The notes under the pieces were generated by a model. That model searched no databases. It had not been told where the DNA came from and saw nothing but the letters and a program-made list of their open reading frames with translations. 64,000 nucleotides of DNA. Origin: Halostella salina (GTDB lineage Archaea > Halobacteriota > Halobacteria > Halobacteriales > Natronoarchaeaceae). The translations under genes and the position numbers were made by a program. Positions 1 through 64,000 of this stretch are shown here, in pieces. Each line of letters opens with the position of its first letter. The stretch's first letter is position 1. The stretch lies in NCBI RefSeq assembly GCF_003675855.1, contig NZ_RCIH01000007.1, forward strand, positions 1 to 64,000, in the 5' to 3' direction.

Positions 1-1255
1 TGTCGTTGTGGATCTCGATGGCGCGGTCGACGTCGCCCTCGTACTCCACCAGCGCGACGTGGGGGCCGAACACCTCCTCCTTGAGACAGCGCAGGTCCTC
101 GTCGTAGTCGACCTCGTAGACGAACGGCCCGACCCAGTTCCCGTCCTCGTGGCCCTCCGGGATCTCCTCGGCGTCCAGTTCCGCCCGGTCGACCAGCACG
201 TTCGCGCCCTCCTGCTCGGCCAGGTCGTTGTACCGCTGGATCTTCTCGACGTGGCCCGGCTCGATGGCCGGCCCCATGAACGTGTCCTCCTCGAGCGGGT
301 CGCCGACGGCGACCTGCTCGGCGACCTCGACGAACCGCTCCTTGAACTCGTCGTACACGTCCGAATGAACGATCAGCCGCTCGGAGGAGACGCAGCGCTG
401 CCCCGTCGTCTTGAAGCTCGACATCACCGCCGAGTGGACGGCGATGTCCAGGTCGGCCTCCTCGGTGATCACGATGCCGTTCTTGCCGCCCATCTCACAG
501 GCCGCGAGCTTGCCGGGCGTGCCGCCGACCTTGCTGGCGACCTCCTGGCCGACCTCCGCCGAACCGGTGAAGAGGACGGTGTCGGTGCGGTCGTCCTCGA
601 CGATGGCGTTGCCCGCGTCGCCGAAGCCCTGCACCATGTTGAACACGCCGTCGGGGATGCCGGCGTCCTCGAACATCTCGGCGATGATCTGGCCACACCA
701 CGGCGTCTGCTCGGCGGGCTTCCAGACGACGGTGTTGCCCTCGACCAGCGAGACGGCCATGTGCCAGAACGGAATGGCGACCGGGAAGTTCCACGGCGTG
801 ATACAGCCGACGACGCCCCGCGGTTTGCGGCGCATGTAGGCGTCTTTCTCGGGGATCTCGGAGGGCACGACGTCGCCTTTCGGGTGGCGGGCGTCGCCGG
901 CGGCCCACTCGACCATGTGCCACGCTTCGGTCACGTCGGCTTTCCCCTCGCTGATCTCCTTGCCGCACTCCTTGGTGACGACCTCACCCAGTTCCTGGTG
1001 TCGGTCCCGCAGTTCGTGGTAGATATCCCAGAGGTACTCCGCCCGCTCGATCCGGGAGAGTTCGCGCCACTCCTCGAAGGCCTCGTCGGCGGCGGCCATC
1101 GCGCGGTCGATGTCCGCCTCGGTGCCCCGGCGGAACTCGCCCAGCGTCTCGCCCGTCGCCGGATTTTCGCTCTCGAACGTCTCCGTTCCCTCGCCGTCGG
1201 TCCACTCGCCGTCGATGTAGTGGCGGTAGGTCTCCTGGCCGGTCTGTTGACTCAT
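1..1255 (-). CDS. Aldehyde dehydrogenase, NAD(P)+-dependent (3' end outside window)
   Basis: Oxidises an aldehyde to the acid with NAD(P)+; the substrate cannot be told. Translating the minus strand from the ATG at 1255 gives an open frame to the window edge starting MSQQTGQETYRHYIDGEWTD. Family landmarks are in order: the Rossmann-region CITPWNFPVAIPFWHMA, the glycine motif FTGSAEVGQEVA, the general-base glutamate in CEMGGKNG, and the catalytic cysteine in TTGQRCVSSERL. About 418 codons are visible; family members are usually 480-510 residues, so only the C-terminal tail is missing. The gene is convergent with nothing on its left that can be seen. On the right it is followed upstream by a co-directional kinase-like gene. 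Family call is firm; substrate is unknown. Confidence 0.93.
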   Translation of the reverse strand, partial: MSQQTGQETYRHYIDGEWTDGEGTETFESENPATGETLGEFRRGTEADIDRAMAAADEAFEEWRELSRIERAEYLWDIYHELRDRHQELGEVVTKECGKEISEGKADVTEAWHMVEWAAGDARHPKGDVVPSEIPEKDAYMRRKPRGVVGCITPWNFPVAIPFWHMAVSLVEGNTVVWKPAEQTPWCGQIIAEMFEDAGIPDGVFNMVQGFGDAGNAIVEDDRTDTVLFTGSAEVGQEVASKVGGTPGKLAACEMGGKNGIVITEEADLDIAVHSAVMSSFKTTGQRCVSSERLIVHSDVYDEFKERFVEVAEQVAVGDPLEEDTFMGPAIEPGHVEKIQRYNDLAEQEGANVLVDRAELDAEEIPEGHEDGNWVGPFVYEVDYDEDLRCLKEEVFGPHVALVEYEGDVDRAIEIHND

Positions 1256-1341
1256 GCGTGGCAAAAATTGGATCGTCCACAATTAAAAAATCATCTAGTC
1301 CGTCGCCGGGCGGCGGCCCGCCGGGTCGACCGGCGACCCCG

Positions 1342-2148
1342 TCAACCGCTGGCGTCGGCGACCTTCTCGATCTCGCCTTTCAGCCGTTCGGCGTCGAAGT
1401 CGTGGTCCGGGCGGACGTTGACGAAGTCGAGGAACTCGCGGGCGTCGAGCAGGTCGCCCGGCGAGTACGCGTCCAGCGCGAGTTCGACGACGGTTCGCGT
1501 GCCGAGCATCGGTTCGAGCGTCGCCAGCGCGGAGGCCAGGTCGTACGCCCGTGCGTTGGCGATCCCGTCCTCGCGGACGCTCGTCGCGTCGATGAAGTAC
1601 ACCTCGCCGCCCTTGACGAGGACGTTCTCGCCCCGGAGGTCGCCGTGGGCCAGTCCGTCGTCGTGCATCCGCCACAGGTGTTCGAACAGCTCCGGCGTGA
1701 GTCGGCGGGCCTCGTCGGCGGCAACGTCGTCGAACGTCCGGAAGTCGTCCAGATACTCCAGCACGAGCACGCCGTGCCCGTCGACCTCGAACGCCTCGAC
1801 CGGTTCGGGGGCGTTGACACCGATCTCACGCATCCGGACCGTCGCGGCGAGTTCGCGCTCGGCCATCTCCAGTGGGCTTCCGACGTGGTCGAAAAACCCC
1901 TCGCGGCCGCTGGTGACCGCGCCGAGGTTGCGGCCGGTCGTGAACACGGCGTGGACGAACGCGTTCTGCCGGGAAACGATCTTCACGAACCACTCCTCGT
2001 CGACGACGCAGGGGGTCGACAGCCAGTTGTCGGCGTCGAGGAACTCCACGCGCACCTCGTCGCGCCCGGTCCGGTCGGCTAGCTCCCGGGCGACCGCCTC
2101 CGTGGCCGCCCAGTCGACCGTCCCGCGGACCAGGTCGCGCACCTCCAT
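1342..2148 (-). CDS. RIO/Bud32-like small-molecule or protein kinase
   Basis: A 268-residue protein of the protein-kinase-like fold. Visible kinase landmarks are the putative ATP-anchoring lysine in EEWFVKIVS, the hinge-like VLVLEYLDDF, the catalytic loop HGDLRGENVLV (Asp base and Asn metal ligand), and FIDATSV, whose Asp replaces the DFG Asp as in RIO and Bud32 kinases. There is no long C-lobe activation segment, also as in RIO/Bud32. The start at 2148 is chosen because the open frame upstream runs back into the divergent acyl-CoA dehydrogenase promoter and coding region. It is not fused to a Kae1 domain, so it is not the usual haloarchaeal KEOPS Kae1-Bud32 protein. Substrate unknown. Confidence 0.75.
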   Translation of the reverse strand: MEVRDLVRGTVDWAATEAVARELADRTGRDEVRVEFLDADNWLSTPCVVDEEWFVKIVSRQNAFVHAVFTTGRNLGAVTSGREGFFDHVGSPLEMAERELAATVRMREIGVNAPEPVEAFEVDGHGVLVLEYLDDFRTFDDVAADEARRLTPELFEHLWRMHDDGLAHGDLRGENVLVKGGEVYFIDATSVREDGIANARAYDLASALATLEPMLGTRTVVELALDAYSPGDLLDAREFLDFVNVRPDHDFDAERLKGEIEKVADASG

Positions 2149-2223
2149 GTCGGTTCGAAGACGACCCACGCTGATAAATCTCTCCGCGGCAGTCGGCTCG
2201 CTGTCCCGGCGTATCTCCCATGG

Positions 2224-2229
2224 TTTTAT
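2224..2229 (+). promoter_or_regulatory. TATA box of acyl-CoA dehydrogenase (leaderless)
   Basis: TTTTAT lies 25-30 nt before the ATG at 2254, the spacing expected for a haloarchaeal leaderless transcript. This supports the ATG at 2254 over the GTG at 2245. Confidence 0.55.
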
Positions 2230-2253
2230 CTCCGGGTTCGGCAAGTGTTGCGT

Positions 2254-3396
2254 ATGGAGTTCGACCTGCCCGACGAGCACCGGATGATCCGGGACAGCGT
2301 CCGGGACTTCTGCGAGTCGGAGATCGCCCCGATCGCACAGGAGATCGAGGACGAGCACAGGTTCCCCGCCGAGGTGTTCGACCAGCTCGCCGAGCTGGAC
2401 ATGATGGGCGTCCCCGTCGCCGAGGAGTACGGTGGTCTGGGTGGCGACCAGCTGATGTACTCGCTGGTCACCGAGGAACTGGGCCGGGTGTCCGGCTCGG
2501 TCGGCCTCTCCTACGCGGCCCACGTCAGCCTCGCCACCAAGCCGATCGAGCTGTTCGGCACCGAGGCACAGAAGGAGCGCTGGCTCCGGCCGCTCGCCGA
2601 GGGCGAGTACGTCGGCGGCTGGGCGCTGACGGAGCCGGACAGCGGGAGCGACGCCAGCGACATGGACACGATGGCCCGGAAGGAGGGCGACGAGTGGGTC
2701 ATCAACGGCACCAAGCAGTTCATCACGAACGCGAGCGAGGCCGGGAGCGTCCTCGTCAAGGCCGTCACCGATCCCGACGCCGGCTACGACGGCATCTCGA
2801 CGTTCATCGTCGACCCCCGGAACGACGACGGGTTCGAGGTGACGACGGTGTGGGACAAGATGGGGCTGAACGCCTCACCGACCTGCGAGATCCAACTGGA
2901 CGACGTCCGGGTCCCCGAAGACCGCCTGCTCGGCGAGGAAGGCGACGGCTGGGACCAGACGAAGAAGACGCTCGACGGGGGCCGCATCTCCATCGCGGCG
3001 CTCTCCGTCGGCCTCGCGCAGGGAGCCTACGAGGCCGCAAAGGAGTACTCGACGGAGCGCGAGCAGTTCGGCCAGCCCATCTCGAAGTTCGACGCCGTCC
3101 GCGACAAGGTCGTCGAGATGGAGCGCAAGACCGAGCGCGCCCGCCTGCTCACCCGCAAGGCCGCCTGCCGGTACGACCGCGGCGAGTCGGTGACGAAGGA
3201 GAGCGCGCTCGCCAAGCTAGACGCCAGCGAGGCCGCCCGCGAGGTCGCAGAGGAGGCAGTACAGACGCTCGGCGGCTACGGCTACACGACGGACTTCGCC
3301 CCCCAGCGGTTCTACCGCGACGCGAAGCTGATGGAGATCGGCGAGGGAACCAGCGAGATCCAGCATCTCGTCATCGGCCGCGAACTCGGCCTGTAG
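2254..3396 (+). CDS. Acyl-CoA dehydrogenase (FAD)
   Basis: Catalyses alpha,beta-desaturation of an acyl-CoA, passing electrons to an electron-transfer flavoprotein; first step of beta-oxidation or of branched-chain acyl-CoA breakdown. The 380-residue length matches the family. Three domains can be read: N-terminal helices starting MEFDLPDEHRMIRD, the middle beta domain with WALTEPDSGSDASDM and the FAD-binding stretch, and the C-terminal helices ending in EIGEGTSEIQHLVIGREL, where the Glu before GTSEI is the usual catalytic base position. A GTG nine nt upstream is in frame but the promoter spacing favours ATG 2254. A paralogue lies at 18495-19637. Chain-length specificity cannot be assigned. 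Confidence 0.93.
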   Translation: MEFDLPDEHRMIRDSVRDFCESEIAPIAQEIEDEHRFPAEVFDQLAELDMMGVPVAEEYGGLGGDQLMYSLVTEELGRVSGSVGLSYAAHVSLATKPIELFGTEAQKERWLRPLAEGEYVGGWALTEPDSGSDASDMDTMARKEGDEWVINGTKQFITNASEAGSVLVKAVTDPDAGYDGISTFIVDPRNDDGFEVTTVWDKMGLNASPTCEIQLDDVRVPEDRLLGEEGDGWDQTKKTLDGGRISIAALSVGLAQGAYEAAKEYSTEREQFGQPISKFDAVRDKVVEMERKTERARLLTRKAACRYDRGESVTKESALAKLDASEAAREVAEEAVQTLGGYGYTTDFAPQRFYRDAKLMEIGEGTSEIQHLVIGRELGL

Positions 3397-3423
3397 TCGG
3401 GTCGGCCGCGCGCCGCTACCGTC

Positions 3424-4065
3424 CTACCGCCGCGCGAAGGCGACGGCACAGACATGTTCGACCAGCAGCGCCGCCGCCAGCGCACCGACGCCGGCGACCG
3501 CGGGTTCGATCGCGCTCAGCCCGAGTTCGGCCAGGAACGGCGCGACCAGGTCGCTCCACCGGGCGGAGCACAGCCACAGCGTCGCGCCGCCGGCCTGGAC
3601 GACGCTGAACCCGAGCGTCCGCAGGTCGGCCACGTTCGACGGGAGCGCGCGGCCGCGGAACGCGCTGTCCGCGACGGTGTGCTGGGACACCAGCAGGACG
3701 GCGAGCAGGACGCCGGCACCGAGCAGGCCGGCGAGGCTCCCGACCCACGCCACGGCGGCGAGCCACGCCACCCACAGCGCCGTTCCCGACGCGCTGACCG
3801 CCGCGTCGGTCAGGCCGAGCGACGCGCCGTCGATCCCGTTGACCGCCAGGTCCAGCAGGTAGTGGGTCAGCAGGAGGCCGAGCGCGAGGACGGCGACGCC
3901 CGCGACCGCGGCCCGCGAGAACAGCGCCGCGTCCTCGACGAACGCCAGCCAGACGACGAGCGCGAGCGTCTCGACCCCCGTGGCGGTTGCGACGAGACCG
4001 TACCTGCCGATCGTCGCGGCGAGCAGCCGCGTCCGCGTCCGCTGGACGTACCGGCGGGTCGCCAT
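3424..4065 (-). CDS. Integral membrane protein, unknown function
   Basis: A 213-residue hydrophobic protein with about six predicted membrane segments (for example VETLALVVWLAFVEDAALF, AAVAGVAVLALGLLLTHYLL, AWLAAVAWVGSLAGLLGAG). There are no recognisable catalytic motifs. The start at 4065 (MATRRYVQRTRTRLL) is preferred over the ATG at 4101 because a TATA-like ATAACA lies about 27 nt upstream of 4065 on the minus strand, consistent with a leaderless message. It is convergent with the acyl-CoA dehydrogenase, stopping 27 bp from its end. I do not recognise the family. Confidence 0.7.
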   Translation of the reverse strand: MATRRYVQRTRTRLLAATIGRYGLVATATGVETLALVVWLAFVEDAALFSRAAVAGVAVLALGLLLTHYLLDLAVNGIDGASLGLTDAAVSASGTALWVAWLAAVAWVGSLAGLLGAGVLLAVLLVSQHTVADSAFRGRALPSNVADLRTLGFSVVQAGGATLWLCSARWSDLVAPFLAELGLSAIEPAVAGVGALAAALLVEHVCAVAFARR

Positions 4066-4254
4066 GTCGGCGTTGGTGTCGGTGGGGCACTTTGTTATCA
4101 TCCCGTTACCGCCAGAATCGGCCTGTATCGACCGGTAATCGCGCCTTTCGCGGTGGGTGTGCACGACGGTACTGAACGCGTTGCGGCCATTGTCGGACCG
4201 ACACGACACTAACGGCCAAGAGTCATCCGGGTTGGTTTCGGCCGATTTGGTTAC

Positions 4255-4291
4255 AACCGGATTGGTTACCGAAACGGTGACCACACCGGTT
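4255..4291. repeat. Imperfect inverted repeat (possible operator)
   Basis: Two 17-nt arms, beginning AACCGG and ending CCGGTT, pair at 14 of 17 positions around an AAA centre. It lies in the gene-free region, about 190 bp upstream of the membrane protein gene that starts at 4065. No assigned partner regulator. Confidence 0.45.
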
Positions 4292-4348
4292 GCTGTACCA
4301 GCCAGCGATCCACCGAGAACGTCACTATTCGGACATGGTTACACGGCC

Positions 4349-4566
4349 GCGCTCGGCGTTCATGCCGAGCGCACGGGGAAAGGCAGGTACTCGAAGCGTG
4401 CGCTGACATCCGTCAGCGTCTTCACGAGCGAAGCGAGTGAAGGCTCGTGGGACCTTCGGTCCCACGGCGTTCGCGCAGACTGGCGGGCCTGGACCGACGC
4501 GCGAGCAGCGCGAGCGCGTCGTGGAGGACATTGAAAGGGCGACGCGGCGGACGCCAGTCCGCCGCG
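4349..4566. repeat. Cluster of five hairpins in a gene-free region
   Basis: The 511 bp between the membrane protein start (4065) and the end of gdhA (4577) hold no credible gene. Five inverted repeats follow one another: 4349-4357/4364-4372 (9 bp, loop 6), 4401-4407/4412-4418 (7 bp, loop 4), 4420-4425/4437-4442 (6 bp, loop 11), 4446-4454/4458-4466 (9 bp, loop 3) and 4543-4552/4557-4566 (10 bp, loop 4). The first four are nearly contiguous. They could be a structured RNA, dispersed intergenic palindromes, or a strong transcription stop. I do not recognise tRNA, RNase P, SRP or rRNA signatures. Confidence 0.6.
4543..4566 (-). terminator. Hairpin at the 3' end of gdhA
   Basis: A perfect 10-bp stem with a GCCA loop sits 11 nt beyond the gdhA stop codon. 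On the minus strand it is followed after about 10 nt by a short pyrimidine run (CCCTTTC). Such hairpins are not the usual archaeal terminator, so the assignment is by position only. Confidence 0.4.
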
Positions 4567-4576
4567 AGGGCTTTCT

Positions 4577-5833
4577 TTAGGGCCAGTCGCCGGCCTGCTC
4601 GTAGGCGTCCAGCACGCGCTGGATGGCGACGACGTAGGCGGCGACCCGGAAGCTCGGCAGGTCGCGTTCCTCGAAGGCGTCGACAAGCGTGTCGAACTGG
4701 TCGACGATCCGCCGTTCGAGTTCGTCGTTGACCTTCTCCTCGGACCAGTAGAACCGCTGGCGGTTCTGCACCCACTCGAAGTAGGAGACGGTGACGCCGC
4801 CGGCGTTCGCGAGGATGTCCGGGACGACGAGCACGTCCTTGTCCTCCAGCACGTCGTCGCCGTCCGGGGTGATCGGGCCGTTCGCGGCCTCGCTGATCAC
4901 GTCGGCCGACACGTCCCGGGCGATCGCCTCGTCGATGGCGTTTTCGAGCGCCGCGGGGATCAGCAGGTCGACGTCGAGGGTCAGCAGGTCCTCGTTGGTG
5001 ATCTCCTCGTCGGCCCCGTCGTAGCCGACGACGCTGCCGGTCTCGCGCTTGTGGTCCTTCGCGGCGACGGGGTCGAAGCCGTCCTCGGTGTAGATCCCGC
5101 CGCTGGAGTCGGAGACGGCGACGACCGTCGCGCCCATCTCGTCGATCAGCTTCGCCGAGATCCAGCCCGCGTTGCCGTAGCCCTGGACGGCGACTGTCGC
5201 GCCCTCTAAGTCCTTGTCGAGGTAGTCGAACGCCTCGCGGGCGGCCAGCACCGTCGAGCGGCCGGTCGCCTCGACGCGGCCGGCGCTCCCGCCGCTGGAA
5301 ATGTCCTTGCCGGTGATGACGCCGGGCGCGGTCGTGTTCTCGATCGTCTCGTAGGTGTCCTTGATCCAGTTCATCTCCCGCTGGCCGGTGTTGACGTCCG
5401 GCGCGGGGATGTCCTTGTCCTCGCCGATGATGGGGGTCAGCTCCTTGCCGAACGAGCGTGTGAGCCGCTCCAGTTCCCCGTCGCTGTACTCGGCGGGGTC
5501 GACGACGATACCGCCCTTCCCGCCGCCAAGCGGGATGCCGGCGGTGGCGCACTTGTACACCATCCACCCGGAGAGCGCCTTCACCTCGTCGCGGCTGACG
5601 CCGGGGTGGTAACGGATCCCGCCCTTGTACGGCCCGCGGTCGCCGTTGAACTGCGACCGGAACGCCTTGAACACCTCGACGGAGCCGTCGTCGAGTTCGA
5701 CCGAGAGGTTCGTTTCGAGGACGCGCTCGGGGCGTTTCAGGCGCGTCAGCACCCCCTCGTCGATGTCGAGGTACTCGGCCGCCTCGTCGACCTGCTGTTG
5801 CAAGCTCTCGAACGGGTTGACCCCTTCGGACAT
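4577..5833 (-). CDS. gdhA: Glutamate dehydrogenase (first paralogue)
   Basis: Interconverts glutamate and 2-oxoglutarate plus ammonium with NAD(P)H. It is a 418-residue hexameric-type enzyme. The catalytic region [13 protein letters not shown] carries the signature Lys; [14 protein letters not shown] is the substrate-binding strand; [10 protein letters not shown] is the dinucleotide-binding turn; and [16 protein letters not shown] is the conserved C-terminal motif. The start [15 protein letters not shown] at 5833 has GTTTAAC 26-32 nt upstream, fitting a leaderless message. It is divergent from a second glutamate dehydrogenase at 6251 with about half its sequence clearly similar. Coenzyme preference cannot be read safely. 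Confidence 0.95.
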
Positions 5834-5858
5834 GTCTGAGAGAACGCCCGGGTTTCAG

Positions 5859-5865
5859 GTTAAAC
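5859..5865 (-). promoter_or_regulatory. TATA box of gdhA
   Basis: Minus-strand GTTTAAC, 26-32 nt before the gdhA ATG. It shares a 295-bp AT-richer divergent promoter region with the second glutamate dehydrogenase locus. Confidence 0.6.
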
Positions 5866-6096
5866 GTACTGGTTTCCGTATAACGATGGTAATAATTAGC
5901 CCGGTGTCATAATACGGTGGGGATGTGAGGGGAAGACGGAGCTGACCGACGGGCAAGAACCGATCGTTCGGGCAGTATCGGCTCGGTCTGCCCGGAATCG
6001 CCGTGCGAACGAACGACATGACCGTCGGTAGAACGCCTGAAACAGCTGTTCTCGACGACCAGAATATAGTGTGGTTATATGTCGTAATAGAATAAG

Positions 6097-6103
6097 TATT
6101 ATA
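6097..6103 (+). promoter_or_regulatory. TATA box upstream of uORF/gdhB
   Basis: TATTATA lies 26-32 nt before the ATG at 6129, so transcription should begin at or beside that ATG. It is about 150 nt before the gdhB start at 6251, so gdhB would have a leader of about 120 nt occupied by the upstream ORF. Confidence 0.6.
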
Positions 6104-6128
6104 CCTACGAGTCGGCTGTCCACGAACG

Positions 6129-6245
6129 ATGCACGCTATCGCCGACGAGCGAGTCGACTCGAACGACAGCAGACGGCCGCCGACAGCGACGGCCGACCGA
6201 ACCGAACGCGCCCCGAAGCCTGCTGCCGGGCAGGAGGCCGCGTGA
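6129..6245 (+). CDS. Leaderless 38-codon upstream ORF before gdhB
   Basis: An ORF of 38 residues beginning [16 protein letters not shown] and ending in AAGQEAA. Its ATG sits exactly where a leaderless transcript from the TATTATA box would start. Its stop codon (6243-6245) overlaps an in-frame GTG of gdhB in a GTGA arrangement, and lies 5 nt before the preferred gdhB ATG at 6251. This geometry is that of translational coupling or of a leader peptide. The peptide is Arg/Ala/Pro-rich with no run of one amino acid that would suggest classical attenuation. It could be noncoding chance; conservation would decide. Confidence 0.45.
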
Positions 6246-6250
6246 TCGGC

Positions 6251-7549
6251 ATGTCCTCTGAAACCGCCGAGACGGGAACCACGACACCGGAGCGAGATGA
6301 AGACGAGGAGCCCGAGTCCGCCCTGCAGACGGCGCGACGACAGCTCTCCCGGGCCGCCGCACACCTCGACATCGACTCGAACGTGGTCGAGCGACTGAAA
6401 CATCCCGCCGGCGTCCACCGGGTCGCGGTGCCGCTGGAGCGCGACGACGGCTCGCTGGATGTGTTCACCGGCTACCGCGCACAGCACGACAGCGTCCGCG
6501 GGCCGTTCAAGGGCGGCCTCCGCTTCCACCCGGGCGTCACCGAGGACGAATGCATCGGCCTCGGGATGTGGATGACCTGGAAATGCGCCGTCATGGACCT
6601 GCCGTTCGGCGGCGCGAAGGGAGGCGTCGTCGTCGACCCCAAATCGCTCAGCGAGGGCGAGAAGGAGCGGCTCACCCGGCGGTTCGCACAGGAACTCCGC
6701 GATGTCATCGGCCCGAAGCGCGACATCCCCGCGCCGGACATGGGCACCGACGCCCAGACGATGTCGTGGTTCATGGACGCCTACAGCATGCAGGAGGGCG
6801 AGACGATCCCCGGCGTGGTGACGGGCAAGCCGCCGGTCGTCGGCGGAAGCTACGGCCGCGAGGAAGCGCCCGGCCGCAGCGTCGCGATCGTTACCCGGGA
6901 GGCCATCGACTACTACGACATGGAGATCGACGACGTGACCGTCGCCGTCCAGGGGTTCGGGAGCGTCGGGGCCAACGCCGCGCGCCTGCTCGACGACTGG
7001 GGGGCCGACATCGTCGCCATCAGCGACGTGAACGGGGCCGTCTACGACCCCGACGGTATCGACACCCGCGACGTGCCGACCCACGAGGAGGAGCCCGAGG
7101 CGGTGACGAAGTACGCCGACGACCTCATCCCCAACGAGGAACTGCTCGAACTCGACGTCGACGTGCTGATCCCGGCCGCGGTCGGGAACGTCATCACCGA
7201 GGACAACGCCGGCGACGTGCAGGCTGACCTCGTGGTCGAGGGCGCGAACGGCCCGACGACGTTCGCCGCCGACTCGATCCTCGAGGAGCGCGGGGTCCCC
7301 GTCATCCCCGATATCCTGGCGAACGCCGGCGGCGTCACCGTCTCCTACTTCGAGTGGCTGCAGGACATCAACCGGCGCTCCTGGTCGCTCGAACGCGTGA
7401 ACGAGGAACTGGAGTCCGAGATGCTCGACGCCTGGGCGGCGGTGCGGGCGGAAGTCGAGGAGCGTGACGTGACCTGGCGCGACGCCGCCTACGTCGTCGC
7501 GCTCTCCCGGATCGCCGAGTCACACGAGAAACGCGGTCTCTGGCCCTAG
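6251..7549 (+). CDS. gdhB: Glutamate dehydrogenase (second paralogue)
   Basis: Same reaction as gdhA. The 432 residues include [12 protein letters not shown], the catalytic [13 protein letters not shown], the nucleotide-binding [17 protein letters not shown] and [16 protein letters not shown]. Compared with gdhA it has an extra acidic N-terminal stretch of about 20 residues. The ATG at 6251 ([17 protein letters not shown]) is preferred; a GTG at 6242 is also in frame and overlaps the upstream ORF stop. Its stop codon overlaps the convergent CitE-family gene by 4 nt. The two paralogues probably differ in coenzyme or direction, as in other haloarchaea with several GDHs, but this is inference. 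Confidence 0.94.
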
Positions 7550-8406
7550 ATCCGGTCGGCCGCCTCGGCCCGCTCTATCACTCGCTCCGCCTGCGCGACC
7601 AGCGGCGCGTCGACCATCTCGCCGTCGACGCGGAACACGCCCCGCTCGGCCTCGTCGGCGCGTTCCTTCGCGGCCAGCACCTCGCGGGCCCACTCGATCC
7701 GGTCCTCGTCGGGCGTGAACGCCTCGTTGATCGGGTCGACCTGCCCGGGGTGGATCGCCATCTTCCCGTCGTAGCCCAGTTCGGCCGCGAACTGGGTCGC
7801 GTCCCGAAGCCCCTCGATGTCCTCGATGTCCGTGAACACGGTGTCGACGGCGTCGACGCCGGCGGCGCTCGCCGCGAGGACGGCGTGCTCGCGGGCGTAC
7901 AGCACCTCCGTCCCCTCGTCGGTCCGGGACGCGCCGATGTCGGCCGCCAGGTCCTCCGCGCCGAAGACGAGCGCGTCCGTCGCCTCGGCCGCCGCGATCG
8001 CCTCGGCGTGTAACACGCCCGCGGCCGACTCGACGAGCGCCAGCACGGGGCGCGGGCAGTCGCGCTCGTCGAGGAGTCGCCACAGCGTCCGCACGTCGTC
8101 GGCGTCGCCCGCCTTCGGAAGCATGACGCTGTCGACGGTCGCCGCGGCCGCATCGTCGCCGAGGACGGCGTCTACGTCCGCCGCGGCAGCGACGCCGACC
8201 GGATTGACGCGGACGCACACCTCCGACGCGGGGTCGAACGCCGGGTCGACCAGTACCGACCGGACCGCCTCCCTGGCCTCGGCTTTCCGCGCCGGGGCGA
8301 CGGCGTCTTCGAGGTCGAACACCACCACGTCCGCGCCCGCATCGGGTGCCTTCCGAAGGAGGTCCGGTTGGTCGCCGGGGCTGAACAGGACGCTTCTGCG
8401 AGCCAT
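7546..8406 (-). CDS. CitE-family lyase (HpcH/HpaI aldolase, malyl-CoA/citryl-CoA lyase-like)
   Basis: A 286-residue TIM-barrel protein of the CitE-like family, which cleaves or forms C-C bonds in CoA thioesters such as malyl-CoA, beta-methylmalyl-CoA or citryl-CoA. Evidence: N-terminal [32 protein letters not shown] with metal-site acids, CVRVNP with the CoA/substrate Arg, [24 protein letters not shown] with metal ligands, and the late [16 protein letters not shown]. There are no CitD or CitF partners nearby, so it is not a citrate lyase beta chain. A MaoC hydratase lies 2 kb away, separated by a pilin-like gene. Start 8406 chosen over the in-frame ATG at 8436 because of the conserved MARRSVLF N-terminus. 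Confidence 0.88.
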
Positions 8407-8510
8407 GTCCGAGTGTCCGGCCAGCGGGGGCTTCAAACCCCCCGGAACCGTCGGGGGTTCTTTTCATGCCCATCGAGCGTGACAACGTTTAAGCCGGTCG
8501 CGTGACATTC

Positions 8511-8522
8511 TTCTCCGGAGAA
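8511..8522. repeat. Perfect 12-nt palindrome upstream of the pilin-like gene
   Basis: TTCTCCGGAGAA is a perfect palindrome 23-34 nt before the ATG at 8545. It sits just downstream of a TTTAAG box at about 8489-8494, i.e. near the expected transcription start, where a repressor would act. Confidence 0.4.
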
Positions 8523-8544
8523 CCGACACTTTCCCCTCGCAATC

Positions 8545-10350
8545 ATGACTGACAGTAACACAAAACCGCCGAATACGGGTCGTCGATCCGGGAGCCCCGG
8601 GCAAACAGACGGGACCACGGCGCGCGCACAGTCGAGCGTCATCGCGGTCGTCCTGCTGGTCGGGCTTACCATCGCGGGCGCGGCGGCAGTCATGCTCGTC
8701 GGTGCCACTGCGCTGGACACCGGCCAGCAGCAGGCCGACCTGGAGAGCGCCGAAAACTCGCTCGCGCAGGTCAACGTGAAGGCGAGTCGGGTCAGCCTCG
8801 GGACGAACAACACCGAACAGATCACCGTCGGCGACGGCGACGCCGGAACGACCCGAGTCGACCCGGATGCAGGCGATATCAACGTGACGCTCGTCAACCA
8901 GACCACGGGGGCGACCGAGGACGTACTTCTCAACGACTCCCTCGGCCGTATCACGTACGAACTCGACGGCGAGCGGATCGCGTTCGAGGGTGGCGGCGTC
9001 TGGCGGAAGAGCGGGAACGGAAGCCGAATGCTCTCCCGACCGGACATCCACTACCGCAACGACGCCGCCGACCAGCCCACGGTGACGATCCCGCTGACCA
9101 TCGTCGAGGGCGAGGCGGCCCGCGGCAACGACCTCACGCTCTCGGACGCGGGGACCGACCTCCGCTACCCGGTCCGCGGCGTCGATAACCGGACGAACCC
9201 GGTCACCTCGAACACGCGGATCAACCTCACCGTCCAGAGCGAGTACTACCTGGCGTGGGGCGACTACTTCGCAGACCTGACCGGTGGGGAGCCGGCGTAC
9301 GACCACACCAACCAGACGGTGTCGATAGCGCTCATCACGCCCACGGAGCGGAAGGCGGTGAGCGGGGCACTGTTCCAGACAGGGCCGGACTCGGATCTCG
9401 AGTTCGGCAGCGGCGCGTTTGCGGACAGCTACAACTCCTCGAATGGGTCCTACGCGGAAACCACCGGCGGCAGCGGGACGCTCACGACGGCCGGGAGCGT
9501 CGAGATCGACGGGAAGAGTACCATCAGGGGAGACCTCGTCGCCGGCCGTTCGATCGAGATCGATCAGGCGAGCACGACTATCCACGGGAACATTTCGTAC
9601 GGGAACCTGGACGACACCGAGATCCACAAGAACGCAGATATCAAGGGGTGGAACGCTTCCAACGCGTCGGTACGTTCGGCCCCGTCGATCGAGGGGTACG
9701 TCATCAATACGTTCAGCGGATTGAACAACAGTTCGACAAACGTCAACGACAACGACAAGGAGGAGAACATCTCCGTGGAGGAGGACGAGGCGAGCGTCGA
9801 GTTCGGCGACGACGACGTCGCCACGCTCCACGGCGCGGCGGGCGGCCGGGAGTACTACGTCAACGACGACCTCGAACTCGAGGGCGAGAAACTCATCCTC
9901 GACACGACCGACGGCGAGATCAGGCTCGCGGTGAACGAGGACATAGAGATGGAGGAGAACGCGAACATCACCGTGAGGGGCGACAACACCGCACGGATCT
10001 ACCTTCGGGAGGACTTCGACATGGAGGCCGCGACGGTCCACATCCCGGAGGACAGGTCCACCCGGCTGTGGGTGTACGGGATGGCTGACTCCGAGATCGA
10101 GTTCGAGGGAGGGAACACCAGATTCACCGGCGTCCTGTACATTCCGGACGGCGACGGGGTCGCCATTGAGAGCAACGCCGAGGTGTTCGGCGGCGTCGTC
10201 GGAGGCGGTGACGCCGAAATCGAAAGCAACGCTGAGCTGCACTTCGACGAGGCGCTGACGAACGTCAAACCGGTCCCGAAAGGTACGGCCGTCCCCTACA
10301 TCACGCATCTCCACCTGAGCGTGAACTACGTCGACGTCGAGGCCGACTGA
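8545..10350 (+). CDS. Secreted pilin-like protein with beta-structured C-terminal domain
   Basis: A 601-residue surface protein. A type IV pilin-like (class III) signal is visible at residues 26-55: RAQSSVIAVVLLVGLTIAGA, with probable cleavage before the Gln by an archaeal prepilin peptidase. The exported part has more than a dozen N-x-S/T sequons, typical of N-glycosylated haloarchaeal surface proteins. The central region carries beta-helix-like repeats (SVEIDGKSTIRGDL, RSIEIDQASTTIHGNI), and the C-terminus (FTGVLYIPDGDGVAIESNAE, AELHFDEAL) resembles the last domain of some bacterial PilX-like pilus-associated proteins. No pilus ATPase or membrane platform genes are near. It may be a minor pilin, an adhesin or another envelope protein. 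It sits between two acyl-CoA enzyme genes with which it has no evident link. Confidence 0.75.
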   Translation: MTDSNTKPPNTGRRSGSPGQTDGTTARAQSSVIAVVLLVGLTIAGAAAVMLVGATALDTGQQQADLESAENSLAQVNVKASRVSLGTNNTEQITVGDGDAGTTRVDPDAGDINVTLVNQTTGATEDVLLNDSLGRITYELDGERIAFEGGGVWRKSGNGSRMLSRPDIHYRNDAADQPTVTIPLTIVEGEAARGNDLTLSDAGTDLRYPVRGVDNRTNPVTSNTRINLTVQSEYYLAWGDYFADLTGGEPAYDHTNQTVSIALITPTERKAVSGALFQTGPDSDLEFGSGAFADSYNSSNGSYAETTGGSGTLTTAGSVEIDGKSTIRGDLVAGRSIEIDQASTTIHGNISYGNLDDTEIHKNADIKGWNASNASVRSAPSIEGYVINTFSGLNNSSTNVNDNDKEENISVEEDEASVEFGDDDVATLHGAAGGREYYVNDDLELEGEKLILDTTDGEIRLAVNEDIEMEENANITVRGDNTARIYLREDFDMEAATVHIPEDRSTRLWVYGMADSEIEFEGGNTRFTGVLYIPDGDGVAIESNAEVFGGVVGGGDAEIESNAELHFDEALTNVKPVPKGTAVPYITHLHLSVNYVDVEAD

Positions 10351-10381
10351 CCGCCGCCGGTCGCCCCGAGAGCCGACGCGC

Positions 10382-10387
10382 TTTTTT
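10382..10387 (+). promoter_or_regulatory. T-run: TATA element of MaoC gene and/or terminator of pilin-like gene
   Basis: TTTTTT lies 32-37 nt after the pilin-like stop codon and 25-30 nt before the ATG at 10412. It can serve both as a poly-T archaeal terminator and as a TATA-like element. Confidence 0.4.
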
Positions 10388-10411
10388 CCCCGGTCGCCGT
10401 CGGTCGGATCC

Positions 10412-10867
10412 ATGTCCGGACGCTACTACGAGGAGTTCACCGTCGGCGAGACGATCGAACACGAGACGCGCCGCACGGTGACCGAACGCGACAACCAAGC
10501 GTTCTGCGACATGACGATGAACCAGCAGCCGCTCCACCTGGACGCCGACTTCGCCGAGGACACGCAGTTCGGCGAGCGCCTCGTCAACGGGCTGTACACG
10601 ATGAGCCTCGCGGTGGGTATGTCGATCCCCGAGACGACCGACGGCACCATCGTCGCCAACCTGTCGTACGACGAGGTGGAACATCCCGCACCGGTGTTCC
10701 ACGGCGACACGATCCGCGCGCAGTCGACGGTGACCGACAAGCGCGAGACCAGCGACGGCGAGCGCGGCGTCGTCACGATGCACGTCGAGGCGTTCGCGGT
10801 CAACCGCGACGACGAACTCGTCTGCGAGTTCGACCGCACCGTGCTGTCGGAGAAGCAACCGGAGTGA
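10412..10867 (+). CDS. MaoC-like (R)-specific enoyl-CoA hydratase
   Basis: A 151-residue single hot-dog domain of the MaoC family, which hydrates enoyl-CoA or related thioesters. It shows the N-terminal YYEEFTVGETIEHETRRTVT, the conserved DNQAFCDMTMNQQPLHLDADFA region that holds the hydratase Asp/His-type motif (D..N..H), and GLYTMSLAVGM. The known mesaconyl-CoA hydratases are two-domain proteins about twice as long, so a straightforward Mch assignment is not supported. The GTG of the next gene overlaps its stop, indicating co-translation. Substrate unknown; a role beside the CitE-like lyase is possible. Confidence 0.85.
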   Translation: MSGRYYEEFTVGETIEHETRRTVTERDNQAFCDMTMNQQPLHLDADFAEDTQFGERLVNGLYTMSLAVGMSIPETTDGTIVANLSYDEVEHPAPVFHGDTIRAQSTVTDKRETSDGERGVVTMHVEAFAVNRDDELVCEFDRTVLSEKQPE

Positions 10868-11289
10868 CCGTGCTGGCAGCAGTCAGGGACAGCGCGGTCG
10901 ACGCGGCGGCGCACGCGCCGGGACCGGCGACCATCGCACGCGTCGGTCTCGGCCTGCTGATCCTGCTGGCCGGCGTGCACAAGCTGCTCGCGCCCGAGGC
11001 GTGGGCGCAGTACGTCGTGAGCTGGCTCGCGCCGTGGCTCGTCGTGACGCCGGTGACGTTCATGCTGGTCAACGGCGTTCTCGAAGTCGGGTTCGGCGCG
11101 GCGATCCTCGTCGACCGGTACACCGCGTTCTCGTCGGCGGTGGCAGCAGTCTCCCTTTCGGCGACAGTCGCGTATCTGGCTGTCGTCGCGGTGACCTACG
11201 ATGGGCTGTTCGTGGACGTGCTGGTCCGGGATGTCGGGCTGGCCGCGCTGGCGTGGGCGGTGCTGGTGGACTCGTTGCGCCCGGACTGA
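10864..11289 (+). CDS. DoxX/MauE-like membrane protein
   Basis: A 141-residue protein with four predicted membrane helices, beginning with a soluble stretch and then IARVGLGLLILLAGVHKLLA. The early helix followed by H-K-L-L-x-P is typical of DoxX-like proteins. GTG start overlapping the MaoC stop by 4 nt (GTGA). Members of this family have been linked to thiosulfate:quinone oxidoreductase or to redox membrane complexes, but nothing here tells the function. Confidence 0.7.
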   Translation: MTVLAAVRDSAVDAAAHAPGPATIARVGLGLLILLAGVHKLLAPEAWAQYVVSWLAPWLVVTPVTFMLVNGVLEVGFGAAILVDRYTAFSSAVAAVSLSATVAYLAVVAVTYDGLFVDVLVRDVGLAALAWAVLVDSLRPD

Positions 11290-11319
11290 CCCCGACGGGG
11301 AGGACGGCGGTCGACTCCG

Positions 11320-13080
11320 CTACAGCACGGTCCCGTGTTTCTTGTCCGGAAGCTCCTTCTCCACGTCCTCGTAGAACGCGAAGCGGGCGGCCAGTTCCTC
11401 ACGCAGTTCGCTGGGTGGGACGATCTCGTCGATGACGACCTCGCTGGCCATGCGATGCACGTCGATGTCGCGGCGGTACTCCTCGCGTTTCTCCTGGACG
11501 AACTGCTCGCGTTCCTCCTCGTCGTCGATCTCGTCTATCTTCCGGCGGTAGACGGCGTTGATGGCGGCTTCCGGCCCCATCACGGCGATCTCGCCGCTCG
11601 GAAGCGCGATGGTCGATTCGGGGTCGTAGGCGGGCCCGCCCATCGCGTAGATGCCCGCGCCGTACGCCTTCCGGACGACGACGGTCTGTTTCGGCACCGT
11701 CGCCGACGAGGTGGCGTAGATGAACTTCTTGCCCTGTTCGAGGATACCCTCCTTCTCGACGTCGGAGCCGGCCATGAATCCGGGGGTGTCACAGAGGTAC
11801 AGCAGCGGGATGTTGTACGCGTCGCACTTCCAGATGAACTCCGCCGCCTTCTCCGCGGCGTCGGGGAAGATCGCGCCGGCGCGCTGGGCGGGCTGGTTGG
11901 CGATGATTCCGACGGACCGGCCGTCGACGCGGGCGAAGGCGGTGATGATCTCCGGGCCGTAGTCGGGCTGGAGCGGGAAGTACGAGCCGGCGTCGACGAC
12001 CCGGTCGATCACGTCCTCCATGTCGTACCCCTTGTTCGGGCTCTCCGGGACGACCGAGTCGATCCCGGCGGGCGACTGGGCGGGGGCCTGCGGCTCCGCG
12101 CGCGGCGGGTCGTCGTCCGCGCTGTCGGGGAGGTAGGTGATGAGCTGTGCGACGAGGTCGCGGGCGTGTTGCTCGTCGCGGGCGACCAGGTCGGCGCTGC
12201 CGGAGTGTTCGGCGTGGATCCGGGCACCGCCCAGGTCCTGCATATCGATCTCCTCGCCGGTGACCATCTGGACCATCCGGGGGCTGGCGATCGCCATCGC
12301 GCTGATCCCCTCGACCATGACCGTGAAGTCGGAGAAGACGGGCGTGTACGCCGCGCCGGCGATGCACGGTCCGTAGAGGACGCAGATCTGGGGCACGCGC
12401 CCCGACAGCATCGAGTGGTTGTAGTAGTACTTCCCGATGCCCTCGCGGTTGGCGAAGAAGCCGCGCTGCTGGTCGATCCGAGCGCCCGAGGAGTCCATCA
12501 GGTAGAGGACGGGCTGGCCGCTTTTCAGCGCGCGCTGTTGCATCCGGAGGAACTTCTCGACGCCCTTCTCGGCCATGCTGCCGGCCTTCACGGTGAAGTC
12601 GTTGGCCATGAAATGCAGGTCCCGCTCCTCGAACTCGGCCGCGCCGGTCAGCAGGCCGTCGGCCGGGAGGCGGTCGTCCGAGTCCGCGTCGGCGTCCAGC
12701 CCGTCGGGGTGCCAGCTGTCGAAGTTGGCAAAGCGGCCGTCCTCGAACACGATCCCGTCGCCGTCGCCCCCGTCGAACCAGAGGTCGAGCCGGTCGCGGA
12801 CGAACAGCTTCCCCTGCTCCTCCAGCCGCTCGCGGTACTTCTCGGGGCCGCCGGCCTCGATGTCGGCTATCTCCTCGCGGAGCTTCTTTTCGCGCTCGGT
12901 CGGGCCGAAGCCGTCCTCGGCCGGCGGAACGTCGCCGACGGCGTCGAGTGCGTGCGTCGCCGCCGGCTCGTCGGCGTCGCCGACGTACACTTCAACGTCG
13001 TCGCGGACGTGCTCGGCCAGCGCCGCCGCGATGGCCGAGGCCTCCTCGTCGCTCGCCGCCTCGCCGATGCGGACTTTCAT
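11320..13080 (-). CDS. pccB: Acyl-CoA (propionyl-/acetyl-CoA) carboxylase, carboxyltransferase subunit with epsilon-like N-terminus
   Basis: Transfers carboxyl from carboxybiotin to an acyl-CoA, most likely propionyl-CoA, giving methylmalonyl-CoA for the mutase encoded at 36.4 and 45.4 kb. The 586 residues contain both crotonase-like halves: SSGARIDQQRGFFANREGIG and GPCIAGAAYTPVFSDF in the first, and NQPAQRAGAIFPDAAEKAA, LCDTPGFMAGSDVEKEGIL and KAYGAGIYAMGGPAYDPEST in the second. The first ~60 residues (MKVRIGEAASDEEASAIAAA...) resemble the small epsilon (PccX/AccE-like) subunit that is normally separate. Start 13080 has TTTCAAAA 21-28 nt upstream. The biotin carboxylase/BCCP subunit is not in the window. 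Confidence 0.92.
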   Translation of the reverse strand: MKVRIGEAASDEEASAIAAALAEHVRDDVEVYVGDADEPAATHALDAVGDVPPAEDGFGPTEREKKLREEIADIEAGGPEKYRERLEEQGKLFVRDRLDLWFDGGDGDGIVFEDGRFANFDSWHPDGLDADADSDDRLPADGLLTGAAEFEERDLHFMANDFTVKAGSMAEKGVEKFLRMQQRALKSGQPVLYLMDSSGARIDQQRGFFANREGIGKYYYNHSMLSGRVPQICVLYGPCIAGAAYTPVFSDFTVMVEGISAMAIASPRMVQMVTGEEIDMQDLGGARIHAEHSGSADLVARDEQHARDLVAQLITYLPDSADDDPPRAEPQAPAQSPAGIDSVVPESPNKGYDMEDVIDRVVDAGSYFPLQPDYGPEIITAFARVDGRSVGIIANQPAQRAGAIFPDAAEKAAEFIWKCDAYNIPLLYLCDTPGFMAGSDVEKEGILEQGKKFIYATSSATVPKQTVVVRKAYGAGIYAMGGPAYDPESTIALPSGEIAVMGPEAAINAVYRRKIDEIDDEEEREQFVQEKREEYRRDIDVHRMASEVVIDEIVPPSELREELAARFAFYEDVEKELPDKKHGTVL

Positions 13081-13100
13081 GCTTGTTCGTGAGACGGGTC

Positions 13101-13108
13101 TTTTGAAA
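13101..13108 (-). promoter_or_regulatory. TATA box of carboxyltransferase gene
   Basis: Minus-strand TTTCAAAA, 21-28 nt before the ATG at 13080; supports that start over the in-frame ATG at 13119. Confidence 0.5.
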
Positions 13109-13194
13109 CCGTTTTCCATTTACAATATTTGCCAGCGGCCGGCGCGGTCGCCAGTTCGCCCCCTGTCAGCTCCACGGCAGTCGCAACGCCCTGC

Positions 13195-13719
13195 TCACCC
13201 GTCGACACGGTACTCGACTGTCGGAGCCTCGACAGCGACGCCGCAGTCGGCGAGCGCCGAAGCGACGCCCGTCAGCGGCGATTCGGCGGGCGTCTCGAAG
13301 GGGTCGAGCGCCCGGGCGTGCCGGACCGTCCAGTCCGGGTCGACGACGAACAGCGCGCGACCGGGAAGGTCGCGGTGGGCGTGCCAGTCGTCCAGCCGAA
13401 CGCCGTAGGCGTCGGCGATCGCGCCGCGGCGGTCGCTGAGCAGCGGGAAATCTAGGGCCAGACGCTCGCCCGCGGCCGCGTTGGCGAACACGGTGTCGCC
13501 GGTGACCGCCCACACGATGAGGTCGTCGCGCTCGGCCCACCCCGCCGTGCCGAGCGCGCGCAGGTCGTCCTCGCAGACCGGCGCGTGGGCCGACGGGACG
13601 AACGCGAGCACCGTCGCGGCAACGTCCTCGATCGAACGCACAAGTTCGTACGTCGCCGGGTCCCGTCCGTGGACGCCGGGCAGCGCGAGGTCCGGTGCGG
13701 TTCCGCCCTCGGAGAGCAT
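13195..13719 (-). CDS. Peroxiredoxin-like (AhpC/TSA redoxin) protein
   Basis: A 174-residue thioredoxin-fold protein of the redoxin family. The N-terminal MLSEGGTAPDLALPGVHGRD is the typical 'G..APDF.LP' opening, followed by VLAFVPSAHAPVCEDDLRAL with a candidate peroxidatic Cys49, then FPLLSDRRGAIADAYGV and RALFVVDPDWTVRH. The canonical peroxidatic motif is P-x3-T/S-x2-C; here it is P42-x3-A46-x2-C49, so the Thr/Ser that activates the peroxide is absent. It may have altered activity or be a thioredoxin-like redox protein. The gene lies downstream of fbp on the same strand with a 38-bp gap. Confidence 0.8.
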   Translation of the reverse strand: MLSEGGTAPDLALPGVHGRDPATYELVRSIEDVAATVLAFVPSAHAPVCEDDLRALGTAGWAERDDLIVWAVTGDTVFANAAAGERLALDFPLLSDRRGAIADAYGVRLDDWHAHRDLPGRALFVVDPDWTVRHARALDPFETPAESPLTGVASALADCGVAVEAPTVEYRVDG

Positions 13720-13757
13720 GGTCCCCGATCCGCGCTCCGCCGAAAAGAGGCTGCCGC

Positions 13758-14618
13758 TCAGCGCTCGACCTTCGACTCCAGCCGGTCGATCAGTTCCTCG
13801 TTGCCGATGTGCAGCGGGACGCGCTGGTGGATCCGCTCCGGATCGACGTCCAGCAGCGACCGCTCGCCGTCCGAGGAACGGCCGCCGGCGGACTCGACGA
13901 TGTACGCCATCGGGTTGCCCTCGAACTGGAGCCGCAGTTTCCCCTCGGGTCGAGACTGCAGGGCGGGGTAGCAGAACACGCCGCCGTACCCGATCACCTG
14001 GTTCACGTCGCCGACGAGCGAACCGCCGTACCGGAGCTTCAGTTCGGACTCGATCTCGCCGGCGTACTCGGCGAACTCGGGGTTCCACTCCGGCGTGCGG
14101 CCGCCGAAGCCGTACACCGTCGGGTCCGCCGGGATCGCCATGTCGCGCTCGATCGGCCGGCGCTCGCCGTCGACGATCTCGTGTTCGGTCACTGTCCCGT
14201 CGACGGCCGACACCATCGTCGCGATCGGGCCGTACAGCACGTACGCCGCGCCGACGAGCGACCGGCCCCGCGCCGGCAGGTCGTCCTCGTAGACCGCGAC
14301 GATGGTGCCCATCAAGTTGTTCGATTCGAGGTTCGACGAGCCGTCGAGCGGGTCGAGCGCGACCGACAGCCCGCTCCCGCAGTCGACGACGGCGTCGCGC
14401 TCCTCGCTGACGAACTCCCCGACGCCCTCAATCTCGGTGATCCGGTCGGCCAGATGCTTGTCGGCCCACACGTCGGCGGCCTTCTGGTCGTCGCCGCTGG
14501 CGTTCTCGGAGCCGACCGTCTCGCGCCGGCCGCGCAGGCCCTCGCGGACCCGCGGCACCGCCTCGGCGACGGCGTCAAGTACCTCGTCTGCCACGGATTC
14601 GCGCTGTATCGTGCTCAT
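13758..14618 (-). CDS. fbp: Fructose-1,6-bisphosphatase
   Basis: Hydrolyses fructose 1,6-bisphosphate to fructose 6-phosphate, the committed gluconeogenic step. The 286 residues belong to the classical FBPase/inositol-phosphatase superfamily: the metal motif LDPLDGSSNLESNNLMGTI, the acid EFVSEERD, the substrate-binding region KLRYGGSLVGDVNQVIGYGG, and the C-terminal GNPMAYIVESAGGRSSDG with late metal/phosphate residues. ATG 14616-14618 overlaps the aldolase stop (ATGA), so it is translated together with the aldolase. A haloarchaeal type I FBPase is the best assignment. Confidence 0.93.
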   Translation of the reverse strand: MSTIQRESVADEVLDAVAEAVPRVREGLRGRRETVGSENASGDDQKAADVWADKHLADRITEIEGVGEFVSEERDAVVDCGSGLSVALDPLDGSSNLESNNLMGTIVAVYEDDLPARGRSLVGAAYVLYGPIATMVSAVDGTVTEHEIVDGERRPIERDMAIPADPTVYGFGGRTPEWNPEFAEYAGEIESELKLRYGGSLVGDVNQVIGYGGVFCYPALQSRPEGKLRLQFEGNPMAYIVESAGGRSSDGERSLLDVDPERIHQRVPLHIGNEELIDRLESKVER

Positions 14619-15400
14619 TCTAGGGCTTCCTCGGCGGTCGCGCCCTCGTAGATCACCCGTTCGAGCGCGTCCAGGATCGCCTCGGGGTCGTCGCGCTGCC
14701 AGACGTTGCGGCCGACCGCCAGGCCCGCGCCGCCGGCGTCCATCACGCTCTCGACGCTGGAGAGGAACTCGTAGTCGGAGGTCTTCGACCCGCCGCTCAT
14801 CACGACCTTCACGTCGCCCGCGGCGTCGACGGCCCACTCCATCGACTCCTTGCTGCCGGGGTATTTCACCTTCGCCACGTCGGCCCCGAGTTCGAGCGCG
14901 ATCCGGGAGCCGTACGCGATCACCTCGTCTTTGGTGTCGTTCTTGAGGCCCTGGCCGCGCGGGTACGACCACATGACGACCGGCATGTCGCGGTCGTGGG
15001 CGGCCTCCTGCACGTCCCGGAAGTCCTCGTACATCTCCGGCTCGTGGTTCGACCCGGAGTAGACGGTGTAGCCGACCGCGTCCGCGCCCAGTTCGACCGC
15101 GTTCTCGACGGTCCAGTTCTTCGGGGAGTACGGCTCGCCCATCCAGAGGTTGCTCGTCCCGTTTAGCTTCGCCAGCAGGCTCACGTCGTCCTCGTAAGAG
15201 GGGTAGTACGTCTCGGCGACCCCCTTCTGGACCGCCATCGCCGTGACCGCGTCGTGGGTCGAGATGTCGAACACCGTCTCGGGGTCCAGCGTCTCCGGCA
15301 CCGCCTCGAAGTCGGTCGGGCCGTGCTCCAGCCCGTGGTCCATCGCGAGGATCAGTACCTTCCCGTCCCGGGTGATAGCCTCGTCGGTCAGCGGGATCAT
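14615..15400 (-). CDS. fba: Fructose-bisphosphate aldolase, archaeal class I (DhnA/FbaB type)
   Basis: Schiff-base aldolase joining glyceraldehyde 3-phosphate and dihydroxyacetone phosphate. The 261 residues carry MIPLTDEAITRDGKVLILAM then DHGLEHGP at the N-terminus, the catalytic Lys in VAKVKYPGSKESM, KVVMSGGSK and AGLAVGRNVWQRDDP as phosphate-binding loops. This length and motif set are those of archaeal class I enzymes; a KDPG-type lyase or the aromatic-pathway 2-amino-3,7-dideoxy-heptulosonate synthase are related alternatives, but the overlap with fbp makes the sugar-phosphate role likely. A TTTATAT box lies 26-34 nt before the ATG. Confidence 0.88.
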   Translation of the reverse strand: MIPLTDEAITRDGKVLILAMDHGLEHGPTDFEAVPETLDPETVFDISTHDAVTAMAVQKGVAETYYPSYEDDVSLLAKLNGTSNLWMGEPYSPKNWTVENAVELGADAVGYTVYSGSNHEPEMYEDFRDVQEAAHDRDMPVVMWSYPRGQGLKNDTKDEVIAYGSRIALELGADVAKVKYPGSKESMEWAVDAAGDVKVVMSGGSKTSDYEFLSSVESVMDAGGAGLAVGRNVWQRDDPEAILDALERVIYEGATAEEALE

Positions 15401-15425
15401 CTGTTTCGAATTCCAATGAACTCAG

Positions 15426-15434
15426 ATATAAAGC
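15426..15434 (-). promoter_or_regulatory. TATA box of the fba-fbp operon
   Basis: Minus-strand GCTTTATAT, 26-34 nt before the fba ATG; a strong archaeal TATA match giving a leaderless transcript. Confidence 0.65.
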
Positions 15435-15546
15435 TTTCGTACGACGCCTCTAGAGAAGAATCACGTCTATCTCGAAGTACAAAGACGCTACCGCCGATAG
15501 ATGCGCTTTTCCTGCAGCTCTTGGACTTACTACTGAAATAGTAAAT

Positions 15547-16320
15547 TCACTTCCCGATCCGGTCGGCGGCCGCGTCGTGCCACTCGGCGACCGTCGCCTC
15601 GTCCATGTCCAGCACGTCCGCGACGTGTTCGGGGTCGGCCGTGGCGAGCCGCCGGATCGAGGTCACGCCGGCGTCGCCGAGCCGTTCGGCGTCGGCTTCG
15701 TCTATCGCCGGCAGTTCCGTGAGGGGGTCCGGGCGGGATCGCTCGCGCCACGCCGACTCGGCCGCCTCGGCCCCGCCGCTTCCGTCGGTTTCGGCCGGTT
15801 CCGCCGCCCCGCCGCCGTCGTCCGCCGACGGCGTCCAGTCGCCGGCCGGGTCGGCGGTCTCCTCGGTCACGTCACCGGTGGGGGTCCAGTCGCCGTCGGT
15901 CAGCGAGGACCGCCCGTCGTCGGCCGGTCCGCCGTCCACCGTCCCGTCGCCGCCGGAGGGCGTCCAGTCGCCGTCCGCCGTCGACTCGTCGTCCGCCGAG
16001 CCGTCGTCGAGGTCGATCCCGCTTTCCGCGACCCAGTCGCGCTCGCCGTCCCGGAGGCCGCGGACGGTCCGGGAGCGGTCGTCCAGGTCCGCGCCCTCCT
16101 CGTCCAGACTCCAGTGGAGCGAGTGCTCCCGGCGTATCTTCGTCGCCACGCCGGGGTTGACGCCGGCGTCGACGAGCTCCCGGTACGACACCGTCTTCCG
16201 CCGCACGTCGGCCGCGTCGATCCCCGCTTTGGCCATGACCGTGGCGGTCGCTTCGCCGACGTACAGCAGGTCGGTGCGGTCCGCGTCGTCGCCCGTCTCG
16301 TCCTGGCTCACGTTCGTCAC
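15547..16320 (-). CDS. Helix-hairpin-helix protein with DWTP-repeat acidic linker
   Basis: A 257-residue protein. The first ~80 residues (LLYVGEATATVMAKAGIDAA, SYRELVDAGVNPGVATKIRR) and the last ~60 (LTELPAIDEADAERLGDAGV, TSIRRLATADPEHVADVLDM) look like helix-hairpin-helix units as in RNA-polymerase alpha C-terminal or DNA repair proteins. Between them is a low-complexity acidic linker with three copies of a GDWTPS/T-like motif. Likely binds nucleic acid. The GTG at 16320 is used as start; another GTG three codons later is equally possible. No partner gene identifiable; flanked by the aldolase operon upstream in the map and a divergent dehydrogenase. Confidence 0.72.
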   Translation of the reverse strand: MTNVSQDETGDDADRTDLLYVGEATATVMAKAGIDAADVRRKTVSYRELVDAGVNPGVATKIRREHSLHWSLDEEGADLDDRSRTVRGLRDGERDWVAESGIDLDDGSADDESTADGDWTPSGGDGTVDGGPADDGRSSLTDGDWTPTGDVTEETADPAGDWTPSADDGGGAAEPAETDGSGGAEAAESAWRERSRPDPLTELPAIDEADAERLGDAGVTSIRRLATADPEHVADVLDMDEATVAEWHDAAADRIGK

Positions 16321-16463
16321 CGCTCTGTCGAAAGCTTACACCCCGCCCCCTTGAAACTTTCCGGGAACTATCCGTGATTTTCCGGGAGCGACCCGGGGAC
16401 CGAAGTCGACGGCCTCGCGGCCGAACCCGACAGAATTAGGTGCGGGTCGCAAGAATTGCCTCC

Positions 16464-17327
16464 ATGGTTCGCGGACTGGAGTCAATCGACCGCGTCGGCG
16501 TCGTCGGAGCAGGAACGATGGGGAGCGGCATCGCACAGGTCGCCGCCACGAGCGGGTACGACGTGACGATGCGGGACATCGAGCGGGAGTTCGTCGAGCG
16601 CGGCTTCGACTCGATCGACGACAGCCTCGACCGCCTCGTCGGGAAAGAGGCGCTCTCGGAGAGCGAGGCCGACGCGGCCCGCGAACGGATCGACGGGACG
16701 ACCGACCTCGACGACCTGGCCGACTGCGACATCGTCGTCGAGGCGGCCGTCGAGGAGATGGAGATCAAGCGGGATATCTTCGCCGACCTGGACGACGTGA
16801 CCGACGACGACGTCGCGCTCGCGACGAACACCTCGACGCTGTCGGTCACGACGATCGCGAGCGCCACCGAGCGCCCCGGGAACGTCGTCGGGATCCACTT
16901 CATGAACCCGGTGCCGATCATGGAGGGCGTCGAGGTCGTCGTCGGCGAGAAGACGAGCGAGGACGCCGTCGCGCTCGCCCACGCGTTCTCGGAGTCGCTC
17001 GACAAGACCACCTGGGAGGCAGACGACAAGCCCGGCTTCGTCTCCAACCGGATCCTCATGCCGTGGATCAACGAGGGGATCCGCGCCTACGACGAGGGCG
17101 TCGCGACGAAGGAGGACATCGACCGCGGGATGAAACTCGGCACGAACGTTCCGATGGGACCGCTCGAACTGGCCGACCACATCGGGCTGGACGTCTGTCT
17201 CCACGCGACCGAGACGCTCCACGAGGAACTGGGCGACCGGTACAAGCCGGCGTATCTGCTCAAACGGAAAGTCGAGGCCGGCGACCTCGGGAAGAAGACG
17301 GGGACGGGGTTCTACGAGTACGACTGA
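16464..17327 (+). CDS. 3-hydroxyacyl-CoA dehydrogenase
   Basis: Oxidises L-3-hydroxyacyl-CoA to 3-ketoacyl-CoA with NAD+. The 287 residues have the N-terminal NAD site VGVVGAGTMGSGIAQVAATS, the catalytic region ATNTSTLSVTTIASATERP and VGIHFMNPVPIMEGVEVV with the active His/Glu pair, PGFVSNRILMPWINEGIRA, and the C-terminal domain ending in KKTGTGFYEYD. It is a single-function protein with no fused enoyl-CoA hydratase. The ATG at 16464 fits the conserved N-terminus; an upstream in-frame ATG at 16440 is less likely. Its 3' end overlaps the convergent squalene/phytoene synthase by 16 nt. Confidence 0.93.
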   Translation: MVRGLESIDRVGVVGAGTMGSGIAQVAATSGYDVTMRDIEREFVERGFDSIDDSLDRLVGKEALSESEADAARERIDGTTDLDDLADCDIVVEAAVEEMEIKRDIFADLDDVTDDDVALATNTSTLSVTTIASATERPGNVVGIHFMNPVPIMEGVEVVVGEKTSEDAVALAHAFSESLDKTTWEADDKPGFVSNRILMPWINEGIRAYDEGVATKEDIDRGMKLGTNVPMGPLELADHIGLDVCLHATETLHEELGDRYKPAYLLKRKVEAGDLGKKTGTGFYEYD

Positions 17328-18388
17328 GAGAGGTCGTCCGCCCGGTGTAGCGGCTGCGCGGCCATCCGGGCGCGCAGGTCGCCGATGTCGTCGCGGCCGA
17401 CCGAGCCGGTTTCGAACAGCTGTATCAGGGCGTGAACCTCGGTTCGGGGCACCTTCACCGTCCCTTCCGTGACCACGTCGGTCGGTCGGTCGCGCAGTTC
17501 GCGGATCGTGGCCACGGCGAGCAGGTACGGGATCGCCCACGCGGACAGCGTGTTGCCGTCGGTCTCAGGGAGCGCTTCGAGATACGCCTGTGCGTCGTCG
17601 AGATAGCCGGCGGCGTGCTCGGTGACGCGTTCGACGACTCGGGCCACGTCGTCGGCGCGCGCCGGGTCCGCCACCTCGTCGGCGTCGATCCCCGCCTCGT
17701 CGAGCCACGTCGCCGGGAGATAGACGTTGTTCTCCTCGTCGTAGTCGACCGACACGTCCTTCGCGACGTTGACGAGCTGGAGCAACAGCGCAAAGGAGCG
17801 GGCGTTCTCCTCCAGCGTCGTCGCGCGCTCGGCCTCGGCGTTCTCGACGAGGAGGTTCGTGATCAGGTCGCCGACGGTGCCGGCGGCGTACCAGCAGTAC
17901 TCCTCGAGTTCCTCGACCGTCTCGATCCGGAGACCGCCCGTGTCGGCGTGGCGCTCCACGAACGTCGCCATGCCGCTGACGAGCTCCCGGACCGGCCCGC
18001 GGAGCGCGGTCCGGGTGCCCTCCGGCAGCGACGCGTACGTGCTCGTGACGCGTGGCACCGACGCGACCACGTCCCAGTCGTTCGTCCGCTCCTCGGGGAT
18101 CCACGGCTCGACCGCCGATCGAAACGACTCCACGGTCGTCGGGTCCGATGGGGCCAGCACACGGTCGTACCGTCGCAGCAGGTCGGCTTTCTCCTCGGCC
18201 GGGACGTGGCCGGCGTCCTCGACCGTGTCGGCGATCCGACACAGGAGGTATCCGACGCAGATCCGCGACGACATCGGCTCTCTCAGCGCGTCGATCGTGA
18301 TCGCGAACGTCCGCGAGACACCCTGTACGGCGTCGTGGCACCACTTCAGGTTCTCGTCGACCGTCCGCGTGGTACGGCCCGAATGCAT
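17312..18388 (-). CDS. Squalene/phytoene synthase family protein
   Basis: Head-to-head prenyl transferase condensing two farnesyl- or geranylgeranyl-diphosphates. The 358 residues hold the first Asp-rich motif CRIADTVEDAGH, the region EEYCWYAAGTVGDLITNLL, and the second Asp-rich motif LVNVAKDVSVDYDEENNVYL. The N-terminus VDENLKWCHDAVQGVSRTFA is more like squalene synthases (farnesyl-diphosphate farnesyltransferase) than the shorter CrtB phytoene synthases, so squalene synthesis is the favoured role. Products feed squalene/menaquinone-associated membranes or carotenoids. No other carotenoid genes nearby. Start 18388; upstream frame runs into the divergent dehydrogenase gene. Confidence 0.87.
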   Translation of the reverse strand: MHSGRTTRTVDENLKWCHDAVQGVSRTFAITIDALREPMSSRICVGYLLCRIADTVEDAGHVPAEEKADLLRRYDRVLAPSDPTTVESFRSAVEPWIPEERTNDWDVVASVPRVTSTYASLPEGTRTALRGPVRELVSGMATFVERHADTGGLRIETVEELEEYCWYAAGTVGDLITNLLVENAEAERATTLEENARSFALLLQLVNVAKDVSVDYDEENNVYLPATWLDEAGIDADEVADPARADDVARVVERVTEHAAGYLDDAQAYLEALPETDGNTLSAWAIPYLLAVATIRELRDRPTDVVTEGTVKVPRTEVHALIQLFETGSVGRDDIGDLRARMAAQPLHRADDLSQSYS

Positions 18389-18494
18389 TCGACTCGATCC
18401 ATTTAGGCACCCCCGAAATAAAAGCCTCCGGGGAGCGCGTCGGGCCGGTCGAGGGATCGGGAAAACTAATGCAACGACCGTCACAGATCGACGC

Positions 18495-19637
18495 ATGGAC
18501 TTCAGCCTCTCCGCGGAGCAGACACAGATCCGCGACATGGTCGCCGAGTTCGTCGACGAGGAGGTCGTTCCCCGTGCCGCCGAGATCGACCACGAGGACG
18601 AGTTCCCGGCCGACCTCGTCGACGAGATGGCCGACCTGGGGCTCATGGGGATGCCGTTCCCCGAGGAGTACGGCGGTGCGGGCCTCGATTACCACTCCTA
18701 CGCCATCGGACTCAAGGAGATCAGCCGCGGCAGCGGCGGCCTCGGGACGATCGTCGCCGCCCACACCAGCCTCGCCGGGAACATGCTGTACGCCTTCGGC
18801 GACGAGGACCAGAAGGAAAAGTACCTCACGCCGCTGAACACCGGCGAGGACATCGGCGCGTTCGCGCTCTCGGAGCCGGGGGCCGGCAGCGACGTGCCCG
18901 CCATGGAGACGACCGCCGAGCGCGACGGCGACGACTACGTCATCGACGGCGGGAAGCTGTGGATCTCGAACGGGTCCGTCGCGGACACGGTCACCGTCTT
19001 CGCCAAGACCGACCCAGACGCCGGGCGCAAGGGGATCTCCTCCTTCGTCGTCCGGCCCGAGGAGGACGACGGGTTCATCGTCGAGGGGACGGAGGACAAG
19101 CTCGGCGACAAAGGCTGTCCGACCGCCGAACTGCGCTTCGACGGCTGCCGGATCCCCGCGGACCGGCGGCTCGGCGACGAGGGCGACGGGTTCGTCCACG
19201 CGCTCAAGACGCTGAACGGCGGGCGGATCACTATCGCGGCCCGCGGCGTCGGCATCGCGCAGGCGGCGCTGGACGAGGCCCTGGAGTACGCCCAGCAGCG
19301 CGAGCAGTTCGACCAGCCCATCTCGGAGTTCCAGTCGATAAAGCACAAGCTGGCGGACATGGACACGAAGCTCCAGGCCGCGCGCATGCTGATGCACCGC
19401 GCCGCCGACCGGAAGATCCGCGGCAAGGACTTCATCAAGGAGGCCGCGCAGGCCAAGCTGTACGCCAGCGAGGTCAGCCGTGAGGTCGCGAACGAGGGGA
19501 TCCAGATCCACGGCGGCTACGGCTACACGAAGGACTTCCCCGCCGAGCGGTTCTACCGGGACGCGAAGCTAAACGAGATCTACGAGGGCACCAGCGAGGT
19601 GCTCCGGAACACCATCGGCGACCAGCTACTCGACTGA
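18495..19637 (+). CDS. Acyl-CoA dehydrogenase (second paralogue)
   Basis: FAD enzyme for acyl-CoA desaturation, 380 residues, same length as the copy at 2254. Landmarks: MDFSLSAEQTQIRDMVAEFV, ALSEPGAGSDVPAMETTAER, KLWISNGSVADTVTVFAKTD, the C-terminal IQIHGGYGYTKDFPAERFYR and KLNEIYEGTSEVLRN with the catalytic Glu position. IYEGTSE is closer to short/branched-chain family consensus than the copy at 2254 (IGEGTSE). An AAAACTAAT stretch about 30 nt before the ATG may be the promoter of a leaderless message. It is divergent from the squalene/phytoene synthase. Confidence 0.93.
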   Translation: MDFSLSAEQTQIRDMVAEFVDEEVVPRAAEIDHEDEFPADLVDEMADLGLMGMPFPEEYGGAGLDYHSYAIGLKEISRGSGGLGTIVAAHTSLAGNMLYAFGDEDQKEKYLTPLNTGEDIGAFALSEPGAGSDVPAMETTAERDGDDYVIDGGKLWISNGSVADTVTVFAKTDPDAGRKGISSFVVRPEEDDGFIVEGTEDKLGDKGCPTAELRFDGCRIPADRRLGDEGDGFVHALKTLNGGRITIAARGVGIAQAALDEALEYAQQREQFDQPISEFQSIKHKLADMDTKLQAARMLMHRAADRKIRGKDFIKEAAQAKLYASEVSREVANEGIQIHGGYGYTKDFPAERFYRDAKLNEIYEGTSEVLRNTIGDQLLD

Positions 19638-19658
19638 GGCCCGCCACTGTCCGGCGCG

Positions 19659-19934
19659 TTACTCCTCGACCTGTCCGGTCAGCCACTCGAAGTGGTCCGC
19701 CATCGCCCGCTCGCCCGCGTCGGTGAGCGCGTACACGTCGTGCAGTCCCTCCGTCCGCTCCTCGACGTAGCCGGCCCGCTCCAGTTTCTCCATCGCGCCG
19801 TAGAACCGATCCGGACGGAGCCGGCCGTCGTAGTGGGATTCGATGGCTGACTTCAGTTCCTGCCCGCGGAGTTCCTCGCCGTACAGCAGCGCACACAGGT
19901 CCCGGCGCGTCCCGCTCTGGAGCCACTTGCTCAT
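19659..19934 (-). CDS. PadR-family transcriptional regulator
   Basis: A 91-residue winged-helix protein: MSKWLQSGTRRDLCALLYG, then ELRGQELKSAIESHYDGRLR, RFYGAMEKLERAGYVEERTE and GLHDVYALTDAGERAM. The recognition helix and the 'Y.LT.AG' wing are typical of PadR/HTH proteins. It lacks the C-terminal dimerisation helix of larger PadR proteins. Start 19934 is chosen by the conserved MSKWLQSG opening used by small haloarchaeal members. It is convergent with the acyl-CoA dehydrogenase and 123 bp from the divergent small conserved gene at 20058. Confidence 0.8.
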   Translation of the reverse strand: MSKWLQSGTRRDLCALLYGEELRGQELKSAIESHYDGRLRPDRFYGAMEKLERAGYVEERTEGLHDVYALTDAGERAMADHFEWLTGQVEE

Positions 19935-20057
19935 GGGGGAGCCAACGCGGCCCCCCGTCACAGGCGTTGCGTTTCGGCCGTCGGGCGACGGCGCTTTCGG
20001 TCCCCGGCCGACCGCGGAAACCGACAGGTTCGATTACCGGCGGCCCCAACTCCGGGT

Positions 20058-20330
20058 ATGACCGAGACGGCGACCGCGAACGGCGTCACCGCCCGCTACT
20101 ACGAGACCGACACCGAGCGCGTGATCGAGTTCGAGCGCGACGGCCACACGGCCGCAGTCGCCCAGAACAGCGAGGGGTACGCCATGCTGAAGGTCCGCCC
20201 GAGCGCCGACGGCGACGAACTGGAGCGCTACTACGGCTTCGACATGGCGCTCGACCACGCGGCGGAACTGCTCGGCGTGTCGCCGACGGCTCTGCCGGTG
20301 CCCGACGGCGCGGACGACATGGGCATGTAG
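20058..20330 (+). CDS. Conserved small haloarchaeal-type protein, unknown function
   Basis: A 90-residue acidic protein, MTETATANGVTARYYETDTE..., with alternating strands (RVIEFERDGHTAAVAQNSEG, AMLKVRPSADGDELERYYGF) and a C-terminal helix before MGM. No membrane segment, no metal motif. It has haloarchaeal codon use and a plausible start. I cannot assign a function. Confidence 0.65.
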   Translation: MTETATANGVTARYYETDTERVIEFERDGHTAAVAQNSEGYAMLKVRPSADGDELERYYGFDMALDHAAELLGVSPTALPVPDGADDMGM

Positions 20331-20363
20331 GCCGGCGGGATACGCCAGTCGAAGGCTGCCGCG

Positions 20364-20648
20364 TCACGTCACCAGCGAGTACGTGAACAGGAACCCGAAG
20401 TACAGCAGGACGATCCCGCCGATCGCCTTCAGGCGGAACAGCCGCAGGTCCTCGCTCTCCTCGCGGTACGCGGCCTGAAACGCCTCGACCTCAGCCTCGG
20501 TACACGCCTCGGGATGGTCGAGTCCGACGTGGAGCGTGCGGTACTCCTCGTATGCGAACGGTCGTCCGCAGTACGGACAGTCCTCCGTCTGCTCGTCGGC
20601 GGGCAGTTCCACGTCGTCGGCCGGCTGTGGGGATGCGTTCGCGGTCAT
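20364..20648 (-). CDS. Small zinc-finger membrane protein
   Basis: A 94-residue protein with a C2H2-like metal site, CPYCGRPFAYEEYRTLHVGL followed by DHPEAC, then a charged helix and one C-terminal membrane helix (AIGGIVLLYFGFLFTYSLV). ATG 20646-20648 overlaps the stop of the large membrane protein gene upstream (ATGA), so the two are co-translated. Its place at the end of the coxC-side cluster suggests a role with cytochrome oxidase or its assembly; this is inference from position only. Confidence 0.72.
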   Translation of the reverse strand: MTANASPQPADDVELPADEQTEDCPYCGRPFAYEEYRTLHVGLDHPEACTEAEVEAFQAAYREESEDLRLFRLKAIGGIVLLYFGFLFTYSLVT

Positions 20649-22027
20649 AGGTACGGTGGCGTGAGGCTCGGTTCGGCGACGATCCACATGCTGACGACGG
20701 TGTAGGCGACCATCACGAGGATGAACGGGTACTGGCTCCGGATCGCCTGCAGGCGACTCGGGAACAGGTCGTAGGCGGCGGCGTGAGCCACCCAGATCGC
20801 GAGCAGGTGGCCGACCAGCACGAAGCCGAGTTCGACGCCGCCGAACCACGACGGCAGCACGTACTGCTGAGGGTTCGCGGGCGGCGCGAACGGCGCTGCA
20901 AGCACCGCCGACAGGGACGCGAGCAGGCTGATGAAGTACCCGAGGAAATGCGCGAGGTGGTAGCCCGCCGCGATGGCCAGCAGCGGCGGCGCGAACCGGC
21001 GGGCGAGCGCGCCGGACGTGAGATACGTCTCGGCCAGTTCCCGGGAGGCCCGCGACGCGGCGACGTACGCGCCGTAGAACAGGGCGAAGCCGGCCAGGAT
21101 CCCGGCAACGTACACTACCGCCGGCGGGACGCCCGCGCCGACGACGGCCCGTGCGGCGTCCGCCCAGGCGGGCGTGGTGACCAGACCGTCGTACGTCGTC
21201 ACCCACAGCAGCGCGACGACGAAGGCCACTTCGTCCGCGCCGTCGACGCCGCTTGCGTCGGTCAGCCCCATCCCCGGCAGGCGGAGGTCGACCCCGCCGG
21301 CGGTTCGGGCGGCGACGGCGACGCGGCCGTAGTAGTCGAACACCCGCGAGACGGGGTCGACGGTCGAGAACCACCGCTCCGCGCCGAACGCGACGCCGCC
21401 GACGACCGTGACGCCGGCGTAGGCGGCCACGACGCCGGCGAGAAGCCGGGGGTTGTCCGCCAGCGGACTGACGACCTCGACCCAGACCAGGGCGATCAGG
21501 CCGGCGACGCTCGGCCACGCGCCGAGGCGTTCGGGGTACGACAGGTCCAGCGACGGCAGCAGTTCGACCAGCGTCCGGAACGGGTTGATCGCCGGCCACG
21601 TGTTCCCGACGAGGTACACCGACATCACGTAGCCGGCCCACCAGGCGACCCAGACGAGCAACACGGCGAGGTTGCGAAACGGGTCGGGCGGGCCGGTCAG
21701 CCCGAAGTACAGCACCACGGCAAGCCCGGCGAGGCCGAACAGCGACCCGGCGACCTCGACGGCGCGCGACCGGTCGACCGACAGCGTCAGCCCGTACCCG
21801 TCGATCCGGCGGATGAGCCGCCGATCGGTGACGAGGCTGGCGAGCAGGAACGAGGCCCCGACGACGCCGCCGCCGGTCGCCAGAAACAGCCACGTCGGCA
21901 CCGCGAGCGACTCGCTGGACGAGCGGAGCGCGCCGCCGTGTGCCATCGCACGGCCGGAGAGCGTCACGGCTGCGAGCAGAACGGCCGCCGCGACGCTCCG
22001 GAGTTTCGGTGAGACGGAACGGTCCAT
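20645..22027 (-). CDS. Polytopic membrane protein of the cytochrome oxidase cluster
   Basis: A 460-residue protein with a probable N-terminal signal peptide (KLRSVAAAVLLAAVTLSGRA) ending AMA before HGGALRSS, and about ten to twelve later membrane segments. If cleaved after AMA the mature protein would begin with His, as in several copper-binding proteins. Many membrane His, Tyr and Trp residues (YHLAHFLGYFISLLASLS). The gene lies directly downstream of coxC with a 13-bp gap, and it overlaps the zinc-finger gene below it. I do not recognise a named family. A role in oxidase assembly or copper/haem handling is a hypothesis from context. Confidence 0.72.
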   Translation of the reverse strand: MDRSVSPKLRSVAAAVLLAAVTLSGRAMAHGGALRSSSESLAVPTWLFLATGGGVVGASFLLASLVTDRRLIRRIDGYGLTLSVDRSRAVEVAGSLFGLAGLAVVLYFGLTGPPDPFRNLAVLLVWVAWWAGYVMSVYLVGNTWPAINPFRTLVELLPSLDLSYPERLGAWPSVAGLIALVWVEVVSPLADNPRLLAGVVAAYAGVTVVGGVAFGAERWFSTVDPVSRVFDYYGRVAVAARTAGGVDLRLPGMGLTDASGVDGADEVAFVVALLWVTTYDGLVTTPAWADAARAVVGAGVPPAVVYVAGILAGFALFYGAYVAASRASRELAETYLTSGALARRFAPPLLAIAAGYHLAHFLGYFISLLASLSAVLAAPFAPPANPQQYVLPSWFGGVELGFVLVGHLLAIWVAHAAAYDLFPSRLQAIRSQYPFILVMVAYTVVSMWIVAEPSLTPPYL

Positions 22028-22040
22028 GAAGGAACTGCCG

Positions 22041-22886
22041 TCAGACCGCCGCGCCGGCGTACAGGACGACGACGAGGAAGATCCAGACGGCGTCGACGAA
22101 GTGCCAGTACATCGAGACGGTGCTGACGGAGGTGTGCCGTTCCGCGGAGTACTGCCCCGTCAGCCCGCGGGCGAAGACGACGGCGAGCATCACCGCGCCC
22201 AGCGAGACGTGCAGCCCGTGCAGGCCCGTCAGGCCGTAGAACGCGTTCCAGTAGATGCCGCCGGTAAGCGTGTGCCCCTCGACGATGATGAACTCGTAGT
22301 ACTCGTACACCTGTCCGCCGATGAAGATCACGCCGAGCAGGAGCGTCACGCCGAGCAGCCCGAGGAACCGACCGCGGTTGTTCTTCCGGAGCGCGACGTG
22401 CCCGTAGTGGAGCGTGATACTGCTGATCACCAGGATGATCGTGTTAGCGAGCACGAGCCCGGTCAGGCCGGGCACCTCGCCCGGCGGCCACTCGCCGACC
22501 CGGATGAAGAAGTAGTAGACGAAGCCCGCGCCGAACGTCGCTATCTCCGAGCCGAGGAAGGCGATCATCCCCCACCGCAGTTTGCTCTCGCTCTGGTGGT
22601 CCGCGCCGCGGTCCCAGAACGCCTTCACGAACGCGTGGTACACCCAGCCGTACAGGCCGAGCAGGAACACGAACGTGCTCGCGACGAACGCGTACGGGCC
22701 GATGTCCGGTCCCACGAGCCCCCCGTCGCCGCCCAGCAGGTACAGCGACGCCGCCACGTAGAACCCCCCTGCGCCGAGGGCGGTGATGAATGGCCACCAG
22801 CTGGCCTCGCCGAATCCCCGCGGCCAGTCCTCCACCGCGGGCAGGTGGTGCCCGTGGTCCTCCGTCGAGTCGTCCGCTACTGTCAT
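22041..22886 (-). CDS. coxC: Cytochrome c oxidase subunit III
   Basis: Structural subunit of the haem-copper terminal oxidase; seven membrane helices. The 281 residues include WPRGFGEASWWPFITALGAG, the motif FLGSEIATFGAGFVYYFFIR (with the conserved Glu in SE), NTIILVISSITLHYGHVALR, and the last helices with GLHGLHVSLGAVML and YWHFVDAVWIFLVVVLYAG, which are hallmark coxC sequences. The start at 22886 has ATTTTTG 26-32 nt upstream. It lies 99 bp downstream of coxB and is separated by about 18 kb from coxA, so the oxidase genes are split over two loci. Confidence 0.94.
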   Translation of the reverse strand: MTVADDSTEDHGHHLPAVEDWPRGFGEASWWPFITALGAGGFYVAASLYLLGGDGGLVGPDIGPYAFVASTFVFLLGLYGWVYHAFVKAFWDRGADHQSESKLRWGMIAFLGSEIATFGAGFVYYFFIRVGEWPPGEVPGLTGLVLANTIILVISSITLHYGHVALRKNNRGRFLGLLGVTLLLGVIFIGGQVYEYYEFIIVEGHTLTGGIYWNAFYGLTGLHGLHVSLGAVMLAVVFARGLTGQYSAERHTSVSTVSMYWHFVDAVWIFLVVVLYAGAAV

Positions 22887-22911
22887 ACTCTGACGCTTTC
22901 GTTTGGACTAC

Positions 22912-22918
22912 CAAAAAT
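22912..22918 (-). promoter_or_regulatory. TATA box of coxC
   Basis: Minus-strand ATTTTTG, 26-32 nt before the coxC ATG; indicates coxC has its own promoter downstream of coxB. Confidence 0.5.
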
Positions 22919-22985
22919 CCATCCAACTGCGTCGCCGCCGACAGGCGGGGCAGAAAACCGCTGTAAGAAACGGAAGAAGCCGGGT

Positions 22986-23765
22986 TCAGGCCGCGACGGA
23001 TGCGTTGCCGCTCGTTGCGTTGCCGCTGGTCTCGTTACCCGAGGAGAGTTCGTCCATCCGTTGCTCGTACTCCTCCTGGGTGACGACCTCGACCTCGAAC
23101 ATCATCTGGGAGTGACCCTGTCCGCAGTACTCCGCGCAGTACCCCTGATAGGTGTTCCCGGGTTCGAGCGCCTCGGTCCGGATCATGTTCTGCTGGCCGG
23201 GCACCGCGTCCTGCTTCAGTCCCAGTTCGGGGACGTGGAACGCGTGGAGCCAGTCACGCGTCCCGATGTTCAGGTACACCTTCTCGTTTGCCGGTATCAC
23301 CAACGGCCCTTCGGAGACGCCCGGCCCCGCGAGCGTTCCGGTCGTCACGTTGTGTCGTTCGTACTCGAACGTCCAGGCGTACCGCTGGGCGGTGACGTTT
23401 ATCACTTCGTCGTTCTCGTCGGGCTGGATGTCCTGGGTCGCGATCACGTCGCCCGACCCCATCACGTTGTACGCGCCGACGCCGACGAACAGGAGGATGA
23501 CCGCCGTCGCGATCGTCCAGGTGATCTCGAGTCGGCGGTTCTCCCGGGTCGGCTTCGCCTCGTCGTTGTCCTTGAACCGCACGACGGTGTAGATGAGGAT
23601 GCCCTCCACCAGCAGCGTGATCGGGACCGCGACGAACAGCAGCTCCTGGTTCAGGGAGCTGATGAGGTCGTCCGTCGTCGAGTCCGCGGCCGCTGCGGGC
23701 TGGGCGGCCAGCGCCAGCAACGCCACCCCGAAAAGCGTCATGGCGGCAATCCGCTTGTGCTTCAT
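22986..23765 (-). CDS. coxB: Cytochrome c oxidase subunit II (CuA)
   Basis: Electron-entry subunit of the terminal oxidase, 259 residues. It has a signal-like N-terminus (MTLFGVALLALAAQPAAAA), two membrane helices, and an extracellular cupredoxin domain. The CuA ligands are visible: His174 in DWLHAFHVPELGLKQDAVPG, and Cys210, Glu212, Cys214, His218 and Met221 in GYCAEYCGQGHSQM. The C-terminal tail SSGNETSGNATSGNASVAA is a small sequon-rich repeat not needed for the fold. No haem-c motif, so electrons would come from a blue copper protein (halocyanin) or another donor. A TATTTAAC box lies 27-34 nt before the ATG. Confidence 0.95.
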   Translation of the reverse strand: MKHKRIAAMTLFGVALLALAAQPAAAADSTTDDLISSLNQELLFVAVPITLLVEGILIYTVVRFKDNDEAKPTRENRRLEITWTIATAVILLFVGVGAYNVMGSGDVIATQDIQPDENDEVINVTAQRYAWTFEYERHNVTTGTLAGPGVSEGPLVIPANEKVYLNIGTRDWLHAFHVPELGLKQDAVPGQQNMIRTEALEPGNTYQGYCAEYCGQGHSQMMFEVEVVTQEEYEQRMDELSSGNETSGNATSGNASVAA

Positions 23766-23791
23766 TACAGGCCGGTGCTTAGGAACTCGCG

Positions 23792-23799
23792 GTTAAATA
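23792..23799 (-). promoter_or_regulatory. TATA box of coxB
   Basis: Minus-strand TATTTAAC, 27-34 nt before the coxB ATG at 23765. Confidence 0.6.
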
Positions 23800-23909
23800 A
23801 CTGCTGACTTTTCGTCCGCGCGGCCCCGCCGGCTACCGGTCAGTCGCCGTCCCTCCGGCCGTGGAAAGCGGCGAGCCTAAGTACGCGGAACCGGAAGTTC
23901 AGATAGAGA

Positions 23910-25346
23910 ATGGACGGGGACTCGCAGGGGTATCCGAAGCCGATCCACACCGGCGACCGCTTCACCGGACTCGTCGCCGGGACGGCGATGGGGGTCTACC
24001 TGCTCATCATCGTCGGGGCGACGACAGCTATCACGGACGCGGCTACAGCGTGCTCGACGTGGCCGGCCTGCGACGGTGCGTGGCTCGTCGATTTCGGGAA
24101 CACGGACCTCGCGATCGCGTGGGGTCACCGGGTCGCCGCGCTGCTCGTCGGCCTGCTCGTGCTCGCGACCGGCGTCGCCGCATGGCTCGGCGAGCCGCCG
24201 CGGCGCGTTCGGGCCGCGCTGACGGTCGCGACGCTCACCTACCCGGTGCAGGTCGGCATCGGCGCGGTCGCTGCCGTCGCCGGCACCACGGCCCTGCTGT
24301 CCGCCGTCCACCTCGCGCTCGGGACGCTGATCTTCGGGAGCCTCGTCGTCGGCGTCGCCTGGCTGCTGGAGGACCAGACGGCGACCGAGACGGACCGCGA
24401 GCCGGTCGACGTGCCGGACCCCGTCGACGACGAGGCCGCGCCCGAGCCGGAGCGCCCGTCGCTGCCTGACGCGCCGCTCGCCCGCGCGAAGGTGTACGGG
24501 AGCGCCTACGTCCGCCTGATGAAGCCCCGGCTGATGTGGCTGCTCTGTCTCGTCGCCGCCGCCGGAATGGCGCTCGCCGCCGGCCCCGCGCTGACGGTCC
24601 GAACGGTGACGCTCACCCTGCTCGGCGGCGTCCTCGCCATCGGCGCGAGCGGGACGTTCAACCACGTCCTCGAACGCGACATCGACCGGAAGATGAACCG
24701 CACCGCCGACCGCCCCATCGCCACCGACGTGGTGTCGGTCCGGAACGCGCTGGCGTTCGGCGGGCTCCTGACGGGCCTGTCGCTCGTCGCCTTCCTGCAG
24801 GTGAACCTGCTCGCCGCGGGGCTCGGGCTGACCGCCATCCTGTTTTACAGCGTCGTGTACACGCTCGTGCTGAAGCCAAACACCGTCCAGAACACCGTCA
24901 TCGGCGGCGCGGCCGGCGCGCTCCCGGCGATCATCGGCTGGGCGGCCGTCACCGGCTCCGTCGGCGTCCCCGGGCTGGCGCTGGCCGGCGTCATCTTCCT
25001 GTGGACGCCGGCGCACTTCTACAACCTCGCGCTGGCGTACAAGGAGGACTACGCCCGCGGCGGCTTCCCGATGATGCCGGTCGTCCGCGGCGAGGCGACG
25101 ACGCGGAAACACATCGTGTTCTACCTCGCCGCGACGCTGGTCGGCGCGGCGACCCTGTCGGCGGTGAGCGAGCTCGGCCTGCTGTACGCGCTGGCGAGCG
25201 TCGTCTTCGGCGCGGTGTTCCTCTGGGCGGTCGTCCGCCTGCACCGCGAGCGAACCGAGGCGGCGGCGATGCGCTCGTTCCACGCCTCGAACGCCTATCT
25301 CGGCGTCCTCCTGCTGGCCGTCGTCGTCGACTCGCTCGCGCTCTGA
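23910..25346 (+). CDS. ctaB: Fused heme A synthase-like / heme O synthase (CtaA-CtaB)
   Basis: Makes the haem cofactor of the oxidase. Residues ~15-155 form a four-helix CtaA/COX15-like half with the cysteine pair C48...C54 (ACSTWPACDG) and candidate haem-ligand histidines H73 (WGHRVAALL) and H134 (SAVHLALGT). After an acidic linker (~155-185), residues ~190-478 are a UbiA-type farnesyltransferase: RLMKPRLMW, NHVLERDIDRKMNRTADRP with the Asp-rich prenyl-diphosphate site, YTLVLKPNTVQNTVIGGAAG, and the second motif YKEDYARGGFPMMPVVRG. Eight-helix CtaA proteins have two such halves; only one is present. CCTAAGTA 26-33 nt upstream is the likely promoter. Divergent from coxB. Confidence 0.92.
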   Translation: MDGDSQGYPKPIHTGDRFTGLVAGTAMGVYLLIIVGATTAITDAATACSTWPACDGAWLVDFGNTDLAIAWGHRVAALLVGLLVLATGVAAWLGEPPRRVRAALTVATLTYPVQVGIGAVAAVAGTTALLSAVHLALGTLIFGSLVVGVAWLLEDQTATETDREPVDVPDPVDDEAAPEPERPSLPDAPLARAKVYGSAYVRLMKPRLMWLLCLVAAAGMALAAGPALTVRTVTLTLLGGVLAIGASGTFNHVLERDIDRKMNRTADRPIATDVVSVRNALAFGGLLTGLSLVAFLQVNLLAAGLGLTAILFYSVVYTLVLKPNTVQNTVIGGAAGALPAIIGWAAVTGSVGVPGLALAGVIFLWTPAHFYNLALAYKEDYARGGFPMMPVVRGEATTRKHIVFYLAATLVGAATLSAVSELGLLYALASVVFGAVFLWAVVRLHRERTEAAAMRSFHASNAYLGVLLLAVVVDSLAL

Positions 25347-25355
25347 TCCCCCGCC

Positions 25356-26027
25356 ATGAACGTCCGTCAGTCGCTCCCGTCGCTCCCGAACGGCCGAACC
25401 CTGCTGTACGGAGCGCTCGTTCTCAACACGGAACTCCTGCTCGTGCTGCTCCACCCGGGCATCGCCGGACTCACCGCCCAGGGGTGGCTGCACGTCGCGC
25501 TCGCGCTGGTGTGGATCAACGTCGGCGCGTGGGCGGTGCTGCGGACCGACCCCGCGCCCGCGTCGCCCGACCAGCGCCGGACCGCGTTCGTCGTCGCGGC
25601 CGGCTACTTCGCCGTCCTGCTGTACGTCGGCGGCCTCGTGACCCTCGGCACCACGTTCGCGTCGGCCGACCTGCCGGCGACCGGTGCCCGGATCGCCTGG
25701 CTGATCCCGGGCTGGGGACCGGCCGTCCAGTACGGCGGCGAACTGGTGACCGTCTCGCTCCAGCCGTACAAGCTGGTCGGCTACTTCGCGCTCGCCTATC
25801 TCGTGTACGCGACGGTGCTGGACGCCGCCGGCGCGGCCGTCTCGGGCGTGCTCGGCCTGCTCTCCTGTGTCAGCTGTACCTGGCCGGTCCTGACGACGGT
25901 GGCGACGAGCGTGCTCGGGGGGTCCTCCGCCCTCGCGGCCGCCGTCCAGAACTGGCCCCAGGAGATATCGACCGTGGTGTTCGTCGTCACCGTCGGGTTA
26001 TTGTACTGGCGACCGTTCGGCCGGTAG
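25356..26027 (+). CDS. Membrane protein of the oxidase cluster, unknown function
   Basis: A 223-residue protein with about six or seven membrane helices. The notable feature is a Cys pair, LLSCVSCTWPVL, at the start of a late helix, which could bind metal or form a disulfide. It begins 9 bp after the fused haem synthase and ends 1 bp before the next gene, so the three form an operon. No family assignment from the sequence; the conserved placing suggests an oxidase-biogenesis role, as inference. Confidence 0.7.
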   Translation: MNVRQSLPSLPNGRTLLYGALVLNTELLLVLLHPGIAGLTAQGWLHVALALVWINVGAWAVLRTDPAPASPDQRRTAFVVAAGYFAVLLYVGGLVTLGTTFASADLPATGARIAWLIPGWGPAVQYGGELVTVSLQPYKLVGYFALAYLVYATVLDAAGAAVSGVLGLLSCVSCTWPVLTTVATSVLGGSSALAAAVQNWPQEISTVVFVVTVGLLYWRPFGR

Positions 26028-26028
26028 G

Positions 26029-26442
26029 ATGTACTCGCGGGAACACTTCCTCATCGGCGCGGTCGTGTCGACCGCCGGCGTGGCGGCCCTCCGGGACGCG
26101 TTTTCGCTCCCCGTCCTGGCGGGGCTGTTCGCCGGCGGCGTCCTGCTGTCGGTGTTCATCGACCTGGACCACTTCCTCGTCGCGCGCCGCCACGCGGGCG
26201 ACTGGTCACATCTGCGAGCCTGCGTCCGGGACCCCGTGTTCGCCTTCACCGAGCAGGACGAGGTGTTCGAGGGGATCCCGGAACAGCAGATCCAGCTAGA
26301 GCGCTTGCTCACCCACGCAGTGGTCGGCGGCGCGCTGACGGCGGCGCTGGCGCTCGTCTCCGTCCCGGTCGCCGTCTTCGCGGCCGTCGTCGTGTACGCC
26401 CACGTCGTCGCGGACCTGCTCCGGGACGCCGGGATCGCGTGA
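26029..26442 (+). CDS. Small membrane protein resembling YdjM/DUF457-type metal-dependent hydrolases
   Basis: A 137-residue membrane protein. N-terminal MYSREHFLIGAVVSTAGVAA, then LSVFIDLDHFLVARRH with an Asp-x-Asp-His motif and LLTHAVVGGALTAA with a late Thr-His, and the last helix VVVYAHVVADLLRDAG. The D-x-D-H ... T-H pattern is like that of inner-membrane metal-dependent hydrolases of the YdjM type. It is the last gene of the fused haem synthase operon. Confidence 0.65.
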   Translation: MYSREHFLIGAVVSTAGVAALRDAFSLPVLAGLFAGGVLLSVFIDLDHFLVARRHAGDWSHLRACVRDPVFAFTEQDEVFEGIPEQQIQLERLLTHAVVGGALTAALALVSVPVAVFAAVVVYAHVVADLLRDAGIA

Positions 26443-26470
26443 GAAAGGTGGCCCGACTGCGGGTCAGTGC

Positions 26471-26659
26471 CTACCGGAACGGCCGCCACTCGGCGCGGAT
26501 CACCAGATACAGGCCGACCATCGACGCGACGATGAATCCGAGGCTCAGCTGGGCGACGACGTACGACGCCGTCCCGGGTTCCAGCGCCGGATAGGACAGC
26601 GCGAGCAGCGAGAGCAGGATCGCGTTGGCGACGAACAGCGCCTTCCAGAGGGAGGTCAT
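26471..26659 (-). CDS. Two-helix small membrane protein
   Basis: A 62-residue protein with two membrane helices, MTSLWKALFVANAILLSLLA and VVAQLSLGFIVASMVGLYLV. Its ATG overlaps the stop of the TrmB-like gene (ATGA), so it is likely co-translated as the last gene of the peptide-transporter operon. No known function. Confidence 0.6.
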   Translation of the reverse strand: MTSLWKALFVANAILLSLLALSYPALEPGTASYVVAQLSLGFIVASMVGLYLVIRAEWRPFR

Positions 26660-27714
26660 GCGAGTTCGAGCGTGACCTCGTCGGCCTGTACGTCCTCGAC
26701 GAACGCGCCGTGGCCGCCGACGCTCAGTTCCCCTTCATCCGTCTCGATCACGAAGCTGTTCTCGACGATGAAGGAGTTCGAGAACGGTTCGACCAGCCCC
26801 TGCCGCACGTCGACCACCGCACCGGTGGTGGTCACCGGGTCGCCGGTGTCGAGGTCGGTCCCCTCGACTGTGGCGACGACCGTATCGCCCGCGGCGTCGT
26901 GCAACACGGTTTGCAACACCGCGGGTCGGTGCAGACGGTACGTCCGCGGCAGCGCGTCGCGCTCGTCGGTGTACACCTCGGTGCCGCGGGGCCAGTAGTT
27001 GGCGAAGAAGGAGCCGAACACCGAGCCGACGATCTGCTGCTGGGTCAGCGCGACGGCCTGCTCGTCGCCGTGTCGGGCGGTTATCAGCGCCGCCTCGCCG
27101 ACGATGCCCGCCTCCGCGTCGACCGTCACCGCGAAGGGGATGTCCCGCTCCCACTCGCGGACCACGCTCGCCATCCCGGCGTAGCGCGTCTGCACGCCGT
27201 CCGTCGACGCCCCGTCGACGTTCCCCGCCAGCAGCAGGACCATCACCCCGCGGTCGCGGGCGTCGGCGAGCGCCGGCTCGACCTCCGGGATCACGTCGGC
27301 GGGGAGCGCGATGAACGCCTCCTCCTCGGCCTCCGCCAGGGTCGTCCGGATCCGCTTGATGGCGGTCTGGCGCGACTTGATGAGTTCGAACGTCGCCGTC
27401 TCCGTCTCCTGGGCGTTGTACCGCTCGGCCAGCCCGGACTCGATCGTCTCCAGCCGATCGACCAGCGACGCGATCGCATCCTCCGGGGGGCGGGCCTCTA
27501 TCTTCGTCGGGACGACGTGGTCGTGGACGCGGACGAGGCCCCGGTCCGCGAGATTCTCGACGATGTTGTACACGTACCGCTGCGAGACGCCCGAGTCCTC
27601 CGCGATCGTGCTCGTCTTTGCCTCGCCCCGTTCGAGGCAGGCGAAGTACGTGTCGACCTCCTTCTCCGAGAGCCCGAACTCCTCGAGGTGGGTCCGGAGC
27701 GTCGAATCGTCCAT
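26656..27714 (-). CDS. TrmB-family transcriptional regulator
   Basis: A 352-residue protein. An N-terminal winged helix (THLEEFGLSEKEVDTYFACL, TIAEDSGVSQRYVYNIVENL) is followed by a coiled-coil-like stretch and a ligand-binding domain of the TrmB type (RQTAIKRIRTTLAEAEEEAF onward, with FGSFFANYWPRG), matching the TrmB architecture and length. TrmB proteins usually sense sugars and control transport or central carbon genes. Here the gene is the penultimate one in a dipeptide-type ABC importer operon, so it may regulate that importer. The ATG at 27714 is used because a GTG further upstream leaves almost no room after the preceding gene. Confidence 0.85.
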   Translation of the reverse strand: MDDSTLRTHLEEFGLSEKEVDTYFACLERGEAKTSTIAEDSGVSQRYVYNIVENLADRGLVRVHDHVVPTKIEARPPEDAIASLVDRLETIESGLAERYNAQETETATFELIKSRQTAIKRIRTTLAEAEEEAFIALPADVIPEVEPALADARDRGVMVLLLAGNVDGASTDGVQTRYAGMASVVREWERDIPFAVTVDAEAGIVGEAALITARHGDEQAVALTQQQIVGSVFGSFFANYWPRGTEVYTDERDALPRTYRLHRPAVLQTVLHDAAGDTVVATVEGTDLDTGDPVTTTGAVVDVRQGLVEPFSNSFIVENSFVIETDEGELSVGGHGAFVEDVQADEVTLELA

Positions 27715-27726
27715 TGTAGCCACTCG

Positions 27727-28824
27727 TTACCCCTGCACGTTGCCTTCTATAGATGTCGGTTCGGTCCCTTCGACCGGCGGGCTGTCCCAGTAGTCGTGGT
27801 CCGGATCGGTGCGGAAGCAGGCCGCACTGTGGCCACGGTCCGTGTCGTCGTCAACGCTCGGGGTCCGTTCCTTGCACACCTCGCGGGCCTCCGGACACCG
27901 GGTGTGGAACCGGCAGCCGCTCGGCGGGTTCACCGGGTCCGGAATGTCGATGTTCCGGATCGGCGGTTCGTCGACCTCCCCGCCGGTGTCCAGGTCCGCG
28001 GTCGCCCACCGGAGCACCTTCGTGTATGGGTGTTTGGGGTCCTGTAGCACGTCGTCGGCCGGCCCGATCTCGACGAGTTCGCCGAGGTACATGATGCCGA
28101 CCCGGCCGCCCGCGTTCTCCGCGAGGTAGCGGGCGTTCGAGAGGTTGTGCGAGATGAAGAGGAAGGAGGTGTCGAACTGCGCCTGCAGTTCGAGCATCAG
28201 GTCCATGATCTCGACGCGGAGCGACACGTCCAGCGCGCTGACGGCCTCGTCGGCGAGGATGAGGTCCGGGTTCATCAGCAGCGCCCGGACGAGCGCGACG
28301 CGCTGTTGCTCGCCGCCCGAGAGCTGGTGTGGGTACCGCTGGGCGTAGTCGCCCGGCGGTTCCATGCCGACCCGTTCGAGCATCCGGAGGATCCGGGCGC
28401 GGCGGTCCTCGGTCTCCATGTCCTCCTCCCAGCGCTTCAGCGGCGCTGCGAGGCTGTTCATCACGGTGCGGTTGGGGTTGAGCGACGAGCCGGGGTCCTG
28501 GTGGATGATCTGGAGCGAGCGGCGGATCTCCTCGAACGGCACGTCGCCCTCGCCGTCCCGGGCCTCCCAGATGTCCTGCCCGCGGTACTGCACGCTGCCG
28601 TCGGTCGGGCGCTCGGCCCCGATGGCGGCCTTCCCGAGCGTCGTCTTACCGCAGCCGCTCTCGCCGACCAGCGCGACCACGTCGTTCTCGGGGATCGACA
28701 GCGAGACGCCGTCGACCGCCCTGACGCGGTCCGGGTCGGACCGGAACGACTCGATCAGCCCCTGTTCCTTCTCGAAGTGGACCGCCACGTCGTCGAGCGT
28801 GACGACGTCGTTCGCGCGGCTCAT
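27727..28824 (-). CDS. Oligopeptide/dipeptide-type ABC importer, ATP-binding subunit (DppF-like)
   Basis: One of two ATPases energising the importer. The 365 residues contain Walker A VGESGCGKTTLGK, the signature LSGGEQQRVALVRALL, Walker B DLILADEAVSALD and the switch His in FISHNLS. The C-terminal extension NPPSGCRFHTRCPEAREVC, a Cys-bearing tail typical of DppD/OppD/DppF proteins, is present. The start at 28824 overlaps the stop of the previous ATPase (ATGA). With its neighbours it makes a complete substrate-binding protein / two-permease / two-ATPase set. Confidence 0.92.
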   Translation of the reverse strand: MSRANDVVTLDDVAVHFEKEQGLIESFRSDPDRVRAVDGVSLSIPENDVVALVGESGCGKTTLGKAAIGAERPTDGSVQYRGQDIWEARDGEGDVPFEEIRRSLQIIHQDPGSSLNPNRTVMNSLAAPLKRWEEDMETEDRRARILRMLERVGMEPPGDYAQRYPHQLSGGEQQRVALVRALLMNPDLILADEAVSALDVSLRVEIMDLMLELQAQFDTSFLFISHNLSNARYLAENAGGRVGIMYLGELVEIGPADDVLQDPKHPYTKVLRWATADLDTGGEVDEPPIRNIDIPDPVNPPSGCRFHTRCPEAREVCKERTPSVDDDTDRGHSAACFRTDPDHDYWDSPPVEGTEPTSIEGNVQG

Positions 28825-29894
28825 TGTATCTGCTCCTCCGTGCGTTCGCTCTCGAACGGGATCGCCTCGGCCGACTCCTCCCAATGGAAGCAGGCCACGG
28901 CGTGGTCCTCGGACACCTCCTGGAACGGCTGCACCTCGCCCGCCAGCGCGGGGTCGTCCCGGCGACACTGCTCGTCGGCCAGCGGGCACCGCGAGGCGTA
29001 CGAACAGCCCGCGGGGATGTTCACCGGGTCGGGCGCGGAGCCCTCGATCGGCTGCATCGTCGACAGCGGCGCGTCGAGGTTCGGCACCGCGCGCAGCAGC
29101 GCCCGGGTGTACGGATGGGCCGCGTTGTCGATCACCTCGTCTGCCGGGCCGCGCTCGGCGATCTCGAAGGCGTACAGCACCGCCAGCCGGTCGGCGAGCC
29201 CCGCGACGAGCGGCAGGTCGTGGGTGATGAACACGACCGTCAGGTCGTACTTCTCCTGCAGTTCCGACAGCAGGCTCAGGATCGACCGCTGCATCAGCAG
29301 GTCGAGCGCCGCCGTCGGCTCGTCCATCACGAGGACGTTCGGTTCGAGGATCAGCGACAGCGCGATGAGCGCGCGCTGGCTCATGCCGCCCGAGAGTTCG
29401 TGCGGGTAGGAGTCGAGGACGCGCTCGGGGTCGAGATACAGGTCCGAGAGCAGTTCGCGTGCCCGATCCATCCCGGCCTCGCGGTCGGCGTCGTGGGCGT
29501 CCAGGGTCTCCTCGAAGTGCCCTCGGATCGTCATCGTCGGGTTGAACGAGGAGAGCGCCCCCTGGAACACCATCGATATCTCCTCCCAGCGGAGCCGCTT
29601 TAGCTCCGACTTCGAGAGGTTCAGTACGTCGACCGGGTCGCCGTCCTCCGGGTGGTAGATGATCTCGCCGCTCAGTTCGCCGGGCTCCTCGACGGCGTCC
29701 AACATCGCGGAGGCGAGCATCGACTTGCCGCTCCCGCTCTCCCCGACGACGCCGAGGATCTCCTCGCGGCGGACGTCCAGGCTCACGTCGTTCAGGACGC
29801 GGGACTCGCCCCGGTCCATGTCGAACGTGACCCGTGCGTCCCGCAGTTCGAGGATGACGTCCTCGTCGCTTCGCGTGTCGTGTGTGAGTGCCAT
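28821..29894 (-). CDS. Oligopeptide/dipeptide-type ABC importer, ATP-binding subunit (DppD-like)
   Basis: Second ATPase of the importer, 357 residues: Walker A GESGSGKSMLA, signature LSGGMSQRALIALSLI, Walker B NVLVMDEPTAALD, H-loop FITHDLPL, and the Cys-rich C-terminal tail PAGCSYASRCPLADEQC. The ATG at 29894 shares one base with the stop of the permease gene (TGATG), a tight translational link. Confidence 0.92.
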   Translation of the reverse strand: MALTHDTRSDEDVILELRDARVTFDMDRGESRVLNDVSLDVRREEILGVVGESGSGKSMLASAMLDAVEEPGELSGEIIYHPEDGDPVDVLNLSKSELKRLRWEEISMVFQGALSSFNPTMTIRGHFEETLDAHDADREAGMDRARELLSDLYLDPERVLDSYPHELSGGMSQRALIALSLILEPNVLVMDEPTAALDLLMQRSILSLLSELQEKYDLTVVFITHDLPLVAGLADRLAVLYAFEIAERGPADEVIDNAAHPYTRALLRAVPNLDAPLSTMQPIEGSAPDPVNIPAGCSYASRCPLADEQCRRDDPALAGEVQPFQEVSEDHAVACFHWEESAEAIPFESERTEEQIQ

Positions 29895-30940
29895 CAGTTG
29901 ATCACCCCAGTGGGTTGCGTCTCGTCGCCGTCGCCCTCGTCGCCGTCAGCGTCGCTGACGGTCTTCGTGTGTCGTGCGCGAACGCGTGGATTGAACAGCC
30001 GGTCGGCCGCCTGCGCGAACAGCGTCAGCGCCAGCCCGAGGATGATCACCGCGAGCATCGGCATCAGCAGCCAGTGGAAGGCCGCTGGCGAGGCCGCCGC
30101 CCCGGCGTTGTAGTGGGCCTTGTTCATCATCACGCCCCAGTTGACGCTGTTGTACGGCAGGATACCGAGGAAGTACAGCGCGACGGAGCCGAAGATGACC
30201 CGCCGGGCGTTCTGCACGAAGTTCATCGTGATGTACGGCATCAGGTTCGGGACGATGTCCTGGCTCACGATCCTGGGCGTCGAGATGCCCATGAGCCGGG
30301 AGGCTTCGACGTACTCCAGGTCGCGCAGGGTCAGTACCTGCGACCGGAGCGACCGCGCGAGGCCGGCCCAGGCGTTGACCGACAGCAGAACCCCGATGAT
30401 GTACGGGTCACCCTGCAGGTCCAGCACCCCCGCCAGCACGATAACCAGCGGGAGCCCCGGGATCGTGAGCATGATGTCGGTAAACGTCATCAGCAGGCTG
30501 TCCGTCCGACCACCCTTGTAGCCCGCGAGGGTACCGACGACCGTGGCCACGCCGACAGTGAACACCGCGCCGGCGGTGATCATCTTCAGCATGAACGGCG
30601 TCGCGTGGACGATCTGCGACATGATGTCCTGCCCGAGCGACGTGGTGCCGAGCGGATGTTCCATCGTCCGGAACGCGCCGGTCAGCCTGGGACCCTGGTT
30701 CGTCGAGGGTTCGGTCACGACCATGACGCCGACCGTGCCCATCAGCACGTAGCCGGCCAGGATGACGACGGAGATACGCGCCCGCCAGTCGCTCCAGACG
30801 ATACGCGCCGGAGCGAGCACCATCGCATCGAGCGCCTCCCGGTAGCGCTCGCGACTGGTGAGTTCCGACTCGGCGACGGTCTCGAAGTCGGAGACGCCGC
30901 CGTCGGTCCGCGGCTCGTCAGTAGGACTCACGCGAGGCAC
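29894..30940 (-). CDS. ABC importer permease (DppC-like)
   Basis: Membrane subunit, 348 residues with an extended N-terminal cytosolic part and six helices. It has the binding-protein-dependent permease loop EYVEASRLMGISTPRIVSQDIVPN (E-A-x3-G-x9-I-x-P). The start is GTG, either 30940 or 30931; both overlap the end of the upstream permease gene by 14-23 nt. The C-terminal tail is acidic and low in complexity. Confidence 0.88.
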   Translation of the reverse strand: MPRVSPTDEPRTDGGVSDFETVAESELTSRERYREALDAMVLAPARIVWSDWRARISVVILAGYVLMGTVGVMVVTEPSTNQGPRLTGAFRTMEHPLGTTSLGQDIMSQIVHATPFMLKMITAGAVFTVGVATVVGTLAGYKGGRTDSLLMTFTDIMLTIPGLPLVIVLAGVLDLQGDPYIIGVLLSVNAWAGLARSLRSQVLTLRDLEYVEASRLMGISTPRIVSQDIVPNLMPYITMNFVQNARRVIFGSVALYFLGILPYNSVNWGVMMNKAHYNAGAAASPAAFHWLLMPMLAVIILGLALTLFAQAADRLFNPRVRARHTKTVSDADGDEGDGDETQPTGVIN

Positions 30941-31919
30941 CTCCTTTGGCGCGCGGGTCGATCCAGCCGTAGGTCAGGTCCGCGATAACGACCCCGAGAA
31001 GCACGGCGACCGTGATGATGATGAACGTCCCCATCATCATCGGGTAGTCGCGCTGGCCGATCGCGTTGATCAGATACCAGCCGACGCCGGGGTATCTGAA
31101 TATCTGTTCCAGGATGATCGCGCCGCCGAACACGCCGCCGATCGCGATCATCAGGTTGGTGTACATCGGTAAGATCGCGTTCCGGCCGACGTACCGAATG
31201 GCGATCCGGGACTCCGAGAGGCCGCGAAGCCGGGCGACCCGGAGGTAGTCCTCGCCGAGTACCCGGATGCTGTTGCCCCGCATGTTGAGCGCCCAGCCGC
31301 CGAATCCGGTGACGACGAGCGACGCGATCGGGAGCGCGGCGTGGTGCAGGACGCTGAGCACGAACCCCGGATACAGCCCGGGTTCCAGTTTCGACGCGTG
31401 GTGGCCGCCGGTCGGGAACAGGCCCGTCCGGTAGGCCAGGAAGGTGAGCAACAGTAGCGCCACCACGTAGTACGGCGTCGAGTTCAGCACCAGCGAGAGG
31501 CCGGTCGACCCGAGGTCGAACCGGCTCCCCTCGCGGTAGGCCATGAACGCGCCGAGCACGACGCCGATCGTGAACATCAGGAACAGGGAGGTGGCGAGCA
31601 GGAACACCGTCCACGGGATCGCCTGCGCGAGCACGTCCGCCACGTCGCCGTGACGGACGGACTCGCCGAGGTCCCCCTGCAGTACCGAGGCCATGTAATC
31701 GATGTACTGCTGGTGGATCGGCTCGTTCACGTCGTACTGTGCTTCGATGCGGCGGTTCAGCTCCTCGGCGGACATCCGGGTGCCGCCCTGCTGGCGCATC
31801 TGTGCCCGCAGGTAGTCGGCCGGCCCACCCGGAAGCATCTGGATCAGGCCGAACGACAGCGTGACGACCGCGTACAGGGTAAACACCGCCTGTGCGAGTC
31901 GTTTGAAAACGTAGTTCAT
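30918..31919 (-). CDS. ABC importer permease (DppB-like)
   Basis: Membrane subunit, 333 residues, starting with the DppB-type MNYVFKRLAQAVFTLYAVVT and a helix, then a large extracytoplasmic loop. The EAA-like loop is DYLRVARLRGLSESRIAIRY. It lies 27 bp after the substrate-binding protein gene, so the operon order is binding protein, B, C, D, F. Confidence 0.9.
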   Translation of the reverse strand: MNYVFKRLAQAVFTLYAVVTLSFGLIQMLPGGPADYLRAQMRQQGGTRMSAEELNRRIEAQYDVNEPIHQQYIDYMASVLQGDLGESVRHGDVADVLAQAIPWTVFLLATSLFLMFTIGVVLGAFMAYREGSRFDLGSTGLSLVLNSTPYYVVALLLLTFLAYRTGLFPTGGHHASKLEPGLYPGFVLSVLHHAALPIASLVVTGFGGWALNMRGNSIRVLGEDYLRVARLRGLSESRIAIRYVGRNAILPMYTNLMIAIGGVFGGAIILEQIFRYPGVGWYLINAIGQRDYPMMMGTFIIITVAVLLGVVIADLTYGWIDPRAKGGASRESY

Positions 31920-31946
31920 AGCTGTGAGAGCGGTCGGAGCCGGCCC

Positions 31947-33818
31947 CTAGATCTGGCTCTGCTGTGAGAGTTCAGCGAGCATGTCGGCGGGGTTCCACGT
32001 CTGTGCCTCGCCCTCGGGGTCGCTCAGCGGCGGTGCCTCCCACTCCGAGGGGACCTGCCACTGGTTGGTCGCCGCGTTGCTCCGGTAGATGCGGTCGAAG
32101 TGGAAGTACGGGTAGGAGTGGTTGTAGTTCGCCCAGCCGTCGAGCGCCAGCACGAAGTCGCTGTTTGCCAGGTCGGTCCCCCAGTACGTGCCGTTGTCCT
32201 TCGTGATGAGCTGGGTCTCGAAGCCGAACTCGTCGAGGTGGTCGACGAGCGTCTCGGCCCCGGCCACCCAGTCGGAGAAGCCGGCGGGACATTTCAGCGG
32301 GATCTCAAGCGGCTCGCCGTCCGGCGTCATCCAGGTGCCGTCCTCCTTGCTGTAGCCTTCCTCCTCCAGGAGCGCGGCGGCAGCGTCGTGGTCGGTCTCG
32401 TACTTGTTGAACTCGCCGGCGACGCCATCCAGCCAGATGTCCTCGACCTGACCGCTGAAGTTGCCGGTCAGACCACAGGGGATGCTAACGCCGACCTTCG
32501 AGTTGGTCCCAGCGCCGGAGTTCGTGGCGACGCTCTCGCGCTCGATGACGTGGGCGATGGCCTTCCGCACGTTGACCTTGCTGACGTGGTCGTGCCCGTG
32601 GTTGAAGAGCAGGCCCATCCCCCAGTGGCGCGGGATGAGGCCGACCTTGACGTGGTCCGGCAGCTGGTTCAGCCGGTTGCTCGGCATGAACAGCGTCGCC
32701 GAGCCGTCGGTGTCGCCGTTGATGAGCGCGCTCCAGCGGCCGTTGTTGTTGGGCTGGAACAGGTACTCCGACTCGGGGAAGTTGATGTTGCCCGCGTCGG
32801 GGTGGTCCTCGAACTTCGTCAGCAGGGTGCGGCTGGAGTCGGCGTCCTCGAACTGGAACGGGCCACAGCCGACCGGCTCGCTCACGCTGGCTGAGGAGAG
32901 GTTCCCCGTGACATCGGTGATCTCGTCGACGCTCCCGGCGCTCTCGAACTCCTCGACGTAGCTGCCGTACTCGCTCTCCTTGCCGACGAGGCGCTTGGGC
33001 TGGAGATAGGAGAGGACGATCTGGTTGTTGACCTGCTGTGCGAACTGGATCTCGACCGTCGAGTCGTCCGGCGCGGAGATCCCGTCGGCGATCGCTGACA
33101 CGTCGTCGGGGCCGAACTCGCCGTCGTCGTCGTTGCCGTTGACGTAGGTGGCGAGCGCGCCGCCGGTGTACATGTCCAGTTTCAGCTGGGTGACCACGTC
33201 GGTCGCCGTGACCGCGTCGCCGTCGTGCCAGGTGAGGCCGTCGCGAACGGTCAGCGTGAGCGACTGGTCGCCGAACTCCCAGTCGGAGATGGCGTACCCC
33301 GAGAACTCAGCGTTCGCGAGGTTGTACTTCATGAAGCGGTCGAACAGCATCCGCCGCGGCTCGGCGTAGTTGCGGCCGTTCCACGGGTTGTACTGCGAGT
33401 CCGACGGGACCGCCCACTGCGCGACGGTCAGCCGGTCGTCGTCGCCTGTTGCCTGCCACTTGCCCTCGCGGGGCAGCCACTCGGTCGGCCAGTACACCTG
33501 GATGTCCTCGGAGTCGGTCGGCGGCACGTCCCAGTCGTCGGTCGTGAGGAACGTCTGTGCCAGCTTCTCCTGGATCGGCAGCACCGGCAGCGTCTGGTTC
33601 GTGAGCCAGGCCAGCTCCTGCACGACGTTCTGAGCCTCCTGGCTCTCCACGGAGGTCTGGCTGCCGCCGATGTCCGGCGTCGTCCGTTCCGTGTTGTCGG
33701 ACGCCTCCTGGCCACCGCAGCCGGCAAGCCCCGCGATGCCGGCCGCGCCGAGCCCCTGCAGGACGCGCCGTCTGTTCGTCGAACTGTCAGTCCCGTCTCC
33801 CTTGTTCGGGGTTGACAT
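31947..33818 (-). CDS. ABC importer substrate-binding lipoprotein (SBP family 5, Tat-exported)
   Basis: A 623-residue extracellular solute-binding protein of the dipeptide/nickel family 5. The N-terminus has a Tat motif (NRRRVLQGL) and a lipobox (AGLAGCGG), so it is exported folded and probably lipid-anchored. The mature chain includes WDVPPTDSEDIQVYWPTEWL, the family stretch VRDGLTWHDGDAVTATDVVT, RKAIAHVIERESVA and a C-terminal lobe with LEEEGYSKEDGTW. Ligand cannot be told: peptides, sugars or glycosides are all possible for family 5. Start at 33818 has ATTTTTAA 26-33 nt upstream. Confidence 0.92.
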   Translation of the reverse strand: MSTPNKGDGTDSSTNRRRVLQGLGAAGIAGLAGCGGQEASDNTERTTPDIGGSQTSVESQEAQNVVQELAWLTNQTLPVLPIQEKLAQTFLTTDDWDVPPTDSEDIQVYWPTEWLPREGKWQATGDDDRLTVAQWAVPSDSQYNPWNGRNYAEPRRMLFDRFMKYNLANAEFSGYAISDWEFGDQSLTLTVRDGLTWHDGDAVTATDVVTQLKLDMYTGGALATYVNGNDDDGEFGPDDVSAIADGISAPDDSTVEIQFAQQVNNQIVLSYLQPKRLVGKESEYGSYVEEFESAGSVDEITDVTGNLSSASVSEPVGCGPFQFEDADSSRTLLTKFEDHPDAGNINFPESEYLFQPNNNGRWSALINGDTDGSATLFMPSNRLNQLPDHVKVGLIPRHWGMGLLFNHGHDHVSKVNVRKAIAHVIERESVATNSGAGTNSKVGVSIPCGLTGNFSGQVEDIWLDGVAGEFNKYETDHDAAAALLEEEGYSKEDGTWMTPDGEPLEIPLKCPAGFSDWVAGAETLVDHLDEFGFETQLITKDNGTYWGTDLANSDFVLALDGWANYNHSYPYFHFDRIYRSNAATNQWQVPSEWEAPPLSDPEGEAQTWNPADMLAELSQQSQI

Positions 33819-33843
33819 ACCCAACGGATCTTCATGACCTAAC

Positions 33844-33851
33844 TTAAAAAT
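33844..33851 (-). promoter_or_regulatory. TATA box of the ABC importer operon
   Basis: Minus-strand ATTTTTAA, 26-33 nt before the binding-protein ATG. The remaining divergent region to 34107 shows no gene. Confidence 0.6.
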
Positions 33852-34107
33852 TCTGGTTGAAATAGTACTACGAGGATTTTCTACTGCCAAAATCGATGGC
33901 TCTGAGGTTTCTATTGCGCGTACTGTATCTCCGATATTTGCGAACGTTCGACCCTGATCGACCAGAATACCTACCCGAACGTACCGGAAATATGTCTATC
34001 GTTGATCGGGTATACGTGTACCGAGCCGGGGCCCCCCACGGCGACCGCACGGTCCGCGCCGCGGCGGCGATCGAACCGCTTACCTCCGGGCCGTCATTGC
34101 TCCCGAT

Positions 34108-35034
34108 ATGGACGTGCTCGTCGCCGACGGCCTGGAGAAGCGGTACGGCGAGACCGTCGCTCTGGACGGCGTCTCGCTGTCGGTCGCGGAGGGGGAAGTG
34201 TTCGCGCTCGTCGGGCCGAACGGCGCGGGGAAGACCACCCTCGTCCGGGCGCTGACCGGGACGACGGAGCCGACCGGCGGGGAGGCGAGAGTGCTCGGCG
34301 AGCGCCCCGCGGCGGTCAACAGGTCGCGTCTGGGTGTGTTGCCCCAGTCCTTCTCCCCGCCGGCCCGCCTCTCGGCCCGGGAACTGGTCGCGTACTACGC
34401 CGGCCTATACGACGACGCCCGCGACCCCGACGACGTGCTCGCGACGGTCGGCGTCGCTGACTCGGCGGACGTGCGCTACGAGAACCTCTCGGGCGGCCAG
34501 CAGCGGCGGACCTGCCTCGGCATCGCGCTCGTCAACGACCCCGACGCCCTCTTTCTCGACGAGCCGACGACCGGGATCGACCCGGCCGGCCGGCGGACGG
34601 TCCAGTCGCGGATCGCCGACCTCGCGGCGGGCGGCGCGACCGTCTTCCTCACGACGCACGACATGGCGGAGGCCGAGCGCGTCGCGGACCGCGTCGGCTT
34701 CCTCGCGGACGGCGACCTCGTCGCGGTCGGCACGCCCGACGACCTCGTGGCCGAACACGGCGGCGAGCGCCGGCTGGTCGTGCGGACCGACGCCGACCCG
34801 GACGCGGTGGACCTCGACGCACCGACGACGGCACGCGACGGCGAACTGGTCGTCCACGGCGTCGAAGCGGAGGCGATCGGCGGCGTCGTCGACGCGCTTT
34901 CGGCCGCCGGCGTGGACTACGGCGAACTGACGTGGACCCAGCCGGACCTGGAAGACGTGTACCTCGAACTGACCGGCGACCGCGAGGCCGTGCGCCCGCC
35001 GGCTAGCCCCGTCGCGGGAGGTGATGCTCGATGA
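34108..35034 (+). CDS. ABC-2 type exporter, ATP-binding subunit
   Basis: A 308-residue NatA/CcmA-like ATPase: Walker A VGPNGAGKTTLVRAL, signature NLSGGQQRRTCLGIAL, Walker B DALFLDEPTTGIDP, H-loop LTTHDMAEAE. The C-terminal 70 residues form the regulatory tail typical of ABC-2 ATPases. The permease ATG overlaps its stop (ATGA), so the pair is an ABC-2 exporter. The cargo (drug, polysaccharide, lipid or ion) is not indicated by neighbours. Confidence 0.9.
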   Translation: MDVLVADGLEKRYGETVALDGVSLSVAEGEVFALVGPNGAGKTTLVRALTGTTEPTGGEARVLGERPAAVNRSRLGVLPQSFSPPARLSARELVAYYAGLYDDARDPDDVLATVGVADSADVRYENLSGGQQRRTCLGIALVNDPDALFLDEPTTGIDPAGRRTVQSRIADLAAGGATVFLTTHDMAEAERVADRVGFLADGDLVAVGTPDDLVAEHGGERRLVVRTDADPDAVDLDAPTTARDGELVVHGVEAEAIGGVVDALSAAGVDYGELTWTQPDLEDVYLELTGDREAVRPPASPVAGGDAR

Positions 35035-35777
35035 GCCGGGTCGCCCGTGTGCGAGCCGAGGCGGGTGCCGCGTGGCGGTCGTTCGTCCGGCGGCGGACGG
35101 CGGTGTTTTTCACCTTCTTCTTCCCGGTGATCCTGATCCTGATCTTCGGCGCGCTGGTGCGGACCGACCCGACCGGGACTGGGCTGTTCACCGAGCCGCC
35201 GGGCTACTACGTGCCGGGCTACCTCGCGGTCGTCGTCCTGTTCACGCCGCTGTCGCGGGTCGGCAGCACGGTCGCCCGGCACCGCGAGGGGAACCGGTTC
35301 GAGAAGCTCGCCACGACGCCGCTGACGCGGGCGGAGTGGCTGGCGGCCCACACGGCCGTCAACGTCGCGATCATCGGCGCGGCGAGCCTGCTCCTGCTCG
35401 GGATCATCGTCGCCGTCACCGACGCGGCGGTCACGCCGTCGCCGTGGCTCGTCCCGCTGGTCGCGCTCGGCGTGACGCTGTTCTGCGGGATCGGCGCGGC
35501 GCTCGGCCGGGTCGCCGACTCGCAGGACGGCGTGATCGCCGCGAGCAACACCATCGCCCTGCCGATGCTGTTCCTCGCGGAGACGTTCGTCACCGACGAC
35601 CTGCTGCCCGAATTCGTCCTGCCGCTGGTCGACCTCCTGCCGCTGACGTACTTCTCACGAGGCGTCCGGGCCGTGACGTACGCCGGAACCTCGCCGGTCG
35701 TGGACGTGGCGGTGCTTGCGGCGCTCGCCGTCGTCGCCTTCGCCGTCGGCGCGGCCGCGATCCCCCGAACCGACTGA
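35031..35777 (+). CDS. ABC-2 type exporter, permease subunit
   Basis: A 248-residue membrane protein with six helices in the ABC-2 pattern: FFTFFFPVILILIFGALVRT, YYVPGYLAVVVLF, EGNRFEKLATTPLTRAEWLA (the ABC-2 signature loop), ALGRVADSQDGVIAASNTIA, and DLLPLTYFSRGVRAVTYAGT near the C-terminus. Overlaps its ATPase gene by 4 nt. Confidence 0.88.
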   Translation: MSRVARVRAEAGAAWRSFVRRRTAVFFTFFFPVILILIFGALVRTDPTGTGLFTEPPGYYVPGYLAVVVLFTPLSRVGSTVARHREGNRFEKLATTPLTRAEWLAAHTAVNVAIIGAASLLLLGIIVAVTDAAVTPSPWLVPLVALGVTLFCGIGAALGRVADSQDGVIAASNTIALPMLFLAETFVTDDLLPEFVLPLVDLLPLTYFSRGVRAVTYAGTSPVVDVAVLAALAVVAFAVGAAAIPRTD

Positions 35778-35792
35778 CCGACCTGGGCCGGG

Positions 35793-36143
35793 TTACTGGG
35801 ACCGGCCTGTCAGCCCGACGACGTTCCGGTCGCGGTCGAACCGGACGACCCCGATAGCCGCGAGCTTCGGGACGTGAACGTGGTACAGTTCGACCTCGAC
35901 CCGGCGGACGTGGTCGGGTACGCTCGCGTCGCTCTCCGCGTCGCGCTCGGCGACTTCGGCCGCGAGGTCGGCGAGCGCCAGCGACCCGTCACACGAATCG
36001 AGCGCGTCGATCGCGAACCGGCGGTACCGGTGCGAGAGCGCGTCGAACAGCGCGTCGCGGTCCTCGGTGGCCGAGCCGTCTTCGGACCGCTGCAGGTCGC
36101 GTACGACTGCCGTCGTGTGCCTGGGGTCTCCAGCTTCTTGCAT
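35793..36143 (-). CDS. Small winged-helix domain protein (DUF7344-like)
   Basis: A 116-residue protein: DALFDALSHRYRRFAIDALD, LALADLAAEVAERDAE, then VRRVEVELYHVHVPKLAAIG and VVRFDRDRNVVGL. The 'LSHRYRR..I..L' opening and 'LYHVHVPKLA..GV...D' are characteristic of a haloarchaeal winged-helix family of presumed regulators. Start at ATG 36143. It is convergent with the ABC-2 exporter, and divergent from methylmalonyl-CoA mutase small subunit; target unknown. Confidence 0.72.
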   Translation of the reverse strand: MQEAGDPRHTTAVVRDLQRSEDGSATEDRDALFDALSHRYRRFAIDALDSCDGSLALADLAAEVAERDAESDASVPDHVRRVEVELYHVHVPKLAAIGVVRFDRDRNVVGLTGRSQ

Positions 36144-36381
36144 GAGAACTATTCCTCCGTGGTTCGTGACACCTGATAGTTCGACGTTCGTTTCGCCTTC
36201 GCGTCGAAAGACAGTTCGATCGATATTAACGTTAGTTGTTAACACGGTTCGAAAACCAGTGAATACCACCGGTTCTAGCGGTGAAACTAACCTGCCGACC
36301 GGTCCGACAGGGGACGAACGGCAGCGCCGTCCCTCAGGAACTTCCGTTAGAGTCAAACTATCGGCCGTCGAACCATGAGGC

Positions 36382-36792
36382 ATGAGCCAGACCCAGCGGT
36401 CCATCCGATGTCTCGTCGCCAAGGTCGGGCTGGACGGACACGACCGCGGCGCACACGTCATCGCACGGGCGTTCAGGGACGCCGGCTTCGAGGTGATCTA
36501 CTCGGGACTGCACAAGGCTCCTGACGAGATCGTACAGGCCGCCGTGCAGGAAGACGTCGACGTGCTCGGCATCTCGATCCTGTCGGGCGCACACAACACG
36601 CTGGTCCCGAAGGTGATAGACGGGCTGAAGGAGTACGACGCGTTCGAGGACACGCTGGTGCTCGTCGGCGGCGTGATCCCCGACGAGGACGAGGACCACC
36701 TGAAGGAGCTCGGGGTCGCCGAGGTGTTCGGCCCCGGCACCAAGATGGAGGAGACCATCGAGTTCGTCCGCGAGAACGCCCGCGAGCGATGA
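36382..36792 (+). CDS. mcmA2: Methylmalonyl-CoA mutase, small (B12-binding) subunit
   Basis: A 136-residue cobalamin-binding domain: RCLVAKVGLDGHDRGAHVIA carries the D18-x-H20-x2-G23 motif in which His20 is the lower axial cobalt ligand; GISILSGAHNTLVPK and VLVGGVIPDEDEDHLKELGV, and FGPGTKMEETIEFV complete the fold. The catalytic large subunit is encoded alone at 45388-47088, so the mutase is heteromeric with its genes about 9 kb apart. Overlaps meaB by 4 nt. Converts (R)-methylmalonyl-CoA to succinyl-CoA. Confidence 0.94.
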   Translation: MSQTQRSIRCLVAKVGLDGHDRGAHVIARAFRDAGFEVIYSGLHKAPDEIVQAAVQEDVDVLGISILSGAHNTLVPKVIDGLKEYDAFEDTLVLVGGVIPDEDEDHLKELGVAEVFGPGTKMEETIEFVRENARER

Positions 36793-37868
36793 GCGCGGAC
36801 GTTGCGTCGCTCGTCGACGGGCTACTGGCGGGCAAACAGCGCGCGCTCGCCCGGACGATCACGACCATCGAGAACCGCGAGCCGGGGTACCGCGAACTCG
36901 TCTCCGCGCTGTACGAGCACACCGGCGACGCCGAGGTGATCGGCGTCACCGGCAGCCCCGGCGCGGGCAAGTCGACGCTGGTCGACAAACTGACCGAGAC
37001 CTACCGGGAGCGTGGCGACACCGTCGGCGTCATCGCGGTCGACCCGTCGTCGCCGTACACCGGCGGGGCCGTGCTGGGCGACCGCATCCGCATGGCCTCG
37101 AACGTCGGCGACATGGACGTGTTCTTCCGGTCGATGAGCGCCCGGGGAAACCTCGGGGGCATCTCCACCGCCACCGCGGACGCGGTGAAGGCGCTCGACG
37201 CGTTCGGCAAGGACCGGATCATCGTCGAGACGGTCGGGGCCGGACAGAACGAGATCGACATCGTCCGCACCGCCGACACCGTCGCCGTGCTCGTCCCGCC
37301 GGGCAGCGGCGACGAGGTCCAGACGCTGAAGGCCGGCATCCTGGAGATCGGCGACGTGTTCGTCGTCAACAAGGCAGACATGGACGGCGCGGACCGCACC
37401 GTACAGGAGCTGAAGGAGATGATCCAGCTCGCCGGCGACGCCGGCCCGGCCGCGGTCGGCCACCACGGTCCCGACGAGCACGCCCTCGGCGACGGCGGTG
37501 GCGGGGCGGCCGAAGCGAAGGCAGCCGACCAGGGGGAGGCTGACGACTGGACGCCCACCGTCGTCGAAACGGTCGCCACGAGCGGCGAGGGGGTCGACGA
37601 GCTGATCGACGCGCTCGCGGCCCACCGCAGCCACATGGTCGAGAGCGGCCGGCTGGACGAGAAAGCCCGCAGCCGAATCGCCGAGGAGATCCGGCTGCTC
37701 CTCCGGGAGGACGCGAGCCGGCTTGTCGAGCGCGAACTCGACCGACGCGGCGGGGTCGAGTCGCTCGTCGCGGCCGTCCGCGCGGGCGAGACGGACCCGT
37801 ACGCCATCGCCGACGACGTGATCGAGCCGTTCGAGGCGTATCTGGACGACCGCGACGGGTCGGCTTAA
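36789..37868 (+). CDS. meaB: MeaB/ArgK-type GTPase chaperone of methylmalonyl-CoA mutase
   Basis: G3E-type GTPase that loads and protects the mutase. The 359 residues have the P-loop VTGSPGAGKSTLVDKL (Lys61, Ser62), the switch region IAVDPSSPYTGGAVLGDRIR, the conserved SMSARGNLGGIS, VETVGAGQNEIDIV, and the NKAD guanine motif. An insertion of about 45 residues near 213-255, Gly/Ala/Asp-rich, falls between NKAD and the last G-domain strand (TPTVVETVATSGEGVDELID). ATG overlaps mcmA2 stop (ATGA), a direct sign of joint function. Confidence 0.94.
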   Translation: MSADVASLVDGLLAGKQRALARTITTIENREPGYRELVSALYEHTGDAEVIGVTGSPGAGKSTLVDKLTETYRERGDTVGVIAVDPSSPYTGGAVLGDRIRMASNVGDMDVFFRSMSARGNLGGISTATADAVKALDAFGKDRIIVETVGAGQNEIDIVRTADTVAVLVPPGSGDEVQTLKAGILEIGDVFVVNKADMDGADRTVQELKEMIQLAGDAGPAAVGHHGPDEHALGDGGGGAAEAKAADQGEADDWTPTVVETVATSGEGVDELIDALAAHRSHMVESGRLDEKARSRIAEEIRLLLREDASRLVERELDRRGGVESLVAAVRAGETDPYAIADDVIEPFEAYLDDRDGSA

Positions 37869-37893
37869 GTTACTGGCCGCCGTAGTCCGGCGT

Positions 37894-38832
37894 ATGAAAC
37901 TTCGGAAGGCCGCGGCCGCCGCGGTGGGCGGCCTCGGCGCGACGGCGCTGGCGAACAGGGCGCTCGCGCGGCGTGCCGAGCCGCTCGACCCGCCGCTCCC
38001 CGGCGACGAGGGAACCTACCGCTGGCGGGGGCTAGACGTCGCCTACACGGAGGCGGGCGACCCCGAGGACCCCGACCTGCTGCTCCTCCACGGCGTCAAC
38101 GCCGCCGGCACGAGCATGGAGTTCGCGCCGGTGTTCGAACGGCTCGCGGAGTCGTACCACGTCATCGCGCCGGATCTGCCCGGCTTCGGGCGGTCGGACC
38201 GGCCGCCGCTGCTGTACTCGGCGTCGCTGTACGAGTCGTTCGTGACCGATTTCGCGCGGGACCTGACCGACGACGCGGTCTGCGTCGCCTCGTCGCTGAC
38301 GGGGTCGTACGCCGTCGCGGCCGCCGAGACGGTCGGCTTCGAGCGGCTCGTGCTGATCTGCCCGTCCGACTCGTCGATGCCCGGCCGCCGGGTGTGGCTG
38401 CGGACCCTCCTGCGGTCGCCGCTGGTCGGCACCGCGCTGTTCAACCTGATCGCCAGCCGGCCCTCCATCCAGTACTTCAGCGCCGACCACGGCTACTACG
38501 ACACCGACAACCGGGACCCCGAGAAGGCCGACTACCAGTGGCAGAGCGCCCACCAGCCCGGTGCGCGGTACGCCCCGGCCTCCTTCATCAGCGGCTTCCT
38601 CGACCCCGACCTGGACCTCGACGAAGCGATCGCCGACCTCGACGTTCCGGTCACGCTCGTCTGGGGCCGCGAGAGCGACATCACGCCGCTGTCCGACGGC
38701 CGCGCCCTCGCCGACGAGGCGGACGCGCGGCTGGTCGTCGTCGACTACGCCCGCCTGCTCCCCCACGCCGAACACCCCGACGAGTTCGTCGACGCCGTCG
38801 CGCCCGACCTACCGCGGGTCGAGGGCGAGTAG
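37894..38832 (+). CDS. Alpha/beta hydrolase
   Basis: A 312-residue alpha/beta hydrolase: oxyanion HG motif LLLLHGVNAAGTSMEFAPVF, VIAPDLPGFGRSDRP, a nucleophile elbow CVASSLTGSYAVAA, the Asp in VWGRESDITPLSDG and the His in LLPHAEHPDEFVDA. The elbow lacks both glycines of G-x-S-x-G (A132, S134, T136), which is unusual but tolerated in some families. An N-terminal hydrophobic stretch (AAAAAVGGLGATALANRA) may be a membrane anchor or signal. It ends overlapping the convergent DUF35 gene by 24 nt. Substrate unknown. Confidence 0.82.
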   Translation: MKLRKAAAAAVGGLGATALANRALARRAEPLDPPLPGDEGTYRWRGLDVAYTEAGDPEDPDLLLLHGVNAAGTSMEFAPVFERLAESYHVIAPDLPGFGRSDRPPLLYSASLYESFVTDFARDLTDDAVCVASSLTGSYAVAAAETVGFERLVLICPSDSSMPGRRVWLRTLLRSPLVGTALFNLIASRPSIQYFSADHGYYDTDNRDPEKADYQWQSAHQPGARYAPASFISGFLDPDLDLDEAIADLDVPVTLVWGRESDITPLSDGRALADEADARLVVVDYARLLPHAEHPDEFVDAVAPDLPRVEGE

Positions 38833-39204
38833 CCGCCGCCCCGTCGTCTCCGACGCCCCGACCGCGAGTTCGACGGCCAGCCCCCGCTCCACGTCGTCGG
38901 GGGCGACGCCGCGGAGCAGGCCGGTCACCCGGACCGGCCCGAAGCGCGTGATCGCAGTGACGTACGGGGCGTCGTCGGCGAACGACGGTGCCGCGACGTG
39001 GGCGACGGTGTACGTCTCCACCTCGCCGGCCCCGGGCAGCGACTCCTCCGAGAGGTCGGCGCTCCCGCAGTCGGGACACACCGTCCGCGGCGGGAGCCAG
39101 CCGTGGCCCTCCGGGCACGCCAGGTAGTAGGGCTCCCCGGTCTCGACCGCGTCGAGGAAGTCGTCGTAGCCCGCGTCCCGCGCGCCGGTCGGATTGTCGG
39201 TCAT
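38809..39204 (-). CDS. DUF35/OB-fold zinc-ribbon protein, thiolase partner
   Basis: A 131-residue two-part protein: an N-terminal zinc-ribbon-like segment YLACPEGHGWLPPRTVCPDC and a C-terminal OB-fold (EVETYTVAHVAAPSFADDAP, YVTAITRFGPVRVTGLLRGV). Such proteins form complexes with thiolases in archaea and channel acyl-CoA intermediates. Its ATG overlaps the thiolase stop (ATGA), so the pair is co-translated. The first metal half is C-x3-H instead of the usual C-x2-C. Confidence 0.9.
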   Translation of the reverse strand: MTDNPTGARDAGYDDFLDAVETGEPYYLACPEGHGWLPPRTVCPDCGSADLSEESLPGAGEVETYTVAHVAAPSFADDAPYVTAITRFGPVRVTGLLRGVAPDDVERGLAVELAVGASETTGRRLLALDPR

Positions 39205-40367
39205 GCTGCGACCTCCAAAATGTGGACGATACAGCTCGCGACCGTCCCGCCGGCGTTGTGCGCGACGCCGACCTCGGCGTCCGCGACGGCGTCGCTGTTG
39301 ACGTGGTCGCCGCGGAGCAGCTGGGTCGCCTCGGCGACCTGCGAGACGCCCGTCGCGCCGACGGGGTGGCCCTTCGCCTTCAGCCCGCCGGAGAGGTTGA
39401 CCGGCAGGTCGCCGTCGCGGGTCGTCTCGCCGCGCCGGGCCGCACCGATCGCCTCGCCCACCTCGTAGAGGTCGAGCGACTCCAGGGCCAGCGCCTCGGC
39501 GATGGTGAAGCAGTCGTGGACCTCCGCGAAGTCGACGTCGTCCGGCCCGACGCCGGCGTCGTCGTACGCCGCCGCGGCCGCCTCGTCGGCGGCGGGCGTC
39601 CGTGCGAGATGTTCGCGGTCCTGCAGCGCCATCCCGTCGCCGCCCTGTCCCGAGCCGGTGACTGCGACCGGCGCGTCCACGCCGTGCTCGGCGGCGTACT
39701 CCTCGCTGACCAGCACCAGCGCGCTCGCGCCGTCGCTGATCGGGCAGGAGTCGTACAGGCCGAGCGGCTCGGCGACCGGCGGCGCGTCGAGCACGTCGTC
39801 GACCGTGATCGACCGCTGGTACTGCGCGAGCTCGTTGTCGAGCGCGTGCTCGTGGTTCTTCACCGCGATAGCGGCCAGGTCCTCGCGGTCGCCGCCGTAC
39901 GCCGCGAAGTACGCCTGCGCCATCAGCGCGTACGCCCCCGGGAACGTCATCCCGGCCCGGACCTCCCACAGCTCGTCGGCGGCGATGGCCAGCGCCTCCG
40001 TCGCGCCGGCCGTCCCGAGGTTGGTCATCCGCTCGGCCCCGCCGACGAGGACCACGTCCTCCTCGCCGTGTCGCACGTCCCGGACCGCCGAGCGGAGCGC
40101 AGCAGCGGAGGACGCGCAGGCGCTCTCGTACCGGGTCGCCGGGGCGCGGACGCCCGCGGTCTCCGCCATCAGCGGTCCCTGGTGGCCCTGCCGCTCGGAG
40201 AGTTCGCCCATGAAGTTGCCGTACCGGAGCGACTCGACGTCGTCGCGGGGGACGCCCGCGTCCCCGAACGCCCTGTCGGCCGCAGTCCCGAACAGCTCCC
40301 GGCCCGTTCGCTCCGGCGACTCCCCGAACTCGGTCAGCCCGACGCCGGCCACGCGTACGCCTGTCAT
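39201..40367 (-). CDS. Thiolase family protein (SCP2/acetyl-CoA C-acetyltransferase type)
   Basis: A 388-residue thiolase. The nucleophilic Cys84 is in RYESACASSAAALRSAV; CPISDGASALVLVSEEYA, the His of AEVHDCFTIAEALA and the C-terminal GGLKAKGHPVGATGVSQ with AHNAGGTVASC complete the family set. It forms an overlapping pair with a DUF35 gene; such pairs in archaea act in acetoacetyl-CoA formation for the mevalonate route or in acyl-CoA thiolysis. The window cannot distinguish these. Confidence 0.92.
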   Translation of the reverse strand: MTGVRVAGVGLTEFGESPERTGRELFGTAADRAFGDAGVPRDDVESLRYGNFMGELSERQGHQGPLMAETAGVRAPATRYESACASSAAALRSAVRDVRHGEEDVVLVGGAERMTNLGTAGATEALAIAADELWEVRAGMTFPGAYALMAQAYFAAYGGDREDLAAIAVKNHEHALDNELAQYQRSITVDDVLDAPPVAEPLGLYDSCPISDGASALVLVSEEYAAEHGVDAPVAVTGSGQGGDGMALQDREHLARTPAADEAAAAAYDDAGVGPDDVDFAEVHDCFTIAEALALESLDLYEVGEAIGAARRGETTRDGDLPVNLSGGLKAKGHPVGATGVSQVAEATQLLRGDHVNSDAVADAEVGVAHNAGGTVASCIVHILEVAA

Positions 40368-40455
40368 ACCACGAGGTAGGCGACCGACGGGCTAAAGGGA
40401 TCGGGCCGCGGGCGGTTCCGTTGGGTTTCTATACGGTCCGTCCCTAGGCGAGGAC

Positions 40456-40872
40456 ATGGACGAGGAGCCGGGTCTCAGCGACCAGTATCGGATGTCCAGC
40501 CCGTGGCCGGTGCTCATCGCCTTCGGCCTCGCCATCGCGGAGGTCGGGATCGTCTGGCCGCTGGTTCCGCTCGCGGTCGGCGGCCTGCTCATGTTCGTCG
40601 GGAGCGTCGTCGGCATCCTCCGGGAGGCGGGCTACGTCGAGAGCCCGTGGCCGCTCCTGTCCGGGTTCGCGGTCGCGCTCGTCGCCATCGGCGTCGGGCT
40701 GTTCCTGTACAGCGGCGGCGCGATCGCCGTCAACAGCGTGACGGAGAGCATGCGCACGCCGGGGAGCATCGGCCTGCGCGGCCTCGCGATCGCCGTGGCC
40801 GGCGTGCTGGCGCTCGCCGGTGCCGTCCTCGGCAAGTACTGGACGACGGCGAACGCCGAACCGCGGGTGTAA
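40456..40872 (+). CDS. Small membrane protein upstream of coxA, unknown function
   Basis: A 138-residue protein with four membrane helices (PWPVLIAFGLAIAEVGIVWP, LAVGGLLMFVGSVVGILREA, LLSGFAVALVAIGVGLFLYS, LRGLAIAVAGVLALAGAVLG). The N-terminus is acidic. It starts 89 bp from the divergent thiolase and is followed by another small membrane gene and coxA. The repeated position of such proteins next to coxA in haloarchaea suggests an accessory role; this is inference. Confidence 0.7.
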   Translation: MDEEPGLSDQYRMSSPWPVLIAFGLAIAEVGIVWPLVPLAVGGLLMFVGSVVGILREAGYVESPWPLLSGFAVALVAIGVGLFLYSGGAIAVNSVTESMRTPGSIGLRGLAIAVAGVLALAGAVLGKYWTTANAEPRV

Positions 40873-40945
40873 CGCCGACCGACCCGCCCCGGACCGGGGG
40901 CGAACCGACAACCTATTTCCGTCCGGCCACGAACTAGCCGCCAAC

Positions 40946-41206
40946 ATGTCAGAGAAGGTTTTCGACCGGGAGACCCTGCTCGACCTCACGGTGAACGTGA
41001 TCCCCCTCGGGATCATGCTGTTTTTCATCGGGGCGTTCACCTTCGCGAACCCCTTCGGCTGGGACGTGGTCTACTCGACGCTGCAGTTCGCCATCGTCGG
41101 GTCGATGATGGTGTTGCTCACGCTGCTGACGTACTGGTCCGGCAAGCTCATCTCCGAGGACGAGATGGCCCGCGAGGACGCGGCCGAGGACGCGAACGCG
41201 GAGTGA
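40946..41206 (+). CDS. Small membrane protein upstream of coxA (DUF6684-like)
   Basis: An 86-residue protein with two membrane helices, VNVIPLGIMLFFIGAFTFAN and LQFAIVGSMMVLLTLLTYWS, and an acidic tail EDEMAREDAAEDANAE. It resembles a family of small haloarchaeal proteins found beside oxidase genes. Start at ATG 40946 (MSEKVFDRETLLDL); the longer open frame upstream is not credible. Separated from coxA by 130 bp that hold a coxA promoter. Confidence 0.72.
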   Translation: MSEKVFDRETLLDLTVNVIPLGIMLFFIGAFTFANPFGWDVVYSTLQFAIVGSMMVLLTLLTYWSGKLISEDEMAREDAAEDANAE

Positions 41207-41305
41207 GCGACCGGCCGGGACCGACCGGCGATCCCGCCCGAACACGTACGGGGCAAACGCCGTTTAGGAAGGGTGTGAATCGCCCACCGAAAGTCGACCC
41301 GAACC

Positions 41306-41315
41306 TTTCTTTATC
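41306..41315 (+). promoter_or_regulatory. TATA box of coxA
   Basis: TTTCTTTATC, 22-31 nt before the coxA ATG at 41337; leaderless geometry. Confidence 0.55.
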
Positions 41316-41336
41316 CTGCAATCCCGAGCAACGCCT

Positions 41337-43148
41337 ATGGCAATCGAAGGGCAGTTAGCGCTGACGGTGCTGATGGGGGCCTTGCTTCTGGGGGTCGCCG
41401 TCTGGATCACGCGCCTCGAGAACTGGCGCTCGTACACGCCGCTCGCGGGCGGCGGTGCCGTCGGCGAGGAGACGGGATACGGACATCACGAGAAACCCGG
41501 CGGGCTCATCCGCTGGCTTACGACGGTCGACCACAAGGACATCGGCATCCTGTACGGAACGTACGCGCTGATCGCGTTCGTCTGGGGCGGGCTCGCCGCC
41601 GTCCTCATGCGGGCCGAACTGTCGACGGAGAGCATCGCCCTGTTGGGCAACACGCAGGTGTACAACGCCCTGCTGACGAGCCACGGGATCACGATGCTGT
41701 TCCTGTTCGGGACGCCGATCATCGCGGCCTTCGCGAACTACCTCGTGCCGCTGCTCATCGACGCGGACGACATGGCGTTCCCGCGGATCAACGCCATCGC
41801 GTTCTGGCTGCTCCCGCCCGGCGCACTGCTCATCTGGGGCGGCTTCTTCATCGCGCCGTTCACCGACGCGGTGTCGAACGCCGCCGCGACCTCCTGGACG
41901 ATGTATCCGCCGCTGTCGGTCGAGCAGACCAACCCCACCGTCGACCTGATGCTGCTCGGTCTCCACCTGACGGGCGTCTCGGCGACGATGGGCGCGATCA
42001 ACTTCATCGCGACCATCTTCACCGAGCGCGGCGAGGAGGTCGGCTGGTCGAACCTCGACATCTTCTCGTGGACGATCCTCACCCAGTCCGGCCTCATCCT
42101 CTTCGCGTTCCCCCTCCTGGGCAGCGCCATCGTGATGCTCCTGCTCGACCGGAACTTCGACACGATGTTCTTCGCCGTGGAAGGTGGTGGGACGATCCTC
42201 TGGCAACACCTGTTCTGGTTCTTCGGCCATCCGGAGGTGTACATCCTCGTCCTCCCGCCGATGGGCATCGTCAGCTACGTCCTCCCGCGCTTCGCGGGCC
42301 GGAAGCTGTTCGGCTTCAAGTTCGTCGTCTACTCCACGCTCGCCATCGGGGTGCTCTCCTTCGGCGTCTGGGCGCACCACATGTTCACGACGGGCATCGA
42401 CCCGCGGCTGCGGGCTAGCTTCATGGCGGTGTCGCTGGCCATCGCCATCCCGAGCGCGGTCAAGACGTTCAACTGGATCACGACGATGTGGAACGGCAGC
42501 ATCAAGCTGACCACGCCGATGCTGTTCTGTATCGGCTTCATCTCGAACTTCATCATCGGCGGCGTCACCGGGGTGTTCCTCGCGGCCATCCCGGTCGACC
42601 TGGTGCTCCACGACACGTACTACGTCGTCGGGCACTTCCACTACATCGTGATGGGTGCCATCTCCTTCGCCGGCTTCGCCGGCCTCTACTACTGGTACCC
42701 GATGTACACCGGCCGGATGTACCAGCGCACGCTCGGCAAGTGGCACTTCTGGCTCTCGATGATCGGCACCAACCTGACGTTCTTCGCCATGATCCTGCTG
42801 GGCTACGCCGGCTTCACGCGCCGGTACGCCACCTACTCCGGGATCACGGTCGGCCCCATCGAGATGATCACCATCCTGCACCAGCTCGCCACCGTCGGCG
42901 CGTTCATCCTGCTCATCGGGCAGATCATCTTCGTCTGGAACATGGTGAGCTCGTGGATCGACGGGCCGAAAGTCGAGGACGGTGACCCGTGGAACCTCAA
43001 GGAGAGCGGCGTCCACACCCGCGAGTGGACCTGGTTCGACCGCCAGCTCGACACCGCCCTCACGGACGGCGGCGACGAGGAGGAGGCGCTGCCGGACGGC
43101 GGGACGGAGTCGGTCGACGACGGCCGTACCGCGGACGACGAGACGTAG
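41337..43148 (+). CDS. coxA: Cytochrome c oxidase subunit I (A-type haem-copper oxidase)
   Basis: Catalytic subunit reducing O2 to water and pumping protons, 603 residues, twelve membrane helices. Low-spin haem ligand H116 (LLTSHGITML); CuB ligand and cross-linked Tyr in WFFGHPEVYILVLPP (H298, E300, Y302); CuB H347-H348 (WAHHMF); haem a3 and haem a ligands in TYYVVGHFHYIVMG. The HPEVYI glutamate is the A1-type D-channel acid, so this is not a ba3/B-type oxidase. An acidic C-terminal tail of about 60 residues is haloarchaeal. Subunits II and III are ~18 kb away. Confidence 0.95.
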   Translation: MAIEGQLALTVLMGALLLGVAVWITRLENWRSYTPLAGGGAVGEETGYGHHEKPGGLIRWLTTVDHKDIGILYGTYALIAFVWGGLAAVLMRAELSTESIALLGNTQVYNALLTSHGITMLFLFGTPIIAAFANYLVPLLIDADDMAFPRINAIAFWLLPPGALLIWGGFFIAPFTDAVSNAAATSWTMYPPLSVEQTNPTVDLMLLGLHLTGVSATMGAINFIATIFTERGEEVGWSNLDIFSWTILTQSGLILFAFPLLGSAIVMLLLDRNFDTMFFAVEGGGTILWQHLFWFFGHPEVYILVLPPMGIVSYVLPRFAGRKLFGFKFVVYSTLAIGVLSFGVWAHHMFTTGIDPRLRASFMAVSLAIAIPSAVKTFNWITTMWNGSIKLTTPMLFCIGFISNFIIGGVTGVFLAAIPVDLVLHDTYYVVGHFHYIVMGAISFAGFAGLYYWYPMYTGRMYQRTLGKWHFWLSMIGTNLTFFAMILLGYAGFTRRYATYSGITVGPIEMITILHQLATVGAFILLIGQIIFVWNMVSSWIDGPKVEDGDPWNLKESGVHTREWTWFDRQLDTALTDGGDEEEALPDGGTESVDDGRTADDET

Positions 43149-43209
43149 GCGGTCAGTTCGACGGCGCTTTTCGTTCGGTCGATACGACGTCGCGGGACGG
43201 CTTCCGTCC

Positions 43210-43296
43210 TCACCCCATCACGAGGACGATGCCCATCACGAACATCAACACGACGATACCCCCGAGGACGAGCCCCAGCAGTTCCTTCTCGCTCAT
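43210..43296 (-). CDS. 28-residue single-helix membrane protein beside coxA
   Basis: A complete ORF, MSEKELLGLVLGGIVVLMFV followed by MGIVLVMG, between coxA and the next gene. It has a charged N-terminus (SEKE) and a single hydrophobic helix, the layout of tiny oxidase-associated subunits. A GCTTTTG element at 43320-43326 lies 24-30 nt before its ATG. It is antisense in orientation to coxA (convergent) and divergent from the gene at 43355, sharing a ~58-bp promoter region. Not previously annotated length-wise by most gene finders; coding is inferred from composition, start context and promoter. Confidence 0.6.
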   Translation of the reverse strand: MSEKELLGLVLGGIVVLMFVMGIVLVMG

Positions 43297-43319
43297 ACTC
43301 GCGGTAGGACCGGAGAGCG

Positions 43320-43332
43320 CAAAAGCCTAACC
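43320..43332. promoter_or_regulatory. Bidirectional promoter of two tiny membrane protein genes
   Basis: Minus-strand GCTTTTG (43320-43326) precedes the 28-residue gene by 24-30 nt. Plus-strand GCCTAACC (43325-43332) precedes the ATG at 43355 by 23-30 nt. The two elements overlap. Confidence 0.4.
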
Positions 43333-43354
43333 GTTCCCGCCCCTAGCCGGGACC

Positions 43355-43627
43355 ATGTCGACGCTGCTGGATGAGCGGATCGGCGGAAAGCGGATGGTGA
43401 TCGGCATCTACACCGCCATCGTCGCGCTCGCCGCCGTCTTCGGCGCGATGGTTGGGCTGGTGCTGCCGGCAAAGGCAAACGCCCCCGAGACCGCCGGGTT
43501 CGGTCCGTTCGTCTTCGAGATCAACCCGCTGAACTTCGCGCTGTACGGGGCGATAAACATCGCGCTCGTCCTCGGCGCGCTCATCCTCCTGATGTCGGCC
43601 GTCTCGAACCGGTATCCCGACGCCTAA
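43355..43627 (+). CDS. Two-helix small membrane protein downstream of coxA
   Basis: A 90-residue protein with two membrane helices: VIGIYTAIVALAAVFGAMVG and ALYGAINIALVLGALILLMS, joined by a conserved-looking loop (APETAGFGPFVFEINPLN). It is one of several such genes around coxA. Its end overlaps the convergent acyl-CoA ligase gene by 4 nt. Role unknown; position suggests an oxidase accessory protein. Confidence 0.7.
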   Translation: MSTLLDERIGGKRMVIGIYTAIVALAAVFGAMVGLVLPAKANAPETAGFGPFVFEINPLNFALYGAINIALVLGALILLMSAVSNRYPDA

Positions 43628-45243
43628 CCCTGCCCGACCATCCCGTCCTCGTCGTCCCACTCCGACTCCCGGAGTTCGTACTTCTGGACCTTTCCGGTCG
43701 CGGTCGTCGGGAGTTCCTCGACGAACTCGAACCGGCGGACGACCTTGTACCCCGCGAGCCGTGACTCGCAGAACTCCCTGAGTTCGTCCGGCGAGACCGG
43801 CGGGTCGTCGGGGTCGTCGTTCGACGGGACGACGAACGCCTTGGGCGTCTCGCCCCACTGCTCGCTGGGGGCGGGGATGACCGCGACCTGCTGCACCGCG
43901 TCGTGGTCGTAGAGGGTGTCCTCGAGTTCGATGCTGGAGATGTTCTCCCCGCCCGAGATGATGATGTCCTTCTTCCGGTCCTTGATGGCCACCATGCCGT
44001 TGTCGTCGACGGTCGCCAGGTCGCCGGTGTGGTAGTACCCCTCGATCCGGTCCGTGAACGCTTCCTCGGTCGCCTCGGGCTTGTTCCAGTAGCGGTCCAT
44101 CACCTGATTGCCACGCACGACGACCTCGCCGATGGTCGCGTCGTCCCGGGGAACGTCATCGCCGTCCTCGTCGACGACGCGGACATCCGTGCCGAGATAG
44201 CCCAGCCCCTGCCGCTTTTTCACCTTGAACCGGGCGTCGCTGTCCGCGTCGAACAGCCGGCGGGCGTCGGAGGTGGTGATGAGCGGCCCGGTCTCGGTCG
44301 CGCCGTAGACGTGTTTCAGCCGCCAGCCGAACTCGTCCTCGACCGTGCGGATGGTCGCCTCCGGCGGGGCGCTGCCGGCGGTCGCGATCCGGACGTCGCA
44401 GTCGCCGGTGGTCGCGACGTCGCCGTCCCGCTGGTCGTAGTAGTCACAGAGCATGTTCAGCACGGTCGGCGCGCCACAGAGGTAGGACACGTCCTCGGCG
44501 ACGACGGTGTCGAATATCTCCCCGGCGTCGACGCCGCGGGTGCAGACGTGCGTCGCACCCATCCCGGTGACGGCGTAGATGTGTCCCCAGCCGTTGACGT
44601 GGAACATCGGCAGGGTCCAGAGGTAGACGTCGTCGTCCCTGAGCTCCTGATGGACGCTCACGAGGTAGGCGTGCAGCGTCTCGGTCCGGTGGGTCCGGAC
44701 GACGCCTTTCGGATCACCGGTCGTCCCGGAGGTGTAGTTGATGGTGATGTCGTCGTCCTCGCTCATCGCCGGGCGGTCGTAGTCGGTGCCGGCCGACTCG
44801 ACCACGTCGTCGAACGCCGCCCAGTCGCCGTCGACGGCGTCCGCGTCGTTGGTGACGAACGTCTCCGTGGGTACGTCGTCCCGGACGGCCTCGATCCGGT
44901 CGGCGTACTCGTGGTCGGCGTAGACGACGTCGACGCCCGCGTCCGTGAGGATGTACTCGAAGTCGTCCGGCACCAGCCGGTAGTTCAGCGGCGTGTGGAC
45001 CGCACCGACCTGCATGCTCCCGAAGGCGGCTTCGAGGTGGTAGTGCGTGTTCGGGTCCAGCACCGCCACGCGGTCGCCCTTCTCGACGCCCCGGTCCTGC
45101 AGGAAGGCGGCGAACCCGTCGGCTCGCTCGCCCAGTTCGTCGTAGCTGTACCGCTCCCCGGTCGTCGCGACGACGGCGTCCTGTTCCCCGTAGTGGCGGC
45201 GCGCGCGGTCGAGGAAGTCCGTAACCAGCAGTGGCTTTTCCAT
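43624..45243 (-). CDS. AMP-forming acyl-CoA ligase (fatty-acid/medium-chain type)
   Basis: Activates a carboxylic acid to its CoA ester via an acyl-AMP. The 539 residues belong to the ANL superfamily: the P-loop-like NYTSGTTGDPKGVVRTHRT, YGATETGPLIT, GYYHTGDLATVDDNGMVAIK, DRKKDIIISGGENISSIELE, and PTTATGKVQKYELR with the catalytic Lys near the C-terminus. The N-terminus MEKPLLVTDFLDRARRHYGE resembles medium-chain acyl-CoA synthetases. The start at 45243 has CTATTAT 26-32 nt upstream. Fits with the nearby beta-oxidation and methylmalonyl-CoA genes. Substrate chain length not determinable. Confidence 0.92.
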   Translation of the reverse strand: MEKPLLVTDFLDRARRHYGEQDAVVATTGERYSYDELGERADGFAAFLQDRGVEKGDRVAVLDPNTHYHLEAAFGSMQVGAVHTPLNYRLVPDDFEYILTDAGVDVVYADHEYADRIEAVRDDVPTETFVTNDADAVDGDWAAFDDVVESAGTDYDRPAMSEDDDITINYTSGTTGDPKGVVRTHRTETLHAYLVSVHQELRDDDVYLWTLPMFHVNGWGHIYAVTGMGATHVCTRGVDAGEIFDTVVAEDVSYLCGAPTVLNMLCDYYDQRDGDVATTGDCDVRIATAGSAPPEATIRTVEDEFGWRLKHVYGATETGPLITTSDARRLFDADSDARFKVKKRQGLGYLGTDVRVVDEDGDDVPRDDATIGEVVVRGNQVMDRYWNKPEATEEAFTDRIEGYYHTGDLATVDDNGMVAIKDRKKDIIISGGENISSIELEDTLYDHDAVQQVAVIPAPSEQWGETPKAFVVPSNDDPDDPPVSPDELREFCESRLAGYKVVRRFEFVEELPTTATGKVQKYELRESEWDDEDGMVGQG

Positions 45244-45268
45244 GGCGGTTCGCACGACGGGCGAAACC

Positions 45269-45275
45269 ATAATAG
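45269..45275 (-). promoter_or_regulatory. TATA box of acyl-CoA ligase
   Basis: Minus-strand CTATTAT, 26-32 nt before the ligase ATG. A 6-bp hairpin (45287-45292/45300-45305) just upstream on the minus strand could be a regulator site. Confidence 0.5.
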
Positions 45276-45387
45276 AAGTTATTGACGTTCCCGGGGACTG
45301 GGAACTCGGGTGACACGCCACCCGCACCCCGTGGGACCGGCGCGCCGCGACTCCCGGCGTCCTGAGCGCGTGGGAGTAGCTGTCCCG

Positions 45388-47088
45388 TCAGGCCATTCCG
45401 ACGGTCTCCCGGTAGGAGCCGTGGCGGGCCTCGAACACGTCCATGATCTCCCCCATCGTCGCGTACGCCTTCACCGCCCGGACCATCGGCGGCATCACGT
45501 TCTCGCCGGCGGCGATGGCGTCGTCGATGGCGGCGAGCGCGGCCTCAACGGCCTCGTCGTCGCGCTCCGCCTTCACGTCGGCGAGGCGCTCGCGCTGGCG
45601 CTCCTGAACCTCCTCGTCGACCTTGAGGATGTCGGGGCGGGTGTCCTCCTCGATCTCGTACTCGTTGACGCCGACGACGGTCTCCTCGCCGGCCTCGACG
45701 CGCTCCTGGTACTCGTAGGAGGCGTCCTGGATCTCCCGGTGGAAGTAGCCCGAGGAGATCCCCTCCAGCACGCCGTCGCGGACGGAGCCGTCGCCCATCT
45801 CCCTGATCTCCTCGATGTACGCCATCGCCTCCTCCTCCACGTCGTCGGTGAGGCTCTCGACGGCGAAGCTCCCGCCCAGGGGGTCGACGATGTCGGCCGC
45901 GCCGCTCTCCTCGGCGATGATCTGCTGGGTGCGCAGGGCGACGCGGACGGCCTCCTCGCTGGGGAGGGCGAGCGCCTCGTCGAAGCTGTTGGTGTGGAGG
46001 CTCTGGGTCCCGCCGAGCACGCCGGCCAGCGCCTGAATGGTGACGCGGACGACGTTGTTCAGCGGCTGCTGGGCCGTCAGCGACTGGCCGGCGGTCTGGG
46101 TGTGGAACTTGAGCTGTCGGGAGGCGTCGGCCTCCGCGCCGTACCACTCCTTCATGACGCGGGCGTAGATGCGCCGGGCGGCGCGGAACTTCGCCACCTC
46201 CTCGAAGAGGGAGTTGTGCGAGTTGAAGAAGAAGGACAGCTGTGGGGCGAATTCGTCGACGTCCAGCCCGCGGTCCAGACAGTCCTCGACGTACGCGAAG
46301 CCGTCGGCGAGGGTAAAGGCGAGTTCCTGGACGGCGGTCGACCCGGCCTCGCGGATGTGGTAGCCCGAGACGGAGATCGGCTTGAACTTCGGCGTCTCCT
46401 CGACGGCGAACTCGATGGTGTCGGTGACGATGTCGAGGCTCGGCTCCGGCGGGATCACCCACTCCTTCTGTGCGATGAACTCCTTCAGCATGTCGTTCTG
46501 GAGGGTGCCCCGTATCTTCTCGCGGGGGACGCCCTGCTGGTCGGCCAGCGCGACGTACATCGCGTAGATGACGGGCGCGGAGGGGTTGATCGTGAAGGAG
46601 GTCGACACCTCGCCCAGGTCGATCCCGTCGAACAGGATCTCCATGTCCCGGAGCGTGTCGACGGCGACGCCCTCCTTGCCGACCTCGCCGTCCGAGAGGG
46701 GGTCGTCCGAGTCCTTTCCCATCAGCGTCGGCATGTCGAACGCCGTCGAGAGCCCGGTCTGGCCCTCGTCGGTGAGGTAGTGGAACCGCTCGTTGGTCTC
46801 CTCGGCGGTGCCGAAGCCGGCGAACTGCCGCATCGTCCACGTCCGGCCGCGGTACATCGTCGGGTAGGGACCGCGGGTAAACGGCGGCTCGCCGGGGAAG
46901 CCGATATCCTCCTCGTAGTCGATGTCAGCCACGTCGTCGGGCGTGTAGAGGCGGTCGACCTCCATGTTCGACACCGTCGCGAAGCGGTCGCTGCGCTCGC
47001 CGTGGCGCTCCAGCGTCGGGTCGAGCGTCTCCGCCTCCCACCGCTCCTTGCCCTCCCGGATGGCCGCGAGATCGTCATCGTCGTACAT
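45388..47088 (-). CDS. mcmA1: Methylmalonyl-CoA mutase, large (catalytic) subunit
   Basis: Radical B12 enzyme isomerising methylmalonyl-CoA to succinyl-CoA; the TIM-barrel chain without the B12 domain, 566 residues. Substrate channel and active-site landmarks: GPYPTMYRGRTWTMRQFAGF, GLSTAFDMPTLMGKDSDDPL, FTINPSAPVIYAMYVALADQ, ISVSGYHIREAGSTAVQELA, LKFHTQTAGQSLTAQQPLNN and TQSLHTNSFDEALALPSEEA. The B12 partner subunit and MeaB are encoded at 36.4-37.9 kb. A CATTAAT box 26-32 nt before the ATG indicates its own leaderless transcript. Confidence 0.95.
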   Translation of the reverse strand: MYDDDDLAAIREGKERWEAETLDPTLERHGERSDRFATVSNMEVDRLYTPDDVADIDYEEDIGFPGEPPFTRGPYPTMYRGRTWTMRQFAGFGTAEETNERFHYLTDEGQTGLSTAFDMPTLMGKDSDDPLSDGEVGKEGVAVDTLRDMEILFDGIDLGEVSTSFTINPSAPVIYAMYVALADQQGVPREKIRGTLQNDMLKEFIAQKEWVIPPEPSLDIVTDTIEFAVEETPKFKPISVSGYHIREAGSTAVQELAFTLADGFAYVEDCLDRGLDVDEFAPQLSFFFNSHNSLFEEVAKFRAARRIYARVMKEWYGAEADASRQLKFHTQTAGQSLTAQQPLNNVVRVTIQALAGVLGGTQSLHTNSFDEALALPSEEAVRVALRTQQIIAEESGAADIVDPLGGSFAVESLTDDVEEEAMAYIEEIREMGDGSVRDGVLEGISSGYFHREIQDASYEYQERVEAGEETVVGVNEYEIEEDTRPDILKVDEEVQERQRERLADVKAERDDEAVEAALAAIDDAIAAGENVMPPMVRAVKAYATMGEIMDVFEARHGSYRETVGMA

Positions 47089-47113
47089 GAACGAAAATAT
47101 TGCCGGCGTGCCC

Positions 47114-47120
47114 ATTAATG
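47114..47120 (-). promoter_or_regulatory. TATA box of mcmA1
   Basis: Minus-strand CATTAAT, 26-32 nt before the mcmA1 ATG; a clear archaeal TATA spacing. Confidence 0.6.
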
Positions 47121-47152
47121 ATCCGGGTTCGGCGGCCGAACGGCGCGACCTC

Positions 47153-47231
47153 ATAGTGTTTGCTCTCACTGCTCACCGTGGTCGCCGGCACCCGCGGGCG
47201 ACCACCGGTACTTGGCGAGAGCAAACACTAT
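47153..47231. repeat. 79-bp element with perfect 15-bp terminal inverted repeats
   Basis: ATAGTGTTTGCTCTC (47153-47167) is exactly mirrored by GAGAGCAAACACTAT (47217-47231). Inside is a second stem, GGTCGCC...GGCGACC, with flanking partial pairing, so the whole element can fold into one long hairpin. Its right end abuts the stop codon of the ABC-2 permease gene and its left end lies about 30 bp upstream of the mcmA1 TATA box. No clear target-site duplication. It could be a terminator, a MITE-like element or a regulatory hairpin. Confidence 0.6.
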
Positions 47232-48046
47232 CAGTAATCCCCCATCACGCCGCGGCGGCGGGCGACCCCCGTGCAGTACGCGAAGACGGCGTAGCCGATC
47301 GCGGCGTAGCCGACGCCCGTCCCGACGAGGACGGCGAGGTTCGTCGCCGAGAACTCCCAGATGTGAACGCCGTCCCGCATCGCCGACTGGAGCATCGCGC
47401 TCCCCTGGGACAGCGGCAGGAAGCGAACCGCGCCGACCTCGGAGACCGGTGCGGCGATGAGGGCGATCAGCACGAACTGCATCAGCTGGGTGACGTTCTC
47501 GACCCGTTTGTACACCATCGCCAGCCCGGCGAAGACGAAGCCGATGCCGACGACGGAGGCGACGGCGAACACGCTGATCGGCACGACGGTCAGCAGGTCG
47601 ACCGCGAGCGTCCGGTCCGTCGTCAGCAGCATCAGCGCGAGCACGATCCCGCCCCAGACGAGGCTCTCGAGGACGTTCGCGACCACCTTCGCACCCATCA
47701 CCGTTCCGAAGCCGTACGGCGACATGTACAGCTGTTCGAGCGTCCCCCACTGGGACTCCCGCGTCACGTTCATCGCCAGCCCGAAGTACGCCGTCAGCGA
47801 CATCGTCCAGAGGAACCAGCCGACGACGAGCCCGTCCAGCGTCGACGACAGGCTCCCGACGCCGCCGACGCTGGACGCCGCTGCGCGCCCGCCGAAGAAG
47901 ATGACCGCGAAGAAGAGGTACACCGAAACGATCTGCGAGAGCGTGTTCACCGGGTAACGCACGAGCAGGAGCGCCTTCTTGACGAGGACGGCACGGAGGA
48001 GCGTAAGCCGGCCCGCGGTCGGACCGCTCACCGACGGTGTGCTCAC
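47231..48046 (-). CDS. ABC-2 type exporter, permease subunit (second system)
   Basis: A 271-residue membrane protein with six helices: FFAVIFFGGRAAASSVGG region, GWFLWTMSLTAYFGLAMNVT, ESQWGTLEQLYMSPYGFGTV (the ABC-2 loop), VFAVASVVGIGFVFAGLAMV, VENVTQLMQFVLIALIAAPV, and a C-terminal helix. The start is GTG 48046, overlapping the ATPase stop (GTGA), so the two are a pair. The stop codon touches the 79-bp inverted repeat. Confidence 0.85.
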   Translation of the reverse strand: MSTPSVSGPTAGRLTLLRAVLVKKALLLVRYPVNTLSQIVSVYLFFAVIFFGGRAAASSVGGVGSLSSTLDGLVVGWFLWTMSLTAYFGLAMNVTRESQWGTLEQLYMSPYGFGTVMGAKVVANVLESLVWGGIVLALMLLTTDRTLAVDLLTVVPISVFAVASVVGIGFVFAGLAMVYKRVENVTQLMQFVLIALIAAPVSEVGAVRFLPLSQGSAMLQSAMRDGVHIWEFSATNLAVLVGTGVGYAAIGYAVFAYCTGVARRRGVMGDY

Positions 48047-49098
48047 GAGCCGTCACCTCCGTTCGCGGCGGCCCCGTCGTCGCCGGTGACGCGCAGGAAC
48101 ACGTCCTCCAGATCCGGCTCGACCGCGTCCCACGACGCGACGGTGTGGCCGGCGTCACGGAGCGTGTCGACGAGCGCGTAGAACTCGTCGCCGGTCACCT
48201 GGGCGGAGAACCGCTCGCGCTCGCCCACGCGCTCGAACGCCTCGCCGCCGTAGCGGTCGCGCAGTTCCGTCCGGAGCGCCTCCGAGAGCGGCTCCGCGAC
48301 GGTGACCTCGTAGGCGCGCGTCCGGAAGAGGTCGAGCAGGTTCTCGACGGTGTCGTCCGCGACGATCCCGCCCTCGTTCATGATGATCACGCGGTCACAG
48401 ACCGCCTGCACCACGTCCATGTCGTGGCTGGAGAGGACGACCGTCGTCCCCTCGCGGTCGACCAGCCGGCGCAGCTCCCGCCGGAGCTCGACCGAACTCT
48501 CCACGTCCAGCCCGAGCGTCGGCTCGTCGAGAAACACCACGTCGCCGCCCCGGGCGAGCGTGGCCGCGAGCGACGTCTTCTGTTTCATCCCGCGCGAGAG
48601 GTCCCGAACCGGCTCGTCGGCCTTGTCCGCGAGCCCGAACTGCTCCAGCAGGGCGTCGTGGCGCTCCGCGAGTGCGGCCGGCTCACGGCCGCCGAGCGCG
48701 GCGAAAAACCGGAGGTTCTCCCGGACGGTGAGCCGCCAGTACACGTTGCGCGCGCCCTCCAGCATCGCGCCGGCGGTGCGGTACGCGGCCCGGCGGTTCG
48801 ACCCCACGTCGTGGCCCGAGAGCTGAACGGTGCCGTCGGTCGGCTCGATCAGCCCGAGCATCGACTTGATCGCCGTCGTCTTCCCCGCGCCGTTCGGCCC
48901 GAGGATACCGACGGCGGTGCCCGGTTCCACATCGAAACTGATCCCGTCAACGGCCCGCACGGCGGCGTCGCCGTCGCCGTACACCTTCGTCAGGTCCCGC
49001 ACCGAGAGGGCGGCGTCCGTCGACTCGTCCGCGTAGCTATCCGCGCCGTCGCTGTCGGCGGCGCGGTTGTCGGTTCCCTGGAGAGCTTCGCTCGGCAT
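48043..49098 (-). CDS. ABC-2 type exporter, ATP-binding subunit (second system)
   Basis: A 351-residue ATPase: Walker A GPNGAGKTTAIKSMLGL, a slightly degenerate signature RDLSRGMKQKTSLAATLA, Walker B GDVVFLDEPTLGLDV, H-loop LSSHDMDVVQAVC, and the usual C-terminal regulatory tail of about 80 residues. The start 49098 is preferred over the ATG at 49146 because GGTTAATT lies 24-31 nt upstream of 49098. The N-terminus (PSEALQGTDNRAADSDGADS) is a disordered acidic leader. Divergent from an ArsR-like regulator that may control it. Confidence 0.88.
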   Translation of the reverse strand: MPSEALQGTDNRAADSDGADSYADESTDAALSVRDLTKVYGDGDAAVRAVDGISFDVEPGTAVGILGPNGAGKTTAIKSMLGLIEPTDGTVQLSGHDVGSNRRAAYRTAGAMLEGARNVYWRLTVRENLRFFAALGGREPAALAERHDALLEQFGLADKADEPVRDLSRGMKQKTSLAATLARGGDVVFLDEPTLGLDVESSVELRRELRRLVDREGTTVVLSSHDMDVVQAVCDRVIIMNEGGIVADDTVENLLDLFRTRAYEVTVAEPLSEALRTELRDRYGGEAFERVGERERFSAQVTGDEFYALVDTLRDAGHTVASWDAVEPDLEDVFLRVTGDDGAAANGGDGS

Positions 49099-49121
49099 GG
49101 CTCCCACTGGTTCGGGGAGGC

Positions 49122-49129
49122 AATTAACC
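49122..49129 (-). promoter_or_regulatory. TATA box of second ABC-2 exporter
   Basis: Minus-strand GGTTAATT, 24-31 nt before ATG 49098. Confidence 0.55.
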
Positions 49130-49209
49130 GTTTCCAGAACGGTCATTCAGTTACTGTTCTGACAACTGTGGCCGGAACCGAAATGTGCGGGGCGACCGAC
49201 CACGCCAGC

Positions 49210-50139
49210 ATGGCGGACGACGCGACAGACGGACCGAACCCGGAGGACGACGCCGTCGAGACCGACCCGCCGACGGACGCATCGACCAGGATCGACCCGG
49301 CCGACGCGTTCGACGCGCTCGGCGACGGGACACGGCTTGCCATCGTCGAGACGCTCGCCGCCCATCGCCGGGAGAACTGGGCGTGGTCCGGGCTGTCGTT
49401 CAGTGAACTCCGGAAAGCGGTCGGCGTGCGCGACGCCGGTCGGTTCAACTACCATCTGGACCAGCTTCTCGACACCTTCGTGGTGGACGACGACGGCGAG
49501 TACGTGCTGACGACCGCCGGCATGGAGGTTGCGGGCGCGATCCGGGCGGGGACGTACACCGAACGGCGGCGCTTTCGGACGAGCACCGACCGGTCGTGTC
49601 CCGGCTGTGGAGCCGAGATCGAGGTTGCGTACCGCCACGGAACGCTCCTGCTGACCTGTCCCGAACACGGCGTGATCTTCGGCAACAGCCTCCCCGGCGG
49701 CGCGGTGGCGGACCGCGAGCCGACGGAACTGCTGGCCCTGGCCGACATGAAGGCGCGACGCGACACCGAGCGGGCACGACGCGGTGCCTGCGTCCACTGC
49801 TGGGGGACCGTGACGGCGACGATGCCGGCCGAACCACCCGACGGTGAGGAGTCGGAACAGGTCCTCGCTCGGCTGGCGTGCGAGGACTGCGGGATGGTGT
49901 TCCGGGTCCCGGCCGCGGCCTGCGTGGTCGACCACCCGGCAGTCGTCTCGTTCCACTACGAGCGGGGCGTCGACATCCGCGACCAGAGCTACCTCGACAT
50001 GGGGTTCCTGACGGGTGAGAACGGCGAGGTCGTGAGCGAGGACCCCGTCCGCGTCCGGGTCGACGTGGAACTGGACGGCGACCGGCTGACGGTCCTCCTC
50101 GACGAGTCGACAGCAGTCGTCTCGGTCGACGAGCCCTGA
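49210..50139 (+). CDS. ArsR-like winged-helix regulator with zinc-ribbon domains
   Basis: A 309-residue (318 if the ATG at 49183 is used) protein. Residues ~25-110 form an ArsR-type winged helix (ADAFDALGDGTRLAIVETLA, LSFSELRKAVGVRDAGRFNY, HLDQLLDTFVVDDDGEYVLT). Two Cys pairs follow, CPGCGAEIEVAYRHGTLLLTCPEHG and ACVHCWGTVTATMP with a later LACEDCGMVF, as zinc-ribbon-like modules, and an acidic C-terminal domain. It is divergent from the ABC-2 exporter, the classic layout for a local regulator. Ligand unknown. Confidence 0.8.
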   Translation: MADDATDGPNPEDDAVETDPPTDASTRIDPADAFDALGDGTRLAIVETLAAHRRENWAWSGLSFSELRKAVGVRDAGRFNYHLDQLLDTFVVDDDGEYVLTTAGMEVAGAIRAGTYTERRRFRTSTDRSCPGCGAEIEVAYRHGTLLLTCPEHGVIFGNSLPGGAVADREPTELLALADMKARRDTERARRGACVHCWGTVTATMPAEPPDGEESEQVLARLACEDCGMVFRVPAAACVVDHPAVVSFHYERGVDIRDQSYLDMGFLTGENGEVVSEDPVRVRVDVELDGDRLTVLLDESTAVVSVDEP

Positions 50140-50152
50140 CAGCGCTTGCGTC

Positions 50153-50944
50153 TCACTGCAGGCGCTCGGTCGTCTCCACGAGCGGGTGCCGGGCGTAGTC
50201 GACGACTTCCACGTCCGACAGCGTCTCCAGGCCCTCCTCGTCGGCGGTGCGTTCCATCCCCAGCGTCACGTCGTCCTCGACGACGATGACGTAGGCGTCC
50301 ATCTCGTCGATGTCGAGCCGGTCGGCCGCCAGCACGCGGTGGTGGCCGTCGGCCAGCAGCAGCGTCCCGGCGTTGTCGATGACGACGAGGGGTTCGGCCA
50401 GCCCGCGCTCCAGTTCGTACCGCCGGCCCTCCAGTTCGTCGGCGTACACCCGCCCCTGCGTCGGGACGAGGTCGGCCAGCGGAACCTCGTCGCGCTCCTC
50501 GTGGAGCTCGATATCGTGGATGTTCTCCAGCGTCCGCCGGAGCTTCCCGACCTTCTCCGGGGTCGCCCGCTCGATGTGGCTGCGGATCACGTCGGCGTTG
50601 CTGATGATGCCGACGAGGTTGCCGGCGTCGTCGACGACCGGGAGCTTCTGGATCCCCGACCGCAGGATGACGCGGGCGGCGTCGGTCACCTTCATCTCCG
50701 GGTGGGCCACGATGAGGTCGTCCGTCATCACCGTGAATATCGGCTCGTCGTCGCCCGCCAGCAGGAGGTCACGGGCGGTGATGAACCCCTCGACGCGCCG
50801 GCGGTCCGTCACCGGGAACCCGGAGTGCTCCTCGCTCGCCGCGATCCGCTCGGAGACGGTCCCGACGGTGTCGTCCGGCGAGACGGTCGCCACGTCGCGG
50901 GTCATGTACTCCCGAACCCGGGCCTTTCCCTCGGTGTCGCTCAT
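50153..50944 (-). CDS. CBS-domain protein fused to a ParB-like domain
   Basis: A 263-residue protein. Two CBS repeats: YMTRDVATVSPDDTVGTVSE to about residue 60, and DDLIVAHPEMKVTDAARVIL, RSGIQKLPVVDDAGNLVGII to about 125, which would bind adenine nucleotides. The C-terminal part (PLADLVPTQGRVYADELEGR, LLADGHHRVLAADRLDIDEM) is a ParB/sulfiredoxin-like fold with the DGHHR motif. The ATG at 50944 is used; upstream frame is not credible. Next gene on the same strand encodes a TrkA-N/DHH protein, so both may belong to nucleotide or redox sensing. Function unknown. Confidence 0.82.
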   Translation of the reverse strand: MSDTEGKARVREYMTRDVATVSPDDTVGTVSERIAASEEHSGFPVTDRRRVEGFITARDLLLAGDDEPIFTVMTDDLIVAHPEMKVTDAARVILRSGIQKLPVVDDAGNLVGIISNADVIRSHIERATPEKVGKLRRTLENIHDIELHEERDEVPLADLVPTQGRVYADELEGRRYELERGLAEPLVVIDNAGTLLLADGHHRVLAADRLDIDEMDAYVIVVEDDVTLGMERTADEEGLETLSDVEVVDYARHPLVETTERLQ

Positions 50945-51008
50945 GGCCGTGTACAGGCCGGCACGGCTGAAAAACCCCCTGAGTCGCGCTCTCGTGTGGC
51001 CCGCCGCG

Positions 51009-52511
51009 TCAGCGGACCTGGTCGTCGGACGCGCCCGTGCCGCCGTCGCGGGAGAAGGTGAACTCGGTGTCGACGCCGGCACCGAACGGACTCTCCCGGT
51101 CGAGCCGGCGTTCGCGCACCGCGTCGAAAAAGCGGTCGGTGACCACGTCGCGGACGACCGCGTCCAGTCGCTCGTCGCCCTCTACCTCGCCGATGACCCC
51201 GAGCGGGATCTGCGCGCCGGCCATGTCTGCGTGGCCGCCGGCGCTCCCGATCCGGTCGAACGCCGACCGCAGCGTCGCCCCGAGGTCCATCTCCGAGCCG
51301 CGAGCGCGGGCCGAGAGGTAGATGACGCCGTCGAGGTAGCCGTAGACGACGGTGGTGTGGATGCCGGTCATGTCGAGCAGCCTGTCGGCCGCCTGCGCGA
51401 GCGCGTCCCGCTCGGCTACCTCGCCGACGCAGGAGCAGAGCACCCCCTCCTCGACCTCCCGGTTCCGGATCGCGGCGGCGACCGTCTCGAACGTCTCCGA
51501 CCCGACGCTCGGCGACTCGACCCGTTCCAGCACGCCCGCGTCGGCGTGGGGGGTCAGCGACGCCGCGGCCTCGAAGTCCGCGGACGACACCTCCCTGCTG
51601 AAATCCGCCGTGTCGATCCGGATCCCGTACAAGAGCGCCGTCGCGACCGTCCGGTCGATCTCCACCCCGAACTGCCGGAGGTAGCCGGTCAGCAGCGTGC
51701 TCGTCGCGCCCACGTCGCTCCGCAGGTCGACGAACTTCGCCTCGACCGGTGCCCGCGGCGGGTGGTGGTCGATCACCACGTCGACCGGCGTGTCCTCGGG
51801 GAGCTGGTCGTTGACGCCGGGCCGGGAGTGGTCGACCAGCGCGACGCCGCCGAACACGCTGATGTCGTCGCCGGGACCAAGCTGTCGGAGGTCGAGTTCC
51901 AGCAGGTTCACCAGCGCCCGGTTCTCCTGATGGCTGATCTCGCCGTAGTAACAGACCACCGTCTCGACGCCGACCGCGGCCGCGATGCGCGACAGCGCGA
52001 CCGCGCTTGCGATCGCGTCCGGGTCCGGGTTGTCGTGCATGACGACCGCGAGCGTGCCGTCGATCCGCCGGAGCGTTCGCCGGAGCCGACGCGACTGGAC
52101 CCCCGCCTCGCTGGCGACGAGGTCGACGACGTGGTCGGCCGTCACCGCACCCGGGTCGACGACGGAGTCGACGGCCGCCTCGATCCGTTCCCGCTGGGCA
52201 TCCGTCGCGTCGACGCCGACGTACGCCAGCCGGAACGCGTCGGGGTACTGTTCCTTCGCCAGTTCGGCCGCTTCGGCGTTCGCCTGTGGGTCCTTGCCGG
52301 CGATCACGACGGTGTCCGCCTCGGAAACGGCCTCCAAGACGGCCGCTCCGTCGGTCGGCTCCGCGTGATACGCCGGGACGCCCTCCTCCCGGAGCGCCCG
52401 GACGCGGTCACGGTCGGCACAGACGACGGTCAGGTCGTCCCCGCGGTCCGCCGTCGCCTCGACGATCCGCCGGCCGACGGTCCCACACCCCAGCAGTAGC
52501 CGGGATACCAT
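51009..52511 (-). CDS. TrkA-N domain / DHH-DHHA1 phosphoesterase fusion
   Basis: A 500-residue protein. N-terminal Rossmann/TrkA-N part (SRLLLGCGTVGRRIVEATAD to ~140) binds NAD or another nucleotide. The DHH part carries HDNPDPDAIASAVALSRI, FGGVALVDHSRPGVN and DVVIDHHPPRAPVEAKFVDL as the metal motifs. The C-terminal DHHA1 part has AFDRIGSAGGHADMAGAQIP. DHH-DHHA1 proteins cleave small phosphodiesters (cyclic di-AMP, pGpG or nanoRNA). The TrkA-N fusion fits a role in coupling a nucleotide signal to ion homeostasis; the substrate is inference. Confidence 0.85.
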   Translation of the reverse strand: MVSRLLLGCGTVGRRIVEATADRGDDLTVVCADRDRVRALREEGVPAYHAEPTDGAAVLEAVSEADTVVIAGKDPQANAEAAELAKEQYPDAFRLAYVGVDATDAQRERIEAAVDSVVDPGAVTADHVVDLVASEAGVQSRRLRRTLRRIDGTLAVVMHDNPDPDAIASAVALSRIAAAVGVETVVCYYGEISHQENRALVNLLELDLRQLGPGDDISVFGGVALVDHSRPGVNDQLPEDTPVDVVIDHHPPRAPVEAKFVDLRSDVGATSTLLTGYLRQFGVEIDRTVATALLYGIRIDTADFSREVSSADFEAAASLTPHADAGVLERVESPSVGSETFETVAAAIRNREVEEGVLCSCVGEVAERDALAQAADRLLDMTGIHTTVVYGYLDGVIYLSARARGSEMDLGATLRSAFDRIGSAGGHADMAGAQIPLGVIGEVEGDERLDAVVRDVVTDRFFDAVRERRLDRESPFGAGVDTEFTFSRDGGTGASDDQVR

Positions 52512-52539
52512 ACGCCCATTCTCGGCTCCGGCGGTAAAA

Positions 52540-52553
52540 CCGTAGCGCTACGG
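52540..52553. repeat. Perfect 14-nt palindrome next to the TATA box of the DHH gene
   Basis: CCGTAGCGCTACGG is a perfect palindrome overlapping the upstream edge of the minus-strand TATA-like TTTTAC (52534-52539), 23-28 nt before the ATG at 52511. A regulator bound there would block TBP/TFB. Confidence 0.45.
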
Positions 52554-52625
52554 ACGGGTTGTCACCACGAGTTCGAACGTCGGAGTTCCGCCGGCGACAC
52601 GCCGGGAAAAGAAACTGCGGCCGTC

Positions 52626-54134
52626 TCAGGGCAGCAGGATCGTCGCCGCGTCGACCGCGGTCGAGGAGACCGGACCGAACGCCGGCAGCAGCGCGAACGT
52701 CATGACCGCCGCGACCACGATGGCCGCGTACAGGCCGACCGGCTGGCTCCGCAGCCCGATGCTCGCCACGTCGTCGCCGGGGTCCTCGATCCAGAGCGCC
52801 TTGACGACCCGCGAGTAGTAGTACAGCGACAGCGCGCTGTTTATCGCGCCGACCGCCGCCAGCCACCAGAAGCCGGCGTTGACCGCGCCCATGAACAGGA
52901 TGTACTTGCTGGCGAAGCCGCCGAAGGGCGGCAGGCCGGCGAGGCTGAACATGAACACCGTCATCGCCAGCGAGGCGACGGGCGCGCGGGAGGCCAGGCC
53001 GTTGTAGTCCTCGAACGTGCGGCCCACGTCCCAGTACTCGGCCAGCGCCACGAACAGGAACGCGCCGGTGTTCATGAAGCCGTAGACGACCAGATGCATC
53101 ATCCCGGCTCCGAGCACGAGTTCGCTGTTCGGCCCGGTGATCGCCGCCAGCCCGATGAGCGCGTAGCCGGCGTGCCCGACCGAGGAGTACGCGAGCATGC
53201 GCTTGACCTCGTCCTGGGTCGCCGCCGCGAAGTTACCGAGCGTCATCGTGACGACCGCGAGGATCTGGACCGCGAACACCCAGTCGACGCCCAGGCTGAG
53301 GAACGACTCGACGGGGAACGCGACGATGAACACGCGGAACGCGACGACGAAGCCGGCCGCCTTCGACGCCGAGGAGAGGAACGCGCTGATCGGCGCGGGC
53401 GCGCCCTCGTACGCCTCGGGTGCCCAGAAGTGGAACGGCACGCTGGCGGTCTTGAACGCGACCCCGGCGAGCACCATCAGGACGCCCAGCCCGAGCACGC
53501 CGACGAGTTCGGTGCCGGCGGCGGCCTCGGCGACGGCGGTCAGTTCGAGCGAGCCGGTGGCGGCGTACACGAGGCTGATGCCGTACACGAACACCGCCGA
53601 GGAGAGCGCGCCGATGAGGAAGTACTTCAGGCCCGCCTCGACGCTGCCGCGGTTCTCCTTCAGGAACGCGACCAGCGCGTACGACGACAGCGAGAGCAGC
53701 TCGAAGCTGACGAACACCGTCGCCAGGCTCGCGGCGCTGGCCATGGTCGCCATGCCGGTCGCCGCGAGCATGATCAGCGAGTAGTACTCGGCCTGGTAGC
53801 TGTGGTCACGCAGGTAGTCGTAGCTCGCGACGGTGACCATCGACGTGACGCTCGTGAAGATGAACGTGAACAGCAGGCTCATCCGGTCGACGACCAGCTG
53901 GCCGCCGAACAGTTCGATGACGCCGCGACCGCTGGGGTCGCCGACGCCGGCGACGAGATACCAGCCCGTGACAGCGAGCGCGAGCAGGCTGCCGGCGGTC
54001 GCGGTGCCGGCGAGCAGGGGGCGGTTCGACGAGTCGGGGTCGATGCTGTCGACGACGAGCAGGACCAGCGACGTCGCGGCCAGGATCAGCGCCGGCGCGA
54101 GCGCGGCCCACGTTGGGAGTTCGTACGCAGCCAT
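52626..54134 (-). CDS. nuoN: NADH-quinone oxidoreductase-like subunit N
   Basis: Antiporter-like proton-pumping subunit of the complex I-type enzyme, 502 residues, about 14 helices. Key features: the lysine/glutamate-bearing helices in SMVTVASYDYLRDHSYQAEY, LLSLSSYALVAFLKENRGSV, GLKYFLIGALSSAVFVYGIS, VPFHFWAPEAYEGAPAPISA, QDEVKRMLAYSSVGHAGYAL and PPFGGFASKYILFMGAVNAG. Its ATG shares one base with the nuoM stop (TGATG). Last gene of the nuo cluster. Confidence 0.94.
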   Translation of the reverse strand: MAAYELPTWAALAPALILAATSLVLLVVDSIDPDSSNRPLLAGTATAGSLLALAVTGWYLVAGVGDPSGRGVIELFGGQLVVDRMSLLFTFIFTSVTSMVTVASYDYLRDHSYQAEYYSLIMLAATGMATMASAASLATVFVSFELLSLSSYALVAFLKENRGSVEAGLKYFLIGALSSAVFVYGISLVYAATGSLELTAVAEAAAGTELVGVLGLGVLMVLAGVAFKTASVPFHFWAPEAYEGAPAPISAFLSSASKAAGFVVAFRVFIVAFPVESFLSLGVDWVFAVQILAVVTMTLGNFAAATQDEVKRMLAYSSVGHAGYALIGLAAITGPNSELVLGAGMMHLVVYGFMNTGAFLFVALAEYWDVGRTFEDYNGLASRAPVASLAMTVFMFSLAGLPPFGGFASKYILFMGAVNAGFWWLAAVGAINSALSLYYYSRVVKALWIEDPGDDVASIGLRSQPVGLYAAIVVAAVMTFALLPAFGPVSSTAVDAATILLP

Positions 54135-55672
54135 CAGTTACCACCTCCGATGCCCGCTTCGACGAGGGGCATCTCATTGACGGCGTCCCGGATCATCTCG
54201 AAGAAGAGATCCGGCGCGACGCCGAGCGCGATGACCAGCAGGAGCAGGGCGAACAGCGGCGCAACGTCGTGCAGCGGCGCACGCGTCACTTCGTAGTCGG
54301 TGTCGAGCCGGAACGGCCCGAACAGCGTCCGCTGCATCGCGAACAGCAGGTAGCCGGCGACGATGACGATGCCGAACATCGCCACCGCGGTGAACACCGG
54401 CGCGCCGGACAGCGTCTCCGAGCGGAACGCGCCGAGGAACACGAAGAACTCGGCGGCGAAACCGGACATCAGCGGCAGGCCCATGTAGCCGAACGCGCCG
54501 CCGATGAGGATGCCGACCGTCACCGGCATCCGGTCGGCCAGCCCGGACATGTCCGTCACCATCCGGGTGTGGGTCGTGTTGTAGATGACGCCGACCGCCA
54601 TGAACATCAGCCCGGAGATGAGCCCGTGGGAGATCATCTGGAACGTCGCGCCGCCGACGCCGTACGTCGTGTACGCGACCAGTCCCAGCAGCACGTACCC
54701 CATCGAGGAGACGGAGGAGTACGCGACGATGCGTTTGAGGTCCTGCTGGGCCAGCGCCAGTAGCGCGCCGTAGATGACGCTCACGACGGCGAAGATGGCG
54801 ATGAGTTCGGCGTTGGCCGAGGCCACGTCGGACAGCATCGTGAAGTTGAACCGGAGCAGCGCGTACGTCCCCATCTTCAGCAGGACGCCGGCGAGCAGCA
54901 CCGACACCGGCGTCGGGGCTTCGACGTGGGCGTCCGGCAGCCACGTGTGGAACGGGACGACGGGCACCTTCACCGCGAACCCGGCGAACATCACGAGGAA
55001 CGCGGCGTTCTTGAGCGTGCTCACGCTCGTCCAGGCCGGTGCGGTCAGCTCGCCCGCGTTGAGCGACTGGGCGACCGTCGGCAGGTCGAACGTGTCGACT
55101 GGCAGGTTGAAGACGAGGGCGACGAAGCCGATGAACATCGCCAGGCTGGCGACGTTGGTGTAGACGAACACCTTGATCGCCGCGTACTTGCGGCGCGGGC
55201 CGCCCCAGACGCCGATGAGCAGGTACAGCGGGACCAGCACGGCCTCCCAGAAGACGAACCAGACGAAGAAGTCCAGCGCGGCGAACACGCCGAGCAGGCC
55301 CGCCTCCATGAACAGCACGAGGCCGTAGAACTGCGACTGGCGTTCGTCGATGGGCGTCCACGCGGAGACGATGGCAAGCGTCGTCAGCACCGTCGTCAGG
55401 ACGACCAGCGGCATGCTGATGCCGTCCAGCCCGACGTGCCAGTTCAGCGAGTACGAGCCGAGCGTGATCCACTCGGCCGTGTTCTCGAAGGCCAGCGTTC
55501 CGCCCTCAAGCAGGGCGTTGCCCGACCCGTCGAAGCGGCTGTACATCACGAGGCTCCCGACGAGGGGGAGCACGCTGATCGCCGCCGCCAGCTCGCCGGC
55601 GTAGCGGTTCGGCGCGGCGAAGGCGACCAGCGACCCGACGAACGTGACCGCGATGAGCGTCTCTATCAACAT
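54134..55672 (-). CDS. nuoM: NADH-quinone oxidoreductase-like subunit M
   Basis: Antiporter-like subunit, 512 residues. Typical NuoM sequences: GLDGISMPLVVLTTVLTTLA, FFVWFVFWEAVLVPLYLLIG (pump Glu), VPVVPFHTWLPDAHVEAPTP, KMGTYALLRFNFTMLSDVAS, QQDLKRIVAYSSVSSMGYVL and LMSGFAAEFFVFLGAFRSET. One base separates it from nuoL. Confidence 0.94.
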   Translation of the reverse strand: MLIETLIAVTFVGSLVAFAAPNRYAGELAAAISVLPLVGSLVMYSRFDGSGNALLEGGTLAFENTAEWITLGSYSLNWHVGLDGISMPLVVLTTVLTTLAIVSAWTPIDERQSQFYGLVLFMEAGLLGVFAALDFFVWFVFWEAVLVPLYLLIGVWGGPRRKYAAIKVFVYTNVASLAMFIGFVALVFNLPVDTFDLPTVAQSLNAGELTAPAWTSVSTLKNAAFLVMFAGFAVKVPVVPFHTWLPDAHVEAPTPVSVLLAGVLLKMGTYALLRFNFTMLSDVASANAELIAIFAVVSVIYGALLALAQQDLKRIVAYSSVSSMGYVLLGLVAYTTYGVGGATFQMISHGLISGLMFMAVGVIYNTTHTRMVTDMSGLADRMPVTVGILIGGAFGYMGLPLMSGFAAEFFVFLGAFRSETLSGAPVFTAVAMFGIVIVAGYLLFAMQRTLFGPFRLDTDYEVTRAPLHDVAPLFALLLLVIALGVAPDLFFEMIRDAVNEMPLVEAGIGGGN

Positions 55673-55673
55673 G

Positions 55674-57680
55674 TCAGAACCACCCTCCTTGGATGCCGAC
55701 GATGACGAGCAGGGCGACCAGCCCCAGCGTGATCAGGGCCGCGTAGTTCGACACGACCCCCGTCTGGATCCGCTTGACGCGGCTCCCCGCGGCGAGGCTG
55801 GCGCGGCTGATGCCATTGACCGCCCCGTCGACGACGGTCTGGTCGAACTTGTTGGCCGCCCGCGAGATGGGCTGGGTGACGCCCTCCGCGAGCCAGACCT
55901 GGTACTCGTCCTGGTAGTAGTTGTGTTCGAGCAGCGTCTTGATGCTCCCGAGCTTCTCCGTGTGGGGCTCGGGGTCGGGGACGTTGTACAGCTTGTACGC
56001 CAGCCCCGACCCGGCAAGCGCCAGGCCGAGCGACAGCGCGGCGGGCAGGTACGGAGCGAGGTCGGCGGCCGTGTAGCCCGCGGCGTCGTGGACCAGCGCC
56101 TCGTAGTGGTGGACCGAGACGGACGACGGGCCCATATCGAGCCACTGGTGGAGGAACTCGATGTCGGCCCCGGTTAGCTCCGCGACCGGCACCATGTTGA
56201 CGAAGCCGACGAACGTCGCCAGCAGGCCGAGCACGACCAGCGGCAGCTTGATCGACCAGCCGACCGGGTGCGGGTCGCGCGCGTCGTCGCTGCGGGGTTC
56301 GCCGTGGAACGTCAGGAACACCATCCGGAAGGTGTAGAAGCCGGTGAAGAACACGGCGATGAGCCCCATCGCGTACGCGCCGAGCAGGAGCGGCTGGCTG
56401 CCGAGCCCGTAGTGGATCGCCTCGTACAGCACCTCGTCCTTGCTCCAGAACCCGGAGAACGGGACGATGCCGGCGAGCGCCAGCGCGCCGGCGAGGAACG
56501 TGTAGTAGGTGACGGGCGCTTTCGACTTCAGCCCGCCCATCTCCCACATGTCCTGCTCGTGGTGCATCAGGACGATGACCGACCCGGCACCGAGGAACAG
56601 GAGCGCCTTGAAGAACGCGTGGTTCATCAGGTGGAAGGTCCCGGCGACGAAGCCGCCCGCGCCGAGGCCGAGCATCATGTACCCGTACTGCGAGATGGTC
56701 GAGTAGGCGAGCACCTGCTTGATGTCGTCCTTGACGACGCCCATCGACGCGGCGAACAGCGCCGTGAAGCCGCCGACGAAGGCGATGAGCGCCAGCGCCG
56801 TCGGCGAGAGCGCGTAGAAGCCGTACATCCGCGCGACGAGGTAGACGCCGGCAGCGACCATCGTCGCCGCGTGGATGAGCGCGGAGACGGTCGTCGGACC
56901 CTCCATCGCGTCGGGGAGCCAGGTGTGGAGCGGGTACTGCGCGGACTTGCCGATGACGCCGCCCAGCACGAGCAGCCCCAGCACCGTGACCCAGGCCTGT
57001 TCGCTCAGGCCGAGGAACGTGGTGAACGAGCCCTCGCCGTCGACGAGCACCTGTTCGGCGATGACGGGGAACGACTCCGGCCCGGCGAACTGCGCCGTGC
57101 CGAACGTCGCGATGACCCCGACGACGCCGATGAGGAAGAAGTAGTCACCGAAGCGCGTGACCAGGAACGCCTTCTTGGCGGCGCTGGCCGCGCTCTCGGT
57201 GCGGAACCAGAAGCCGATGAGCAGGTACGAGCAGAGCCCGACCAGCTCGAAGAACATGAACGCCATCAGCAGGTTGCTCGCGTACACGAACGAGAGCATG
57301 CTGAACGTGAACAGGCCGAGTTCGGCGTAGTAGCGCGGCAGCCCGGTCTCGCCCTCGTCGTTCATGTAGCCCAGGCTGAACACGTGGACCAGCAGCGCGA
57401 CCAGGCTGACGATGACGAGCATCAGCGCCGACAGCGGGTCGATGAGGATGCCGAACTGGAGGCTGATCCCGTCGGCGGCGACCCAGGTGTACAGGTCCGG
57501 CGCGTTGTACGGGTCGCCGGTCGCGACGGTGACGAAGGCCCAGACCGACAGCAGCAGGGAGCCGCCCGTCGCGGCGATCCCGGCGAACGCGCCCTTCTTG
57601 GGCATGTACTTCCCGACCGACAGGGCGATCAGGAACGATACGAACGGAAGCAGCGAGATCGCGGGTGCGTATTCGTACAT
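55674..57680 (-). CDS. nuoL: NADH-quinone oxidoreductase-like subunit L
   Basis: Largest antiporter-like subunit, 668 residues with the long lateral helix at the C-terminal end. Key regions: FGILIDPLSALMLVIVSLVA, FFELVGLCSYLLIGFWFRTE, SAQYPLHTWLPDAMEGPTTV, HAATMVAAGVYLVARMYGFY, VKDDIKQVLAYSTISQYGYM, LMNHAFFKALLFLGAGSVIV and FSGFWSKDEVLYEAIHYGLG. Standard length and order. Confidence 0.95.
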   Translation of the reverse strand: MYEYAPAISLLPFVSFLIALSVGKYMPKKGAFAGIAATGGSLLLSVWAFVTVATGDPYNAPDLYTWVAADGISLQFGILIDPLSALMLVIVSLVALLVHVFSLGYMNDEGETGLPRYYAELGLFTFSMLSFVYASNLLMAFMFFELVGLCSYLLIGFWFRTESAASAAKKAFLVTRFGDYFFLIGVVGVIATFGTAQFAGPESFPVIAEQVLVDGEGSFTTFLGLSEQAWVTVLGLLVLGGVIGKSAQYPLHTWLPDAMEGPTTVSALIHAATMVAAGVYLVARMYGFYALSPTALALIAFVGGFTALFAASMGVVKDDIKQVLAYSTISQYGYMMLGLGAGGFVAGTFHLMNHAFFKALLFLGAGSVIVLMHHEQDMWEMGGLKSKAPVTYYTFLAGALALAGIVPFSGFWSKDEVLYEAIHYGLGSQPLLLGAYAMGLIAVFFTGFYTFRMVFLTFHGEPRSDDARDPHPVGWSIKLPLVVLGLLATFVGFVNMVPVAELTGADIEFLHQWLDMGPSSVSVHHYEALVHDAAGYTAADLAPYLPAALSLGLALAGSGLAYKLYNVPDPEPHTEKLGSIKTLLEHNYYQDEYQVWLAEGVTQPISRAANKFDQTVVDGAVNGISRASLAAGSRVKRIQTGVVSNYAALITLGLVALLVIVGIQGGWF

Positions 57681-57684
57681 GCTG

Positions 57685-57990
57685 TTACCACCTCATCGTC
57701 GTCGCCTTCGTCACGTCCACGTCCCGGAAGTTCCGGTAGAGGACGAGGATGATGCCGATACCGACGGCGACCTCGGCGGCGGCCAGCGCCATCGTAAAGA
57801 GGCTGAACACCTGGCCGGTGAGGTTGCCGTGGTAGTGTGAGAACGCGATGAAGTTGATGTTGGCCGCGTTCAGCATGAGCTCGACCGACATCAGGAACAT
57901 GAGCGCGTTCCGGCGGGTGAGGATGCCGAAGAGACCGATACAGAACACCGCGGCCGACAGGAGCAGATAGTACTCGACCGCAACCGCCAT
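57685..57990 (-). CDS. nuoK: NADH-quinone oxidoreductase-like subunit K
   Basis: A 101-residue three-helix subunit: YYLLLSAAVFCIGLFGILTR, NALMFLMSVELMLNAANINF with the conserved pump glutamate in SVEL, and MALAAAEVAVGIGIILVLYR with the second in AAEVAVG. Its ATG overlaps the nuoJ2 stop by one base. Confidence 0.94.
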   Translation of the reverse strand: MAVAVEYYLLLSAAVFCIGLFGILTRRNALMFLMSVELMLNAANINFIAFSHYHGNLTGQVFSLFTMALAAAEVAVGIGIILVLYRNFRDVDVTKATTMRW

Positions 57991-58361
57991 CAGTTCTCAC
58001 CCCCCTGACGGCCGCCGTCCGCGGCCGTCGGCTCGTCCTCGGCGTCGGAGCGGAGCGGGTTGACCACGTCCCCCTCGTCCTCGCGCTTGGCGAGCATGAT
58101 CGACCCCTCAAGCGCAGCGTCCAGCGCGACGGCGATCAGGATAAACGAGACCAGAAAGCCCTCGGCCGGGATCGTCTGGAGCGACGCGAGGTCGAACATC
58201 GCCAGCCCGATGTTCTCGGTGATGCTCTCGCCGCCGGGGAACCCCGCCGGGTCGCCGAACTCGGCGGTGACGAACGTGTACGCGAGGACGGCAAACAGCG
58301 CGACCGCCCCCACCCCCGGCAGGAGGTGCTTCCCCAGCCGTAGCTCCGGCTTCGTGGTCAT
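57990..58361 (-). CDS. nuoJ2: NADH-quinone oxidoreductase-like subunit J, C-terminal part
   Basis: A 123-residue protein with two or three helices (LPGVGAVALFAVLAYTFVTA and PAEGFLVSFILIAVALDAAL). It has the latter half of a normal NuoJ; the first half is a separate gene directly upstream. Such a split of nuoJ is known in haloarchaea. The start at 58361 (MTTKPELRLG) overlaps the nuoJ1 stop; the open frame upstream of it is in the wrong reading of nuoJ1. Acidic tail EDEGDVVNPLRSDAEDEP. Confidence 0.88.
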   Translation of the reverse strand: MTTKPELRLGKHLLPGVGAVALFAVLAYTFVTAEFGDPAGFPGGESITENIGLAMFDLASLQTIPAEGFLVSFILIAVALDAALEGSIMLAKREDEGDVVNPLRSDAEDEPTAADGGRQGGEN

Positions 58362-58627
58362 GTCTCGACCACCTCCTGGGCGTCGGTCTCGCGCGTGAAC
58401 ATCACGGCGAACGTGACGAGGATGAGGACCCCGCCCACGTAGACGAGGACCTGCATCGCTGCGAGGAACTCGGCCTGCAGCATCACGTAGTGCACCGCGA
58501 CGCTGAGCAGCGCGACGCCGAGCAGTAGTGCGGAGTGCCACACGTCCCGCATCAGCACGACGCCGAGACTGCTCGCCACCGTGATGGCGGCAAACAGCGC
58601 GAACGCGATGGTCTCGTAAGGTGCCAT
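58358..58627 (-). CDS. nuoJ1: NADH-quinone oxidoreductase-like subunit J, N-terminal part
   Basis: An 89-residue protein with three helices: FALFAAITVASSLGVVLMRD, ALLLGVALLSVAVHYVMLQA, and the NuoJ hallmark FLAAMQVLVYVGGVLILVTF. It contains the pi-bulge Y-G-G region of NuoJ. Separated from nuoI by 425 bp holding an unrelated small gene. nuoJ2 overlaps its end by 4 nt. Confidence 0.92.
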   Translation of the reverse strand: MAPYETIAFALFAAITVASSLGVVLMRDVWHSALLLGVALLSVAVHYVMLQAEFLAAMQVLVYVGGVLILVTFAVMFTRETDAQEVVET

Positions 58628-58735
58628 TGGTACACTCTCTTTCCGGACGCCCTTTCAAGATTTCGAGACTGTTGCGAGACATCGAGGCAGATCGGTGCGA
58701 TCCGGGCGGGGTTCAGTCGCCACGCCGGCAAGACG

Positions 58736-58954
58736 CTACCGTTTGTATAAATAGAGTGATATCAGCAGGAGTACCGTCCCGACGAGCAGCGGCGTGATCG
58801 TAAACAGCGGATGATTCGGCGCACACCCGTCACAGCGGGCTCGTTCGATGAGCACCTGCCTGCGGTAGAGCGTATAGACGATTATACTGAGGCCGGTAGC
58901 TCCGACAGCACCCGGTGCGATCCGATCGGGGGTTATTCGATCAATATCGACCAT
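58736..58954 (-). CDS. Small membrane protein inserted in the nuo cluster
   Basis: A 72-residue protein, MVDIDRITPDRIAPGAVGAT..., with two helices (VGATGLSIIVYTLYRRQVLI and PLFTITPLLVGTVLLLISLY) and a Cys pair, CDGC, between them. The start at 58954 is preferred over ATG 58993 because TTTTTTAT lies 23-30 nt upstream. It lies alone between nuoI and nuoJ1 with its own promoter, and its base composition is AT-richer than the nuo genes. Unknown family; either a recent insertion or a specific accessory protein. Confidence 0.6.
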   Translation of the reverse strand: MVDIDRITPDRIAPGAVGATGLSIIVYTLYRRQVLIERARCDGCAPNHPLFTITPLLVGTVLLLISLYLYKR

Positions 58955-58976
58955 GCTTCCAGAATTTACATGGGCG

Positions 58977-58984
58977 ATAAAAAA
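58977..58984 (-). promoter_or_regulatory. TATA box of inserted small membrane gene
   Basis: Minus-strand TTTTTTAT, 23-30 nt before the ATG at 58954. Confidence 0.5.
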
Positions 58985-59052
58985 CCCGATCACGAGACGA
59001 GGGTCTCTCAGACCCCGAACAACAAAAAACGCAGTCGGTTACCGGGAGCCGA

Positions 59053-59514
59053 CTACTGGTAGTCCAGTTCGCCCTCGCCCTCGCCGATCCACGCACCGCG
59101 GTCCGGTTCGCGCGATTCGAGCGGGTCGATGTCCTTGTACCACGGAACGTTCTTCAGCTGTTCCTTGTTGTACACCAGGTCGTCCTTCGTGTCGCCCGTG
59201 AACTCGAAGTTCTGGGTCAGCAGGATGGCGTCGACGGGGCAGACCTCCTCGCAGAGCCGGCAGTAGATGCACTGGCCGATGTGGAGGTTGTACTGCTCGC
59301 CGTTGCGCTTGTCGTCGGTGACGATCTGGATGGTGTCGTTCGGGCAGACGTTCTCGCACTGCCGACACCAGATGCACCGCTCCTGACTGAACTTGTGGAC
59401 GCCCCGGAACCGCGGGCTGACTTCGGGCGCGGTCTCGGGGTACTCGACGGTGAACGTGTTGCCGTCGAGCGCGTGTTTCATCGTCGTCGCCATGGATTTG
59501 AGCAGTCCGATCAT
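59053..59514 (-). CDS. nuoI: NADH-quinone oxidoreductase-like subunit I (2x[4Fe-4S])
   Basis: A 153-residue iron-sulfur subunit linking the electron-input side to NuoB. Two 8-iron ferredoxin motifs are intact: CIWCRQCENVCPNDT and CIYCRLCEEVCPVDA. With no NuoE, F or G genes in the window, electrons probably come from an unidentified donor (reduced ferredoxin or another) as in other archaeal complexes. Its ATG overlaps the nuoH stop by 4 nt. Confidence 0.95.
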   Translation of the reverse strand: MIGLLKSMATTMKHALDGNTFTVEYPETAPEVSPRFRGVHKFSQERCIWCRQCENVCPNDTIQIVTDDKRNGEQYNLHIGQCIYCRLCEEVCPVDAILLTQNFEFTGDTKDDLVYNKEQLKNVPWYKDIDPLESREPDRGAWIGEGEGELDYQ

Positions 59515-60584
59515 GCTATCACTCCCACGATGATGGCCGTGAGCACCAGGTTAGCGAAGGAGAGCACGAGCATCCCCTTCCAGCCGATCTCGATGAGCTG
59601 GTCGATACGAACGCGCGGGATCGCCGAGCGGCACCACTGCGTGAACAGGAACACCGCCCAGATCTTGATGATGAACCAGACGAGTCCCGGCAGGACGGGC
59701 CCTGCGGGACCGCCCAGGAACACCGTCGCGATGATCGCACCGCCGAGGAAGATGTGGAGGAACTCGCCGAGGTAGAACAGCACGAAGTACGCGGAGGAGT
59801 ACTCCGTCTGGTACCCCGCGACGATCTCGGTCGGCGCTTCCGGCGTGTCGAACGGGTTGCGGCCGACCTCCGCGAGGTTCGCCACCACGAACAGCACGAA
59901 CGCGAAGGGGTTGACGAACGCGAACCACGACGGGATCGTGATCCCGGCGAGCGTCACCAGCGGCTCGGCCTGCTGCTCGACGATGACCGAGGTCTGGAGC
60001 GAGCCGGTAAAGATGACGACCGACGCCGCAGTGATGACCAGCGGGATCTCGTAGGCGATGTTCTGCGCGATGGCGCGCAGACCGCCGAGCAGCGAGAACT
60101 TGTTCGCCGACGCGTAGCCGCCCATCGCCAGCCCGACGCTTGCGATACCGGCCACGGCGAACACGTACGCGAGGCCGACCTCGGGGTCGGCCAGCTGGAC
60201 GCCGCTGCCCATCGGGATCACCGCGAAGCCGAGCAGCGCCGACGACGCGACGACGATGGGCGCGAGGTCCCACGCCGGGCGGTCGACGTTCTCGGGGACG
60301 ATCAGTTCCTTCGACAGCAGGCGGACCGCGTCGGCCACGATGATGAGCAGGCCGAACGGCCCGTGTCGGTTCACCGCGATGCGGTCCGTGAACGCGGCGG
60401 TGATCTTCCGCTTTGCCCACGGCCCGGCGACGCCGGTCATCGCCAGCATCAGGTTGCCGACGAGGAAGGCGGCCAGGAACGCCGCGAGCAGGTCGCCCGC
60501 GACGCCGAACTGGCCGAGGCCCAGCAGGTCGCTGACGCGCTGGGGGAGCAGCGGGCCGTCGCCCACCTGTGCGACCGCGTACAT
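59511..60584 (-). CDS. nuoH: NADH-quinone oxidoreductase-like subunit H
   Basis: Membrane subunit forming the quinone chamber, 357 residues, eight helices. Hallmarks: GPFGLLIIVADAVRLLSKEL, VGLAMGGYASANKFSLLGGL, RAIAQNIAYEIPLVITAASV, NPFDTPEAPTEIVAGYQTEY with the conserved acid cluster, and SAYFVLFYLGEFLHIFLGGA. ATG shares one base with the nuoCD stop. Confidence 0.95.
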   Translation of the reverse strand: MYAVAQVGDGPLLPQRVSDLLGLGQFGVAGDLLAAFLAAFLVGNLMLAMTGVAGPWAKRKITAAFTDRIAVNRHGPFGLLIIVADAVRLLSKELIVPENVDRPAWDLAPIVVASSALLGFAVIPMGSGVQLADPEVGLAYVFAVAGIASVGLAMGGYASANKFSLLGGLRAIAQNIAYEIPLVITAASVVIFTGSLQTSVIVEQQAEPLVTLAGITIPSWFAFVNPFAFVLFVVANLAEVGRNPFDTPEAPTEIVAGYQTEYSSAYFVLFYLGEFLHIFLGGAIIATVFLGGPAGPVLPGLVWFIIKIWAVFLFTQWCRSAIPRVRIDQLIEIGWKGMLVLSFANLVLTAIIVGVIA

Positions 60585-62245
60585 CAGCGGTCCACCTCCC
60601 CGAGGATGATGTCGAGGCTACCCAGCGAGGCGATCATGTCGGCGACGTACTCGCCGTTTGCCAGCTCCGGCAGCGTCGAGAGGTTGTGGAAGCAGGGGCT
60701 GCGGATCTTGAAGCGGCCGGGCTTGTCCGTCCCGTCGCTGCGGATGTAGATGCCGAGTTCGCCCTTCGCGCCCTCAACGGCGCGGTAGATCTCCGTGTCG
60801 GGGTCCGGCTTGAGCGTCCGCGGGACGTTGCTCTGGATCTCGCGGTCGTCCTCCGGCCAGTCCTCCAGCAGGTCGACGCACTGCTCGATGATCTTCGCGG
60901 ACTCCTCGACCTCCTGCAGGCGGACGAGCACGCGCGAGTAGTTGTCGCAGCCGTCCTCGGTGACGACGTCCCAGTCGAGTTCGTCGTAGTAACCGTACGG
61001 GTCGTCCCGCCGCAGGTCGTAGTCGATGCCCGATCCGCGGGCGACCGGACCGGTCGCGCCGTACTGCTTTGCGGTCTCGGGGTCGAGGATCCCCGTGTCG
61101 AGACAGCGCGACTGGAAGATCTCGTTGCCCGTCAGGAGGTCGTGGTACTCCTCCAGCGCGGTCGGCAGGTCGTCGAGGAAGTCCCGGGTCTTCTCGAAGA
61201 ACTCGTCGCGCGGCTCCGGGAGGTCCCAGGCGACGCCGCCCAGCCGGAAGTAGTTGAACATCATGCGCTGGCCGGTCAGGTCCTCCAGGATCGTCTGGGT
61301 CTTCTCCCGGTCGCGCATGGCGTACATGAAGATGGCGGTGAAGTCGCCGTACACGTCGAGCGCGAACGTGCCGACCGCGAGCATGTGGGCCGCGATGCGG
61401 CATAGCTCCGCGCCCATCGTCCGGATGACCTGCGCGTACTCCGGGACGTCCAGGTCCGCGAGGTCCTCGGCGGTGCGCGCGTACGCCCACTCGTTCAGCA
61501 GCCCCGCCGAGGCGTAGTCCCAGCGGTCCGGGTACGGCATGATCTGGTGGCGGTAGGTGCCCTGCTGGGCCATCTGCTCCTCGCAGCGGTGGAGGTAGCC
61601 GATGTCCGGCTTCACGTCGGCGACGGTCTCGCCGTCGAGCGTCGCCTCCAGGTGGAGGACGCCGTGGGTCGCCGGGTGGTGCGGGCCGATGTTGACGAAC
61701 ATCGTGTCGGACTCGGCATCCTTGTGGTCCTCCTCCAGCGGGTTGGCGTGCTCCTCGAAGGGGACGATCTGGGGCTTGTCCTGGTCGTAGTCCCGACCCA
61801 GCGGGTGCCCCTGCCACGTTTCGGGCAGGAGGATCCGGCGCAGGTCGGGGTGGTCCTGATAGTCGATCCCCACGAGGTCGTACGCCTCGCGCTCGTGCCA
61901 GTCGGCGGTCCGGAACACCGGTTCGGCGGACTCGCTGACCGGGTCGTCGCGCGGCGTCGGCACGACGACGCTGACCTCCTCGGTCGGGTCGTCGTACTTC
62001 CGCAGGTGGTAGATCGACTCGTAGCGGTCCTCGTACTCCTGTGCCGTGAGGCAGGCGAGATGGTCGAAGCCGGCCTCGTCCCGGAGCGTCGACAGCGCGT
62101 CCTGCACCTCGTCGGGCCGGACGACGAACCCCTCGGCGTTGCGGTGGGACTCGCGGTCGATCGCCGTCTCCCCGAGCAGGTCTGCGAGCGCGTCGTAGTC
62201 GACGCCCTCGGTGACCGGCGCGGGGGGCTCTTCCTGCTTGCTCAT
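60584..62245 (-). CDS. nuoCD: NADH-quinone oxidoreductase-like subunits C and D (fusion)
   Basis: A 553-residue fusion. Residues ~20-155 are NuoC (30-kDa): YESIYHLRKYDDPTEEVSVV, VFRTADWHEREAYDLVGIDY and HPDLRRILLPETWQGHPLGR. Residues ~180-553 are NuoD (49-kDa, quinone site): NIGPHHPATHGVLHLEATLD, DIGYLHRCEEQMAQQGTYRH and an intact C-terminus ending in DIILGEVDR. Fusion of C and D is common in haloarchaea and some bacteria. Overlaps nuoB start by 4 nt. Confidence 0.95.
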   Translation of the reverse strand: MSKQEEPPAPVTEGVDYDALADLLGETAIDRESHRNAEGFVVRPDEVQDALSTLRDEAGFDHLACLTAQEYEDRYESIYHLRKYDDPTEEVSVVVPTPRDDPVSESAEPVFRTADWHEREAYDLVGIDYQDHPDLRRILLPETWQGHPLGRDYDQDKPQIVPFEEHANPLEEDHKDAESDTMFVNIGPHHPATHGVLHLEATLDGETVADVKPDIGYLHRCEEQMAQQGTYRHQIMPYPDRWDYASAGLLNEWAYARTAEDLADLDVPEYAQVIRTMGAELCRIAAHMLAVGTFALDVYGDFTAIFMYAMRDREKTQTILEDLTGQRMMFNYFRLGGVAWDLPEPRDEFFEKTRDFLDDLPTALEEYHDLLTGNEIFQSRCLDTGILDPETAKQYGATGPVARGSGIDYDLRRDDPYGYYDELDWDVVTEDGCDNYSRVLVRLQEVEESAKIIEQCVDLLEDWPEDDREIQSNVPRTLKPDPDTEIYRAVEGAKGELGIYIRSDGTDKPGRFKIRSPCFHNLSTLPELANGEYVADMIASLGSLDIILGEVDR

Positions 62246-62949
62246 GGTGAATCAGCCCAGTTGTAGCGCATGACGAGGGTTTCCTCGTCTATCTCCTGTG
62301 CCAGTTCGTCGACGATCTCGTCGCGTTCGAGGTCGGCGAACTGCTCCAGTTCGTAGGGCTTGACCGTCACCGGCGCGGACTCGCCGTTGGCGACGCGCTC
62401 CTGCAGCTTCGCGACGCCGTAGACGAGCGCCTCGGGGCGGGGCGGACAGCCCGGGACGTGGATGTCGACCGGGATGACTTCCTCGGCCCCCTTCACGACG
62501 TTGTACCCCTCCTGGAACGGGCCGCCGGAGATGGTACACGACCCCATGCCGACGACGAACTTCGGCTCGGGCATCTGGTCGTAGACGCGCTTCATCCGCG
62601 GCGAGAACTTCGAGACGATGGTCCCCGGGACGATCATCACGTCGGCCTGGCGCGGAGAGGCACGGGGGACGCCCGCGCCGAAGCGGTCCAGGTCGTGCTT
62701 GACCGCGTAGGTGTGCATCATCTCGATGCTGCAGCAGGCGATCCCGAACTGCAGCATGAACATCGACGACCCCCGCACCCAGTTCATGAACTTGTCGAAC
62801 TTGGTGAGGATGAAGGGGGAGGCACCGAACGCCTCGCGGAGCTTCGAGTTGAAGCGGTCGTCGACGCCCTCGCCCATGCGGGCCTCTCGCGTCTTGGTCT
62901 GTGGGGCTGTACTGTCGACGATCGACTCCCGCGGGTTATCGCTGCTCAT
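62242..62949 (-). CDS. nuoB: NADH-quinone oxidoreductase-like subunit B (N2 [4Fe-4S])
   Basis: A 235-residue subunit with the terminal cluster N2. The four cysteine ligands are in FGIACCSIEMMH, VVGMGSCTISGGPF and VDIHVPGCPPRPEALVYG. The N-terminal 40 residues are a disordered haloarchaeal extension. It overlaps nuoA by 14 nt. Confidence 0.95.
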   Translation of the reverse strand: MSSDNPRESIVDSTAPQTKTREARMGEGVDDRFNSKLREAFGASPFILTKFDKFMNWVRGSSMFMLQFGIACCSIEMMHTYAVKHDLDRFGAGVPRASPRQADVMIVPGTIVSKFSPRMKRVYDQMPEPKFVVGMGSCTISGGPFQEGYNVVKGAEEVIPVDIHVPGCPPRPEALVYGVAKLQERVANGESAPVTVKPYELEQFADLERDEIVDELAQEIDEETLVMRYNWADSP

Positions 62950-63349
62950 TGGTTACCCTCCGTGTTTGCTCAGGGCTTTGCGCCCATTCGACTGCGCCGT
63001 TGCGCCACGCCCACGCGAGTGCGACGACGAGAACACCGACGAACACGAGCATCGGAGCCAGCACCTGCATCAGGCTCGCCCCGTTCTCCAGTGCCGAGCG
63101 GTACATGACCGTCCACGGGAAGATGAGGACGGTCTCGATATCGAAGACGAGAAACAGCAGGGCGACCATGTAGTACTGGATGTTGAACCGGATCTTGGTC
63201 CCCCCCGTCGGGATCTCGCCGCTCTCGTAGGTGGCGCGTTTGCTGTCTTCCGGGACGCTCGGCCGGAGGAGACTCGAAACGCCCATCATTCCGAGCGGAA
63301 TGAGGAGTCCCACCAGACCCAGCGCGCCGACTGCTATCCACTGGTTCAT
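62936..63349 (-). CDS. nuoA: NADH-quinone oxidoreductase-like subunit A
   Basis: A 137-residue three-helix subunit and first gene of the cluster. Hallmark sequences: KRATYESGEIPTGGTKIRFN, QYYMVALLFLVFDIETVLIF (with the conserved acids in FDIE) and a final helix. It is the start of the nuo operon; a TTATAT element on the minus strand at 63383-63388 lies about 35-40 nt upstream. Confidence 0.94.
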   Translation of the reverse strand: MNQWIAVGALGLVGLLIPLGMMGVSSLLRPSVPEDSKRATYESGEIPTGGTKIRFNIQYYMVALLFLVFDIETVLIFPWTVMYRSALENGASLMQVLAPMLVFVGVLVVALAWAWRNGAVEWAQSPEQTRRVTNEQR

Positions 63350-63382
63350 TCTCCGTAACGTGCGCAGGTTAGAAACGCACCC

Positions 63383-63388
63383 ATATAA
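63383..63388 (-). promoter_or_regulatory. Promoter of the nuo operon (TATA)
   Basis: Minus-strand TTATAT, 34-39 nt before the nuoA ATG, giving a very short leader. Region 63350-63498 has no gene. Confidence 0.5.
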
Positions 63389-63498
63389 GGGTTGATTCTT
63401 GCCGTTTTGCCGGGATTCGATTCCACGGCGATTCGTGTCGGGCCGATCCGGGTACTGTGCGGTTCGCCGGCCCCCAGAGGTCGTGAGTCGCAGGCCGA

Positions 63499-64000
63499 TC
63501 AGCCGTCCCGGTCGCGGAACCCGGGCGTCCCGAGTTCGTGGAGGTCCCGGGAGACCTCCCCGACCTCCTGCTGGAGGCCGTCGTGGTACGCGACGAGGCG
63601 GTCGCGGAGCACCTCGTGCTCGCGCGCGAGGATCTGGACCGCCGACAGCGCCGCGTTGAACGACTTGCCCGCGTCGACGGCGACCAGCGGCGCGCCGGTC
63701 GGCATCCCGATGACGCTGTCGACGGACTTCTCCTGAACCGGGACGCCGATGGTCGGGACCGGGTAGGCGATGGAGGCGGTCATGTTCGGGAGGTCGGCGG
63801 ACTTCCCGCCCGCCCCGGCGATGATCACGTCGACGCCGCGGTCGGCGGCCGTCTCCGCGTAGGCGTACATCAGTTCCGGCGTCCGGTGGGCCGAGACGAC
63901 GTACGTCTCGAACGTGAACCGAACGTCCGGCGGGTCGTCGTAGTCGGTCAGTTCCTGGAAGCCGAGTTCGCGGAGCGCGTCGTACGCGCCGGGGTCGTCG
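63499..64000 (-). CDS. purE: N5-carboxyaminoimidazole ribonucleotide mutase / AIR carboxylase (5' end outside window)
   Basis: Purine biosynthesis enzyme moving the carboxyl group of carboxyaminoimidazole ribonucleotide. The visible 166 codons include VVSAHRTPELMYAYAETAAD (the invariant SAHRTP), IAGAGGKSADLPNMTASIAY, PVPTIGVPVQEKSVDSVIG and the C-terminal helix FNAALSAVQILAREHEVLRD. The start and the first loop (usually ~30 residues with a G-S-x-S-D motif) are beyond the window, which agrees with the family length plus a haloarchaeal insertion. Usually next to purK; not visible here. Confidence 0.92.
   Translation of the reverse strand, partial: DDPGAYDALRELGFQELTDYDDPPDVRFTFETYVVSAHRTPELMYAYAETAADRGVDVIIAGAGGKSADLPNMTASIAYPVPTIGVPVQEKSVDSVIGMPTGAPLVAVDAGKSFNAALSAVQILAREHEVLRDRLVAYHDGLQQEVGEVSRDLHELGTPGFRDRDG

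Follow-up and report, generated by a model that had tools for sequence, protein, structure and literature searches.

A membrane protein of no named family in an oxidase locus

In Halostella salina, a minus-strand row of genes runs from coxB through coxC to a gene for a membrane protein and on to a small zinc-finger gene, which raises the question of what a polytopic protein of no named family contributes to an oxidase locus. We examined a window of 64,000 nt (contig NZ_RCIH01000007.1, positions 1-64,000) that contains this row, and refer to the membrane protein as MP460. The features are as follows.

22986..23765, minus strand: coxB, oxidase subunit II (open reading frame; tblastn match to a Pfam COX2 gene)
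22041..22886, minus strand: coxC, oxidase subunit III (PF00510 match at 22056-22691)
20645..22027 (stop included), minus strand: MP460, membrane protein; precursor of 460 residues, ten transmembrane (TM) helices modelled
21941..22027, minus strand: putative signal-peptide-like N-terminus of MP460, residues 1-29, ending A-M-A (sequence and alignment)
21938..21940, minus strand: codon for His30 in an AHG motif (alignment conservation)
21188..21190, minus strand: codon for Asp280, placed by the model at the outer end of TM6 (alignments and model; lost together with His30)
20711..20959, minus strand: codons for His357 and His360 (TM8), His407 and His415 (TM9), and Met439 (TM10), the modelled in-membrane core
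20364..20648, minus strand: 94-residue DUF7410 zinc-finger protein with one C-terminal hydrophobic segment (Pfam and sequence)

Used as a tblastn query, coxB matches the gene at locus L103 with 28.6% identity, and that gene is a Pfam COX2. Between the coxC stop and the MP460 ATG there are exactly 13 nt, and the TGA of MP460 overlaps the ATG of the zinc-finger gene in ATGA. Both reading frames, the gap, and the overlap are thus as described in a sequence-only reading of this DNA, which had placed the gene 13 bp after coxC and overlapping a small zinc-finger/membrane gene. The 460 residues that it assigned to the mature protein are those of the precursor; cleavage after A-M-A would leave 431.

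The subunit I gene in the window does not adjoin coxB and coxC: a COX1 gene (PF00115) lies on the opposite strand about 19.5 kb away (41538-42908, plus). The same cluster as MP460 holds a DUF7546 membrane protein (25356-26027, plus; E 6.5e-77). A 478-residue protein encoded in the window (23910-25346, plus) resembles a heme A synthase/heme O synthase fusion, judged from its sequence alone. A 90-residue open reading frame (20058-20330, plus) is convergent with the zinc-finger gene; of the 30 best loci, four are from same-genus relatives, and three of these have a homologue of it.

The family spans haloarchaea and actinobacteria

MP460 has no match above cut-off in Pfam or NCBIfam and belongs to a real, conserved family that is unnamed in both. 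Homologues are present in 67 of 98 haloarchaeal genomes, its own included; six fragment rows from split copies in this 98-genome search were dropped before any counts were made. In a draw of 148 genomes across the phylum, 16 match, of which 13 are from the window's order (again with its own genome) and the other three are weak, partial, and outside that order. A plasmid search with an E limit of 10 yielded matches in mycobacteria, Rhodococcus, Nonomuraea, Sulfitobacter, Rhizobium, Variovorax, and other bacteria, and a genome scan with the actinobacterial homologues confirmed at least 585 sites from at least 597 pattern hits. The best 80 of these sites were kept, all of them titled as actinobacteria. 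Haloarchaeal and actinobacterial profiles are homologous (hhalign probability 100%, E 3e-43), and none of 20 pattern matches on viral contigs is a relative. The A6 alignment omits L063 and L086, and L095 lacks the N-terminus. At L022 (genome G003) the MP460 and zinc-finger frames merge, so that the membrane-protein gene seems to contain a frame break.

The main-clade copies in haloarchaea most often neighbour oxidase loci: COX1 or COX3 lies within 6 kb of at least 43 of these 75 copies. Among the 30 best loci, read with a 1.5-kb flank, a zinc-finger homologue accompanies the family member in 30 and coxC in 19. P19-like genes (DUF7350/PF10634, 'Iron_transport') occur within 3 kb of at least 18 of the 75 main-clade copies and at least six of the 21 distant copies; the remaining main-clade copies have, among the matches listed, the zinc finger only (eight) or none of these genes (six). 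Among the matches listed, no oxidase gene comes within 20 kb of any of the 21 distant copies. As raw counts, 55 of the 61 genomes that have a main-clade copy carry a stand-alone COX3 gene, against 13 of the 37 that have no such copy. MP460 is therefore not needed for every oxidase; six of those 13 genomes have a distant copy.

Other neighbours resemble proteins of metal metabolism. A halocyanin-like gene cluster was found in five of 40 regions read, with one member matching Pfam Copper-bind. The P19-like gene stands next to the membrane-protein gene in 15 of 35 regions, at a distance of 23-131 nt in 14 and 451 nt in one; these 35 are the regions in which the gene caller found a membrane-protein gene, and they were chosen partly for the absence of an oxidase. 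Distant copies adjoin a gene for a DyP-like DUF7405 protein, as in L139 (4504-5805) and L041 (7337-8599; annotated as Dyp-type peroxidase domain-containing), an arrangement reminiscent of EfeUOB-like iron systems. A search of PMC returned no paper on DUF7350, DUF7405, or DUF7546.

The zinc-finger gene belongs to the oxidase locus

The 94-residue protein is a member of DUF7410 (PF24166; E 3.4e-12, 46.5 bits against a gathering cut-off of 27.5), with the sequence pattern C-P-Y-C ... H ... H ahead of its hydrophobic segment. No paper on this domain came up in a search of PMC. A zinc-finger gene lies within 2.5 kb of 56 of the 75 main-clade copies, and at least 20 of the 29 zinc-finger copies that have no MP460 within 3 kb are still within 5 kb of COX3. 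These copies speak against an exclusive pair and mark the zinc finger as belonging to the oxidase locus and not specifically to MP460. Its product would face the cytoplasm as an accessory of that locus and would not be the metal partner; an accessory or regulatory role in the cytoplasm is our guess.

A histidine and an aspartate of a putative outer site were lost together

The sequence-only reading had likened an N-terminal histidine of MP460 to the copper ligand of CopC. The strong constraint on this residue is borne out. Ala27, Ala29, and His30 are invariant in all 14 aligned haloarchaeal homologues; in the 32-row oxidase-linked set, His30 is present in 32 rows and Ala27 and Ala29 in 30 each, so a site resembling AxA cleavage followed by histidine is conserved. 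His30 is also kept in 82 of 83 actinobacterial and three of four proteobacterial rows. The free amine of CopC is a different matter. In actinobacteria, A-H-G often follows a very short N-terminus: the frame opens at most 15 residues before the conserved histidine in six of 79 loci, which consequently have no removable signal peptide, and only 6-7 residues precede it in L116-L118. The side chain is thus kept with or without a possible new N-terminus, which weakens the analogy with CopC and still allows His30 to be a ligand or docking residue. From these alignments, His30 probably does not matter as a free N-terminus, and cleavage after AMA in the haloarchaeal protein, though putative, is plausible.

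Six positions are fixed (at least 90%) to different residues in 32 oxidase-clade rows and 22 other haloarchaeal rows: H30, W126, W130, T277, D280, and W288. At all of these except 126, at least 99% of 83 actinobacterial rows have the oxidase-clade residue. The five distant rows keep His30 (4/5) and Asp280 (5/5) and differ at positions 130, 277, and 288.

The alternative signature is recognized by Ser280. In a set of 96 haloarchaeal rows, which omits the duplicate-contig copy G046:C16 and adds the split copy G040:C5, this signature is carried by 18 of 18 P19-linked main-clade copies, 11 of 43 oxidase-linked copies, and five unlinked ones. Sorted by neighbour, the 34 Ser280 rows stand beside P19-like genes (18), fused COX1-COX3 genes (11), or neither (5). 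Position 30 is never His in these proteins; it is Asn in 22 of 22 rows in one alignment and mostly Val, Ala, or Asn in another. His30 and Asp280 are intact in all 24 copies beside a stand-alone COX3 gene and in four with only COX1 nearby, and the copies beside fused COX1-COX3 genes comprise 11 changed and four intact, the terms stand-alone and fused being assigned by open-frame length. In a 93-row tree (omitting L160, L152, and one row of at most 250 residues), Ser280 defines a single clade of 33 rows with a support of 100.

Judging from this tree and the alignments, His30 and Asp280 were lost together, once. Their joint loss suggests that the two residues act together; as a change that happened once, it gives no independent correlation with oxidase type, and Fisher values of 8e-7 and 1.5e-8 are not independent evidence because the Ser280 change is one event. 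A division into an 'oxidase clade' and a 'P19 clade', drawn from 58 rows picked partly by neighbour, is overturned by 38 added rows: 11 of the 43 oxidase-linked copies carry the changed signature. In three genomes of the window's family (L135, L136, and L138), a copy without His30 adjoins SecD/SecF-like genes, and a fourth (L151) has one such gene nearby, the names having been read from sequence.

A conserved histidine and methionine core modelled in the membrane

MP460 contains five histidines (30, 357, 360, 407, and 415) and no cysteine. Residues His357, His360, His407, and His415 are present in 31 of 32 oxidase-clade rows, with the remaining row gapped. Across the pooled haloarchaeal and actinobacterial rows, H360, H407, H415, and M439 are each conserved at a fraction of 0.99, and they are kept in all groups; the exceptions at 415 are one haloarchaeal row with Thr and one with Asp.

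An AlphaFold model of the mature protein computed with 77 actinobacterial rows has a pLDDT of 86.5 and a pTM of 0.85; the MP460 sequence on its own gave a pLDDT of 42.7. We interpret it as ten TM helices with an outside N-terminus, an orientation that places 14 Arg/Lys residues in inside loops versus three in outside loops. H360, H407, and M439 would lie at about the same depth, judged by helix position. Residues 1-9 of the model have a pLDDT below 50, so the outer site is drawn from conservation.

Comparison with known structures gave no significant match. Foldseek gave no match in the PDB at E ≤0.001 (best, 8.5e-3), and VIA-align placed 441 of 998 chains at Z ≥2 and none at 8, the best being a talin domain (Z 5.0, rmsd 5.3, 122 aligned residues). 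By sequence, the PDB yielded one chance-level racemase match to MP460 (E 0.063) and none to the A6 profile at E 1. These null searches show neither kinship nor a new fold.

Bacterial homologues have copper-protein-like neighbours

Among the best 80 of the at least 585 sites, a cupredoxin-like gene lies directly upstream of the homologue in 73 of the 74 actinobacterial loci with enough flank; 20 of these loci also supplied the profile for the upstream gene. Three of five further loci, which are short of flank, still show it. The encoded protein has conserved H-x-H-G and E-x-H motifs and no conserved cysteine. Pfam scans of three such proteins gave one Cupredoxin_1 match below cut-off (E 0.003) and nothing of the kind for the others. 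CopC-like genes are near nine of 80 actinobacterial homologues (by tblastn; three checked by Pfam), and a COX2-COX1-COX3 array is found at one of 80 loci, in a MAG (COX1 and COX2 by Pfam, COX3 by tblastn). A right-handed β-helix protein (PF13229; for example, L043 4405-6543) is encoded upstream in 47 of 80 actinobacterial loci and is possibly a third component.

On the M. dioxanotrophicus plasmid, copper monooxygenase genes lie about 1 kb from the homologue. On the NBB4 mycobacterial plasmid they are about 5 kb away, and a soluble-type monooxygenase is annotated next downstream. No copper enzyme is present in the stretches read for Rhodococcus ZPP and M. vanbaalenii JOB5. In Sulfitobacter the homologue adjoins a PCu(A)C gene; in the other three of four annotated proteobacterial cases (Variovorax, Sagittula, and Fuscovulum), the homologues are in catabolic or transport loci without copper genes. 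The records for Nonomuraea gerenzanensis and Rhizobium sp. 007 carry no annotation at the homologue. The label 'fenitrothion hydrolase' for the actinobacterial members is set aside as unsupported, nothing on such a protein having appeared among the matches listed.

Comparison with known metal-handling systems

Among 31 haloarchaeal genomes, SCO1-SenC is found in 22 (21 over cut-off). The same 31 genomes, that of the window included, contain neither Cox11_CtaG (PF04442) nor Caa3_CtaG (PF09678), and PCuAC reaches the cut-off in none of the 31, with one weak match under it; control genomes matched in every one of these searches. According to the available sections of PMC9145763, Cox11_CtaG and Caa3_CtaG seem to be required for CuB, the role of Caa3_CtaG being called tentative. 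The presence of SCO1 in haloarchaeal genomes that have neither of these factors is the reason that CuB delivery is proposed for MP460. A paper on the copper genes of Haloferax mediterranei (PMC9240420, available in part) lists SCO proteins, and CtaG is absent from its main text. The accessible portions of PMC6696091 and PMC8305020 contain nothing on haloarchaeal CuB loading.

Caa3_CtaG, which occurs in Bacillus and actinobacteria, is like MP460 a polytopic membrane protein tied to oxidase genes. Its conserved histidines and one aspartate are proposed metal ligands, again as in MP460, but B. subtilis CtaG has seven predicted TM helices (both points from the sections of PMC9145763 noted above) and MP460 has ten modelled. 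We reject kinship between the two, as hhalign gave probabilities of 0.4 and 0.2% against nine actinobacterial CtaG sequences. All 16 actinobacterial genomes tested have Caa3_CtaG alongside the MP460 family, which therefore does not replace it there.

In CopC/CopD and YcnJ, an exported copper-binding domain and a polytopic partner with important histidines support heme-copper oxidases; the YcnJ residues at issue are those of the H24A and H295A variants (PMC13344008, in the part available). MP460 differs from these proteins in that its conserved histidine sits in a short N-terminal tail rather than in a CopC domain. No CopC domain (PF04234) appears in a Pfam scan of MP460 to E 10, and the model is almost all helical; CopD is likewise absent from Pfam scans of MP460 and of 78 A6 members.

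Iron permeases of the FTR1/EfeU type carry conserved REXXE motifs. MP460 has one such sequence, RELAE, which is not kept in L004, L005, L007, and others. P19/FetP with an FTR1-type permease, and EfeUOB, offer a further parallel: members of the MP460 family, too, can have a P19-like gene as partner, and some in the distant clade adjoin a DyP-like gene. Unlike those systems, the window copy is oxidase-linked, and it keeps the His30 and Asp280 that the 18 P19-linked main-clade copies have lost.

A tentative model of copper delivery to the oxidase

We tentatively favour, at a little short of an even chance, the view that MP460 handles copper in the membrane for the oxidase locus, receiving the metal and inserting it into the oxidase. 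That copper is the ligand, as well as the direction of its transfer and its acceptor, is what we infer; iron in place of copper is possible. Copper would reach the outer site (which includes His30 and Asp280, with Trp130, Thr277, and Trp288) from an exported donor, which in actinobacteria may be the neighbouring cupredoxin-like protein and in this archaeon perhaps halocyanin or Sco. In the modelled core, His360, His407, and Met439 share one depth in TM8-10, with His415 below; the core would hold the metal and hand it on, either to the oxidase or into the cell for the oxidase to use. The suggestion that this locus delivers copper or haem is accordingly upheld in part: the tie to oxidase loci and the many copper-protein neighbours in archaea and bacteria speak for copper, and nothing specific for haem delivery emerged. 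A bolder version, which we regard as doubtful, holds that the family is a cross-kingdom copper receiver/inserter whose haloarchaeal branch loads CuB as Cox11 and Caa3_CtaG do, with His30/Asp280 as an outer docking site and a His/His/Met site in the membrane.

The P19-like neighbours suggest a broader role. MP460 might be a general permease or receptor for iron or copper that takes metal from an exported β-sandwich protein (P19-like or cupredoxin-like) and moves it across the membrane, with the oxidase locus as one customer. Such genes lie within 3 kb of at least 24 of 96 copies, often adjacent, and the DyP-like gene beside distant copies and the heavy-metal P-type ATPase genes near some copies fit this picture. 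It is nonetheless somewhat unlikely, given that oxidase loci are the commonest main-clade neighbour, that the REXXE sequence of MP460 is absent from its relatives, and that just 26 of 133 listed P19-like copies are near a family member.

The core could also bind something other than a bare metal ion. If His360 and His407 (or His and Met) ligated haem, MP460 would be a b-type haem protein acting ahead of metal uptake or insertion, either as a reductase of extracytoplasmic Cu(II) or Fe(III) or as an electron carrier. Paired in-membrane histidines at matching depth in the modelled antiparallel TM8 and TM9 are kept in every clade, as this would require, and non-significant structural rows include a cytochrome bd oxidase (9fka_A, E 0.086) and a ba3 oxidase (4gp8_A, Z 4.1, rmsd 6.1, 118 aligned). 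The protein lacks CxxCH, having no cysteine at all, and its actinobacterial partner genes resemble those of copper rather than haem proteins, so we hold this to be improbable. The close linkage of MP460 to coxC and to the zinc-finger gene, together with the copies found beside or near SecD/SecF-like genes, would equally suit a structural or membrane-insertion factor for oxidase subunits that binds no metal and uses its conserved histidines for packing. That His and Met rank among the most conserved residues, and that exported copper-protein-like genes recur in bacteria, makes this very improbable.

If MP460 does handle copper for the oxidase, it would bear on the poorly understood loading of CuB, for which the family is a concrete candidate with named residues. 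The family is large and unnamed, with at least 585 sites and a near-constant partner gene in actinobacteria, so a single deletion study would bear on many hypothetical proteins.
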